Shown piece after piece: positions 1-64,000 of a stretch of 64,000 nt of DNA; within the stretch, counting starts at the first letter, position 1, and every line of letters starts with the position of its first letter. Below the pieces are notes generated by a model. The model had not been told where the DNA came from, ran no database searches, and was given only the letters and a program-made list of their open reading frames with translations. Origin of the DNA: Naegleria lovaniensis (taxonomy: Eukaryota; Heterolobosea; Eutetramitea; Acrasida; Naegleriidae); the NCBI RefSeq assembly GCF_003324165.1, contig NW_025407834.1:620001-684000 (forward strand), written 5' to 3'. The translations under genes and the position numbers were made by a program.

Positions 1-161
1 TTCGAACGGAACGCTTGCACAGCCAGTGACGGTGAATTCGTCATCCACCAGAACAGAAATTTCGAAACCTAAAAGTTCAACATCCAACAACAAATCGAAT
101 CAGCACCAAAGAAAGAAGAAATAAAACATAGCTGTCTTCATTTACATGACGGAAAACAATT

Positions 162-1370
162 TCAATTTGTGAATTTTCGTTGTGTCACTCTTGGACCTTC
201 CTCTTCGAATTCGCTTTTAGAGACACTTTTATCATTAAAAACGGACATACTTGCCAACACAGATCCACCAATCCACGATAAAAGTTTACGCTCAGGATAC
301 GCAGAAACATGAATACTAAATGCGGATGGTGCGCTTTCTCGAATTTCCTCTTTGATTCTTTCTGCAAAGCCAGGTAATAATGTTGTTCCGCCACTCAAAA
401 GAATATGTCGATAATAATAATATCGTTCCTCATAATTCGTTGATGTAATCGAGTTGAATAACATGTCTTGAATACCACCAACTTCAGAGGTGTTGTCACA
501 ATATTCTCCACCTAATAATTTAGGATTAAATAATGGTTCCACACATTCATATCGTTCCTTCTCAATTTCAATAGTGTTTCCATCTGGCAATTCAAATATT
601 GGCTTTTTCTCACTCTTTAGAGACGACTCTCCTCCTTGTAAATACGTCACACGAGCAAGTTCTTCCTTCATAGACATGACAAGCTCTGGTAGCAGCTGCA
701 TGGAACTCGAATGAAGCATATTTGTCTCCTCCAACTTGAGCCTTAATAATTTTAACAAGTATTGATCCAAATGAAGACCACCAATTTCAAGTGTTCGAAT
801 CGTCGTCGTGCTTGAGCTCGTGGGTAGAGGTTTTGCTATCACTCCTTCAAACATGGGCACTGCATGTGAAACTTCATAGCCACATTCCAACACGACACCC
901 GAACCTCTTCCTCCTCCGAACATGGATAAACATGCACTCGAGGCTATGCACAGACTCTGAACTGAGAACTTCTCAAACATGACTTGAGAAGTTCGTTCTC
1001 TCTCTGTATTCTTACCCGTTGTAGCAGCAGTTGAAGTGATGCAGTCGGAGAGAAGAACAGCAGGATGCTCCGGAGAAGTTTTTAAAACATGATGAAATTG
1101 ATAATGCCAGAATTGTTCCATATGATCCCAATTCGTAATGTGGCCTCGTTGAATGGGTCGGTGTAGATCTAGGAGTTGTTTTTGAGAAGAGGCTTCATCT
1201 CCAATATAAATATCAGTTGGTGGATTCAAAGGTTGTTTGGAAAGTGTTTTTTTTCGAGTGCCAAGGAGAGAGGGAATGATGAATCGAGGTGCTTCGTCTC
1301 CTGCAAAACCAGCTCTTGAAAAACATGAACCATTGTCGAGAACGAGAGCTGGAATTTCGTCTTGGTACAT
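162..1370 (-). CDS. Divergent actin-related protein
   Basis: Single-exon 402-aa member of the actin/ARP superfamily. Visible actin-fold motifs are the N-terminal phosphate-1 loop (DNGSCFSRAGFAGDEAPR, residues 12-29) and the C-terminal adenosine motif LSGGTTLLPGF (about residues 328-338). The phosphate-2 loop, normally DSGDGVTH in actin, reads ECGYEVSH, so the catalytic-side aspartate is replaced by Glu. Length is a little over actin (375 aa), with insertions around residues 115-130 and 240-265. The ATG at 1368-1370 is the first in frame. It could be a nuclear or cytoskeletal ARP. The sequence is too divergent to assign to Arp1-Arp10 by eye, and ATP hydrolysis may be altered. Superfamily call sure, subfamily open. 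Confidence 0.85.
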   Translation of the reverse strand: MYQDEIPALVLDNGSCFSRAGFAGDEAPRFIIPSLLGTRKKTLSKQPLNPPTDIYIGDEASSQKQLLDLHRPIQRGHITNWDHMEQFWHYQFHHVLKTSPEHPAVLLSDCITSTAATTGKNTERERTSQVMFEKFSVQSLCIASSACLSMFGGGRGSGVVLECGYEVSHAVPMFEGVIAKPLPTSSSTTTIRTLEIGGLHLDQYLLKLLRLKLEETNMLHSSSMQLLPELVMSMKEELARVTYLQGGESSLKSEKKPIFELPDGNTIEIEKERYECVEPLFNPKLLGGEYCDNTSEVGGIQDMLFNSITSTNYEERYYYYRHILLSGGTTLLPGFAERIKEEIRESAPSAFSIHVSAYPERKLLSWIGGSVLASMSVFNDKSVSKSEFEEEGPRVTQRKFTN

Positions 1371-1823
1371 TTTTTAGTTTGACACATTGAAAATCAAATC
1401 ATTGAACCTCAGAGTTCATGTACTGCGATTGCAACTTGAGAAATTCAACTTCTGGCATTAAACGAATTCACCTTTTGATCTTGAATTGTGTAAAGTTAAG
1501 GCGAGATGGTTATCTTGTGTGTTGTTGTAAACTTGGGATCCATTATTTTTAGATTTAAAAGAGCAATTTCATAAACGCACAAGTTCTCTACTCTTCCTCG
1601 ACAAGAAAAAAACCTTGTATTTACTTCTTTGTGATTCCAAGAATCATCATCCTCGCAAGATCATCAGTAGTATTATTATTACATACTGTAAACACAGCAC
1701 GCAATATATTCACGCTAATTCGTTCAGCTCGACCATTCATCATCATCACCACCACTCTTACAATTATTATCATCTACTGTTACCCATATCGTTATCATTA
1801 TCAACCCACTCCAAATTATCATC
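1371..1823. other. Intergenic, divergent promoter region
   Basis: Gap between two divergently transcribed genes. It should hold both promoters and 5' UTRs. The right part (about 1730-1800) is rich in CAT/CAC triplet runs. No coding exon or RNA gene seen. Confidence 0.5.
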
Positions 1824-3111
1824 ATGACTTTCTCTAGTAGCAATTCTTCCAACAACTCTTCTCTCGTTTTGAGCTCCTCCAGTAGCAACAACCCTTTAGG
1901 GTCGTGTCCCTTAGCTCGCTCCAGCAATGTTCATTCTCAGGAGTTGAGTTTTAATTGTCTTTTCAGCAGCAACAACAAGCTCAATTCTTCAAACCTTCAA
2001 GTGGACTTGTCCGGACTCAACTTCCAACAACAATCCAGTAAGCAGTGCTTTGATCATCCGTGCTTTAAGCACTGCTATTCCTATTCCTGCAAGCATTGCT
2101 TTGAACCCAAGTCAGAGTCCAAAGGAGAGGATCAGGACCCGGCCTTTGATGAGTACTTTACGAAGGGCAGAGCAGGAGCAGGAGGCAACTCAACCTCTAA
2201 AGCAACAGCATTCATGTTTGGCCCGATGCGAGAATCAAGCACTACAATTATTGGCACCAGAATTATCGAGACATCAGAATGCTGCCCAATTCGACGAGAA
2301 CAAGAATCAAACCGTTTTGTCGTCGTGCAAGTCGTCCCAATATCAGTGTAAGCAAAAGGTCTATTCTTTGAATATTGGACATGAGAAGAGTTCGTTTTAT
2401 TTGAAAACTGAACTCGTGGAAGAGTTAAAGTTGTATCAAAGTATGGAAGTATCTCAAAAGCCAACCTTTGTCTTGCAGGAAATGATCTTGAAGGATAAGG
2501 CAAGAAGGGAATTGAGTGCTCTTAACAACAATCCTTCGTCGTCAGCACACTCAAACAACAAGACTCGAAATCAATTAGAATTTGATTTGTTGATGTCAGG
2601 AACTTCAGAGGGAGCTCTCAGAATAAGTCGTGAAGAGAATGCTGGAGGTAATTCTGTGTTTAGTGAGGCTTTGAGCTTTGAAGTTGTTAAACGAATGTTC
2701 TCTGCAGAGCTTTTAAAGACTGAAATGGAAATTGAGTATTATCCTGGAAGTAAGAAGACTGACTATCTTGTTCGAATTGGACAAAAGAAGTATGGTGTTT
2801 CTGTCACTAGAGCTTTCAACTTTAACGACTTTACTGGAGGAAATGGTGTGTTGACCGACAAGATGTTGCAACTTTTGCTCTATAAGAAGCTCTCAGGCAT
2901 TATTGCTTCGTCTGGAAATGTGTACGATGAAGATGTGTGGGAGAAGCAATTTTTGCATTGTTGGGTGCCCTCTATGGATGTGGCAAAGAGATTGAAGAGA
3001 CAATATGCCAAGATGAAGTGCTCGGTCAAGAGTAACACCATTCTGTTGGTCACGGTCGCCAGTGAAGCAAGAAGTATTTTCATGGAGAATTCGGCTGACC
3101 ATGAACAATAA
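1824..3111 (+). CDS. Uncharacterised protein with conserved C-terminal domain
   Basis: The main reading frame is open from 1948 to the stop at 3109-3111; its first ATG is at 2149 (320 aa). A longer model starts at ATG 1824 in another frame and splices with a GTAGCA donor (1837 or 1882) to the TTTTCAG acceptor ending at 1966, which restores the main frame. The C-terminal half (about 2600-3090) contains KKTDYLVRIGQKKYGVSVTRA and a later stretch SNTILLVTVA. I recall similar uncharacterised proteins in plants and protists. An Asp followed about 13 residues later by an alternating V-S-V-T strand recalls the PD-(D/E)XK fold core, but the usual E-X-K is absent, so no activity is claimed. N terminus is Ser/Asn/Gln-rich. 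Confidence 0.6.
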
Positions 3112-3478
3112 ATGTTTTGTTGAATTTAATGTCACAAAATTCATGTCAAAGTGTACCAAAGATGCTAATCTTTTCATGAATGCGTCAGGCCTATCATTGC
3201 GTTTTGTTTTATGGGGTATAAACATGTATAAGTGTTGGTATTTTCATATTATAAATTTTCATCATCAACGATTGTCTCGGAAGAGTTGCACTTCACTCGA
3301 AAAACAAGACGGTGACAGAGGTGGGCTTTTGGTTAAAAAAAATTTAAAAATATTGTTGTTACATGAACATTAAGGAATGGTTGTTAAGAAAAAGAAATCA
3401 GAAGTTTCACAAGACCACCAGGCCAAAATAAGCGTCAAAGTATTCTTTTTAATAGTAGCACTGGGTTGTAGTTGAAAA
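3112..3478. other. Intergenic, convergent 3' ends
   Basis: Space between the stop of a plus-strand gene and the stop of PEX7 on the minus strand. A/T-rich 3' UTR sequence only; no exon or RNA gene recognised. Confidence 0.5.
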
Positions 3479-4662
3479 TTATTCTTCGTCCTCATCCTCT
3501 TCATCCTCGTCTTCGTATTCGTCCTCATCTTCAACTCCTCCTCCACCTCTTGCTAAACCTAATACTTGTCTAAATTGAGCAACAATTTCATTGTCTTCTT
3601 CATCATTTTCATTTTCGTTTTCCTCATGCGTAGGAACTGGCTCTTCACCTCTCATCCATACATATACTGTCTCGTCCCAACTGCAACTTGCCAGCTCATC
3701 TTCCATCTCCAAATTAAAATCTAATCCAATAACAAACTCAGAGTGATGTTCATACTTCTCCAGGAGAGCATTGTCGCTTCCTTGCTCGGTGTCCCAAATA
3801 CATAACGACATGTCATAACTCACACTTCCAATAATATTTTCATCATGTGGAGAGAATTTCACACGTCTCACGGCAAAGCCATGTCCAGAGAGAGTACAAA
3901 TAGACGAATCTGATGAAGTAGATGATGTACCACCACCAACAGTTCCAGCTCCATGTTGATTCAAATTTCTCAAATCCCAAACCTTGATGGTCTTATCGAC
4001 AGCACCCGTACAAACAATATGTTCATTAAACTTGTTCCAGTCACATGCCAACACTTCATAATTGTGAACTCGTGCTGTTTGTATGCTTGAAATGTCATGT
4101 ACATCCCAAATCTTCATAGTCATGTCTCCACTGCAACTCATAAATAAATCTCCATTGGTTGGTGAAAAAATTGTTGAATATACACAATAACGATGTTCAT
4201 CAAACGTTTCAACAGAGCTTGCATTGGTTTGTCCTGCACCTGCCGCTTGTAAGTTCCATAATTTAATGGTATTGTCCCAGGATCCACTCACAAAACAATC
4301 CTTATTTACTGTATTGTAGTCCACAGAATAGACCTCCTTTGAATGTTCCGCAAAATTCATCACTGGAGCTCCTTCTCCTCCCGATGCATTGGTAGTATCA
4401 AAAACTTTAATACTGCCATCACCTGAGCAGCTGATTATTTGTTTTCATTTTCTTCATTCCATGTACAATCATAGAGCCCATCATCCGTGTCAAACGTGTA
4501 TAATTTTCTCATCGTTTGTGCATCCCGATCATTTTGTAAAATGTATTGTCGTCCTTGTCCGGCAATTCCAAAGTGTTGGCTTGTTGCTACACCCAATTTA
4601 TCATCTTCAAACGGAGAAAATTCAACCGAGTATCCACTGTATTGAGTCTTGAATGATGGCAT
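3479..4662 (-). CDS. PEX7: Peroxin-7, PTS2 import receptor (frameshifted)
   Basis: WD40 beta-propeller protein that in the PEX7 family binds PTS2 cargo in the cytosol and delivers it to the peroxisomal import machinery. Translation from ATG 4660-4662 begins MPSFKTQYSGYSVEFSPFE and runs to WNEENENK, then stops at 4435-4437. The next frame continues immediately with ISCSGDGSIKVFD and the remaining blades (SGSWDNTIKLWNL, SCSGDMTMKIWDV, TGAVDKTIKVWDL, SVSYDMSLCIWD, SCSWDETVYVW). PEX7 proteins have ENQ-x-x-SxSGDGS at this join, so one base is missing around 4438-4446. The C-terminal acidic tail (E/D-rich, about 60 residues) and a Gly/Ser insert near 3905-3950 are extra. Identity is firm; the frameshift is probably an assembly error. 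Confidence 0.88.
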
Positions 4663-4838
4663 TATTTTTTGATTTGAAATTCTCCTTTGCTGCGTTAGCT
4701 TGTATCGAAGTTTCTACGCTCTGATCCTGGAGTGCCTGCGAAGGAGACTGCTCAGCCCTGTTCCGTGCCACTGGCACAAAGTCTAATAAATATCAAATTT
4801 TATTATGCACCAAACATAAATAACTAGAAAAACAACAA

Positions 4839-4909
4839 GCATTAGTAGTGTAACGGTATCATACCAGCCTTCCAAGCTGGTGACCCGGGTTCGACTCCCG
4901 GCTAATGCA
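4839..4909 (+). tRNA. tRNA-Gly (UCC anticodon)
   Basis: 71-nt cloverleaf. The 7-bp acceptor stem GCATTAG pairs with CTAATGC, discriminator A at 4909. The anticodon stem CCAGC/GCTGG encloses the loop CTTCCAA, giving anticodon TCC (Gly, GGA codons). The T arm has the GGTTCGACTCC pattern. No intron. It lies between the PEX7 and arrestin 5' ends. Confidence 0.93.
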
Positions 4910-5200
4910 AAATATTTTTATCCTTGTCAGTCTTTGAAAGTGCTTGATATTTGGTTTTGGTCCAAACCACCTTCTTTTCCAAAGTCCTACGACCGAGTGT
5001 TCTCCCACTTGTACCAACATTACCCTTTCCATTTTATCCTTCTTGTTTGATTCTAATTCCTTTTTGAAGAACTGATGTGTTCAACTCCGAAACCATCCGT
5101 TTTATCACAAAACAACAACTCTAGGTTTCAAAAAATAATTGCCACAATAACACTGGGTTCCTACTGAGTCTTTTTCTTCCACAACCACCACCTCTTGAAA

Positions 5201-6879
5201 ATGATAAGGGCAGAATTATTAATTTATTTTCCAACTAAATTGTACTTTTCGGGAGAGAAAATTGTCGGATATGTCGAGTTAAGGCTTCCATCACAGATGG
5301 GCATTTACGGAATCAAAATAGATGTATTTGGTCGCGAATACTATACAACCAATTTGCAACAAGCACTCAAGACAAATTCTAATACTCGAGTCACTCGTAT
5401 CTTTTATGAATATTCGACAAAACTCGAAGGTAGAGGTAAGTATCGATTTATTCCTCACACAAAATCGAATGTTATGTGCATTAATAATTAACCCGTTGAT
5501 CAATCTTATTATTTTCGGGATTTGGAATTTTCATGCATGACTACCCTTGGTACTTTGTAAATTCAATGAATATGATCGCAACAACAGGAAGCACAAAGAA
5601 AGAAGAACGAGAGTTCTTTGGTCTATTTAAAAAGCAGGTGAATACCGTCCTTCCCGCTGGTGTTTACAAGTACGATTTTGAAATTCAACTACCTGATTTT
5701 ATACCACCAACCTATCGTACCAATCAGTCAGCCCTTACTGGATCGAAGAGTAATTACGGAATGCCAGCAATTGACTATGAGTTAAGATGTACGTGCATGA
5801 ACTCGGACAAGAGCGTAGGAGACTTGATATCGTCTGCAGCCATTCCGGTTGGAGGCTCTTTAATGACTCCTTCTTTCATGGGATCTAACTCAACTCCGTT
5901 CACAGACTCAAAAGTGAAGACATTCTTGTTTGCCAATGGCCAAATTAACACAATGCTTCAAATGCCTTCTCGAGTTTTCCTCACTGGTGACTATCTTCAT
6001 GGTCAATTGACCTTGGAGAATACTTCACAAAAAACAGTGTCGGAATGTACAATGTCATTCATTCAGAGAGTCGACTGCTTAAAGTCAGGTCAAAAGATTC
6101 CAATCAAAAGTGACGTGTACGTCATTAAGAAGATTGTTATCGGAGAGTTGAAAGCAAAAGAAAAGAAGACTTTAACGTTAAATCAACAAACGGGTGTCAA
6201 GGTTCCAGACTTTTGTGTTGAAAGCATTTTCCCTTATCAAAAGATGGGCACGCTTGTCAATGTAGGCTACTTTATCAAGGTCACGGGTAAACTCTCCTTG
6301 GCCACTGATCTAGATTACGAATGCTTGCTTTATGTCGCAAACAGAATGAGACATATGGCTTATTTCCAACAAGTTCAAACAATGTCTCAACCATTCATGA
6401 GCGCAGCGTCTCCTTCCCTTGTAAATACTGAGGTTTCTCAAATCAACCAATCTGTTTCTCCTTACTACCAGCAACCATCGCAGTATGGTGTGGTGAGCCA
6501 TGAGCAGCAACAGATTCATTCAATCCAGCAATATCAGCAACCAATGCAATCTATGCCTCAACAGCAACAAGCAATGCATCGGTCTCAATCCTTCAATGAT
6601 CACATGAAGCAATCTGTTGAAGAAAATGTTTCGGTGCCATTGGATGGTTCAGCACCACCAGAACAAGAAGCAACAGAGTATTTCGAATACCAAGATGATC
6701 AACAAAATATGAGTTTATATCCAACAGTTGAAAGATACCACTTACCACCGATTCCACTCTCTGCTTACGAGACAGAAGCAAGAAGACAATTGGAACACGA
6801 ACATCAACAACCACCTGTTACAGGGATGCAACATGCCAACTATGACATTAGCACAGTGAATTACCCAAGATATCAATAA
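5201..6879 (+). CDS. Arrestin-fold (alpha-arrestin-like) protein
   Basis: Two exons, 5201..5435 and 5588..6879, joined in phase 1 across a 152-nt intron (GTAAGT...CAACAG); product 508 aa. The N-terminal half has the arrestin N-domain pattern (YFSGEKIVGYVELRLP, then IKIDVFGREYYTT). The second half carries the arrestin C-domain pattern (PSRVFLTGDYLHGQLTLEN, later SIFPYQKMGTLVNVGYFIKV). The last 150 residues are Gln/Pro/Met/Tyr-rich and probably disordered, ending with tyrosine-containing motifs such as TVERY that could be adaptor sites. Alpha-arrestins link membrane cargo to ubiquitin ligases and endocytosis, but I see no clear PPxY, so the partner is unknown. Start ATG 5201 is the first in frame. 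Confidence 0.82.
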
Positions 6880-6933
6880 ATCGTCATGAATCCATTACAA
6901 AATTTTCACATTCAATAATTGTTAATAATCGTT

Positions 6934-9900
6934 TCATGCTTTGATTTCCTCATTGAACGTATTGTCTTGTTGGATTTGAGGTAATGCAAGTCGTTCAAGG
7001 TCTGTATCAATAGATTGCTGTAAAGTGCCAGAGAAGTGGTTGCCTTGAATTTCAACAGATTTATGACAGCACTCGTTGCTTAGAGAAACATCGAAACAAG
7101 TGTTGTGAGAAAATCTGTTATCGCAAACAGACACCACCAGGAATGTGGACTTTTTAATCTCTAACATTAAGTGTTATCAGAGAGTACGTAATTGAAACAA
7201 CTTACTAATGGCGGAAGCAAATAAATGGTCAGAAAAAACATTGTCCTCAATAACACCTGCACATTGATCCAAAACAATTGCAAATTCCAAGCTGTCAGTA
7301 AAAATGTTCTTTTTGATATTGAGCTTTGGAATGTTCGTTGCTTTCATACAAAACGCCCCATTTTTCATAAATCGATTGTTGGTAATATGAATTTCATTTG
7401 TTGTGCAATTATTGATGTGTTCGGTGTCGTTCATGACGATAACCCCTCCTCCCATGTTTCGTGAAATCCTGTTGAACCATTTTGTAAGTATTTTCAAACA
7501 ATGTCAATACTTACAAATTATCCTGCATGATCAGTGCATGCATGTTATCAGCAAATCGAACAGAAATAGAAGCAGAGAGAGCGCTTGTATTGTTAATTGT
7601 GTTTCCAATAATTTTAACCTCTCCTTCCATGTCTTCAAGTGACACTCCTTTTAAATTGTTGAAAAGCTTGTTCATACAGAGCTGTTAATCCACCATTGGT
7701 ATTGTTTTCCAATGTTACCTAAATCAACCCTTAACGAGAATACCTACCTGAAGCGATGACTCTTTGCGGCTACACACCATTCTTTCATTCCTGTTAGTTC
7801 GTTCTCATGGAAATCGATGTTTGAATCTTTGATCGCTATTCCTTTCTTGCAGTTTTTAAACTCGTTTCCATTAATACTTCCAATGCTATTAGCAATGAGA
7901 ATACATGCACCATTGTCAAAAAAAGAGTTGGCTTGCACTTCTATATTTTCACAATTTTTAACATGAATAGCCATGAATTATTACTCCAGTTGTTGTAAAA
8001 GTGATTGTCAGAAATCATTCCTCCGTAGCAGTTAACAATCATAATTCCATTAGTTTCTGTGCACGAAAATTGATGTAAATGTAATTTTTGAAACATACCA
8101 TTGTCATGAACCTTGTTGCTCAATATTTGCGGGCAGCATCCTTCGAAATAGAGAGCACTCCCAACAGCATCATTGCCTGGAGCTTGACAATTGCCAAATA
8201 TCTCATTCTCTTCAATCATTGGCGATATTCGACTCGATCGTCCAATGGCATGTATGCGTCCCTTAATTTTACAGTTAACAATCCTTGGTTGACATTGATC
8301 AATTTCAATAATAATTGGTTTTCTAAGAGAAATAATTGAAACTATTGAACTGTTCACATAACAACCTACGTCAGTAGACTTCCTTTGGTCAGTTTTCTTC
8401 CAACAAAATTCATTTTCCTTATTTCTGCATTATGTAAAATTGTTATTCGCTCAGCTTGTAACACAGCTTCCTCATCACCTTCTTCCACGCCTTCAATGGT
8501 TAAATTTTCTCGTTCAATGTTCAGATCGGCCTGACGATGTTTATGAACACCTGGATGCAAATAAATAATCACATGCACTGAGGAAGGTTGCTTCTTGGCG
8601 TAAATTAGCGCTGCCTCAATAGAGTTAAACCTCTTCTCTTCACTCTTTGTAAATAATCTCTTGAAAGACGATGCAAAAGTGTGTGGATAAACGTGTATGA
8701 CAAGCTCTGTACGTTGTGAGGCTTGGACGAATGATTTTGATCTTCTCCTCATTTCTTTGTTTTCCTTTGTTGAATGTTCAGACTCCATTGAGTACAAGTC
8801 AGCAAGGCTCTGGTATCTAGTAAAAAGTTCCTCACTCTCAGGTTGTGGTTTTTCAAGCGTCTTCTCACTGTCTATTTGAGCTAATTGCTGTCTCATTGTT
8901 ACGAGAATCTTTTGTTGTGCTTCGGAGAGATGATTTCTGGGAGGAGGAAGTGGCTGGATTGTGTTCTTTTCCAACGTTACTTGGTTGATTTGCATTTTCC
9001 TTGATTTGGTTTTCTTCATTAGGCAGAAATGGTAAATTGCTGTGGAGTGTATTCTTTTGTGAGGATCTTTGTGAAGCATTTCTAGAACGAGATCGATAAA
9101 ATCCACCTCCTTATTGGAGAGAGAGAAAACCATTTTGCTCTTGAGATCGTCTCTCACTTGTTGTTCGGAATGTTGAAGTAAATCCCAGGCTATTCTTTTT
9201 GTAAAGTCCAATGTCAGTATTTGGTACAGAACTACTCCCAAGGCAAAACAGTCGACTCTAAATCCATATTCTTGACCGGAAAGAACCTCTGGAGATAAAT
9301 AAGTGAGGGTTCCAACCTTGGAATGTCTTGACGATTCCTCTATTTCTTTGCTGAGACCAAAGTCTGCCAAAACAACAGACAGGCCATCACTGTGAACATC
9401 CTCAATTAGAATATTTGCTAGCTTAATGTCTCTATTTTCGGTTCCTGCTCACCATTCGAAAAACAAACCAATGTGTACAACCTATGAACAATATTATTCT
9501 TGTGAATGTGAGAAAGTGCTTTTGAAATATTTGTTGCCACAGAAAGAGCAACTTGAAATTTTGTTGGCACTCCTTGATGGATCGTTCCTTCCAAACCAAC
9601 CTCCCTTGAGGATGAACAATTAACATCACACTGAGTTTTTCTGTTTAAAGGAGATTTGATGAATTTTTCCAAATCATTCTTATAAACTGGCATGGAAAAG
9701 TACATGACATAAACATTAAATTCTTGTTGAATATCTATATAAATGTCATAAACAGGAGTGATTCTAAAATCATGTCCTCTTCCGTTTTGATTCATCTTTA
9801 CGAGAAGAGAATATTCCTCAACTGCATTCTCCAAACAAGCCTCATCCTCAACAAGTACACTTTTAAGGGCAATTATCTTGCCGTGATGATGTTGCACATT

Positions 9901-10188
9901 TTCCTTCTCCTCACCTTGTTGTAACTGCTCACACATGAAAACACTACCACCCGCCCCACGTCCAAGTCTCTTCCGAACAATATACAGTTCAACCACTCGT
10001 GAGAGAGTGCTGTCCGAATATACAGTAATACGATCTTCCTTCAATTTTAAATATTTACATTGTGATAATAATAATTGATGATGATGATTATTGAACCATG
10101 AGATTGCTAGAGGCTCGCAAGTAAGTTGCCTCTCATGATCAGCATCATGATTCGGGCGTGTGGTAGGTTTATCCGTGAGTGTGAACAT
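6934..10188 (-). CDS. Protein kinase fused to right-handed beta-helix (two apparent frameshifts)
   Basis: Seven exons on the minus strand: 10188..9482, 9431..8370, 8322..8099, 8056..7748, 7681..7515, 7468..7206, 7160..6934. Introns of 42-66 nt. The N-terminal half is a Ser/Thr-type kinase: glycine loop LGRGAGGSVF, ALK lysine, VHRDIKLANIL catalytic loop (split by the first intron inside HRD), ADFG, SPEVL. After a linker come many coils of about 22 residues with the N-x-F/I pattern of pectate-lyase/CASH-type parallel beta-helices (SDNHFYNNW, IQGNHFSG). The frame breaks near 7975 and again between 7760 and 7790; adding one base at each restores a continuous 986-aa protein with regular coil spacing. 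A GTAATA...ATATAG 44-nt intron could explain the first break, but it would delete one coil. Substrate unknown. Confidence 0.75.
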
Positions 10189-10357
10189 TTTTTAAGCAAC
10201 CACCAAACACTAGATGAAAGGAAATTAACAATTGAGGAAAATATTTCAAAATCACTAAAACTTGGAGCGGTTGTACAAAAAAGAAATGTTTTATTGCCAT
10301 GATGGCGATTAAGCCAGCATCAATAAAAATCATCCGGTGTTGTTGTCTTGACTCGAA

Positions 10358-11344
10358 TTATTGTTCTTGAGGAGTGTCTTGACCATCACTCTCACAATTT
10401 TCGAGGATCCATGAGAGCTTGAATGGTCCAAATACTTGGTGAGGAGCAGAATCCTTCAAGGCATAGACCAATAAATCTTCACAATTCTTAGCTTCCTCCA
10501 ATTTGACGGCAAGGAGGGTATCGTTACCAGAACCAATGACAATTCGATCGTCTGTTCCCTTCAAGAAGGCAAATGAATTCTTTTCTTCCTCTTCCAAATC
10601 CATTTCTGTGAATTCAAGAGTAGAAAACGAGAGTTCACTCGTTTCACATTTGAATAATTTGATCAAGTTGGTCGACTTGACGGTATTGGCCCAAATACGA
10701 CCCCATTCAACCACAGCGAGTGGCAAACGATACACTCCAAAGGTTCGACGATGCTTTTTAGATTCGGTTTCTGGCAATACTGCTCCTAGCTTTTCTGTCA
10801 AGAGGGTTTTGATTTGAGAAGAGAGACTGACTTGATACACAGATTCATCCATTTCTTCATCTTGAGCTGTGAATGATGGAACCAATTCAACGCTTTGAGG
10901 AGGAGCAGAAGAAGTTGAGTTATCACAAGTCTCTTCCTTTTCTTCTTCTTCACCGGTAGATTCTTCAGCATCTTCTTGATGGTTCACCACATTTTCCTTG
11001 TCATCATCATTGGCTTCCTCTGATCTCTTGTTCTTCAGAGAATTCTTCTTCTTGGAAGTCTTTTGAATCTTCTCAGTGGACTTGGTTCGCATGTAAATAT
11101 TGTTCTTTGATTTGCGATTGGTCTTGATGACCACTCCACTGTTGTTGAGTGTTCGATAGTTGACATTACTTCTGCTTCGAGTCTTGGATGCAGCGAGGAT
11201 GTTGTTGAGATTGATTTCACAGCCGGGTGCGACTCGCTTCGAACGATCAATGTTTTGAGGATTGTACACAATTCGGCATCGAGTGGAGGTTTGTGATGGC
11301 TCGTCCACGTCTTGTTGATGGCGTCTAGAGGTTGATTTGGTCAT
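10358..11344 (-). CDS. Uncharacterised acidic, probably nuclear protein
   Basis: Single exon, 328 aa, ATG at 11342-11344. Residues 1-110 are basic and Arg/Lys/Asn-rich (NRKSKNNIYMR, KTSKKKNSLKNKR), looking like nuclear localisation or nucleic-acid-binding sequence. Residues 115-150 are Glu/Asp-rich. The last 160 residues are better ordered, with a hydrophobic stretch FGVYRLPLAVVEWGRIWANTV and a C-terminal segment VFGPFKLSWILENCE. I do not recognise a family. Composition suggests a chromatin or RNA-associated protein (inference). It shares a short divergent upstream region with the micropeptide gene. Confidence 0.7.
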   Translation of the reverse strand: MTKSTSRRHQQDVDEPSQTSTRCRIVYNPQNIDRSKRVAPGCEINLNNILAASKTRSRSNVNYRTLNNSGVVIKTNRKSKNNIYMRTKSTEKIQKTSKKKNSLKNKRSEEANDDDKENVVNHQEDAEESTGEEEEKEETCDNSTSSAPPQSVELVPSFTAQDEEMDESVYQVSLSSQIKTLLTEKLGAVLPETESKKHRRTFGVYRLPLAVVEWGRIWANTVKSTNLIKLFKCETSELSFSTLEFTEMDLEEEEKNSFAFLKGTDDRIVIGSGNDTLLAVKLEEAKNCEDLLVYALKDSAPHQVFGPFKLSWILENCESDGQDTPQEQ

Positions 11345-11698
11345 TTGATGATTTTGTTTTGAATTTGTTTTTTAAAAATCAACGGAAGCAGGACTCTTTT
11401 AATTTTTCAAAAAAAAATGTATAACGGTTTTTCAAGGCGCGATTCCTTAAAATTCTGGATAGATTTTACAATCTCGGTTCTAACAAGCATCTACTCTTGA
11501 CGCTTTGAATAAAATGATTTGGTTGATGAAGAAACGATTTTTGATTCAACGTTATTCTTGAGTTTTGATTGAGTGACCTCGTCTAAAGAACAGGACAACA
11601 ATTGAGTGCTGACTATTTATAGGTGGTACAAATTAAGCTCAACAAAAAACATAATTGTCGACAACACTGTTACAACCACTTCTCAAACAAAAAACAAC
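11345..11698. other. Intergenic, divergent promoter region
   Basis: 354 bp between divergent genes, A/T-rich with T- and A-runs (11395-11430). It presumably holds both promoters and the 5' UTR of the micropeptide gene. No exon or RNA gene seen. Confidence 0.5.
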
Positions 11699-11980
11699 AT
11701 GCTTTCATTTACTGCAGGAATTGTAGGAGGTGTTTATATTGCCCAACGATACGACATGGAAAAAGTCATCAGTGAATTCAAGCCCACCATTTGTCAAGAA
11801 GAATTGCAAGGCGATTTATGGGATCGTGTGAAAAAGTATGAAGAAAAATGTCGAAGACATGAACCTTCTACACAAGAGAGCACTTCATCTTCAATGAATA
11901 TAACCAACGACCTTTCAAATTCTCAATCTCCTCCTAACGACCCTCAACAAGAAATCAAAAACTGCAGCAGCAAGAACTGA
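11699..11980 (+). CDS. STMP1/DUF4535-like small mitochondrial membrane protein
   Basis: 93-aa single-exon ORF starting at ATG 11699. It opens MLSFTAGIVGGVYIAQRYD, which matches the signature of the short transmembrane mitochondrial protein 1 family (DUF4535: L-x-F-x-x-G-x-x-x-G-x-Y-x-A-Q-x-Y-D). In animals and plants this family is a roughly 45-aa inner-membrane micropeptide associated with respiratory complexes. Here the single helix with GxxxG (residues 4-16) and the AQxYD end are followed by a short charged helix (WDRVKKYEEKCRRHE) and a Ser/Asn/Pro-rich tail of about 40 residues, making it roughly twice the usual length. The upstream in-frame GTG at 11606 is not a plausible eukaryotic start. 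Confidence 0.78.
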   Translation: MLSFTAGIVGGVYIAQRYDMEKVISEFKPTICQEELQGDLWDRVKKYEEKCRRHEPSTQESTSSSMNITNDLSNSQSPPNDPQQEIKNCSSKN

Positions 11981-12058
11981 AACAGACCAATTAAAATCCA
12001 ACTTGTCATGGCCACATGAGATAATGCATCTATGACTTGTGTCCGAGATTAAAAAAAA

Positions 12059-13555
12059 ATGTCCAATTTCATTCCGACACGAGTGATCAAAGGTTCTGTC
12101 ACTTATCGTTATGGTTTGTTTCCAGACGAAGGACAACAACAGCCCAAATCTTCTTCATCGTTGTCCAATGCACCACCTCTCCACACAACCTTGCCGATCG
12201 TGATTGAACCCAACACAGAAATGGTAGATCATGATCGAAACAACTCTTCCAAAGACTCGCTTCTGTTATGGATTTCACAAAACAAATCATGGATTCGAAA
12301 TGTGTTAAATTCTTCTGGAGCGATTCTCTTTAGAGGCTTTCAAATCATGTCTGCACAAGATTTCGAAGATGTTGCACTCGAAGCAGCTCACTATCCCTTG
12401 CAAGATGGTTATTTGGGAACTTCACCAAGAAATCGCGTTACCAAATACACATTTACTGCGAGTGAATTTGGGCCTATGGTTCCAATTCCGCAACATTTGG
12501 AAATGAGTTTTCTTCCAAACTCACAACCAAAGGTGAGTATATGAATTTATTGAACTTTTTCTTAGATTTGATGGATTGAATCATTGAAATATATTGTGCT
12601 GCATGAACACATTGGAATTATATTCACACAGGAAATATTCTTTTACTGTCAATCACCTCCAGAGAATTTACATCAAGGAGAGACTCCAATTTGTGATATG
12701 AGATTGGTCTATCAAAATCTCAATGAAGAATTTAAAAGAAAACTTGACAAGTACCAAGTAGCCAATGTCAGAAATTATTGTTCAAAACGACATGCACAAC
12801 ATCATCACTCCTTGTTTTCCATCTCATTTTGGTCCAATATTTTGAAACAGTTAGATCCATTCCGTACCAAACCATGGGAAGATATTTTCGAAACAGAAAG
12901 TGAATCTCAAGTTTACAAGTTGTGTGAGCATGATCAGGTGGAGCCACGATGGAAACAAGGGAAGGAATTGGAATTGTACAATGAACATGATCCTATCAAG
13001 CAAGTACCATTTGCATTGCCATCCAATGATGCGAATCGTCATGGTGAAGATTCAAGTTCAAAAAACACTCAAGGACAGTCATCATGTTTCACTTGGAGTA
13101 ATCACATGCAAGTATTTCATATTGATGCAGTGCCTTGTGAGTATCGTCAAGTGGCACAGAGACAACAACGATGGATCATTTACTTGTTATGGATGATTGC
13201 ACTTGTTGTGATATTGATCAAAAAGTTACTCGTGTCAAGACATGATCAAGCTCAACATGCCTTTTTCGTACCAAAAAGAAGTGTTGCGGACAATGGAAAG
13301 GATCATGCTCAACAAACAAATGGTGTTGAAAACAGTAAGAAAGAAAGCACATTTGGCTCAGAAGAAACAACGAAGGAATTGGAATTGAGCACGAAGGAAA
13401 TTCAGCATGTGAGTGATACCATTTGGCAAAATACTGTCTTCTTTGATTGGCGCAAAGGGGATGTCATGATGCTCAACAATTCCATCATTAGTCATGGAAG
13501 AATGCCTTATACTCAAAAGAAGAGCAAGAGAGTCATCCTGACTGCATTTTGTTAG
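12059..13555 (+). CDS. TauD/TfdA-like Fe(II)/2-oxoglutarate dioxygenase with membrane segment
   Basis: Two exons, 12059..12532 and 12632..13555, phase 0, 99-nt intron GTGAGT...CACAG; 465 aa. Family features: GAILFRGFQIMSAQDFE (about residues 97-113), an H-x-E iron-binding pair in PQHLEMSF, PPENLHQGETPICD, and the distal histidine with the following Arg in ISHGRMPY near the C terminus. Between the two metal sites there is an insertion holding a hydrophobic helix, IIYLLWMIALVVILI (about 13180-13220), then a charged low-complexity linker. The family oxidises small or lipid-like substrates. The helix suggests a membrane-attached enzyme and a non-polar substrate, which is inference. The A9 run before the ATG matches other starts here. 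Confidence 0.8.
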
Positions 13556-14037
13556 TGAGGAGGTGATAACGATATTTTTCATCATTCTCCTACTATTGAC
13601 CATAGTAAAGTTGGATATTTTGCTTCGCACACAAGCAGTTTTGAGGAAAATGATTGTCAAATTTGCAAGCAAGGTGGCAGACAGTTGTTCATTACACTAG
13701 TCATAATTAAAACTATATGACCAAGGGAAGGTGGTGTAATGGTAACATCGCAGCCTCCAAAGCTGTGGCCGGGGGTTCGATTCCCCCTCTTCCCCAAGAA
13801 TTTTTTGGTTCACTAATGGTATTTCCATCCACTGTTGAATCTCAAGTAAACGTTGCGTTGCTTCTTTTTCTTTAGCCGTCCACCACAAACTACGCCTGAG
13901 CGTAAAGTGCAAAAACTGACGAAGAAAAAATTCGGCTCGTTTTAGTAAGTCCCGGAGTCAAAAAAAATGGAGTGATTGGTCTGTGGTGTTGTTTTCTGCT
14001 TCTCACACAAAAAAACACACCAACAACACACAACAAC
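13556..14037. other. Intergenic region containing tRNA-Trp
   Basis: Apart from the tRNA at 13725-13795, this stretch shows only A/T-rich spacer and, at 13990-14035, a CA/ACA-rich 5' leader for the next gene. Antisense translations across the tRNA are not credible genes. Confidence 0.5.
13725..13795 (+). tRNA. tRNA-Trp (CCA anticodon)
   Basis: 71-nt cloverleaf. Acceptor GGGAAGG pairs with TCTTCCC (one G-U), discriminator C at 13795. The anticodon stem GCAGC/GCTGT holds the 7-nt loop CTCCAAA, which gives CCA after U33. T arm GGGGG-TTCGATT-CCCCC. The D arm (TGGTGTAATGGTAAC) resembles that of the tRNA-Gly at 4839. Discriminator C and the Gly-like body are unusual for tRNA-Trp, so charging identity is slightly less sure than the tRNA call itself. 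Confidence 0.85.
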
Positions 14038-15201
14038 ATGGAAGCTGAATTAGTGGTCATTGAAGAGGGTACTGTGCCTCTATACTGTGTAAGTAATTGA
14101 TTATCCATATTACCACAACAACAACAACATCAAACAACAATTTCAACACCGACACTAATCTTTACCTCAGCTTGGTGTTTCTGATTGTGATTCGAGTTGC
14201 GAAACAAATAGTAATCACGTAAGTACTAGTGAATATCGTTCACCTTGTATTGATCTCAATTATATCAAGGCCTATGAATCACCAGCATTGGATAGCCAAT
14301 CCACAACGAACCAGAGTACGAACAATGTAAGTATTATGTTTGTCCATTATTCAGTAGTAACACATTTCAAGATTCCTTCATCATCAAGCATCGAGATGAA
14401 CACTTCTCAGCCATCATCACCAGTAATAACTACTACCTCTACAGTATGTTTCAAATTTGTTGCAATGTGTTTGCTTAACTTGTTCAGGAATGGATCTTCA
14501 CAGACGAAACTATGTCATTTCCACCTTGCTGTCTATTGCCTAGCACAAGCAGCTTCTCTGGTATTGTTGATGAGACACAATGTACGATAACACCAAACAA
14601 CAAATGTGATGATGACAATATTTCCCAACAGAGCAAAAAACGAAAATCAAGAACCACAGATGAAGCTGCTGAAGACACTCACAAGGAATATCAATTCACT
14701 TTAGAGAAAGGACTGTTTGAATTTGTACCAAAATATAATTCCTTTAAAGAAGTACCAGATGAGAAGAAACAAATTTATGGAATTATATGGGAACAGTTCG
14801 CCAAATGTGCAAGAAATATTATTTATCAACATCTACAGATGAGATGTTCAAACTCCATCAGCCATGAAACGGTTGGATGTTGCAACCCAAACGTGTTTTA
14901 TCTTGCTCTGAGGGGAACAAAGGCTAAATATTACCAATGGTATCAAGACATTTTGTGGAATGGCCTAAAGAAGAGACAGAAGTGCATTCAATTCAGATTT
15001 ACTGACAGTGTTCCTCCTTTAGACAAATGCAAGCATTGGTCTGAGTTGGAAATTACTCACTCACGTCTTACACGTAAATTCGGAAAGAAGATTACGAAAC
15101 ACAAGATGAAAATTGTATACATTTCTCTCACATGTAATGTGGAAACTAATCAAGTGTGGACATCGTTCAAGTTTGACAAAGAATTCGAGTTTGTACAATA
15201 A
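14038..15201 (+). CDS. Uncharacterised four-exon protein
   Basis: Exons 14038..14088, 14171..14326, 14372..14443 and 14488..15201, all introns phase 0 (82, 45 and 44 nt) with GTAAGT/GTAAGT/GTATGT donors. Product 330 aa. The first three exons encode an acidic, Ser/Thr/Asn-rich leader (MEAELVVIEEGTVPLYC...). The last exon carries a basic patch (SKKRKSR) and a folded-looking domain: FTLEKGLFEFVPKYNSF, YGIIWEQFAKCARNIIYQHL, TKAKYYQWYQDILWNGL, MKIVYISLTCNVE. No family recognised. It ends only 40 bp before the next plus-strand gene, closer than other tandem neighbours here, so the two may be co-expressed or share an origin (inference). Confidence 0.68.
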
Positions 15202-15241
15202 AACAATTGAATTCAATCCTCAATACTCTAAATCACAAAAA

Positions 15242-18200
15242 ATGTCATCAAATTGGAACTTTTCATCACCATCCACAAACCAAACCACATCTAACAACAA
15301 CTTTTTTGAAGGTCAATCATATGGACTTTCAAATCAAAATCACCACATATGGTGTTCCTCTCCATTATCTTCTTTCAATGTGCAATCATCGTCATCTACT
15401 GGTTTCAGTAGCATTAATCCGGGATCTTTTCAATTTGATTCACCAAGAACATCCACACTATCTTTCGAAAGAATTTATGAAGATCTAATACAACCAAACC
15501 AATCCAATTCAATGAGCTATCAGAATATCCCTATTCAATATGGAGGATGTGAACATTTATTTCAAAATCATCAATCCTATTATCCACAATTCAATCAGCA
15601 ATACATCACACAATCTTCTCATAATTTCTCCACAACCCAACATAACCTTGACAATCCGAACACATTATCATCTCAACCTTCACAACATGAAACCAATCAA
15701 TCAAACCAACATTCAAACACACAACAAAATACAACAATTACTTTTGTCGATGGCTTCACTCGCATAAAACAAAAGCGAGGAAGACCACCGAGCACAGAAA
15801 ACAAATTGAAAAATATTATTGATAATGCTGATCTCAATTTCTCTCAGTATAAGCTCCAAGGAGATGCTGTTATTAAATTAAAGAACAAGAGTTTTGCGAT
15901 ATGTAACTCATTACATTTTAATATTGCAAATCCATCTATTGACAAGATGCAGAAAGAATTTCATCAATTCGAAAAAGAGACGAAATCTAATGGGAAGTTG
16001 TTGTTGACATGTAAAAAAGGCAGTGAAAAAACAACCAAAAGTATGATTGAACAAGACAAATCTCAATATACAAAAAGCAAGCTCGGATCATTACTTTGCG
16101 GAATCGAACTTTTGCTGTATAATAATGGAATTTCAAATTTCTCTGAATTTTTCGATCTATTGATTGACATGTTTCCCGATATTGTTTATCGAACATTAAG
16201 CAAACGAAAGGATTATGATGACATTGACACGAAAGTTCGAAAATTAGTCACAAACAAAAAAATACCAGAATATGACTCATATATCGAAATGTATCTAAAC
16301 AAACAAGAAAAAACAAACCCTATTGCCATTAATGATTACCCAAATGATCTCGATGATCCTGTTTCATCTGAAATTAGTTCTGAAATCGATGAAAATTTTG
16401 ATGAATATGAAGAACATCAATCAAGTGAAGCAATTAATGAAACAACATCAACAATCTCACAAGAAGAACCTGTAAGCAGTAGTGTAGCTCTACAAACAAG
16501 CTCAAATGACGATGATGAAATGGATTGGGAGGACGATGATTATTCGCAAAGTGATGCTTCTTCATCGAGTGAAGAGACAAATCAAAGAAAAAAAGTGACA
16601 AAACGAAAGTTGCGAGTAGTACGGAAAAAGTTACTTGATATCCAAGCGAAAGACAAAGCCAAAATCAGTAACACTCAATATAAGGAACTGGTGTCATCTT
16701 CAAGCTCCAAAACCACTCCTCTCTCAAGTATGTCATCAGTTCAATCTGTAGTTAGTATTAAGGCCTTAATTGAATTTAAAGGGACACATGAGAAGAATGA
16801 AAATATTTTTTTCATCAGCCTTTATTCTTTAGTTAAATATATGATTGAATTATATGTACAATGGGTAAAACAAATATCAACAGACAAGGAATTAGCTGCT
16901 CATCTCAACGAAGAGGATAAAAATTGGAAAACAAAAATTAAGTGGTTCAAACTCAATCTCGATGGATCTAAAGGCCGTGTTACATTCGCATGCGCTCCAT
17001 TAAATATGAAAAATTTTGGGAGTCCTCAATCAAGAGAAGCAGTCCATCCTGTGGCTGTTTGGAAGGGAAAAGAAAATCAACTTCGAGCAATAACTGGAAT
17101 TATTCGAGTAATGATTGAATCGATGACATGTCATGGGGTGGATGTTGATGGAGTAAATCACAAGGTGGATTTTTGTGTCACAACAGATCTTCTTTCGTTA
17201 AAGCGTATCTCTAATCTTAAATTTTCACAAATGTGTCCATATTGCAATACATTGAATACTTTTTGTGACCATTTTCACCTCGCTAGAAGCAAAGAACAGT
17301 TGGGTTGTCTGCTCGGAGTTAGTCCATTCAAAATTGTCATCTGTTTGCTCCATATGAAAGAACGAATAATGGAAAGAATATTAATTGATGCAATAATGAC
17401 GAGCAACAAACGAGAAACTATTGTCAGGATCATTCGCAAGATTCCAAATCTCAATAATTTCAAAATAACTGAGAAAGGACAAAAGTTGAAGTGTTACTTA
17501 ACCGGAAAACAAGTTAATTCCATTTTAAGCAATTTGAGAAGATTACGTAAGGTAATCGTTCCTCAATATATCACATTAATGAGCAAATTTAGAAATGTGT
17601 TGAAATTACTTCAAAATGAATCCTTTTCTGAATCCGAACTTAATAACCTTCAACTCAAGCTAAATGAGATGGAAGAAGTGGTTCAATCTCTTTATACTGA
17701 TAGTGGTTCTCAAAGTTGGTATATGCATATTCTATTCCATCATGTAATTCCTTTAATCAAAGTATACGGAAATTTGGTTCACTTTGAAACACAGGGATTC
17801 GAAGGAGCACACATTGATGATGAAAGGCGTATGAAAAACACATCCAACAATGGAGGAAAGTATAATTATTTGGACAGAATGTTTCCGACATGTAAAGATC
17901 AAAGTTTGATCCAGTTCATGCTTCCGAAAATTAGGAGACTCATGGTATGTAGAGATTTGAAAATTCCCTTTCAAAACAGGCAACGAAACAATGAGAAGTA
18001 CAAGCAATTTCTTGCAATACCCTACCCGATCTTCTCATTCCAAGAGGAAAATGTTGCCTTGTTGTCTTTTGTACCAGGGAAATCTCTCTCCGAAGTGTGT
18101 ACCCGATGCGAAGATCACGAAGAACATGAAATAACCTCCAAATATGATCCAATTTCAAACGTTCAATATGGCAAGGACAATGCAAATGACAACGACGATG

Positions 18201-18244
18201 AAAGCGATGCCATGAACATGTTTTCCCAAAGTTGTGATGTGTAA
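15242..18244 (+). CDS. Large AT-hook protein with transposase-like C-terminal region
   Basis: Single exon, 1000 aa, starting at ATG 15242 after an A-run. Residues 1-165 are Ser/Asn/Gln-rich. An AT-hook-like KQKRGRPPS lies at about 176-184. An acidic Glu/Asp/Ser block follows (about 370-460), then a basic KKVTKRKLRVVRKK stretch. The C-terminal 450 residues are well ordered: CPYCNTLNTFCDHFH (Cys/His pattern), a helix with LLHMKERIMERIL, then WYMHILFHHVIPLIKVYGNL and HFETQGFEGAHIDD. Cys-x2-Cys plus spaced H/D/E motifs recall DDE-type transposase relatives found in protists and invertebrates. Resemblance is pattern-level only. No inverted repeats or target duplications were seen, so a domesticated gene is as likely as an element remnant. 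Confidence 0.65.
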   Translation: MSSNWNFSSPSTNQTTSNNNFFEGQSYGLSNQNHHIWCSSPLSSFNVQSSSSTGFSSINPGSFQFDSPRTSTLSFERIYEDLIQPNQSNSMSYQNIPIQYGGCEHLFQNHQSYYPQFNQQYITQSSHNFSTTQHNLDNPNTLSSQPSQHETNQSNQHSNTQQNTTITFVDGFTRIKQKRGRPPSTENKLKNIIDNADLNFSQYKLQGDAVIKLKNKSFAICNSLHFNIANPSIDKMQKEFHQFEKETKSNGKLLLTCKKGSEKTTKSMIEQDKSQYTKSKLGSLLCGIELLLYNNGISNFSEFFDLLIDMFPDIVYRTLSKRKDYDDIDTKVRKLVTNKKIPEYDSYIEMYLNKQEKTNPIAINDYPNDLDDPVSSEISSEIDENFDEYEEHQSSEAINETTSTISQEEPVSSSVALQTSSNDDDEMDWEDDDYSQSDASSSSEETNQRKKVTKRKLRVVRKKLLDIQAKDKAKISNTQYKELVSSSSSKTTPLSSMSSVQSVVSIKALIEFKGTHEKNENIFFISLYSLVKYMIELYVQWVKQISTDKELAAHLNEEDKNWKTKIKWFKLNLDGSKGRVTFACAPLNMKNFGSPQSREAVHPVAVWKGKENQLRAITGIIRVMIESMTCHGVDVDGVNHKVDFCVTTDLLSLKRISNLKFSQMCPYCNTLNTFCDHFHLARSKEQLGCLLGVSPFKIVICLLHMKERIMERILIDAIMTSNKRETIVRIIRKIPNLNNFKITEKGQKLKCYLTGKQVNSILSNLRRLRKVIVPQYITLMSKFRNVLKLLQNESFSESELNNLQLKLNEMEEVVQSLYTDSGSQSWYMHILFHHVIPLIKVYGNLVHFETQGFEGAHIDDERRMKNTSNNGGKYNYLDRMFPTCKDQSLIQFMLPKIRRLMVCRDLKIPFQNRQRNNEKYKQFLAIPYPIFSFQEENVALLSFVPGKSLSEVCTRCEDHEEHEITSKYDPISNVQYGKDNANDNDDESDAMNMFSQSCDV

Positions 18245-18441
18245 TAAATTTTTTGTTAAAAATTAAATTAAATTTTTTACTTTTTGTTGTAATTTAATTT
18301 TTCAAGTTGACATCGATTTTCACTCGAAAAAAAATGCCTTCACCTAAAGATGAGGTCGAGTATTTTAAATCACACACCTAAACTAAGATGACACAGCAAC
18401 TTTGATGTAACTTAGACACCAAGTGATCAGTACAACAAAAG

Positions 18442-18669
18442 ATGGATTTTTATCGTGTAACGAGAAACTTGTTGAACGGAGTAATTACTGTGAATGTGAG
18501 TATTATCACCAACAATCAACTAATCCTTGTATAGGACAGTTCTTCTGTGGGAAGAGAACGAGAGATGAGCGCTGAAGAGAATTGCTTTCGAAACTTTAGT
18601 AACTGGCTTTGTACAATAGGTGTGGTCTTAATCAGGAGGACACTTTTAATGAACGAACGTCAGCACTGA
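18442..18669 (+). CDS. Small two-exon ORF, possible DUF202-like remnant
   Basis: Exon 18442..18495 (MDFYRVTRNLLNGVITVN) is followed by a 39-nt GTGAGT...TATAG intron and exon 18535..18669; phase 0; 62 aa in all. The second exon reads DSSSVGREREMSAEENCFRN then FSNWLCTIGVVLIRR. The spacing G-S/x-V-x-R-(D/E)-x-x-(A/S)-x-E-x-x-F-x-x-W-L-x-x-(I/L) follows the DUF202/YidH N-terminal pattern, but the ERTFLAW core is degraded and the two later membrane helices are missing. It may be a decayed gene, an N-terminal exon of something longer, or chance. Flanking 18245-18441 and 18670-18849 look empty. Confidence 0.35.
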
Positions 18670-18849
18670 ATAAAACTTTACAAGATTCTGAACCAATCCC
18701 GGAGTTTCTGCATTTCGTTGTCAAAAAATTTTTGCCTTTTTGAGTCGAATTTTTTCGCTGGCAGTTTTCTTATGGCGTAGTTTGTGGTGCTAAGGACGGT
18801 TCTCTTCTTTTTTAATTTATCCCATTTTTGAAAATTCAACAAAAAACAA

Positions 18850-20484
18850 ATGACGTACCGCAATTGTGTCAAGCCTACAATTTCTGCAATCACCTCTACA
18901 ACCATTCAAAAAAGCCTTCTTACCAAGAATTATTGCTCATTCAGAATTCATCCTCTCACACACGGAAAGCATTCCTTCTTATCTAAATTCTGTAATAATA
19001 ATAATATTCATTCCATACACAACATTGCCAATCAACAACATCATCAAACTCGGTTTTTCTCAATCGTTCAAGATGCATATGAAGAGATTGATCATGAAAT
19101 GATGATAGAAGAACCTACCGAGATTGTACCATCATCGGGAGCAAAGAAACACAAACTCTTTTCTAGAAATCTTCCTACAACAAACACATCAACAACAACA
19201 AGTACCAACACCACAATGACCCGTAATGAATTTACCAATCATCTCAAAAACTTGAGCAAATCCAATGTATCGGAAAAGAAATTTGAGGAATATTTAAAAT
19301 TATTTCCTGCTGAACGCTTTGATAATTATATTTACACGTTAATCATGCACTTTTATACCACAAAACATAATTTTGCAATGGTAGAAAAGGTCTTGAAAAA
19401 TATCAAAACTCCTGATCGTTTTGTATTCACAGAATTGTTAAAAGCTTATTCATTGGAAGGAAATGAGAAAAAGGCTGAGGAAGTTTTCAGAAAAATTACA
19501 AATCCAGATATATTTATCTACAATAGCATGCTGACTGTTTATGCAAGGCAGAGAAATATTGAAAAATTTGAACAATTACTGCAAGAGTTGAAATTGAAAG
19601 GTTCTCCCAATAGAATTACCTATTCCATTATATTGGATGCCTATTTTAAGGTGGAGAGTTTCGATAAGGTCGACACAGTATTTGAAGAAATTGCAAAACA
19701 ATGTGAGACAGGTGGCATTGAACAGGGTCACATTGACATTCAACTTGTGAATACTTATTTAACGTGCTTGGTACATTCGACACAATATCAGAAAGCTCTA
19801 GATTGTTTCAACAAGTATGTGCTTGGAGAAAATATTGAACACTTTCCCGTCCATACGAGAAATCATTGTTCAAGCCCTCTCGGCGTTAAACCTAATGAAA
19901 GAACCATTCTGCTCATGTTATGTGCGTTTGAAGGCATGAAAGATGAAAAGAATTTCGAAAATCTCTTGAATATTATGCGATACTACAAGATCAAGTCAAA
20001 TATTTATATTGCTTCCAAGCTGATGCAACACTTTTTCGAACGAAAGGAATTCAAAAAGGTCATTGACGTTTTTACTTTTTCTAGCTTCTTGCAGTACAAA
20101 TGCTACTATGCACTAGTGAGATACATTTCACAGAGCTATGCAGCCCTAGATGATACAGAACATCTTCTTCAATTTATCAAATTGTTGGAAGAGCAAGGAG
20201 GAATTCAATATTTCAATGTTCATAGCTTGATTTATGCATTGGCTCTAGTGAAACAACCACAAGAGGCCGAAAAGCTATTTCACAAGTACAAGAGCCAAAC
20301 CAGTGATACAAGTTACTTGTTAAGAATGTACAATGCCATGTTACTATGCCTTATTAGAAGTGGATTAAAGGAAGAGGCGGTTCAATTTTATAAGAGTTAT
20401 CCGTTTGAACCAGATAGCACCACCAAAAGAATTTTGCGCGAGAAATTTGACAGACACCCTAACGATCAGAATAAAGGCCAATAA
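18850..20484 (+). CDS. Pentatricopeptide-repeat protein, mitochondrial
   Basis: Single exon, 544 aa. The first 75 residues are basic and Ser/Thr/Asn/His-rich with few acids, ending in HQTRFFS, consistent with a mitochondrial presequence. From about residue 150 there are tandem 35-residue helical hairpins of PPR type: NYIYTLIMHFYTTKHNFAMV, DRFVFTELLKAYSLEGNEKK, DIFIYNSMLTVYARQRNIEK, RITYSIILDAYFKVESFDKV, and weaker copies to the end. PPR proteins bind organellar RNA in a sequence-specific way. Heteroloboseans are known to carry plant-like PPR proteins; here I see no DYW editing domain at the C terminus, so it is a P-class protein. Confidence 0.85.
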   Translation: MTYRNCVKPTISAITSTTIQKSLLTKNYCSFRIHPLTHGKHSFLSKFCNNNNIHSIHNIANQQHHQTRFFSIVQDAYEEIDHEMMIEEPTEIVPSSGAKKHKLFSRNLPTTNTSTTTSTNTTMTRNEFTNHLKNLSKSNVSEKKFEEYLKLFPAERFDNYIYTLIMHFYTTKHNFAMVEKVLKNIKTPDRFVFTELLKAYSLEGNEKKAEEVFRKITNPDIFIYNSMLTVYARQRNIEKFEQLLQELKLKGSPNRITYSIILDAYFKVESFDKVDTVFEEIAKQCETGGIEQGHIDIQLVNTYLTCLVHSTQYQKALDCFNKYVLGENIEHFPVHTRNHCSSPLGVKPNERTILLMLCAFEGMKDEKNFENLLNIMRYYKIKSNIYIASKLMQHFFERKEFKKVIDVFTFSSFLQYKCYYALVRYISQSYAALDDTEHLLQFIKLLEEQGGIQYFNVHSLIYALALVKQPQEAEKLFHKYKSQTSDTSYLLRMYNAMLLCLIRSGLKEEAVQFYKSYPFEPDSTTKRILREKFDRHPNDQNKGQ

Positions 20485-20537
20485 AAATACATGCATTTTG
20501 ATGAATTTATTTGAATAATGTAATATTTCAGCTGATC

Positions 20538-20562
20538 TTAACGACTGTAATGACAGTCTTAA
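20538..20562. other. Hairpin between convergent genes
   Basis: Inverted repeat TTAA-C-GACTGT / ACAGTC-TTAA around an AATG loop: ten paired bases with one bulged C. It sits in the 74-bp gap between the stops of the PPR gene and the alpha-mannosidase gene and may act in 3'-end formation. Confidence 0.5.
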
Positions 20563-23500
20563 TATTTGATCTTGATGGTTTGAATTTGGAAAGGTTTGAG
20601 TGGTGGAACTTGAATATTGATTCTGTTATCTGCATGTGTAAATCGCAGTTGGTAACGTTCCTCATCAGCGTCTTCTAAAATATTAGTGGTGACCACTTCT
20701 CTTGGTGCTTGAGGAGACTTGATGGATAACACGCTTTGAGGAGCGTGAGCTCCATAACATTCATGCATACGCAACACCAAATGTTGTTCTGAATCCTCTG
20801 ACATTTTCAAAGTTTCACACAGTATTTGCTCACAAGAAATTGAAATAAGCGATTCCTCATTTTCAACTGCTGCAACTTTCTCTGAAGAGGATTTTGGAAG
20901 TGATCTGTCATACACACAAACATTGCAAGGTTGATTGAGCTCATAGGCGCTCTGAATTATTCTTCCGTCTTGGAATGAAGAACCAACATAGGGATGAATG
21001 GCAAATGTGAATTGATGGTGGCCCATGTCACAATTGGCATCAGGAGCCTTTGGAGCACGCAACAATGTCAAAAAGAGATCACCATTTTGTGTAGCTGAGC
21101 AACCGTATTTGCAATCATTCATCACAGCAACTCCATTTCCATACTCTGAAATACACATATATTTCTGAGAGCTCACCTCAAAGCGAGCAACATCCCAACT
21201 TGTGTTTTTCAAAATAGATCTTCTAATGAATCCAAATTGATGGTCATAGGTGACATAATCTGAGAAGATTCTTGATGGGACTTTCACCTTTAGACACTTG
21301 TGCTTTTCATGCCAATCGACTTGAGTGTTAAATTCCAATCGAGGTGATACACATGAAAGAGAAATTACTTGAGACAAGCTACTGGTCTCACTAATAGGGA
21401 ATGAAACCTGCAAGGAGCATCTCAATGGTCCGCTCTCAAGTACAGTAACAGATACGCTTCCTTCGTAATAGCCCTTAATTGGAAGTTCACGTTCATTGTG
21501 CATGACCTCAATGTCCCAAGCGTCCCAAAAGAGACACTTATCATTGTACATGACAAAACGATTGCCGTCTTGAACCACCTTGCGTTTGGTTTGCAAATCA
21601 ACAATATCAACAGTCGCTGTATATTCATTGACAGTCACCTCAATGAATTGATTGCTTAACACAAATGAATTATTCTTCTGTTGAAGAGATACCATAGATT
21701 CAGTAGAGGCAGCAGAAGCAACCACAAGCTCTTGCAGAGTGACAGTTTTGTATCCAGTGGAGGGGACTTGCACAATTGCAAGACATTTTCCATTGGATGT
21801 TTTTTGTGTGTACGCCTTATCATCTGTCAAATTATCCACAACATCCAATTCAATAACTTCTTTTCTTTCCCATGGCAAAGAGTTCCATACAGTAACGACC
21901 TTCTCCTTTTCTTCGCTGTTCGTTTCTAATTGTTGTTGGTTGAGAGCTACCAGGGCAGATTCTCGAATTTTGCCGGCCTCTTCAAGTACTTGAGCGTGTA
22001 ATTGTCTTGCATCTGCATATGCTAATTCAATACTGTTTTCACGAATAATAGGTTAATGAATACGCAAATGTCACAATACAATTACTTACGAGCTTCCAGG
22101 AAGAACATCATGCTGTGCGAGAATCGAAATTTACAACAATAGGTGCTTGAGTCTTTTCCAAATATTTTTCAAAATTACTTACGAATTGGTTGAGCAAAAC
22201 AGTCTTCCAAAGTTTTGTGAGCTCATTTCGCGGATATTCAAATCCAGTGAGTCGGCTTGCTAAGGCGCTATACAATTCTGCTTCTCTAAGTAGTAGTTCA
22301 CATTTTCTGTTACCCTTTTTTACTGCTGCTTGACTTGTGAATGTACCTCTATGCAATTCTAGGTAGAGCTCTCCACGCCATGCTTTCAATTTGTGCCCTC
22401 TATTTTCCTCCTTCAATCGGTCAAAGAAGTATTTGGGCTTTTCCTGGATGATTTTTGGCAAACCTTGTACGTCGTAGAGTCTTTGTGCACGTTCCATGTG
22501 ATCAAGGACAGGACCTCCTCCACCATCGCCATGACCTTAATTGTAATTAAAGGGTAGCAACAACAATTGTTCAAAATAGAATTCAAAAGTTTCATCTCAT
22601 TAAATAATAATAAACTTACCAAATAAACACAAGGAATGTTGAGATACTTCCTTGTCCTTAAAGTTCTCCTCATTGAAAAGAATCTCTTTCACTGAAAGGC
22701 TGGCATTATAGGTGTCTGCTGGAGGAAAATGAGCAAACACGCTGGATCCATCAATACCTTCCCACAAAAAGCTTGAGTTAGGGAATTTGTTAAAAAGATT
22801 CCAAGAGAGCTTTTGGGTGATGAATGAGTCGATCTTACTCAATCTCATAATTTGAGGCAATGCAGCAGAATATCCAAAGCTATCGGGAAGAGAAAACTCT
22901 GTGCAATATTCACCAAATTCTTCTTTGAAAAATCGTTGTCCATACAAAAATTGTCGACAGAAAGATTCACCACTTGGTAAAACACCGTCACACTCCACGT
23001 ATGAGCCTCCAATTGCTGGTTTTTGCAAAGATATAACAAGAATGAGTTCTTAAAGTCATCATGATTAATAAAAAAACTTACGAATGAATCGTCCTTCCTT
23101 TGCCTTTTGCTTGATCCTTTCAAATAGCTCAGGATAATCTTCCTTTACCCATTCAAAGAGCTGTGCTTGTGACTGCACAAATTTATACTGTGGATACATG
23201 TCAATAAATCTCAACTGATTTGCCCAACTTCTTCCAGCTTTTCTTCTCGTCTCAGAGTAGGGCTTTAATAAGGGTCAGTAGCAAAAAGCGAAAAATTGCA
23301 AAACAATTAACCTCATTCACATAAACAAAACATACCCACAACCAAGCAATGTCAATATGACAATGGCCAACGGAAACGATATTGTGACAAGTATCTCCAT
23401 TCTTTTTTCCCAAAAATTTGGCTGCAATGTCTCTTGCTCTTTGCCAACTGTCTCTGTCGTATGGGTCAAAACATTTAAGCATGTCATTTCCGGTAATAAT

Positions 23501-24367
23501 TGCCTCTCTTGCTCTTTGCCTTTTGCTGTCAAACTCTTTGGCACATTCCATAACAATCTTGAAATCATACATGAGATCAAATGCTCTGATCGAATATGTA
23601 TAAATATTATTAATGAGATAAGAGTAGCCATAGTTTGTAAACTCCAATGTCAATCAAATTTGAACTTGAGATACTCACAATCTATCGAACAATGCAATTT
23701 CAGCTTTTTTCAATGTGAAATATCTGTTAGGATCTGGAGGGTTAATTTGGCCATTCCACCCGTTTCCGAACATTGCATTACAGGCCATCTCAATATAAAA
23801 AGTAGCTCTTCCATCAGCATCCAACAAGTCAGCATCTATAAAGAACTCCTCACGTTTATCCTGTCGACAACAAGATTCAAGATTGAAGAAAATTTCATCA
23901 TCAAGCATGTCAAGAAAATTAATCTTTGGACTTACCCATCCATCACCACCGTTTAATCCTTGAAGAATCTTTCCATTCTTGTCGAATAGCAATGCTTCAC
24001 TATCACTATTCCATAGCAAATGTACATCCAATCCTTTCCACTGTGGTGGCACTTGCACATTCAACTCAAACCAAAAGGTTGTCCAACTTGGTCCAAAGCT
24101 ATCTCCGACCTTGGCTTCCTTCTTCTCGTTTTGAAAAGCCTTCGGAATGATCTCTCCAAATAAAGGTCTTTTATAGAGTTGTTTGTATCCCTCTCCGGAA
24201 ACGATTAATCCATCATTCTCCACCTTGTAAACAAACAAGCTTGAGAGCTCTCTCCGATCAGGGTAAATGTGTTTAATAATATTTTCGTTGGATTCAACGT
24301 TCCACTGATCTGTAGCCACAAAATGAGCAAAACGATCCAGCACAATGTTATCAGGTACTCGTTCCAT
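20559..24367 (-). CDS. MAN2C1: Alpha-mannosidase, GH38, MAN2C1 (cytosolic) type
   Basis: Eight exons on the minus strand: 24367..23936, 23860..23679, 23585..23336, 23262..23082, 23015..22620, 22535..22183, 22112..22090, 22032..20559. These give a continuous 1096-aa frame. GH38 landmarks: SVGHCHIDIAWLW (zinc-binding HID), PIGGSYVECDGVLPSGE, the nucleophile region LPDSFGYSAALPQIM, THE-like FLWEGIDGSSVFAHFPP, GHGDGGGGP, and NQFHDVLPGSS, which is split by a 23-nt micro-exon encoding HDVLPGS. No signal peptide; the N-terminal galactose-binding-like region (SFGPSWTTFWFEL) is the MAN2C1 type. It trims free oligomannosides in the cytosol. Its start is 212 bp from a divergent glycosyltransferase gene. 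Confidence 0.93.
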
Positions 24368-24579
24368 ATTTTTTTTAGATGTTGAGAGTGTTGGATGACG
24401 AGGTGAAGTAAAGAACCAGAATGGCTCATCTTTTGAGAAAAGGAATTGACACCTATTTGTAGGACATAACCAGCTATTTCCATTAAAGAGTTGAGCTTAA
24501 GACCTAATCATGCAGAGACTCGAGGAATAAGCACATTTTAGCGGTTATCTACCTCTTCTTAAATAAGGCATATGAAAAA

Positions 24580-25579
24580 ATGAGATCAAAGATGCATCTT
24601 TTGTTAATGGCAGTTATTTCTTTTATCTTCATCATGTTCATTGGTGCATTTTGGAAGAGCAGTACGAAAAAGAATGATTCTATAATAATAACAAAAGAAA
24701 ATGCTACGCTTAACAAAAATACAGTCTCCATACCGAAAATTATACATCAAGTGTATTTATAGGAAGACCACACAATGAAAGTGAACTGCCTCCGGGCTCA
24801 GAAAAGCAATGAACACTTTTAAAATGAATAACCCTCAATACATTCATCGGTATTATGATGATGGAAATGCGTTGAAATTTTTGATCGATCATTTTGGAGC
24901 CGATTCCAATGAAGTCTTTGCATTTCGGAATTTGCGTCCAAGGGCTTTCAAGAGCGACTTTTTGAGATGTGCCATTCTTTGGATTCATGGTGGCTTTTAT
25001 GTGGATTCCGACATGTTGCTGTTGTCGCCATTTGAAAAATGGATACAAAAGAATGCAACCTTTGTTATTCCCGTGGAGATGGACAAGCCTTTTGGTTTCA
25101 GTAATGGTCTTATTGGAAGCATTCCTCGACATCCAATGCTTCGAACTGCCATGGACATGATCATTTACAACGTAAGGAACAAGTATTACCCAGACGTGCC
25201 GCGACAGCTTGAACAGAAAAATTCTTTCCTTTCTGTTCTTGCAGTTTCAGGACCAGTTCTCATGGGAAAGGTATATAATCGATATCTAGGAGAAGCTGAT
25301 GAGGTTCCTCATAATCTCAATCTGGCTCCAACAAAGGGAATTCAAGTACTTGGATTTTGTAAAATACCTCCCAAAGATGAAGACGAATGGTACACAACTG
25401 TTCCCTTTCCTGAGAAATCTTCTGTGTGTAAGGGAGAAAGGTTATTCAAACAAGATATCCAGGGTTTAGATCAGAACAAGAAAGTACTGGAGAACCACAT
25501 TACTCTACTTTGTACGATCAAAAGAAGGTGTTTTTATCATAAATTATTGATGACAGAACACAAAGCACCTTTGCTGTGA
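24580..25579 (+). CDS. DXD-motif glycosyltransferase, type II membrane protein (frameshifted)
   Basis: ATG 24580 gives a basic start, a signal-anchor (HLLLMAVISFIFIMFIGAFW) and IPKIIHQVYL, then a stop at 24760-24762. The protein resumes in other frames with GRPHNESELPPGSEK and MNTFKMNNPQYIHRYYDD, so one base seems missing near 24757-24763 and another near 24802-24806. The body has RAFKSDFLRCAILWIHGGFYVDSD: the LR-x-x-x-L-x-x-x-GG-x-Y-x-D-x-D signature of Gly_transf_sug (OCH1/capsular type) enzymes, with DSD binding the nucleotide-sugar metal. The C terminus may also be shifted: a frame near 25515-25542 reads YDQKKVFLS then stop. Likely a Golgi enzyme. A 49-nt intron (GTATTT...CTCAG) is an alternative for the first two breaks but would remove the LPP segment typical of the family. 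Confidence 0.75.
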
Positions 25580-25687
25580 AAGAAACTTCCTGCTACGAGC
25601 TGAACTGAAACGATCAAAATGATGAGTGGCTAGGAAACAGAACAAAAACAGAATAACGAAGATCAAGAATGTTTAATGTAACTCGAA

Positions 25688-26149
25688 TTATTTCTTTTTC
25701 TTGGCAGCAAAGCATTTTCCTCTCAACACCTTTCTCAAAATTTTCTTGAGCTTCAAAATTCTCTTCAAAGAAATCTTAATGACGCCCTTTCCATATTTAC
25801 ATACTTTAATCTTTTTAATTTGAGCTCTTAATTTGGAGAGTTTGACCAATCTTGCTTTAAGGAGCGCTTTGAGTTTCTTGGATAGTTTAATCTTCTTTAA
25901 ACACTTCTTCAACTTTCTGACAAGTTTTTTAACCTTTTTGCAGAGATACTTTTTGATAAGTTTTCTGCCATACTTTCTGTTCACCTTTTTCACGAGTTTT
26001 CTATGAGCTAATGAATGTGCACTCAAGGTTGGAGTCTCTGCACGAATGCCTCCTTGAGCGGAAATGACACAAAGTGTCAAAGCAAAAAGAAGATTGCTGC
26101 TATTGCTGTTTTCATGGTTGTGGATTTGTTTTTTTGGTTTTGAAGCCAT
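25688..26149 (-). CDS. Lysine-rich cationic, probably secreted protein
   Basis: 153-aa single exon, ATG 26147-26149. After a short basic/Asn-rich lead comes a hydrophobic segment LLFALTLCVISAQGG (residues 21-35) with small residues fitting signal cleavage. The rest is almost entirely K/R plus L/I/V in amphipathic spacing (for example KKVKKLVRKLKKCLKKIK). I count about 42 Lys and 10 Arg against 2 Glu in the whole protein, and four Cys after the signal. No family recognised. Such composition is typical of membrane-active cationic peptides and of polyanion-binding proteins. Which applies is unknown. Codon use is ordinary for the window and the ORF is complete. Confidence 0.7.
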   Translation of the reverse strand: MASKPKKQIHNHENSNSSNLLFALTLCVISAQGGIRAETPTLSAHSLAHRKLVKKVNRKYGRKLIKKYLCKKVKKLVRKLKKCLKKIKLSKKLKALLKARLVKLSKLRAQIKKIKVCKYGKGVIKISLKRILKLKKILRKVLRGKCFAAKKKK

Positions 26150-26512
26150 CCTTTGGATTTAAGGGGTTTTAAAAGTGTGTCATGAATAGGGCTCTTCTTA
26201 GATCGAAATCAAATGTCTGAAAGTATTGGGTCTTTCTTTCATCTCGGCAGTTTTTCTGATCACCATCCCTTTTTGAAATGAACAACGGTTTCATATTTCA
26301 GTCCAAATTTGGATCCACACATTGAAATGCACGTAACTGTCTAATCATCTTCGTAGTTCAAATTCAAACTGACTTATGGCTGATCAGTTGTTCCTTTTCA
26401 ACTTGTGACAGAAACAAAAACATGAAAGACTGGTCCAACTCCCGCCAAAGATTTAGCGCCAAAAACGTTAAACTAGTGAACGTTAATCCTGAAAAAAAAT
26501 TTTCACAAAAAA
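26150..26512. other. Intergenic, divergent promoter region
   Basis: 363 bp between the cationic-protein gene and the TOG-protein gene, transcribed away from each other. No exon recognised; ends in an A-run before the TOG start. Confidence 0.5.
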
Positions 26513-29500
26513 ATGTCTGCAGACGAAATCCCACTCAAATCCTTCTCCGAGGATTCAAGCAACACAGAAGAGGAAAAGGATTCGACCGATCTCTTCATGA
26601 AAATGCTTGAAAAGAAACTGATGGAAGAGGGACAATCAATGGATTCCGGTTTTGCTTCATCATCCACAACATCCTCATCAAATAGAAAACCTCTCGCTCC
26701 ACGTAAACACAAAGCAAGAACATTTGCAAAAAAGAAGGACCCACAAGAGTCCAGTAACAATGAAGATTCCTCTGAGAATGTTCAAATAATAACAACGACT
26801 AGCAGCACTCAACAAACTACAATGGAAGATGAACCACTTCCGCAACCTACTAAAAAACCTCTCCCTTCATCATCGAGTGCATCTCATTCTCCTCAACAGG
26901 ATACAACACCTGTGAACGTTTTGGGTAAAATTTCAGAATCATGGTTCACAACTATTCAAGAAGAAAAGTGGAGTAGTAAGCGAGATGCTCTTTCAGAACT
27001 GAAACAATTAATTGATTACCCTTGTTTGGAAGATGGAGACTACTCACCCATTGTGGCTCGGATTCTTGCAGTCATTGAAGAAGAGAAAAATCTTGCAGTG
27101 ACCAAGCTCGTCATTGAGTGTGTTGAACTGCTTTCGAAAGGATTGAAAGCAAATTTCTGTACATACGCAAGAGAACTCACTGAGAAACTTTTACCCAAGA
27201 TGAAGGATAAGAAACTCAGCGAAATGATTGCCAATGCTGTTTCTTCCATTGAAGAAACCTCTGTTTCTTTCTCCGAATTAGCTCCTCTGCTTATTTCCTC
27301 CATCAGTAGCAAATCTCCCTTTGAAAAAATTGGAGCACTGAATTGTGTAGAAAAGTGTCTGTCTAGAAAATCAAGCTTTGCTGCAATTGAATCATTATTT
27401 ACCGCTCTAACAGATGCATCGGTACAAGCCTCAGAAGACAGCAACAAGGAGGTACGGGAGGCATCATTCAAATGCCTTGGGCGAATTTTGTGGCTTGTTG
27501 GAGAGCGAAACTTTGATCCTTACTTTCCAAACTAGATAACATTCGAATTGAGAAGGTGAAGGAATTCAAGTCTAGTTTTGGCGCTTCACCTGCACCCATG
27601 CAGTCACAGTCCAAAACTTCATCTCAAAAACCAGAAGCAAAGAAACCAGACCCATCCATCAAAAAAGCTCCTCCTCAAAAGAATCCAGCTGTCAAGCGAA
27701 AGCAAGAAGAATCGACAGCAGCTACTACCAATGGCCCTCCAAACAAGAAAAAGACCATTTCCGTAGCTAAGCCAACGGTGGCAAGTGTGGACTTGGTTGT
27801 GACGTGTCCAGTCTCTAATGAAGAAGCTCTGATGAGAGCTGAAGAATTACTTCCATCCTTCATGGAAAATATTGGATCTTCACAATGGAAAGCTCGCTTT
27901 GAAGCCATGGAAGGCCTTCTTACCTTTATTTCTGAAATGGACAAGGATACACTTAATGAAAATGCCAACATACTACTAGTGACTCTTTACCAAAAACCTG
28001 GATGGAAAGATGCCAATGCACAAGTACTGGGCAAAGTCATAGAAGTTGCCATGTACATTATGGACCATTCGTTATCTCTTTCAACAGGAGCAGCTACCAA
28101 ATTTATGGATGGAATGGTTGAAAAGGTGACTCAAGCCAAACTTAAAGACTCATGCCTAGAGTGTCTTTCCAAATTTTGCGAATACTTTTCTCCTCAGTTT
28201 GTTTTTGGTCAACTGTATTCACTTCTCAAAGATCACAAGAATCCAAAAGTCATTTCAGAATGGCTCACATGGATGTCTAAGACGTTGGAGGAGTTTGCCT
28301 TGCAAACTATTGATATTAAGGCCCACATCGAATTTGCCAAAACATGCCTGGGTCACAGCAAACCTGAAGTGAAAAAGGGAGCCACCATGTGTCTATGCAC
28401 AATGAAACGATTCATGGGTGAAGGTTTGCTGAACTTTTTGTCAGATGTTAAACCTGCTACCTTGGACACGATCAAGAAGGACTTTGAAAAAGTTGAACAC
28501 GACACTCCACCTGCAACCAGGTTTATCAAAGGTTCAAAATCAACAAAGAGTGGCGCATCACATGCTATGGCATTAGATGACGATTCGGAAGCACAGAGTA
28601 CAAGTTGTGCCCTCTCATTCCAAGACCTGCTACCAAGAACGGACATTTCTGGAAAGCTCACCTCAAAACTGTTTAAGGACATGGAAGATAAAGCTTGGAA
28701 AGTGAGACTTGAAGCATTGGAAGAAGTGAAGAATATCATTGTTGAAGCCAACAAGAGAATTACACCAAATATTAACAATCTCATTCAGTCTTTAAAGAAG
28801 AGGCTCGATGACTCTAATGTTAAGATTTTGAGTACGACTCTTGAATTATTGGTATTAATCGGTGAAGCTGTTGGCAGTGCTATGGATAAGTTTACAAATG
28901 CTATTGTTCCATACATGGTTACCAAGTTAGGTCACAACAATAAGAGCGTTCGAGCAGATACTTACAAGACTTTGGAAAGCTTAGTCAAGTATATTCCAAT
29001 GGAAAATATTCTGAAATCTATGGATAAAGTATTGACCAACGAGAAGGGACATCCAGACGGAAGAAAGGATGCTCTCCAATTTATTGATACGTACATGTCT
29101 GAGATGAAGATCAAGACGAAAGACACCTTTCAACCAATTGTCAAATCCATTATCAACAGTTTACAAGATCCAAAAGCTTGCTCTAGAAAATTGGCTGAAA
29201 GTATTTTGGAAAAGATTATCCAATCCACTGGCGCTGATTTTGTAAAGGAAAATTGTAAGGACCTTAAACCAGCATTTAAGACAACCATTCTCTCGATAGT
29301 GTCCAAGTATGAAAATATTGTACCAACAACGACATTGTCAAGCAATTCACAAGAACCACCCATCTCGACGGAAACAAGACAAATTGAGCCAAACAAATCT
29401 TACTCGACAACACAGGCTTCATTCTCTCAAGCAGCAATGACCATTGGAGATATTAAGAGACAACAGCAAGTTCAACAACAAACGCAAGCCAGGCAAACTA

Positions 29501-31428
29501 TTGGACAATTGAGAGAGCCATCTCCAAGTCAAGAGGAGGAGAAGAACGCGGCATCACGAAGAACTCTCACACAAGCATCATTGTTCGCATCAACTCCATC
29601 ATCGAGTACCTCTTCAAGGCCCATCACTGTGCCAGACAGTCCCAGTGCACCATCCACTCCTGGAAAGAGAAATTTCAATCAAGTGAAAGACAGTGTATTC
29701 ACAACACCAAAGAAGATGAAGTTCACTCAGGCCCCAACCGATCAATTACTCCTTCTTTCTCCAACCAATCTTCTCACTCCAAGAAGGGTTCAAACCATCA
29801 TTCCTGAACGGAAGGAACTCAAATTATCAGTTGATCAAGTGATTTCCATTCTCTCTAACACTAAGATTAGCAACTTTGAGAATGCCATGAACGCTATGAA
29901 AGCATTGGATAAGCTTGTTGAGACACAAGATATGGGAATTGCTATGAACCGAGAGGCATTGCTGTTTGCTCTTACCAACTTTTTTGAAGTTGTTTTTGAC
30001 TCGGTTGTTATTGGCTTGTCAGGTCCAAGAATTTGTAAAATCATTATCAATACTCTCATGGGACTGTTTGAAGCAAGACCATTTGCTGTTGCAGTCACAA
30101 AGAAGTCTTTGTATCACCTATTGGATACTCTTCTCCGATTATTGCTCAATGAAAAGTTGCCATACATTGAGTATGGAGATAAGATGATGTCAGCCCTCAA
30201 CAGCCTCATTCTCAGGATTCTAGAAAACTCTTCACGAACAACTGCCTACGGTTGCCTCATTTCCATGCTTGAAAAATCATGTCTGGATCATGAACGAGAA
30301 CCATCCATTCTTACTCGAGTTTTGATCAAGTGTCTCAACAAACTTACCAAAACTTTGGAAAAGACTATTGGAATCATTGATATTAATAATGTGCTTTTAG
30401 ATGTTCAACATTTTATGACGAACAATCCACAAACATTTTTTGAAGGCAAGGATGACAGTCCATTCGTGGCCATTAAAACAATTATTCAAACATTGGTGAG
30501 ACTGAAAGGATCTACACTGAGAGCCAACATGAATGGACTCAATAAGGTCATGATTGCTCACATTGAGCATGAGTTGAACGTCATTTCCATTTCCAACTCC
30601 TCTTTGGTTAGCTCCTCTTCTTCGAGAGTGATCGGCTCCCCAGTTCGTTCTTGCTCTCAACAACAACAATCTGAGAGCGAGTTGCTTAAGGAAATTTGTA
30701 CCATGATTGGTAATAAGGAAACCAACAAATCAGGCCTGTACAAATTGTATCACTTCCAAGTACAACATCCTGAATTCAAGTTGAGCGAGTTTTTGGCAAC
30801 CACTCAATTTGGAAAAATCTTCCAGGATTATATTGTTTCATCGATTGCAAAAATTGCAGCTCATGAACAAGCAAAGAGCCAAAAGAAGTCATTGGGAAGT
30901 GAATATTTGACGAGCGTACCAACTAGTTCAACACTCTCCTCGACATTGACACCTCCTGAATCATCACGACCTGTCCTTAAAGATTTAACACCATCACTCT
31001 CAGCTATTAATTCAACAAGTTCAGTTTCAGCAATTGCCTCCATTGTTGAGAGTAGTGTAAGCACGAACAGCAACGGTCTCAGCACCACCAGCAGTCACAC
31101 TACCTCCTACTCATCCAAGCCTCATCATTCTCTCTCTTCAGAAAGTATGAACAAGATGAAATTCTCTATTGATGACTATCGAAAGGAACTCAAGTTGAGA
31201 AGCTCATCTGCACACTCTTCACTCTCTTCATCGACAACATCTACAGTTTCACTTTCCAGCTCTTTGGCCAACGTCCAAAGCATTAAAGAACGGTTGGCCC
31301 AAGTTAAGGTTAATTCTGCATCTTCTATTGATTTGGAGTCAATTAGACAGAAATATAAGCAGCAATTATCAACTACATTAGTCACAGCAAATGCCAATAA
31401 GGAGAAGGAAAATATTAAAATGCAATAA
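26513..31428 (+). CDS. CKAP5: XMAP215/CKAP5-family microtubule polymerase (frameshifted)
   Basis: TOG-domain protein of about 1640 aa, intronless. TOG arrays add tubulin to growing plus ends and act at spindle poles and basal bodies. TOG units: about 26930-27590 (SESWFTTIQEEKWSSKRDALSEL), 27800-28480 (PSFMENIGSSQWKARFEAMEGL) and 28610-29320 (LTSKLFKDMEDKAWKVRLEALEEV). A further helical-repeat region runs from about 29800, with Ser/Thr/Pro-rich linkers between units and at the C terminus. The frame breaks at TAG 27533-27535 inside TOG1: FDPYFPN-stop in one frame and LDNIRIEKVKEFKSSFG in the next. Adding one A at 27528-27532 gives YFPKLDNIRIEKVKEFK, a standard family sequence. This makes a single missing base the simplest reading. 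Confidence 0.9.
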
Positions 31429-31769
31429 ATCGCACCACCTTTTCTAGTAGGATCTGCACAACACTCTGAACTTTCATGATCCTTACTTGAGACAAACTAC
31501 ATTTGTAGTTGATTCTTGTGTCTTCAAAGTGCGAACTTTTCGTAATGAATGTGAAGTATCGCAATCTTTCTCCTCGTACAATCAGCGCACTCTTTTGTTT
31601 CCATCATTTTAATAGAAACCGAACAACAGGAGAATTGCACGTATTCTTGTTGTCGCGAATTATTTCTTTGCAAAGAATCATGCTCGGTTTTTTAAGCCAA
31701 ACCAAAAAAAATAGGCAAAATTCTCATTGGCTGTTGATCATTTACGTTCATAGACTTCTACACATCATC
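31429..31769. other. Intergenic / upstream leader of acyl-CoA synthetase
   Basis: Contains ATGs in frame with the acyl-CoA synthetase (31545 and 31680) that could extend its N terminus. I placed the start at 31770 because it directly precedes the hydrophobic anchor. Otherwise no feature seen. Confidence 0.45.
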
Positions 31770-34423
31770 ATGCTCAAATTATTAGAACTTGCTTTGAGCT
31801 TTGTTGGATCTGTGGTTGCCTTCGGCATCAATGTATTGGATATTCTAGTGTATTATCTTCTTAAATTTACGATTGGTTTGAATTGGGCCACTCACGATCT
31901 TCGGGAAGTTTTTAAAAACGTAAAATCCTACAGTGTTGAAGTTGATGATGGTTCCTATGATCCAAAAACTGAAACCAAACCAAGAAGAGCCATTGAAAGC
32001 AAGGACGGTTTGGCTTACACTCCCATTGAAGGAGTCAATACTATGAAGCAATTATTGGCTAAAGTCGTTGCCAATAACAAGGACAAACCTTGCTTGGGTT
32101 ATCGACCAGCCATCCGTAAAATCGTTGAAAAGAGAGAAGGTCATGATTGGGAAATTATTGAATTCGCTGATTTGACCTATGAAAATTACGACAAGATTTA
32201 CTCTCGAATTAGGAACTTTGGTGCTGGTCTTGCTCGAGTCACTGGATTGAATTCACGTGGTCTATTCGGAATTTATGAAGACACTCGAAAGGAATGGTTG
32301 ATGGCTCTTCATGGTTGCTATCAATACAATATGGTTGTCATGACTTGTTACGCTAGTTTGGGTGATGAATCATTGTGTGCTGCCATTAATGAGACAGAGT
32401 TGCCTGGAATGCTTGTCAATGAGAAGAATCTTGGTAAAATTGCCAATGTTATTGTTCCACGATGCCCAAGCTTGAAGAATATCGTCTACACCAAGGCCCT
32501 CGTTTCCGATGAGAGCGATAAAAAGAAGACAAAGGATGCAGTTGAAGCCCTCGAGAAGAAGGGATTGAAGGTTTTACCTTTTGAGGAAGTTGAACAAATT
32601 GGTGAATCTGACTACAAGAGTAATAGTGTCATTCCTGTCAAGGAAGAGCCAACGACTGATTCTCTTGCGTTAATCATGTACACGAGGTATGTATGACGAC
32701 AATTGATCTGAGTGGTATTAACATCGAAATGCATTTGAACTGAATGTACTTTTAGTGGAACAACTGCTCAACCCAAAGGAGTGATGCGTAAGTTTATATT
32801 TTTCATTTCATCACTGAGCTAACAAATTTCAATTTGACATCTATTGTACTTTACTTCTCATGCCTGTTAATTCTTCATAATAACATGTTAACAGTTTCAC
32901 ACAAGAACATTCTTTCAATCATTGCAGGAGCCGACCAAAAAATTGGAGATGATACAAGCATTGAATACAATTATCTTGCCTATTTACCACTCGGTATGTA
33001 TGAATTTGAAAACTGAAAATTTTCTTATGAACGAACAATTCTGCTTTGTCTCTGATTAGCTCACATTTTGGAAATGGCTGCTGAGGTATGTACACGGTTT
33101 TATATGATAGTTGGAACGCAATAACTTGTGATTGAACAGCATGTCGTTTTGAAACGTGGTGGAAAAATTGGTTATGGTAATCCAAAGACTTTAAGCGACA
33201 AAGGAGCTAAACCAAAGGGTGATATTGAAGTCATTGCACCAACTGTTTTAGTTGGTGTTCCAAGAGTTTTTGACACAATCAAGAAGGGTGCTTTTGAGAA
33301 AATTAAATCATCTCCTCCATTTGTTCAATGGCTTTTCCACAATGCCTACAATTACAAATTAGATGCCATTAGACATGGAAGAGAATCCCCAGTATGGAAC
33401 TTTTTGGTTTTCAACAAATTTAAAAAGCTTGTAGGAGGTAACTTGGCTTTGATTTTTTCAGGAGGAGCTGCTCTCTCAAAAGAGTCGCACGAGTTTTTAC
33501 GTGTGTGCATGTCCTGTTCAGTAATTCAAGGATATGGCTTGACTGTAAGTTAGACTTTGTATTTAACTTGAATGATATATATAACGTGCTTGACTTATTG
33601 AATGAACAGGAAACATCCGCCGGTGGTACAATTCAATACGGCTACCAACCATTCACCACAAAGAACATTGGATCCCCCATTATTACTTGTCGTAAGTGTT
33701 TCTGAACTTGGTCTCACTAACCATGATGCATTACTCATCAACTAACCCATTGGTTGTGTTCTGTGAATTATTGACATAGAAATTAAATTAATTTCTGTTC
33801 CTGAAATGGGATATACCATCCATGACGAGGAACCTCGTGGTGAGCTTGCCATTAAGGGTAATAACATTTCTCTTGGTTACTACAAACAAGACAAACTCAC
33901 TAAAGAATCGTACACATCTGATGGCTATTTTCTCACTGGAGACATTGGCATTTTACACAAAGATGGATCTTTCAGTATTGTGGATCGTAAAAAGAATTTG
34001 ACCAAACTCGCCCATGGTGAATACATTGCTCTTGAAAAATTGGAGAGTGTTTATGGCAATTGTCCATTCGTCTCTCCAAATGGAATTATGGTGTATGGTG
34101 ATTCAGATCGAGATTATCCTGTAGCTCTCATTTTGGTTCAACCCGGTTATACCAAACAATGGGCTCAAGAACATGGAATTTCAGGAGATTTGACTCAAAT
34201 CATTAAGGACCCAAGAGTGATCAAGGCAGTTGCTGCCTCGTTGAAAGAAGAAGCAAAGAAGAATAATCTTCAACGAATGGAAGAAATCAAACATTTTAAA
34301 TTATTGCTCGACGAGTGGACACCTGACAATGAGTTGTTGACTGCCGCCATGAAGCTCAAGCGTGCCAATATTGTGAAACGATACAAGACAGAGATTGAGG
34401 AAATGTATGCCACAAGACAATAG
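31770..34423 (+). CDS. Long-chain acyl-CoA synthetase (AMP-binding)
   Basis: Seven exons: 31770..32686, 32756..32787, 32895..32993, 33060..33085, 33140..33544, 33610..33691, 33780..34423. Product 734 aa, with introns of 54-107 nt and two very small exons (32 and 26 nt). The N-terminal helix MLKLLELALSFVGSVVAFG should anchor it in ER or lipid-droplet membrane. Adenylation motifs are intact: YTSGTTAQPKGVM (split across the first intron), LPLAHILEMAAE, VPRVFDTI, FSGGAALSKE, QGYGLTET, GYFLTGDIG, IVDRKKNLTKLAHGEYIALE. It activates C16-C20 fatty acids to CoA esters for lipid synthesis or beta-oxidation. Reading continuity across all six introns supports the model strongly. Confidence 0.94.
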
Positions 34424-34595
34424 TTGTATCACTACCATTGGTTGAATCTTGTGGTCTTGGTATCCTTTCTGTGTGTGCAAATGCATTATGATCATTGTAT
34501 GTCATGGACTGTTCACGAATGAATATTTATAATCATTATTTATTGTATACTTGCAAGTTGTATGAACTTGATCCGAAAATGCCATTCCTTAAAAA

Positions 34596-35193
34596 ATGAC
34601 CTCACAACATCAACACGCTGTATTGAAAATGTAAGTGATGATGAGGCAGAGTTGTATATTGATAGAGATAATTTACCTTGATAATGCCTCGGAATTTGGT
34701 GACCCATATGATCATGTATTCAAAGCGAGAAGATGAAAATGGCGTCAAAAAGTAAAATACTTTGGGAGTCGGATTGGTCGGCTGGCCTTCCCTACGACAA
34801 CAATAAGGGAGAAATTGCAATTAGTAAGTGATTGATCATGCCCAGCTGCGTCTCATTTTGCATATTCATTTTGAAACACCCTCAGAAATTCCAAAAGAAA
34901 TATTGAAATGCCAACAAGTGCAGAGGGAAATTGTGTTTTCGTGCTCTCAACCCCTCAAAAATCTTTCACTTGTTCAGCTTGTAAAGCTCAACGGAAACGA
35001 CATTGAGAGATGGGATTTTGATTTCGGTTTTGTTATTCCAAACAGCGTCAACTCTTGGGAGTCGGTGATAGAAGCTGCAAAAGAAGGCACCATTGGTCCT
35101 GAAGTATTGTCCGGAAACGTGACCATTGACACTGCTTTCTATGATGGTGACAACTTGGTTGCATCAAATCGAGTAAGGGTGTATTATGTTTAA
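34596..35193 (+). CDS. PDE6D: PDE6D, prenyl-binding protein delta
   Basis: Three exons, 34596..34630, 34726..34823 and 34886..35193, with 95- and 62-nt introns, giving 146 aa (human PDE6D is 150). The protein reads VLKIEKMKMASKSKILWESDW, then KIPKEILKCQQVQREIVFS, WDFDFGFVIPNSVNSWESVI and TAFYDGDNLVASNRVRVYYV at the C terminus, all hallmark PDE6D segments forming the Ig-like prenyl pocket. It extracts prenylated GTPases and other lipidated cargo from membranes and hands them to Arl2/Arl3, notably for cilia. The first exon of 35 nt is recognisable only because splicing restores the family N terminus. The gene ends 62 bp from the convergent RUVBL2 stop. Confidence 0.94.
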
Positions 35194-35254
35194 CGTATTT
35201 GTACATTAAAGTTTACGAAAGTACTGCATTTCATTCTTGTAATTCAATGCAAAT

Positions 35255-37008
<1,754 letters not shown>

Positions 37009-37409
37009 AGTGGATAGAGTTGATGAAAATAATGATGGCCGTATGATTTGTTGTGGTTGTATGAAAATTATTCAAAAAAGCCGAATACAAAGACTGTTTA
37101 TGCTTGTTCCGGTGATGAATAATTTGAATTTTTTTTGTATTTGGATTTCTTCATCTCGGAAGCAATTCTCTTCATCAATCATGATGAAGAGACGATTAGA
37201 ACCATCGTTCTTTCTTTACATGCTCTTGCCATGATGATCCTTATATCAAGAAGATGAAACAAACTCATGGAATTCCCTCTCAAGGAATTTGGGTGAGGTT
37301 CAAAAATTCCGTTCACAATTAAAATTTGTTGTTAGAAAAAATATTTTCAAGCTTTCATTTCGTCTTACGCTGTAATTACGCAATCATTTCCTTCATTATC
37401 ATCATCATC
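37009..37409. other. Intergenic, divergent promoter region
   Basis: 401 bp between the divergent RUVBL2 and NTF2 genes. A plus-strand open frame of 74 codons here (37010-37234) has no recognisable content. An ATCATC run precedes the NTF2 start. Confidence 0.5.
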
Positions 37410-38051
37410 ATGGACTACGTACAAGTTGGAGAAGCTTTTGTCAAGCACTATTATAGTACTTTTGATCAAAATCGTCAAAATATTGCTCCTTTATATACTG
37501 ACAACAGTTTACTCACTTGGGAAAAGGACAAGATCCAAGGAAGAGTCGAGATTTTGAAAAAGTTGACTGAATTACCTTTCAACACTGTAAGACACGATAT
37601 TAACGTGTGCGATTGTCAGCCAAGTATGTCCGGAGGTGTCAATATTTTGTGTACTGGAAGTGTTGTTGTAAGTATCACACACCAAGCGTTGATGAATAAT
37701 GAAATTTTAATTCATGAATTAATATGAATCATTAATTTTACATTCCTTTATGAAAACAATTAATTTTTGGACTAAATGTTCCAATGATACAAAACTCAAC
37801 AAAACGGAATGAATCTACGTTGAATGTATTTTTGCATGTTGCCATACACTTTGGTTTGCTTCGTTGCGTCGTAAAATAACACATCAATTCCATAACATGA
37901 TATGGATCACCCACCACCTGTATTACACTTTTTCGTGTAATAGATTGACAATGAACATCCACACCCATTCTGTGAATTCTTCCACTTGACCAATGAAAAT
38001 GGTGGTTTCTATGTGACCAATCACATCTTCAGATTCAACTATGGTGCTTAA
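37410..38051 (+). CDS. NTF2: Nuclear transport factor 2
   Basis: Two exons, 37410..37667 and 37944..38051, phase 0, separated by a 276-nt intron that is long for this window. Product 121 aa. The first exon gives VQVGEAFVKHYYSTFDQNRQ, LYTDNSLLTWEKDKIQGR and NVCDCQPSMSGGVNILCTGSVV. The second gives PFCEFFHLTNENGGFYVTNH and the terminal IFRFNYGA. These match the NTF2 cone fold from end to end. NTF2 carries Ran-GDP into the nucleus. The start ATG follows an ATCATC-rich leader; the upstream in-frame TTG at 37326 is ignored. Minus-strand ORFs over exon 2 are shadows. Confidence 0.95.
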
Positions 38052-38553
38052 ATAAACAACATCAACAACAATGATAATGATACAAACACTTTGGTTCTCT
38101 CTATCCTGATCAACGTTGATGCAAGGCCGTTGGCGTTCGAATTGAAATAAGGAAACAAAAAAATCACTCCGTCTATTCTGCTTTGAATAAGGCAAGAAAA
38201 ATTCTCTACTGTTCCCTTTGAGAAGCCTTGTTGAACTCGGAGTTCAAAACGTGAGCAACCTTATATCTTATTCAGTTATTTCATCGTTTCTTAATTGGTG
38301 ATTTTGAAATCAAAATTATTAGTGTTATTTGTTGCAATAATTTTAACGTTAGCCTTCATCGTCATTTGTTCTCCGTAGTGAGAGGAAAGTACTCAACAAA
38401 ATTACTGGGGTTCTTCTTTAATATTACCCACATCAATTGTGTTTCGGAATCAAATTCTATCTCTTCAGCAGACATCTCTAAAATCACTCCACAGTATTTT
38501 CCCTTGTTTAACATCACAGCCAACGTCAACCATCACAAACGCAAATAATCAAC
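38052..38553. other. Intergenic spacer / 5' leader
   Basis: 502 bp between NTF2 and the next plus-strand gene. It holds a 60-codon open frame at 38366-38548 that stops just before the next ATG and has no recognisable domain. I regard it as leader sequence. Confidence 0.45.
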
Positions 38554-41500
38554 ATGTCAAACAAGCAACAAAAAAAGAGTAAAGGGCCACTGCTGTTGCT
38601 GAACCCTCTTGATTATCCTCTCTCGCAAACAGCTCCTTTCTACACATCACTATCACCTCTCCTTGCTGCCACCACAACAACGATTGAAGGAGGTATAGCA
38701 GAGTCATCATCAGCTGCAAGTTCTGATCGAAACAAAGTTTATTTTCTTCCTTTTTGTTTTACAAACTCACTTCAGTGTCTTTCAACTATCAAGACCCTCT
38801 CCTATCTATTTGATTTTGTGATTTTAGAACTTGAACAACAATTCCCTTTATTATCACCCGAGGACGAGGAAGAATTATTTACAAAACTTCTCGGTACAGA
38901 AAATTTATCATCACCAACATCAGCCGACGAAACTTTATCTCATCAACAAGAAATGAGCGAAACAGATTCACACCAAATTCAGTACGATCACGAAATTGTG
39001 AAAAAGTTTGTTGCCGAACTCAATGAAACACTCAAGAGAAAGCAAACAAAAACAAGCGGTGTTGACGAAAAAGCTTATGAAAAGCTGTGGAATCAATTAA
39101 CCAATCCCAGCTTGGCAACTGTGTACTTGACTGTATTATTAGGAAAACTTTTAATTCTTGAAGAGAAGGCATTGAAATTGAAACAAGACTTGACAGAAAA
39201 CTCTGAAAATGATCAATATGTTGATGACAAGGAAATATCATTGCAAGAAGTCATTGAAAGTCTTCAACTAGGTTCTCAAAAATATGACGCTCACAATCCA
39301 CTTCTTGCAAAGAGAAAGGAAGTCAAAAATAGGTACGTATTCTTTCAGCGCTGTGAATGATTGTCGAATTGAATCACAATCGGTCATGAATTTCAAATCA
39401 TCATATGTACGGTCATCAATTGGACCTTCTCACCGCAACATCATCGTCGAACGTCATCATCATTACATTATAATTTTCAACAACATTCTCACAAAATCCT
39501 CACATAACACAAAATCATCACAACAACCATAGACACTTGGTCGTTCAAGTAGATGAACGTATCTCAGAGTTTGTGAATACATACTATGACCTTTCAAAAC
39601 CTGGAGAGTCCACGACAAGTACCTCTGGCTCAGCTTCCGTCACATCTGACGTACTCACCAATGACGATTTGGAACTCTCCGATGTCATTTCCTCTCTTCA
39701 AGACAACAAGTGCTTCTCTTTCAACACAAGCTTCTTTTCTGATGGAGACTACTTTTCAAAGGCCCAATTGCACGAGAGATCAGCAATCATGCTCTCTCTC
39801 ATTTTTGTATCATCATTTTACAAGTTTGATTTTCAAAATGCTTCACTCATGTCTGTTCTCCAACTCTGGAAAAACCTTCGTTTCCAATGCCATAACGATT
39901 CCATAGGAGAAGAGATTTGTGAAGCATTATGCCCACCTGTTGACACTCTGTACAAATATATGCATGTTTGTGTGGACTATGATGTTGTGAAAGAATCTGA
40001 TATTGCTTTAAGACCATCCTTGAGCTTGCATGATCCACTTACTTCGATCGGAGCAATTATTTATGAGAGACTCAAGACTGTTGTCTCACACTTGCCCAAG
40101 TATACAGAAAATGTGCTGAACGATCTCATGACATTGGTCATTTCCACATGTTCAAACAAGTCTCTCATTTCAGAGAGTTATGATCCTATAGCTCTTAAGA
40201 ATGTTTTCAATTTTATGAAAATATTTTTACCACAACTTGTGATTTCTAGAAAGAGCAAAAAGTTACCAGAGCTCATGTCACTTTTGCAAAGATTTTTCCT
40301 TGAGCCTCTCCCTATTGGTGGTTTGTGCCACAATGTTTTAAGTATGTGTCTTAAGGAACAAAATAATCCTGGAATTCTCATGAGAGAACGATTCGAGAAT
40401 AGTGTACAACGAGTTGTTGTGAAAGGAAAGAGCATCATGAAGAGAAGAAAGGTTAACATTCTTTTCAATGGATTTTCTCACTCTGCTGATCATTTGATGG
40501 AAAGAGTTGACATGAGTAATAATTTTGCTGAGGACGATATTATTCAATGCAGAGCTAATTTGGTTTTGAACATTTTTGACGAGTCTGCAAACTCAGAGGT
40601 CAAGAAAATGTCAAAAGAATTGGAAAAGCTCTCGGCAAATGCCATTTCTGAATACTATGACGAAGTATGTGCTGCATATGCAGAGGAGAGCAAGCTCTTG
40701 AACCTTGCCAAGCAAATGCAATCATTCAAAGCAACAGGTGAGGTTTACAAGTTGGTAAGAGCTCAAGCTCCTAAATTACCCGATGTTGAGGTCGATCTCA
40801 TTGTCATGCCTGAAGAGGATGAATTGACTAAACTCAAGATGGAGAAGAAGATCTTTCCTCGCTCATGTTATTACGACAAGCTTGAAATGTTGATTGAGAA
40901 TGCTCGTAAGGAAGCACCTCAAGACGCAGAATCTGTTCAAATTGATGTTGCTGTTGCAGGAGGTAGCGGAACTTTGCATCGCTTTGTTCACTCTCTCTTC
41001 TTGGCACACAAGAATAACATTTTCAAGACAAAACCAGTTGTGGACTTGAGAGTATACTTGTTGCCACTTGGTATTAACAACTATCTCTCCAGCTGGCTTG
41101 AAAAGTACGATGGATGGTATTCGAGACATGTATTCTATCCTCTTCTTTGTAAGATTCCTGTATTACCACACTTGTTCTCATTCAATAGAACTACAGCAGA
41201 TGACTTTTTTGATAAGAGATCAGGTAGATCTTATTCCTCTGCGAGAAAATCAAGTCTTTTTGTTCCTCACATGAAATTGAGCAAGAGAGATCTTGTTAAA
41301 ACCACCGAATACAAGCCAAACAAGAAGGTCAAGACTCCGCACAAGTTCATGAGAAGTCTGTTGAATGACTATTTTATTGATGGCAACGTCTCTTATCCAG
41401 TTCACATTTACAATACACAATGCTTGACCAACGAAGTCATTATCATTCCCTCTGGTACTCAAGATGCTCAAAAATCCAAATCTACCAAGACCAAGGAATT

Positions 41501-42020
41501 TATTTCATTATCGTTCTGTCAACGATTGGATATTGGTATTTTGGCAGAGGCTCACTTATTCCAACGTGAGAACAAGATTGAAGCTTCAAGCATTGAAGAG
41601 ATTTTGGATAACAAGCAATTCAAATTTACAGGTACCCCACTCACTGTCAGCTATATTCCAATGGATCCTACTGGTGAAGAAAACCGTGCAGCTGAAATTC
41701 AAGAACCTGCCAAGACGTACAATTCAATTTCAATTCAATCGTGTAGCTTGTTTGGAGACAGAGGTTCTCTTGTCGCTCCAAGTCAGCCTTGGTTAGAAGT
41801 ATTTGTGGAAGAGACTGGAAGTAAGAAGAAGAAGAAGATGAGAGATTGTGATGTTGGAACCAATTATCATGTCGGTTCTGTCACTATTGAAAGTTCTACC
41901 TTCCAACAATTTTCTGTTCTCATGGATGGTGAATTGCATGGCCCGTTCCACAAGGTGATTATTAGCGTCCCACAACAGACATTTAAATTGCAGACATTTA
42001 ACAATGTTGACATTTATTGA
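38554..42020 (+). CDS. Large protein resembling PI3K regulatory subunit p101/p84
   Basis: Two exons, 38554..39332 and 39533..42020, joined in phase 2 over a 200-nt intron (GTACGT...CATAG); 1088 aa. The N-terminal 700 residues are mainly helical with acidic and Ser-rich linkers. From about residue 780 comes VDVAVAGGSGTLHRFVHSLF, then VDLRVYLLPLGINNYLSSWL and EKYDGWYSRHVFYPL, ending with FSVLMDGELHGPFHKVIISV. The L-P-L/V...YL...D-x-WY-x-R-x-V pattern and the terminal 'DG' strand resemble the C-terminal part of PIK3R5/PIK3R6. PACS proteins share a similar VPLG segment and are an alternative. The resemblance is by eye and weak. Gene structure is well supported; function is not. Confidence 0.7.
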
Positions 42021-42437
42021 GGTTGTAGAACGAGTAAACACATGTGTTTTTTATTAATAACAAATTCTACACTATTCCATCAATCAAAGCAACAATATCG
42101 TCCCTTGTTGGAACCTGCTTTACAAAACCTTGTACATTGTTGTCAACCATAGAATTAGGAGTCTACTTTAAAAATAATAAACAAAATAATATCAAGAGCT
42201 CCCCTAGCTCAGTTCGGTAGAGCGTTGGACTTTTAATCCAACGGTCGTGGGTTCGAGCCCCACGGAGAGCGAAAGAAATTTTTTGTTTGAACACAATTAT
42301 GAGGAATGTCAGAATCAATAATATTCATACAATAGACGACATTGTCAAAAAACTGAATTGATAATCGACAATGTATTTTACAGCTATTTTCTTCTTAGAA
42401 ATCACTTTTCCCTCCCGAAAATTATTGCTAAAGAAAA
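42021..42437. other. Intergenic region containing tRNA-Lys
   Basis: Apart from the tRNA at 42198-42271, only A/T-rich spacer is visible. Confidence 0.5.
42198..42271 (+). tRNA. tRNA-Lys (UUU anticodon)
   Basis: 74-nt cloverleaf. Acceptor GCTCCCC/GGAGAGC with one C-A mismatch at pair 5-68; discriminator G. D arm GCTC...GAGC; anticodon stem TTGGA/TCCAA with loop CTTTTAA (anticodon TTT); T arm GTGGG-TTCGAGC-CCCAC. No intron. Confidence 0.92.
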
Positions 42438-44911
42438 ATGGACGAAAACTCAACAGAACCAACGACCTTAAGAAAGAGGATAGAGAGAATGAATTGGGAA
42501 CGTATTAAGGAGGATGAGCTGGAACATGATTTCGATTCATTGGAAGAAAGTGATGAAGAAGAAGCGTTGGAAAAAGAAAAGTATTCCTTCTCTCACTCCA
42601 AGTGTGTTGAAGAATCCGTCCGAGTTGAAGACAGTGTGGATGTATTTGCAACCACAAATCAATTGGAGAAATATCTGATCAAGTTTAAAGTATGTTGTTA
42701 CGGATAAATCTTTTCTATTAACGCTTGCTTGATTCTATCCCCATGAAAGAAAAACCCGGCTTTCCAATTTAAACGCGATAAAGATTTTCATTTCGTTAAA
42801 GAACAGCTTCAATGCAATGCAAGAACCATCGTTAAGGAGGAGTTCAAATCCATTGAAGAGACTGTCATGACCAATCAAAACCCATTTGCTTTTATCAAGG
42901 AAAATATTCTCTTTCTTGGACATGAAGATAAGAAGAACAAAATGTGGGAATATACCTATCAAGTTGTAATATCATATTTCTTTCAACTACTCTTCTACAG
43001 ATCTAAGAATTTCAAGACTGGAAGGTAAGTCCATTCATGAACACATTTTTATTCTGAACAATTTTTAAGCCAAGAACTGCATGAACTTAAAGAAATGATC
43101 AACTCTCTGAAGAACATTGATTCTCAAACTACAACACAGCAAGCCAAAAAACTAAAGAAGAGCAAAACTGCTCAACCCGATTTTTTTTCAACTTTCAATA
43201 TTGATGGAGAGTCCAGGTATTGGCTGGTTTCCTTTGTTGTAGAGCTTCAAAGAAAAGGTTTGAAACCAAAGCAAGACCATAAGGATACATTTAAGAGCTG
43301 TTTATGGTTAAAAAGTGGAATTCGTCAATGGCTCAATTATTTAACAACTGAAAAGAAGCTCAGCGTTGAAAATTGCAAAAAGATCCGAGTGTTTGGAGCT
43401 TTGGTTGATAAGTTTAGAATATGTTTTTTAGAAGGAAGAGCACGACCTTGTCCAGAGTTAAGAGCTTCCTATCGAGATCATGGATTACCTATCTCGTATG
43501 AAATAACTGCTCTTCCAGTTTTAGATTTAGCCAGGACGACGATTTGGCTGTAGCTGCTCAATATTTGGCTGATATTCAAAGATTTTACTCCCAACTGTCT
43601 TTTACTGAGTGCTTGAGTGATTTATTTGCTCCAGAAACGAATTATACCAAAGATCTTTGTCAAAGAATTCCAAAATGTGAAATTTCCAACAATTATGATA
43701 CCAAAGACATCCTCAATAATCCCTTTTCGTCATTGGCTCAGGCCAGTTCTTTCATTGAGTCACTGTACAACGCTTTTACATTGGGAAAAGAAACGTTTGT
43801 TCCAAATCCCTACCAGTGCATGATAATTTGGTTTTGTGCTAAAAGTGAAATTCCAAAAATTACTGGTGCTGATCATTTTTGTAATGGTGTGTTTGCAGCA
43901 TTTGGGATTAGAAATGAATTGCAACCCTTAAAGTTTTACACTATCACACCCAACGGCTTGTCTTGGGAATACATTTTGCATCACAGTCCCAGAAGTGAGA
44001 ATCGCCAACAGGATGCTCTTATGAATATTTTAAAGCTTGTTGGTGTTCAAAGATGCTCCAACGAGTTTAATATTTCATCACATGATGGAATTACTTTTTG
44101 TACTCTCGCCTGGTGTAAGGAATTAAGTCAGGAAGTATTTGTGAAGATTACCTCTCGAAAGGAGAATGTAGAGGTGATGAATAAGGTGAAATCTCTTGAA
44201 CATGAAGGAATATGTAAGATTTACAGATATGAAGTGGTTGATTCTTTTTACAGTGCTCGGCTTTTTATCACCAATTTTTACACACTTCTTGAAATGGATG
44301 AGAGCAAGATTAATGTTTGCGAACTTTATGTCACAATTCAAGAGAAGCTTGTTCCAATATCAGAATCAAAGTTAGATTTTTCAAGTATGCTCGAGCAAAC
44401 TTTGGACGTTGTCGAGTTTCTTCACTCCAACAATATTGTTCATTCTGATCTTTCATTGAACAATTTCATGATTAGACCTGCAAAACATGGAAACCCGAAA
44501 TCAAGGATTGTATTGATTGATTTTAATAATAGTTTTTTAAAGAAGGAGTGTGGATGTATACTCTACACTGGTACAGAATTACAACTTTTTAAATTTCCAT
44601 ACACTCATCCAAGAAAGGAGTGGAGAGGAAGTGTTTTACGTGATACTTATGCCTTGGGTATTGTCGTTGCAGAAATGCTAAAGATATTCCATTTCAAGGA
44701 AAAGAGATTTCGATTCTATAGCTCATCTTTGGAAGAAGCAAGAATTCAAGTACTTGATTATTTAAAAAAAGTCAAGGATCAAAACAGAAACTTTGAATCC
44801 ATGTTTAAGTTCGTTGATACGCTTCTGAACATTAAGGAAAAGCTCTCCTCCTTGCATGAGGCCAGAAAATTATTAACAGAGAGAATTCTTCAACCATTAG
44901 ACTTGAATTGA
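42438..44911 (+). CDS. Divergent FunK1/effector-like protein kinase (frameshifted)
   Basis: Exons 42438..42689, 42750..43024 and 43070..44911 (60- and 45-nt introns), about 789 aa once one base is restored. Within the third exon the frame ends LARTTIWL-stop at 43553. The next frame picks up DDLAVAAQYLADIQRF; adding a G at 43533-43537 gives LARDDDLAVAAQYL. The C-terminal third is kinase-like: VEFLHSNNIVHSDLSLNNFMI replaces HRDLKxxN with HSDLSxxN, and IVLIDFNNS replaces DFG with DFN, like fungal FunK1 and Crinkler-type kinases. The metal-binding Asp is kept but the HRD Arg is not. The N-terminal 450 residues have no recognised domain. Substrate unknown; activity plausible but unproven. Confidence 0.72.
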
Positions 44912-45304
44912 TCAAGAACAGAAAATCCGAGTGTAAGATTCATTCCAAAAGTCCAGTTCATCAACAACGACGACAAAGAAAATCAGATTGTAAGATTGTA
45001 AATAAAGAAGTTTAACTGAGGTTGTTAGACGTTCGAAAGAACATCGCGTCATACCAATACTGGCCAAAATAATTAAGTAAGAGATGTTGCTGTTAGCATC
45101 CTAATCTTGTCAAAACAATAAGAATATAAAGCTTCACTTGGAAATGGAAAAAATCTCTGAAATCTAAAGCTTTTTAAGGGGTAAGATTCGTTGGCTACAC
45201 AAGTTTGTCCATGATTACTGGTGGACACGCACTCGTCGTATTTGGAAAGCTATTCCATCACATTTCTGTCAGATCGAAATGGTGATCTTTTCCAGCTCAA
45301 AAAA
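44912..45304. other. Intergenic spacer
   Basis: 393 bp between tandem plus-strand genes. No exon or RNA gene recognised. An A-run leads directly into the ATG at 45305. Confidence 0.45.
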
Positions 45305-48300
45305 ATGTCATCCTCTTCTCCACGCCATTTATTTGTTCTTACGCTTGTGGCATTGTTTTTTGCCGTAACGTTGCTCATCACCAAAGATCAGCAACACCTT
45401 GTCGTTTCTCATTTGTTGACAACTGACAGCGCTCCCAATCTTCTCACCGCCAGCACCACCGACGAGTCCTACAACTCCAACAACAACGACCACCAAAGTC
45501 TCCTTGTCCATGTGAAACTTCTTGACCATGTCTTGATGACTCACTCCATTCTCGAAACTCTTGCTTCTCTCATGAGAGTTGAATCTTTTCGACAAGATTT
45601 TCAATTCTCTTCCACTGAGAGTTCCATCTTTACCACTCGTCTCACCAAGCATTTCATTCAAACTCATCTCTCGAACGATCCGTTCATTCAAAGCCATGTC
45701 GAATGGATCAAACAAGTTCCCAATGAATATAAACTCACTTTTCCACAATTGACTTTGGAATCATTGAAATTGCATGGAGAAGTGAAAATTATTTATGATC
45801 GCAAAATGACAAGTGTAGAGAGAATGAATCGACTTTTAACCATGAAAGAATGGTTTCATACACGTTTGCAACATACTCTTACTCAAGAATTACTTTCACT
45901 GAATATGGAACAAGTCTTTTCTAGTATGAAACGTTTCAATATTCGAGAATATTTTCGATTCCAAAATGAAATTCCACAAGAATGGTTTCGAAATGACATT
46001 TCTGTACAAGATTCTAGTCATGGTCGTACTGGAGAAGAATCAGCAGTTGACAATGGTGTTGATAATGATGGTAGTAGTAGTAGTAATGATGATTTCATTC
46101 ATCCCGTTCATCAAGTCAAAGCATGGCTCGAGAACAAATTGACAGAATTCTTTAATTTAAAGTTTGACTTGAACTTGGATGGACATTTACACATTTCACT
46201 CTCCAATTTCAATGCACAAGTTTGGGATCGTCTCGAACGTGCTGAATTTTCACATGAAAGTGTTCAACTTTTATCGAGAAGAGAAGATTTACAACGTTTC
46301 ATGAATTCCATTCCAGAATTGTCTCATTTATGGGATTCCATTTCAAATCAAATGGGTTCTCAATTATTGGATCAATTATTGGCTGATCCTTCTGTGAATT
46401 ACATTACAAGAACGACTCGAATTGGTTTGGACAATTTAGAAATTAACAAGATGGTTCAAAATGGAGGAGGTAATAATAATACCTATTTCTGGAATCATGG
46501 AATTACAGGAGAGGGTGAAGTGTTGGCCTTTACTGATACAGGTATTGATCCAAATCATTGTTTCTTTTCAGGTGTGAATGAGTCCTATGTCAATGTTAAT
46601 ATGACCAATCGTAAAATTGTGTACATTGATATTCAAGGAGGTCTTGGAGATTATGCAGATAATCATGGTCATGGTACTCATGTAAGTGGACATGTTGTTC
46701 ATTTCTTTTTTTTAATGTTTTTCTTAACTTTCTAATTTTGGTGATTTCCTTTTTAATCAATTTCACAAATACTTGACTTGTACATTAAACTCCACCAAAC
46801 ACATAGGTTGCTGGTACCCTTGCAGGAATACCCTCCAACTTTACACCCTCTGTCAATAATGAAATAGGTGTGGCCATTGGTGCCAAATTATATGTTGTGG
46901 ATGGAGACAAAACCAGCGGACTCATTTCCTTCTCGAGCATTAGTACCTATCTTCGAAATGCTTTCAATCGTGCCAAATCATGCATTTCTTCTAATTCATG
47001 GGGTTGTAACCCTAAATATTCGTGTTCGTTTGATTGTGTCTGTCAACAAACTCTTGCCAATGGTACCAAAGTTCCAATTTCCAATGACGAATGTTTAGCA
47101 AGTATTGGTCGAAGATGTTGTGAATTCTGTAACAAGTACGATTTTTATGGATATGATTTGGATAATTATTTGGGTACTGTGAATGATCAAGTGACATTTT
47201 TTGGAAGTGCTGGAAACTCGGCCTCGATGGCATTGTTAGGAACTATTGGAGGTTCTGCTCCGAGCAAGAATGGTGTTGCTGTAGGAAGTATGTACAGCAA
47301 GGATACCATGTCTTCATTTTCGAGTAGAGGTGAGTTTTTTTTTGACACGACTCGTTTTCTGACATTTTTTTGTATTATGTTCCATATTGCTTGACTATAA
47401 TGAAAACAGGACCAACTGTGGATGGAAGAATCAAACCAGACATTGTCACTCCAGGAGATGGCATTGCAAGCGCACTCACCAAAACGTCTTGTTCTCTCAC
47501 TTCCAAATCAGGAACTTCAATGGCTTGTCCTGCTGCTGCTGGAGCTGCTGGTCTTGTTCGACATTATTTCAATAAGAATAATCAACAAAAATTGAAAGAA
47601 CTCGAAATTGGAAACAAGACAGTGACTGGTTTGACACTTTCTGGAACTCTGGTCAAGGCCATGATGATTCATTCTGGAGAACAAATGATTGGATCAGCTG
47701 CCAATTTAGGATATCCAATGAGTCAATTGCCAGTTCCAAATAATTTCTTTGGATTCGGAAGAGTGAATTTACAAAATGTGTTAAAGATTGATGCTGATCC
47801 ATTTTCTGTGAACAAGATTGGAAATTTGAGTATTGTGAATCGAATGTATTTGGATGTTTTGGATTCGGTCAAGTTCCAATTTCAAGCCACACGAATGACC
47901 AATGTCAAAGTGACCATTACATGGTATGATTTACCTTCATCATTATCTGAAAAAGAAGCTGTGAAAAAGTTGATCAACGATTTGGATTTATTGGTCACGG
48001 TTCAAAATTCGACCACAAGTGTGTTAAAAACTTTTTATGGTAATCTAGAGCTGACCAATAACAGTGCTCATGATTCAGTGAATACTGTTGAGAGTGTTAC
48101 TGTGAATGCAATTCCAAGTGGAAGTTTTGTGAATATTAGTGTCACTGCCAAATCTACCAATAAGGGTAAACAAGCATTCAGTATGGTCGTGACAGGTGGC
48201 ATTTACTTGATTCAACCTTCTTCAACAAGTGTCATTACTCCACCGCCACAACTCCTTCTCCCTCACCTCAACCACAACCCATTCAATCAAGTCCCAAACC

Positions 48301-48371
48301 AAAAGTTTCTTCCTCTCAACAGACAAACCCAAAACCAAGTACACAAAGAGCTCAAAACTCGTTCCAAGTGA
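45305..48371 (+). CDS. Subtilisin-like serine protease (S8), secreted or membrane-bound
   Basis: Exons 45305..46681, 46807..47329 and 47410..48371, phases 0 and 1. The start MSSSSPRHLFVLTLVALFFA is a signal peptide or anchor. A propeptide of about 350 residues follows. Catalytic triad: Asp in AFTDTGID, His in NHGHGTHVAGT (spanning intron 1), Ser in KSGTSMACPAAAG; oxyanion Asn in FGSAGNS. A Cys-rich insert (about 47010-47140) and a C-terminal beta-sandwich (about 47800-48200) follow. The listed frame ends at 48371 with an unconvincing tail. A shift near 48237-48243 gives a Ser/Pro-rich stalk (TTPSPSPQPQP) and a terminal hydrophobic helix (MYLWMIMIMMIVLNVMNWM) stopping at 48434-48436. One base is probably missing, so the mature enzyme would be membrane-tethered. 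Triad sure; C terminus inferred. Confidence 0.88.
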
Positions 48372-48538
48372 AACCCATGTATTTGTGGATGATCATGATC
48401 ATGATGATTGTGTTGAATGTTATGAATTGGATGTAAAAGAAGACTTGAATTAAAGGTTGTTAAAGTTTTTCAAAAGAGAGGAGACAAGCCTGTCATCGAT
48501 CAAAAAAAAAATATTTTCATACAGCTGGGTGTGATTTG

Positions 48539-48554
48539 CACACACACACACACA
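48539..48554. repeat. (CA)8 dinucleotide repeat
   Basis: Eight perfect CA units about 250 bp upstream of the GST-like start. Confidence 0.9.
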
Positions 48555-48710
48555 AACACTTATTGGACGTGATATTGTTGTATCCATCTTGACAGTATCT
48601 TCTTGATCATCATCATTCCGTAAAATCTCCGCTTCTTTGATTCCATTCACACATTTAATTAAATTTTCATCAACAACAACAACCCTATAAAACCATTCGC
48701 CAAACCCATC

Positions 48711-48727
48711 AATAATAATAATAATAA
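48711..48727. repeat. (AAT)n trinucleotide repeat
   Basis: Between five and six AAT units, followed by CAA and CAT triplet runs. Confidence 0.85.
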
Positions 48728-48769
48728 CAACAACCATCATCATCAAAGATTTATTCATCAATCAATCAA

Positions 48770-48800
48770 ACACACACGCACACACATACGCACACACACA
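48770..48800. repeat. Imperfect CA-rich repeat
   Basis: About 31 nt of CA units interrupted by CG and TACG, ending six bases before the ATG of the GST-like gene, so it lies in its 5' UTR or core promoter. Confidence 0.8.
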
Positions 48801-48805
48801 TCCAA

Positions 48806-49552
48806 ATGGTCATTCAAGTCTATCGATATATTGTCTCTGCAAAAACAAATCCTTCTCTCAATGCAGTTGGATGGAGATGTCGATTACAACTCGAAGAAAA
48901 AGATCTCGGCTATGAAAATGTGCTCATCATTGATGAAGCCTCTTCACGAAATACATTTGTCAATTCTGATCACTTCAATCAACACATTATGGAACCCACA
49001 ATTAATCCAAAAAAAGAATTACCTGTTTTGGAAGATGGAGGAGCCATCATTATTGAAGAAGGAGCTATTATGCAATATCTGGAAAGTAACTATTCCGATT
49101 CATCAAGTACTTTATTACCAGATTTTGAGAATGATCGTAACAAGTATGCCGAAGTCATGTCTCTCTATCATGAAGCATTGAATGCTTACAATTTCTCTAA
49201 AGATATTCTTGACGCTCTGATTAAAGATGATTCAGTCATGATAAAATCAAAAGAGTTCAAAGTTCGTGTGCAATATTGGAAGAAAAAGATGAGAGACGAA
49301 TTGAAACATTGGAATGAGTATTTGAGTCAAAAAGAATATTTATGGCCTCTTATCAATGGAAAGAGATTGAGTTTGGCAGATTGTGCCTTTTATCCATTGT
49401 TAGCAATTTTAATTCGATTTGGATTTGATTTGAAGGGATTTGATAATTTGCAAAATTATTTTCAACGTGTGACAAAGAGAGAGAGTGTCAACAAGACAAG
49501 ACCATCCAAATGGGATAGTGAATTGATTGAACCATGGTTGTCTGTCTTGTAA
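48806..49552 (+). CDS. Glutathione S-transferase-like protein
   Basis: Single exon, 248 aa. The N-terminal thioredoxin-like half has WRCRLQLEEKDLGYENVLI and ends in the glutathione-site turn ELPVLEDGGAIIIEEGAIMQ, the family P-V-L...E-S equivalent with Glu-Glu in place of Glu-Ser. The all-helical C-terminal half has NGKRLSLADCAFYPLLAIL, the conserved N-capping box (S/T-x-x-D) of GST folds. Residues 10-20 (TNPSLNAVGW) place Ser/Asn near the usual catalytic position. It may conjugate glutathione or be a non-catalytic relative; class is not evident. Confidence 0.82.
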   Translation: MVIQVYRYIVSAKTNPSLNAVGWRCRLQLEEKDLGYENVLIIDEASSRNTFVNSDHFNQHIMEPTINPKKELPVLEDGGAIIIEEGAIMQYLESNYSDSSSTLLPDFENDRNKYAEVMSLYHEALNAYNFSKDILDALIKDDSVMIKSKEFKVRVQYWKKKMRDELKHWNEYLSQKEYLWPLINGKRLSLADCAFYPLLAILIRFGFDLKGFDNLQNYFQRVTKRESVNKTRPSKWDSELIEPWLSVL

Positions 49553-49803
49553 AACATGCTGTTGTGTGTGTGATTTTTACATGACACTTGTTAATTTCAT
49601 GAAACATTTACAATGAAAAGAGAGCATTAAATTTTATAAATTTGGCAAAAAAGCCGCCAAAAATATCAGTTACACTGTAAATTTCGTTGAAATGAAATTT
49701 TTAAAAAAAATTTTCAAAGAAACGAAATCATCAAACGAAATTCATCAATAACGGAATCTCTTTTGGGGCTTTTTAAAGAATTTGCAACAAATCCAATCTT
49801 GAA

Positions 49804-51058
49804 ATGAATGGAACGATCAACAGCAATTATTCTCCACTTAAACCAGTGCCTTTCGTGAGAGGACGGAGTAAATCTCCACAAAACTTGTTCTCGGGATTTC
49901 TTCCGTCGAGAACACCAAGTAGTGGTGATCTCCTCCAACAACAACAGCCAACGAAAAATACATCAGAAGCGCTGACAACTCTGTCAGCTCAACTCACAGC
50001 CAAACATCGATCTAACTTATTAAGAATGTCCAATTTACCTGAAAATACATCAGAAATGGGCAATGACAATCAATTTGCAACGTCGGAGAGAAGGCAAAAA
50101 GATGATGACAATCAGTCACAAACATCGTTTGCGCAGTCGGTGCTTTCAGGAAAGATGACCAAGTTGACACAACCCAAAACAACGAAATTATTTAACCTTG
50201 AGAAGACGAAAAACGAAGCATGGGCTTCGGTTCTGGAAACTAAAAAGAATTACACCAAACATCAAAAGTTTTGTGAAATGTTTGTGGACTTTTTAAATTC
50301 AGATATGGCAGACCGGTTATTTAGTTTATGTGTATTGTATATTTGTAATTTGTTAAATTATGAAAGAGCAAAGGTGAAATACGAATTGAAGTAAGTTATC
50401 GAGTCAGTTCAATTTCATAACTATGACAACAAACACCATCAGACTCACGGAAGAATATAAAAAACAAGAAATGGAGGCAAAAAAGGAATGTATTGATAAT
50501 TTATCAGAGCTCAGTTTTGCATACTCGCAAATTTTACAGGAATACACCTTTCGAAGTCCTCACAATTTACGATTTAGAGATACTGTGAAAGAAACCATGT
50601 TTTTTGAGGCACTTTACATGGTCACATCATTTGTTACAACCATAGAATTTCCCAATCCAAAACTACAGCCAATTATCGAAAATGAAATTGAAAGGCTTTT
50701 CAGAACTAAATACTTTCGAATAACGGACCACGACAAGAAAAACTCTAATAGATTCCTTACTGCTGAAGATACCTTCAAATTGAAAAGTTGTGGTTTCAAA
50801 TTGCCAAGTGATACTCTCAAACGGCGAAAGATTACTACAGCAGTGAATTCAAGAAGTCCATTAATTTCATCTGTTTTTCCTGGATTTAACCGTGTTGCTC
50901 AAGATTTGGACCATCAATTTGAACAAATCAGCCTTAATTTACCACCCCATATTCTCTTTAGTACCAAAAACATTTCCAATTCTGTGGGTGAGGGTGGAAA
51001 AGAAGATGAAGATAGTTCTTCGATAGCTTCCCAGAAACCTTCCGTGATCATCATGTAA
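49804..51058 (+). CDS. PPP1R36-like protein
   Basis: Exons 49804..50390 and 50443..51058 in phase 2 over a 52-nt intron; 400 aa. The first 120 residues are Ser/Gln/Asn-rich and disordered. The middle is helical: HQKFCEMFVDFLNSDMADRL, FSLCVLYICNLLNYERAK, then LSFAYSQILQEYTFRSPHN, FFEALYMVTSFVTTIEF and NEIERLFRTKYFRI. This pattern resembles PPP1R36, a protein phosphatase 1 regulator found mostly in species with motile cilia. The resemblance is by eye. No classical RVxF docking motif stands out in the first exon (KPVPFVR is a weak candidate). The stop lies 37 bp from the convergent neighbour. Confidence 0.65.
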
Positions 51059-51094
51059 ATACATTAAAAAGTAAAATGTACAATTCATAGTGGA

Positions 51095-53034
51095 TCAATC
51101 CTCTGTCATGATCGTGCAGTCCGAGAGATGTAAGTGTCGTCTTGTTTTGTTAAACAATTTTCGTCTCATGGCATTTGCATTTCTGTTATTTCTCTTCAAA
51201 TGGACCATGACAAACATGTTATAGGCAAGGATTTGTACCACTTCATACCTATTAATGAAAGGATCTGGCATGAAGGTACTCGTCACATTGAAAGGTTTTC
51301 CCACGTTAAAAGACATATTCTTGCTTGACATGGGTCGAATAATATCATAATCATTGGATCCTACAGCATAAATTTCATTGTACTCGGTCACAAAAAATGT
51401 AATGCTTTCCTGACTGCAAAATACTTTCTTGACGGCGTGTTTTAAGGGAACGAGTGTGGGAGTGGTCACTGCTTTTAACCCTCCCATCTTTGAGAGTTGG
51501 GAGTGGTGATTTTTACCACACATGTAAACACGACCCTGTTCTGACAAGAAACATGAATTACTTGTTCCACATGTAATGTTCACTATTTTGTCATTTGCTT
51601 GGAGAGGAATGTCAATTTTGGTAAAGTTGAAAATATTGCCGTGCTCATCTTCGACATTTCTTTGTGTAGATATGCCCATTCGGCCACAGGTATTTCTACC
51701 GCTGCCATAGCAATCTCCATGCCTTGTCAAGCAAATGGTGAAGTCTTCACCACACGCTATTTGAATAACATGATCATCTTTGTGCTCGAAAGCAATTTTC
51801 ACCTTTTGGAAAATAACATGAAAATCTTTGTTGCTGCCTCCTGTTCCACATTGGCCTGATTGATTCAAACCAATTGTGTAAACATTGGCTGTTGATGTTA
51901 AGACCACAGCATGATCGTGACCTAACGCTACATCGATTGGTCGTTCACCATCTTCCAAATCTTCTAAGAGTACAGGGCGAGGAATGAACGAGTCTGATTT
52001 ATCAATACCTTTTCCAAGCTGACCCCAAGAATTGACGCCTTGGCTGTACAATTGACCATTATGAGTCATAAAATAGTTAAAGGTACCAGCGAAAATAGAT
52101 CCAGATGTCCAGCATTTTCTCACATTGTGGTCTTGTGTTAGCAACGAGTTGTCAAAAGGAACTCTTTCAAGTTGATCGATAGGCATGATCTTTTGCTTGT
52201 CATACTTTTTCCATTCATCCCAATCCATTTCAGTAGAGAGACGACCATGTATTTTTCCTCCATGTGCTCCGTACAGTAGAGAGGGGTTTTTAGTCGTCCA
52301 AACAGTTCCATCTTTGAGGACAAAAAGTGTATAATCTCTGTTGAGTGACATGTCGATAATGTCAATGAAGGATTGTGGTGTTGAAGATTCTACTTCTTCA
52401 ATTTTTGTTCCTGGCTTTAAGCCAACCATAGAAATGAATGCTTTGATGTTATTTTGTGTGAGAGGATTCTCTTTTCTGATGAACCAATTCACCTCTGATG
52501 CCTTACTCGAGTATTCTGTAGCACTCTCTGCAACAATTTTTAACTCTCTTCTTGATTTTGTTTCTGCAAAATCCAAATGAATATACTTGCACTTGTCACC
52601 AAATGTGCAGCCACATTTTGTAATTGCTGTTTGATTCTTAATTTCTGGATTTCGGTGTGGATTGTTGTCCTGATGAAAATAATCCAATTTATAATGTTTA
52701 CAAATGGCTGAATGAGAATATGAACAACGAGAGCCAAATTTACATTGATTATTCGGAGCAGTAGTACTGGTCTTTCGGAACCCTTGATGATCCTGCTGTT
52801 GAGACTTGCTTTTGTTTCCATAATAAAATTGGCAAGGTGCCTTGATTTACAAGTTCAAGTTGTGGAAAATTTAAGATAGAATCAACAAACCTTCTCGTAA
52901 AATGAACGATACATTGGCAAGGATGAAGTCATGAACACCTTGTGCTCATCATCCAAGAAATGATCATTTTTCTCATCATCATCATGAATATTTTTGTTCA
53001 GGTTGAAGATGGAAGAATTAAAGGAAGAGGACAT
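51095..53034 (-). CDS. CCCH zinc-finger protein with RCC1 repeats
   Basis: Exons 53034..52891 and 52840..51095, phase 0, 50-nt intron with an unusual GTTTGT donor; 629 aa. Starting at ATG 53034 the protein is Ser/Asn/Asp-rich, then has finger-like elements: APCQFYYGNK, QCKFGSRCSYSHS and CGCTFGDKCKYIH (C-x5-C-x3-H). From about residue 250 come RCC1-type blades: QLYSQGVNSWGQLGKG, NVYTIGLNQSGQCGTG, DCYGSGRNTCGRMGI, RVYMCGKNHHSQLSKMGG, EIYAVGSNDYD. CCCH fingers bind RNA. RCC1 propellers act as exchange factors or scaffolds. The combination suggests an RNA-linked regulator, which is inference. Confidence 0.83.
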
Positions 53035-53406
53035 GATCGGAAACAGTTCAAATGGAGTGGTAATAAATTGCGTGTGATTATTAATGGTATTCGGTGATGA
53101 TGTATTTTTTTGCACAAACGATCTTCAATTAACTTGTATCATCTCTTTTGAATAAAAATAACGTTCATTTGGATTTTGATGCATTTTTCATGATGTGATT
53201 TTTTGATGGTGTTTGGAAGATCGGGATGACAAAAAACGATTGTTGGAATAAGACCAACCTCAGAAAATCAAAATGAAGCAAGGATTTATTTCAAAAATGG
53301 TAATTCTGCTTCTCTCCGCAAGGTAACTTTGATTGGCAGGTTCAAATACTCCAATACCTTCAAAATCCTACACACAAATCATCATCCATAAATCAATAAC
53401 AAAAAA
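53035..53406. other. Intergenic, divergent promoter region
   Basis: 372 bp between divergent genes. An open frame continues upstream of ATG 53034 to 53115 but has no ATG. An A-run ends at ATG 53407. Nothing else seen. Confidence 0.5.
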
Positions 53407-54090
53407 ATGTTAAATTTAAAGGGATGGGGAGTGCCATTACTTTTGGGCAGCAGTATCTTTGCTCTGTACTCTATGGATTGTTATTATATTCATCAGAAAT
53501 TCATGGTACGAAATTTCAATGAGGACACGAAAGAGGTCAATGAAAAAGAGAGCTCGGAGAAGATTTCTGTACATCCATTCGTACTTCCCAACAAACAATC
53601 GTCTCAACGAGGCATGAACGTACAATTTGATCATTATTATTCACAATTAGAACATTCACAAGTAACATCCACTCATCCCAATATTGAAGAGTATGCACGG
53701 GCTTTTTTCACATCAACAGCTTTCACCCCAGAGCGATATTTGTTAAAACTTGCAACCTCTTTCAGTTCAGAAAACAATCAACAAAATTTAAATATTGAGG
53801 AAATTAACAGGCTCAAGTTTCAAATTGGAGACCGTGTTGGAGTATTTCGAGTTGTGGATCGAACTGAACACGAAATTTTATTGGAAACAGACATGAAAAC
53901 GTTAACGTGGCTTGGACTTTCTAGTCACAAACCTAATGTTAAAACCTTACATTTTGGAAGCGCTGTATTGGAACAGGGTTTAATAGTGAGTGCATTGATG
54001 CCATTTCATCACATGTATTCGAGGTACTTGCTAGGTTTTGCAAAACAAAATCTATTGGATAGCTTTAAATCGAGTCACAATGAACATTAA
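53407..54090 (+). CDS. Membrane-anchored DUF2867-like protein
   Basis: Single exon, 227 aa. The N terminus has one hydrophobic helix (WGVPLLLGSSIFALYSMDCYY, residues 7-27), then a charged linker. The C-terminal 140 residues read YARAFFTSTAFTPERYLLKL, FQIGDRVGVFRVVDRTEHEI, LLETDMKTLTWLGL, VLEQGLIVSALMPFHHMYSR. That is the G-(D/x)-x-x-x-x-(F/W)-x-V-x-x-R-x-x-x-E-(I/L)-x-L-x-x-D pattern of DUF2867, a helix-grip-like fold of unknown function. Probably membrane-tethered with the domain on one face. Its stop is 42 bp from the convergent EF-hand gene. Confidence 0.65.
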   Translation: MLNLKGWGVPLLLGSSIFALYSMDCYYIHQKFMVRNFNEDTKEVNEKESSEKISVHPFVLPNKQSSQRGMNVQFDHYYSQLEHSQVTSTHPNIEEYARAFFTSTAFTPERYLLKLATSFSSENNQQNLNIEEINRLKFQIGDRVGVFRVVDRTEHEILLETDMKTLTWLGLSSHKPNVKTLHFGSAVLEQGLIVSALMPFHHMYSRYLLGFAKQNLLDSFKSSHNEH

Positions 54091-54131
54091 TTCTCGTAAT
54101 GTACATTCCATAAATTAGTACTGGAACTGTT

Positions 54132-55018
54132 TTATTCATCAGAAATCTTGGTCATGCTTCTGAAATCTTCGAGAGAGATTTTCCCATCCCCGTCCTTGTC
54201 AGCTGTATCGATGAGTACTTTCAAATCTTCTGTGGTAATGGGACCTAAACCAAGTTGTTCCATCATCTCTTTCAAATGCTTTTCATCCACATAACCGGTA
54301 TCTTTTGGATCAAATACTTTAAAGGCCTCCTTCACTGGATCATAACTTTTGTAAAAATTCGAACCATAAATAGAGTTTTTCGTATCAATATTGAGGATAT
54401 TTTGGAGTGTTTGAATGGTGAATTCTGGTTCAGATATTAAAAATTTGTATTCTTTGTTCGTCATGTTTGGATAAAACATTTTCAACCGAGCTTTTAGATC
54501 CTTTGGAGTTAGTTTTCTCTTTTGTCGGACGTCAAGAAAACGAAATGCCTCTTCACCTCTTTTTTAGAAATCAACATGGATTCTGGGAGATCTTCGTTCT
54601 TGGATACATTGTCCAGTTTGATGTCTCCAGCCTCGTCGTCAGTTAATTCCTCTTCAACAACGTCCTTTTCCATTCGAGGTGGATTGATAGGAGTTGGATT
54701 TTCAGATCGTGAATGCTCCTCCGCATTTCGTAATTCATTATGAGTGAAAGTTGCTTTCTTATATTTGGGATAGTGTAGTTGAAGTCTTTTCTTCTCGGGG
54801 CTAGATAGCTCTCGGGTCGAGGGTTTTTTTGATTTGGATATCGAATTGGAAAGATCGTTAATGGCTGAATCTTTGTTTTTGGTGTTGGCAGAAGCTCCCC
54901 CTGTTGTTGGCGTTGCTGTCGTTGCAGACTGAGTCGGAAACATGGACTCAAACTGCTGATTCACTACAGCCATCGCTTGTTTTTGGTCGACGGGAGCACT
55001 TGCCACTGTCTTTTTCAT
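54132..55018 (-). CDS. EF-hand protein with long disordered N terminus (frameshifted)
   Basis: Starts at ATG 55016-55018 (MKKTVASAPVDQKQ); about 295 aa once one base is added. Residues 1-165 are low-complexity (Thr/Ala/Gly, then Ser/Lys, then Glu/Asp). The upstream frame ends TSDKREN-stop at 54509. The next frame gives KLTPKDLKARLKMFYPNMTN. One extra A in the A4 run at 54513-54516 yields DKREKLTPKDLKARL. The C-terminal part holds one good EF-hand loop, DTADKDGDGKISLEDF, and a degenerate one, DPKDTGYVDEKHL, with a linker helix MMEQLGLGPITTEDLKVL like the calmodulin/centrin C lobe. Calcium binding by the last loop is expected. It is divergent from FANCI with a 155-bp promoter gap. Confidence 0.78.
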
Positions 55019-55173
55019 GATTATTCTTTTTTTAATATTTTTATGTAAGCATTTACAAAAAGGGCGGGCTCTTTTCAAAGGAGAGGATTTTAAAACTCTT
55101 CGTGTACAATCATCCATCTGTGAGCTCAAGAGAGCAATCCCCACAGTGGCATTGTACGCTCTAAAGAAGTTGA

Positions 55174-58100
55174 ATGGTGGAATTCAATGCACAAACAACA
55201 CCACGGTGGAAAAAAATGTTGCAACAAGCGAATGTGCATGAGGTTGAAGAACACATTCATGAATCAAGCTCCACTGGTGTTACCACTGTGGAGATTGCTC
55301 TCATCAACTCACTGATGGATCAATACAGCATTCCGATGAATGATGATTCATCTTGTCCTATTGAAGAGCAAAAGAAACGATTGAAATTGGAACTAACGAA
55401 ATTACTTCGATCGGAACCGTATCCTCTCATGACAGCCAAATATTTACAATTTGTTGAATCCTTGGAAAAGAGTCATTTAAAATCGATTGCAATTGAATTT
55501 ATTGTTAAATTGTGTGGAAATTCCGAGGTTGAAAATGACAAAATTATTAGCACTCTGGAGAGAGTCTATGACAGATATAATGATTTGGCACGACTCGTGA
55601 TTACTACATTGTACAAATTAGATAATTTAACAGAAAAACAACAAAATAGAATTTTACTGACATGTCAAAGCGCTCTTGAATCTGCTGAAGAGGAGGATTT
55701 AGATGATATTGTGAAAATTATGTTGAAAAATATGACCAAAAGAAATGCACATCATGTCGTACAATACATTAGAAACAAGCTTTCGTATGATGACGTTGCA
55801 GGTGCACGGATATGCTCCGAAATTCTTTCAGAGACATTTTCAACAAATCCATCTTCTTCAGCCTATTTTTTGAAATCTCTAAAAGCTGAAGAAAATGAAT
55901 TTTCCAAATTAGACATTCTCATCTTGATTGTACTGCTCTCGACTCGTAGTAGGGAGAGAAGCACCACATTTTCCATTTTCAAAAACGCATTTCAAAACAA
56001 ACCAAAGAGACTTGTTTCGCTTGCAACAATTTTGGACGCCCTGAAAGAGGCAAGCTCAATAGTGAACGAAAAATTTTCCAACTCTATATACGTATTTATT
56101 CTCTACTTATTGTCCAATAGTGAATTGTTTATAGATGAAAAAGGTGTGTCGTGGGCTTATAGTATTTTCATTTCTGCCTTTAAAGCCCATCCCTTTTTAC
56201 GCTCCAAGTTTCTTTCATCTTTATTGGCCATGTTCCAATATTCTAATGATCCAAGATCAAGCATAGCCAGCGATATATTGGTTGGATTATGTGATGAAAC
56301 CAATGATGACAGTGATGAAGAGGAAATTTCGCTTTGTAAAGAAATGGCCACAGATTACTTGTCCATTCTCAAGGATGCCCTTTCTCATGGAGTCACATAT
56401 TCAAGTAAGTGAAACCACATATTTCAGTTATGACATGAACAATATCAACGTATAGTCAAATGTCAGCATAGTTTATGTTACGTACTTGCTAAATGTTGTA
56501 CATATGAACCTAGGTTATTTGAATTTTTAATGATTTTCATTAGAAAACAGCTTTTTAGTGGGCAAGATAAAAAGTCACAACTAGGACTTATTATTTCCAC
56601 CCACATCATTCATGAAACACAGTTAATGACTTCAATGGACGTTGAACGATTTGTTTTCACATTATTCAACCAAAAGCTTTGTGATGAAAATACCATTTTC
56701 GTTCTTGATTTATTAATTTATAATTTTGAAAAACTTTACAAGATGGTACGTTCTTTAAAACGTTTCGTTATCAATACGCCTTTCTTTTTCTCTTGAAGGG
56801 TTATAATACACGTATTCAACACATGGTTGCCTCCCTCATCAACAATTATGAGCTAGTCCAAGACATTTTACGTTTAGAAAATAAGAAGAGCTTTAATTTT
56901 CGAAAATTTGCTTCTGGGAGTGAATTGAACAAGACCAGACTCAAAACTCTGTCACTACTTTTTAAGTGTTTTGTCATGACGTATGAGAAGGAACATGTAA
57001 GTATTGTGAAACGTGTCTTTATGAAGTATTTAATGGCAACACTTATTAGCCTCAAGAAAATTTAGCACTTGCTTTGACGCAATTTGGTGTAGTTGGATCT
57101 TCCAAAGAAGAATTAGTTTGTGCCTATGTTATTTTTACAGCCATGTGTGATCTATGTATTGAAAATTGCGGAACCATATTTGATGAAAAAACAGAAGACG
57201 CTCTTAATGAAAGTATGAACTATTTGCTAACGTTGCGATACGACATTCCAATTGCCAAGTCCATTGGTATATTTAAAATGAATCTCGAAGATGTATATGA
57301 ACTCTTTCCAATTAATTTGGACATTGTTTGCAATCACGTAAGAACATTAAACGCTTCCATGGAATATGAACAGGACAATGACAAATCCATGTACAAAGTG
57401 AGAGAAGCGTTTAAATGTTTGTTTTCAGATATGAATGCAACGTTGAAATATTTATTGAGCTCCAAGACATCAGATCCTCTAGAAGGCATTAATGATAAGT
57501 TGAATACGTCATCAATGACGAATAAGGGAAAGCAAGCGTTCTCTCCAGATTTTAAATGTATTTCTCCAGTTAAAAGATTTAACTTTGGAGCACTTTTGGA
57601 AAGTACTCGTCGACAACCACAATCCATTTCTGACTTTATTCAAACGAAGGCTAAGACTCTTGCAAAGCTTGTAAAGATGACTTTTTCGTTTAACAATAGA
57701 ATGGCAACTATTAGAGAAAAAACTACCGAAGACAATGCAGAAGTTATGTACCAGCTTGTAGACCATATTTCTCTGTGTATTTCCTATATCTATAGCACAT
57801 TAACCAATGTACTATATGTCACGAAACGAATGCATGAGGAATCATTTGAGGAATTACTTATTTTACTGAAACGAAACAATACTGACCTATCAATATCTTT
57901 ACAGTACCTCTCACGATTGTTTTTGAACCAAATTGAGAAATCACCGTTTTCAGTGCATGTCGTTCAATTGTGTTTGCTATTTCTTGCAGTAAGTGAAGGA
58001 AGGAACTTACAGCATGCATTGGATATGTTGGGCTTTCCATGATACAAACTGTATATACATCATTACCCATATCTCTAGAGATTGAAAAGCTCATCTTTGA

Positions 58101-59411
58101 TACATTTATTTTTAAAGACGTACCGTTTTATCATTTACTATTTCATAGAGAAACAAAGCAAACATCAACATTGAGCAAATATCTGATGCAGGCCAGATTA
58201 TTAATTCCATTGGCGTATTTACCTTCTGATGAAGGTAGATGCTTAATCGATTACTTTTTGATGGCTCTCAATAATTTTGTTTTAGGAGTTATTAATGGAG
58301 AAGGTAATTCAAGGGAAGATGTGAACGTGGAAAGAATCCAACATGGAGTAGTGAAAGTATTAGATGAAAATACGTTCCATTTATTTTTCCAAATTGTCAC
58401 AAAGGTAGCAGAGTTGGCTCTCACCAATGCTCCAGTTTGTCCTGTCAACTCCAGTAATGGTAAATTTTTCATTAGAATTGAGGAACCTTTATCGTTCATG
58501 CGAAAGGTCATCATGATTTTCAATTTGGTACTGGAATGTAAGGAGTTAAAGAAAACTCGGAATAATAGGTAAGTATGTTGCAAACGAACGCTTAGATTTA
58601 TATCCGATGTAATATTTTCAACCTATGAAGTGGAGAACTTTTGGCTCATTCTCTTATCAGTACATTACCCAAATTACATGAAAAGGTTGCAGAGAGTTTA
58701 AAGTATCTGTCTGAAAAGAGAGATGAAATTGAGTTGAGACGTTCAGATTACATTCCTCTCATTGAGAGTATGAAATTGTTGTGTGATTCTTGCTTTTCGC
58801 TTTGTGATCGCCAAAAAAAGTTCATGAGTCCAAACTCGACGCAAGATGGAAAGCTAAGGCAGATCATGTTAAAACTCTTCCAAAAGCAACATGAGTTAGA
58901 ATTATTCCTTAGAGATGTTTGTGAGTCTCATTACATTGATTTCTTCAATAAGGAGGTTGATGATGCCATGGGAGATGATTTTGACCAAATCAGAAATAAC
59001 GCAGTGTTTTGGGAATTCTCCTCTCGTGCATCATATGTGTTAGAAGAAAAGATTTTGCATCTGACCACACACAATATGATTAATCAGGTTATTTCTGAGG
59101 AAGCGAGTTTGAGATTGTGGGAGCAACCACCTCCTCAGACATTCTTCGACAAAAACATTCTATTTTTGCATCCTGATCTTGAAGATGTAGTCGACGACGT
59201 TTATGTTGACGATGAGGAAGATTTGGAAGAGAGTGGAAGTGATGACGAAGCACATTGGAACTACAGCAATGTACCAACACTAGAACAGGCGTACATGGAT
59301 GTCACTCGTAAGAAACAAGCTGAACAATTGGTGCAACCACAATCACAGAGCGAACATCAACTTGATGAACAAGTTCACATTCTACAGCCAAGAAAAAAGA
59401 CCAAATTGTAA
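55174..59411 (+). CDS. FANCI: Fanconi anaemia complex protein I
   Basis: Six exons: 55174..56404, 56456..56745, 56799..56996, 57050..57988, 58081..58568, 58631..59411, giving one continuous 1308-aa frame (human FANCI is 1328). It is an all-helical solenoid with order and spacing of FANCI. VSWAYSIFISAFKAHPFLRS aligns with the human LGANILLETFKIHEMIR region. AYVIFTAMCDLCIENCGTIF aligns with CAFLVMGVCEVLIEYN. The C terminus is acidic then basic (PRKKTKL), as in FANCI. With FANCD2 it forms the clamp loaded on DNA in interstrand-crosslink repair. The segment RKQLFSGQDKKSQLGLIIST aligns with the human mono-ubiquitination region but seems to lack its lysine. Distance between its stop and the convergent stop at 59429 is 17 bp. 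Confidence 0.82.
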
Positions 59412-59428
59412 TTGAATTGTTTAATACG

Positions 59429-60247
59429 CTATTGGTCAATCGTCACCGAAGATATATAGTCAAGCAATGCATGGGAATCACTTTTAAATTTTGCAAGAAA
59501 TCTCTTTTGCTTTTCTTCAAACAATTTTAGAATTAGTTGTTGTGGAGGTAATGAAGGAAGAGGTGGGGGATTCTCGGGATTGTTTTTCTTATCGTTCAAT
59601 TGCTGGTTTTGAGAATGGGGTGGATCCAAATTTGTGGCCTGTTTTATGGTAGGCTGCTTTTCATGTTGACTCAGCTTTGGAATTGGAGAAATTATTTGTA
59701 CCTGTTTTTTGGGAATAATATTATTGGACAGAGGTTTTTGGTCTTTTTGAGCCGTGACAATAATATTTGGGGACAAGTTTTCATCATTGACTACCTTTCT
59801 CTGTTTCTTGTCTCGAGCTTCAACTTTTTTTGAGGACTTATCTAAGGTATTCTGAAGAATATTATTTTGTGAGAAGGTCGACCTCGTATGTGTTGGTTGT
59901 GACGTTGGCTTTGTTAACCGTTTTTCATTCCTACTCATAATAGTAGTGCTTGATTGTGGCAAAAGCTTGTTAGAACTGTGTTGAGATGTATCTTTTTTCT
60001 GGTCTTGTGTCGAATGGAGCGAAGCACCTACTCTTACATCCTTTTCAAGTAGTAGAAGAGGGGACATGGAGAGTCCTGTCGATGGATCTTCTTCATGGAG
60101 TTGATTCCTCCGGCTTGCGGGAAATAACAAATCTCCCTTTTTTTTATGAATCGGAGTTTGAATATTGATGAAAAAATTGAGATCTTCATTCGTCCACAAT
60201 TCTGAAACATCCATCATGTTAGAAAGACGATCGCCATCTGAATTCAT
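59429..60247 (-). CDS. Uncharacterised low-complexity protein
   Basis: From ATG 60245-60247 the frame gives 272 aa; nine in-frame codons upstream lack an ATG. An acidic N-terminal segment (MMDVSELWTNEDLNFFINIQ) is followed by about 180 residues rich in Ser, Asn, Gln, Lys and Pro. The compact C terminus reads PPPLPSLPPQQLILKLFEEK and ends LLDYISSVTIDQ, the part most likely conserved. No family recognised. A second ATG frame upstream (60278-60352, MKQVDGGFGAQLPRKRK) could be a 5' exon or belong to the same protein if a base is missing near 60275. Confidence 0.6.
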   Translation of the reverse strand: MNSDGDRLSNMMDVSELWTNEDLNFFINIQTPIHKKKGDLLFPASRRNQLHEEDPSTGLSMSPLLLLEKDVRVGASLHSTQDQKKDTSQHSSNKLLPQSSTTIMSRNEKRLTKPTSQPTHTRSTFSQNNILQNTLDKSSKKVEARDKKQRKVVNDENLSPNIIVTAQKDQKPLSNNIIPKKQVQIISPIPKLSQHEKQPTIKQATNLDPPHSQNQQLNDKKNNPENPPPLPSLPPQQLILKLFEEKQKRFLAKFKSDSHALLDYISSVTIDQ

Positions 60248-60523
60248 TCTCTTTGGTGTGTTCGATGAGCTCACCTAAAAGCCTTAATTTTTTTTTGGGA
60301 TTTCCGTTTTCTTGGCAATTGGGCGCCAAATCCACCATCCACTTGTTTCATTTAAATAATTTGAGAAAAAGAAAATACTCACAACGTCTCTTTCCACGTG
60401 GTGAATATAATGTAATGACGAAATTACCTAAAGAACGTTTCTTGAAACTCAAAGTATTCTCTAAAAATATGTGACTCGTCATACGCTAAGTAAACGTTGC
60501 AACGCGTCTTGGAAACAAAAAAA

Positions 60524-61414
60524 ATGAGCAGTTCGTTGAAGGAAGCCAACATCTCGCAAGCCATGGAGCTTGTCAAGAAGGGTGATACCATCATGACCAA
60601 ATTCATTTATTTCGGTGATCGTGTTGAAGATGCAACGGACGCCTATAAAACTGCTGCCAATAAATTCAAGATTGGAAAAGCATGGAAGGAAGCCGGTGAT
60701 ACCTACAAAAAGGTGGTACCTCTCTTGGTCAAGTCCGGAAGCAAATATGAAGCGGCAACGGTTTTAATTGATGCTGCAAATTGTTATAAACAAGCAAATT
60801 TACCAAAAGAAACAGCCGATACGATGAATGAAGCCATTCAACTATTTATGGAGACTGGTAAATTCGCAACGGTAGCAAAATATGAGAAGGAAATGGCCGA
60901 AGTATATGAAAACGATGGTGATTATGAAAAAGCCTGTAATCACTATGCATCAGCAGCAGACTATTTCCTTTCCGAAGATCAAAAAAGCAGTGCCAATCAA
61001 TGTATTGTTAAATTGGCTCACTTGCAAGCTGCCAATGAAAAGTACGCTGAAGCCATTGAAAACTTTGAAAAGGCAGCATCCGCAGCTGTTGACGATAGAA
61101 TGTTAAAGTGGGGAGCCAAGGAATATGAATTCAAGTCACTCATGTGCTATATGGCCAAGATGGAAGATACTGAACCAGAGGATATCACTGAAGTCCGAAA
61201 CAAACTCAATGAATACAAGGAGATGGACGTTCATTTTGGAGATTCTTTGGAATGTAAATTAATTGAAAAACTTTTGGATGCCTGCGAAGAGAAAAATGTC
61301 AAAACGTTCACGATTACTTTGAGAGACTTTGACAAGATTCAAAAGTTGGATACATGGAAAACAAATCTTTTCTTGAAGATCAAGGATAAGATCAAGGAAG
61401 TTGATCTCACTTGA
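60524..61414 (+). CDS. NAPA: Alpha-SNAP (Sec17), NSF attachment protein
   Basis: Single exon, 296 aa, the usual family length. The start is ATG 60524 after an A8 run; an upstream in-frame TTG is not used. Tetratricopeptide-like helical sheet: AYKTAANKFKIGKAWKEAGD, YEAATVLIDAANCYKQANLP, FATVAKYEKEMAEVYENDGD, YEKACNHYASAADYFLSEDQ. The C-terminal bundle ends DKIQKLDTWKTNLFLKIKDK, with the conserved leucine-containing tail that stimulates NSF. It binds SNARE bundles and recruits NSF to disassemble them after membrane fusion. Confidence 0.95.
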   Translation: MSSSLKEANISQAMELVKKGDTIMTKFIYFGDRVEDATDAYKTAANKFKIGKAWKEAGDTYKKVVPLLVKSGSKYEAATVLIDAANCYKQANLPKETADTMNEAIQLFMETGKFATVAKYEKEMAEVYENDGDYEKACNHYASAADYFLSEDQKSSANQCIVKLAHLQAANEKYAEAIENFEKAASAAVDDRMLKWGAKEYEFKSLMCYMAKMEDTEPEDITEVRNKLNEYKEMDVHFGDSLECKLIEKLLDACEEKNVKTFTITLRDFDKIQKLDTWKTNLFLKIKDKIKEVDLT

Positions 61415-61536
61415 GTCTCTGTCACAACACCAGACCTCGTTCGATTAAAGATTGATCGATTTTTGCGTCAGCCCGCCAATTTTTGGTACAATATTTTCTC
61501 AAACAAAAAAATTACTTCAACCTCCAGCCGTTAGAG

Positions 61537-64000
61537 ATGACGACGCAAATCCAAGAAGAATTCAGTATTGCATCGGAACGATGGCAAGTGTTAGAGAAAG
61601 AACGGTTGGAAATGTAGGTTTTACTAGTTGTGATTCGTTTATATGACTTGGACAATTTTCACGACGAACTCAGTCGACGACAACGAGAATTAATTGAACA
61701 TCGAATCGATTTGAGATTTCATTCCGAAACAGGCCTCGAACATCACAAATCGGACTACATGAAACGCTTGCTCAAAAAAGTCGAGGACAATTATGAAAAA
61801 AGTAAACTACGGAATAGACAATTGGTAGCAAAAGCAGATCAAGTGCTCAACGACGCCAACATGGCACAATCTACACATCTCGTGAGCTCTAAAGTCAAGT
61901 TGGAGGTAGCAAAGGTATGATATTTATTACGTGTGATGTATAGTAACGGAGAGTTTGTTTCAATTATTCGAATATTTCTTAGAAACAATTTTTACAAAAT
62001 TTTCAATTAAGGCTTCATGAATTTGAAGCTCTTTCAAGACAAGAAAAGTTACGACAAATTCGAAAAGCAGAAGAGGAAATTGAATTACAGAAACAAAAAT
62101 CACGAACCTCCCAACTTGAATGGGAGAGAGAAAAGAAATTGAATAACGATCTTCAAGAAAAGGTCAAAGAATTAATTATTACTAAGGAACAAGCCAAGAA
62201 GGAGGCAATTGAAAGAGAAGCAGAACGAAAAGCAATTCTTAGTGGAGGTTCGTATTTCATTCATGTTTACAAGTGTATGTGACATGGACACTGTTATTTT
62301 GTTTTTTTGTGCACACAGAAAGGAATGTACAGCGAATGTCGGAACAAGCTTCGTTGGATGCTTCTAAACGATTTATGGAAAAGCAAGAAAAAAAGAAAAA
62401 ATCAGAAGCTACGGATGGAAAAGAAATTAAGAGTAAGTAGGATAGTGGACTCCGTTTAAACAAATGATGAATGAACTTTCTTGTTGGCAACAGATGTCAT
62501 TGATGACGTCTATGAAGGTAAAATTGCAAACGCCAGGGAAAAATTTGTCACGGCAGCGATCATTCCAAATCGATCGGATGATTTATATTACAATGATGGA
62601 TACAGTAGCATGGAAGAAAAACATACTGCCACAAGCTTTGCAAAATTTAAGGAGTGGCAAAAAAAGCAAATGATGGAAAAGAATAGCAAAACAAAGGACT
62701 TGGACTCGTCGAACCCAAGAACCTTGTTTGACAAGAACGAGTCGTCTCACTCATACAACACGAACACTGAGGAGCCAGAAGAAGTTGAAGAGATCAAGGA
62801 ACGCAACGAAAGAGAAGTCACCTCAACAATTGTAGCGAGCCCTTTATTGAAACAACAAAATTCTTCACCCAAAGCTGTAAATGTTAAAAAACAAGACATG
62901 AAAGACACCGAGTCGTCACCTCTTTCAAAACTGCATTCAGCAAGGCCAATAACACCTACCAAGAAGGAAATTCAAGCTGGTCAAAGTTTTGTTCGTTTGC
63001 AATCTCCCAAACGCATTGCATCCTCTCCAACACGTCCCTTCTCTGATTTAACAATTGAAAAGGGTACTGAATCTCAAGAAGAATTACCAGGAGTCCCTTC
63101 GAAACAGCAACCATCCACACCCACTCCAACCATTACCATCACCCCAACTGGTTCAATACCACCCAAGTTTCCTTCTCCATCTCCAGAAACACAACCAAAC
63201 ACCCAACCTCCATCTCAGCCAACCACTACTGCTGCTGTCAATTCAACGGATAATACAATGACAGCACCTGAAGAAGAGGTCCCTCAAAAGTCTTTAAATC
63301 CAAAACAAAAACTCAAGAGCATTCTTTCAGTGTTCAAGTTGACAAAGAAAAAGCAAGACGAACCACAACAACAATCAGAATCGTCATCAGAAGCAGAACA
63401 AAATGCACAAGATAAGGATGATAATAACACAGTGTGTCAGAAATTAAAGAAAATGAATGTGAAAAAACTGATTCCTCCATTGCAACATTATATGAGAGAA
63501 ATTGAAGAAACACTCAAAGAACAAAAAGAAAAGTTTAACAAAATGTCACTGAATTACAAGTTGGAACATAAGGACAATATCGAATCGTTGTGTTATCTGA
63601 ATTGTCCAAAGACAAATGTCAAACAACGCGTTCAATCGGTAGAAAACATCAAATCCAATTTAACGGTCGAACAACAGTGTTTGGCAGTTTTAGATATTAT
63701 TCAATATTCTCCAGTGTCCTTACTATCATTGAAAATATTAGAAGCAAGTGAGTCTGAGAAGTTTAATCTGCAAGAGTTAGAGAGTGTAGCTGGAGAACAA
63801 GTCTCAGGCGTGTGGCACCTCATCATCCATCATATCAATACTCTAAGTAAGGTTGAACCCAAATGGAAGGAGCCACTGTTAAAATTATTTTCAGAGGCGC
63901 TCTGTAAATCCATCGTTCCATCCTCACAATGCACTTCAGAGACGAAGAATAAGACGAAATATATACTCAAGAATTTAATGACAAAAGCTAGAAATGATGT
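61537..64000 (+). CDS. Coiled-coil protein, possibly Kizuna-like (3' end off window)
   Basis: Exons 61537..61613, 61674..61914, 61983..62247, 62319..62432, then 62494 onward, open to the last base. Introns of 60-71 nt. The first intron (GTAGGT...CTCAG, 60 nt) is a multiple of three and contains an in-frame TAG. Residues 1-230 are charged coiled coil (KRLLKKVEDNYEKSKLRNRQ, FEALSRQEKLRQIRKAEEE). The middle is Ser/Pro/Thr/Gln-rich. From about 63440 a helical domain begins (LIPPLQHYMREIEETLKEQK, CLAVLDIIQYSPVSLLSLKI). The N-terminal coil recalls the centrosomal protein Kizuna, but only loosely; other basal-body coiled-coil proteins are equally possible. At least 760 aa are encoded here. Confidence 0.7.

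Follow-up and report, generated by a model that had tools for sequence, protein, structure and literature searches.

Protein kinases that carry a parallel beta-helix in the same chain are known from cyanobacteria (statements cited here by PMC number refer to extracts of the papers). Among the cyanobacterial kinases tabulated in 2007, Alr2502 (Pkn22) of Nostoc PCC 7120 and Ava_0434 have eight PbH1 repeats, and CwatDRAFT_1649 has three (PMC2176072). The "kinase + pectinesterase" of Nostoc PCC 7120 in a 2005 paper (PMC1262709) is perhaps the same gene as Pkn22. Pkn22 interacts with HetR in the two-hybrid system, and HetR is phosphorylated on Ser130 in E. coli when co-produced with the kinase domain of Pkn22, residues 1–325 (PMC6985446). 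Since Pkn22 was co-produced as the kinase domain only, this phosphorylation is independent of the helix. The helix of Pkn22 is not mentioned in the extracts of PMC4518582, nor studied in those of PMC6985446. Outside kinases, the CASH domains of FBXO11 are described as important in substrate recognition (PMC8825234).

The combination of kinase and beta-helix is thus already known (cyanobacteria; PMC2176072), and the gene analyzed here, C9374_001435 of Naegleria lovaniensis, adds a eukaryotic, apparently soluble Ser/Thr version. It lies in a window of 64,000 nucleotides (contig NW_025407834.1, positions 620,001 to 684,000), the whole stretch of DNA that was analyzed, and all coordinates below are those of the window.

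Gene structure

By our reading of the genomic sequence, there is a single gene on the minus strand, from 10188 to 6934 (start codon 10188–10186, stop codon 6936–6934); the first-pass annotation had given the correct limits, 6934..10188. The seven exons are separated by short GT-AG introns of 42–66 nt. The encoded protein comprises, in this order, an N-terminal tail, a Ser/Thr kinase, a linker, a conserved cap, and about 14 beta-helix coils. The deposited model of C9374_001435 (P0001, 914 aa) is identical to our reading at all positions common to both, with four junctions matching (introns 1, 2, 5, and 6). Introns 3 and 4 flank parts omitted by P0001 and were placed by comparison with the model FDP41_012159 of N. 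fowleri (P0002, 980 aa), intron 4 by eye. P0002, used as a protein model, has the same layout with no break. The features are the following:

9482..10188, minus strand: exon 1; start codon, N-terminal tail, and kinase N-lobe up to the HR of HRD; junction as in P0001 and P0002
9432..9481, minus strand: intron 1, 50 nt; GT...AG, its removal restores HRD; agrees with P0001 and P0002
8370..9431, minus strand: exon 2, 1062 nt; open throughout, with no in-frame stop; encodes the kinase from the D of HRD, the linker, and the beta-helix cap
9032..9981, minus strand: kinase domain, residues 70–369; PF00069, split by intron 1; coordinates derived by hand from exon lengths
8711..9031, minus strand: linker, residues 370–476; low model confidence, with a conserved basic RRSKSF stretch
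8370..8710, minus strand: cap and first beta-helix turns, residues 477–590; the last codon is completed in exon 3
8323..8369, minus strand: intron 2, 47 nt; agrees with P0001
8099..8322, minus strand: exon 3; beta-helix coils
8057..8098, minus strand: intron 3, 42 nt; in frame, as in P0002
7748..8056, minus strand: exon 4; beta-helix coils, with two frame changes in the assembly; partly omitted by P0001
7682..7747, minus strand: intron 4, 66 nt; placed by eye against the N. fowleri model
7515..7681, minus strand: exon 5; beta-helix coils
7469..7514, minus strand: intron 5, 46 nt; agrees with P0001
7206..7468, minus strand: exon 6; beta-helix coils
7161..7205, minus strand: intron 6, 45 nt; agrees with P0001
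6934..7160, minus strand: exon 7; final coils, C-terminal tail, and stop codon

At 8370, a frame change was considered as well and ruled out, since an ordinary intron of 47 nt suits that position. Within exon 4, on the other hand, the reading frame of the N. lovaniensis assembly shifts twice between about 8056 and 7748 (some 310 bases), and the earlier wording "frame-corrected" was apt. P0001 omits the coils hit by these changes, while P0002 continues through the same region.

Two other readings of the locus have to be weighed. That two adjacent genes, one for a kinase and one for a beta-helix, were misread as one is extremely improbable: a single open frame extends without interruption through kinase, linker, and cap in exon 2, so that, on the genomic sequence, these are not two neighboring genes, and the deposited models are fused in both N. 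lovaniensis and N. fowleri. Separate genes were therefore ruled out, and the expectation of a single gene is borne out as far as genomic DNA can tell. The other reading is that the N. lovaniensis copy is decaying, with real frame changes and a truncated protein, and that the copy of N. fowleri still works. Two frame changes inside about 310 bases and a deposited model forced to skip coils would agree with decay, but the kinase and the cap are 82%–86% identical to those of N. fowleri, all 18 of the 18 kinase motif positions are intact, and exons 1–3 contain no in-frame stop. Besides, the N. lovaniensis assembly rests on PacBio RSII reads and Quiver polishing, Illumina being mentioned for RNA in the extracts (PMC6125883), and this origin makes residual small sequence errors plausible. 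We thus regard decay as unlikely. The frame changes nevertheless mean that the full-length protein is perhaps not made in this strain. The kinase–helix fusion itself is genuine, as a gene predicted in two Naegleria species.

The kinase domain

The first-pass annotation had recognized a complete kinase domain, and this is confirmed by the match to PF00069 (E = 2.1e-35, residues 70–369). The Gly loop, the VAIK Lys, HRD, DFG, and the APE-like Glu are all there, and the 18 motif positions examined are identical between N. lovaniensis and N. fowleri. The kinase is probably catalytically active. By sequence, the kinase part has no match in the PDB up to 1e-20 and 388 up to 1e-10; among the best 60 of these, CaMKII and rhodopsin kinases are the nearest kinases of solved structure, with a best E of 3.7e-18 and alignments chiefly in the C-lobe, which indicates no clear kinase group. 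In the genome of N. lovaniensis, the ten top-scoring relatives of the kinase (46 of 239 candidates scored) have 31%–42% identity over the aligned part; of the nine compared with the list of beta-helix matches, none has one on its strand within 3 kb.

The beta-helix

With X set at each frame change, the entire tail matches PF13229 with E = 4.5e-18 and 65.8 bits (cut-off 25.9); the segment ahead of the first frame change scores 21.9 bits by itself, below the cut-off. Of the deposited models, P0001 scores 43.9 bits and P0002 99.5 bits, both above it. The TIGR03804 profile (para_beta_helix) also matches P0002 over its own cut-off (3e-10). Beyond residue 560, P0002 contains 20 matches to N-x-[FILV]. 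Counting the N-x-[FILV] matches spaced 21–31 residues apart, plus one N-E-M by eye, leads to about 14 coils. A period of 22 residues ranks first for hydrophobic residues (reached by 29 of 1000 shuffles) and for G and N taken together (68 of 1000). With N alone, a period of 14 ranks first, which is no better than in shuffled sequences (reached by 259 of 1000). The periodicity by itself is modest evidence for a beta-helix. Of the earlier proposal of about ten coils of 22 residues, the helix and, for hydrophobic residues and G + N, the period are retained, but the number of coils has to be raised to about 14.

A first structure model, computed from an alignment of two sequences, was useless (mean pLDDT 35.2). 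The second, from 14 sequences, has a mean pLDDT of 62.9 and a pTM of 0.42 and is usable for the kinase and the first half of the helix; its alignment includes distant kinase–helix proteins, from which the modeled helix may have taken its shape, and the arrangement of the domains relative to one another cannot be trusted. Most of the kinase lies between 64 and 91, with parts (257–269 among them) below 50. Residues 491–740, that is, the cap and the first coils, are mostly at 70–94 in blocks of ten and form repeated short strands. The later coils vary between 29 and 76, and the linker stays below 50. Fold searches of the PDB and of viral libraries gave, among the 50 matches listed for each, kinases or unnamed entries, so that the fold of the helix rests on the profile matches and the model. 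Searched against the PDB by sequence, the single helix sequence matches nothing up to E = 0.1, and the helix profile has seven matches up to E = 1, all unrelated.

No pectinesterase, pectate lyase, or similar enzyme family of Pfam matches at E ≤ 1; by family matches, the cleavage of polysaccharides that had been considered for the helix is thus unsupported. At E ≤ 0.01, no F-box family is present in P0001 or P0002 and no UBR-finger family in P0002.

Between N. lovaniensis and N. fowleri, identical residues amount to 35/59 in the N-terminal tail, 247/300 in the kinase, 61/102 in the linker, 98/114 in the cap, and 218/353 in the coils. With slightly other bounds, the cap (118/138) differs from the coils (205/344; Fisher P = 1.7e-8) and does not differ from the kinase (246/298; P = 0.49), in a comparison of two sequences with cap bounds set by us. 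Located at the entry of the linker, the cap is about as constrained as the kinase; no other part of the helix is constrained to this degree, and the coils change faster.

Location of the protein

The highest mean hydropathy over 19 residues reaches 1.51 for P0001 and 2.07 for P0002, there within a coil, versus 2.84–3.11 in four kinases of the same genome in which the helix comes first. A hydrophobic stretch is absent from the first 45 residues, where the highest mean over 12 residues is 0.68. Hydropathy was the sole measure for membrane segments and signal peptides. By this measure, the earlier statement that there is no transmembrane helix stands, and a receptor-like kinase, also suggested at first, is disfavored, with no transmembrane segment between the kinase and the helix. 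The protein of C9374_001435 is apparently soluble and would be intracellular.

Other kinase–helix genes in the genome

The genome of N. lovaniensis was searched as 30.69 Mb in 97 contigs (the published assembly has 30.84 Mb in 111 contigs; PMC6125883). PF13229 has 53 matches at E ≤ 0.001, which we grouped into 39 places; C9374_001435 itself is absent from these 39. At least 19 of the 39 have a kinase match on the same strand within 5 kb, the helix being first in 17 and the kinase in two. These pair counts are lower bounds, as the kinase places were picked from searches in which 119 of 600 and 136 of 540 candidates were scored, and proximity within 5 kb is no proof of a single gene. If 200 kinase places were randomly scattered, roughly 1.4 pairs would be expected. 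Four of the 17 helix-first places (C55, C29, C20, and C28) are under the curated cut-off of PF13229, leaving 13 above it.

Four helix-first places were examined; in each of them, hydropathy indicates a transmembrane segment separating helix and kinase. Receptor-like helix kinases, therefore, do occur elsewhere in this genome. The two kinase-first places, C56 and C66, are near-identical copies of a second kinase–helix gene, and a helix-only model near the end of C37 (P0005) is a third copy of the helix of this second type. There is no convincing paralogue of the C9374_001435 helix in the genome, other places reaching only E = 0.02–0.4. Three of them, at E = 0.02–0.04, were considered as paralogues and correspond to the second-type gene (both copies) and to the helix-only copy on C37. 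Within the searches made, C9374_001435 is without a close second copy.

The first-pass annotation regarded the kinase–beta-helix architecture as uncommon. With at least 19 of 39 helix places near a same-strand kinase, and with cyanobacterial cases published (PMC2176072, PMC1262709), that view is not supported. We did not find the set of helix–kinase genes of Naegleria described in the literature searched, outside which most subscription papers lie, and the extracts of PMC6125883, PMC9928731, PMC8296547, PMC4082629, and PMC1420674 mention no beta-helix kinase.

Relatives and descent

Among candidates with shared words and comparable length, the helix part of C9374_001435 matches proteins of N. 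lovaniensis and N. fowleri only. The distribution is so far narrow, which agrees with the lineage-specific character proposed earlier. An N. gruberi orthologue was not among the matches (candidates of 0.55–1.75 times the query length).

The second heterolobosean type is represented by C9374_013088 (P0003) and by ABK040_005849 of Willaertia magna (P0008). With the second-type helix as query, 11 proteins are matched. Seven come from Naegleria, Willaertia magna, or an unnamed source (including P0009, 38% identical over 34% of the query). The others are P0010 (an F-box protein from Sinanodonta woodiana), P0011 and P0013 (each a kinase joined to a helix), and P0012 (TIR + helix). One of P0011 and P0013 carries the source name "serine/threonine protein kinase/nitrous oxidase accessory protein NosD," and we read both as bacterial. 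When P0011 was searched against one genome per prokaryote species, nine loci were found, three with a match to the helix only and six with matches to kinase and helix (five cyanobacterial and one of Ktedonobacteraceae).

A tree built from 19 kinase domains places the second type with four receptor-like kinases and splits it from the kinase of C9374_001435 by a starred branch (100/99); the program gives a long-branch warning at the same split, which makes it supportive and not final. The label TKL, for the second type and for the receptor-like kinases, is ours and is drawn from motifs, PF07714, and the tree. The bacterial kinases fall on the side of the C9374_001435 kinase, in a poorly resolved part of the tree, and do not group with it. 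The identities are 24% over 253 residues with P0011 and P0013, and 29% over 102 residues with the second-type kinase.

By hhalign, the helix of C9374_001435 aligns with the second-type helix at 84.5% probability (E = 7e-6), although repeats can align via the fold alone, with that of the F-box protein at 54%–64%, and with the bacterial type at 0.3%. The cap alone gives 5.6% with the second type and 0.2% with each of the other two (bacterial and F-box). The second-type helix, in turn, reaches 97.7% with the bacterial and 97.6% with the F-box helix. Taken together, the tree and the helix profiles suggest that C9374_001435 is a distinct kinase whose helix has diverged strongly. Since the kinase tree sets it apart from the other helix kinases, its fusion looks independent of theirs, and the tree supports that its kinase is not a member of the P0003/P0008 group. 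The helices could nevertheless have a common origin.

A possible role of the beta-helix

We give even chances to the proposal that C9374_001435 is a soluble Ser/Thr kinase with a C-terminal right-handed beta-helix serving as a rigid arm for docking. The helix would hold a target protein or a partner, and the kinase would phosphorylate the target so held. The basic and variable linker would set the reach and might contribute to regulation. The helix would then bind protein, not sugar, and binding would direct or switch the kinase. A kinase, a flexible linker, a conserved cap, and a rigid solenoid, with neither membrane anchor nor enzyme signature, fit such an arm, by analogy with the CASH domains of FBXO11 (PMC8825234); the substrate-sorting role suggested in the first-pass annotation may thus be right. 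As precedents, FBXO11 (PMC8825234) and Pkn22 (PMC2176072, PMC6985446) share one trait in the extracts: in neither was the helix of a kinase the part tested. Helices related to the second type occur on an F-box protein (P0010), on kinases (P0011 and P0013), and on a TIR protein (P0012), which speaks for a docking arm. Against it, the helix of C9374_001435 has no measurable kinship by hhalign to the bacterial type and a middling one to the F-box type, and the phosphorylation of HetR by the Pkn22 kinase domain did without a helix.

Beta-helices often bind sugars and are classic carbohydrate binders, as the title of the CASH paper also states. Naegleria feeds on bacteria. The beta-helix could accordingly belong to a cytosolic sensor, where the binding of a carbohydrate (for example, a fragment from the wall of an eaten bacterium, or from glycogen) would switch the kinase on or off. 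The four helix-first kinases, in which a transmembrane segment separates the helix from the kinase, have a sensor-like arrangement and lend this some weight. But no carbohydrate-enzyme family is found at E ≤ 1, the best-conserved part of the helix is the cap beside the linker, and wall fragments are less probable as ligands if the location is indeed cytosolic. We consider a sugar sensor rather improbable. If, as in the docking arm, the helix selects the substrate, its removal would be a direct test of protein recognition by beta-helices.

Somewhat on the doubtful side, the beta-helix may be, in Heterolobosea, a general recognition module of kinase signaling, where plants use leucine-rich repeats. 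It would then serve surface receptor kinases with beta-helix ectodomains as well as at least two separately arisen internal kinases with a docking arm (C9374_001435 and the P0003/P0008 type), C9374_001435 being the Ser/Thr branch, so far in Naegleria only. The genus includes a human pathogen.

Comparison with known systems

The signaling enzymes tied to a beta-helix gain with C9374_001435 a eukaryotic, apparently soluble Ser/Thr kinase. The larger surprise is in the beta-helix kinases that surround it, with at least 17 helix-then-kinase places (13 over the cut-off, four inspected) and the second, kinase-first type.

FBXO11-type proteins have in common with C9374_001435 a beta-helix module, carried there by a ligase subunit; C9374_001435 has a kinase and no F-box. 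The helix-first kinases of N. lovaniensis also combine beta-helix and kinase, but the order is reversed, a transmembrane segment is present in all four checked, and the four kinases group apart. The second heterolobosean type is closer in layout, with the kinase first, then a linker and a helix, and the helices align. It differs by a long insert in its cap, by a low-complexity tail, and by a kinase across the 100/99 branch. With the cbSTKII kinases with PbH1 repeats (Pkn22 and others), the likeness is the presence of a kinase and a parallel beta-helix in one protein. By these measures, C9374_001435 shows no close kinship to the Pkn22-type relatives P0011 and P0013 (helix 0.3%, kinase 24%; Pkn22 itself is outside this comparison), but these two and L036 have the kinase first and the helix last, as in C9374_001435.

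Receptor-like and kinase-first proteins

Seventeen places in the N. lovaniensis genome have, by coordinates, a beta-helix followed by a kinase, with a helix match above the cut-off in 13 of them. In the places read in detail (four of the 17), the order is always beta-helix region, transmembrane segment, kinase.

Receptor-like kinases (beta-helix, transmembrane segment, kinase) of the N. lovaniensis genome, in locus coordinates
L020, 3257-6187
L024, 2339-6479
L026, 3589-6840
L027, 2643-4682

N. lovaniensis has a second gene with the kinase first and the beta-helix after it (C9374_013088, C9374_008558). Two of its copies are nearly identical, a third consists of the helix alone, and Willaertia magna has a relative (ABK040_005849).

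Second kinase-first gene set
L011
L012, 2855-5866
L014, 4092-5821

The helix search with this second type also brought up P0012, where a beta-helix is joined to a TIR domain.

Linker and neighbors of the window kinase

In the linker of the reconstructed window protein, the basic stretch RRSKSF (around residues 465-470) is common to N. lovaniensis and N. fowleri, the rest being variable; going by its motif, it could be a phosphorylation site.

Other genes and gene pieces in the window
5500-6879, + strand, gene with arrestin domains, neighboring the kinase-helix gene (PF02752, arrestin C, 3.9e-10; PF00339, arrestin N, 6.1e-06)
12572-13555, + strand, TauD-family dioxygenase piece (PF02668, 4.5e-18)

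Upstream of the dioxygenase piece, another open frame lies at 12053.
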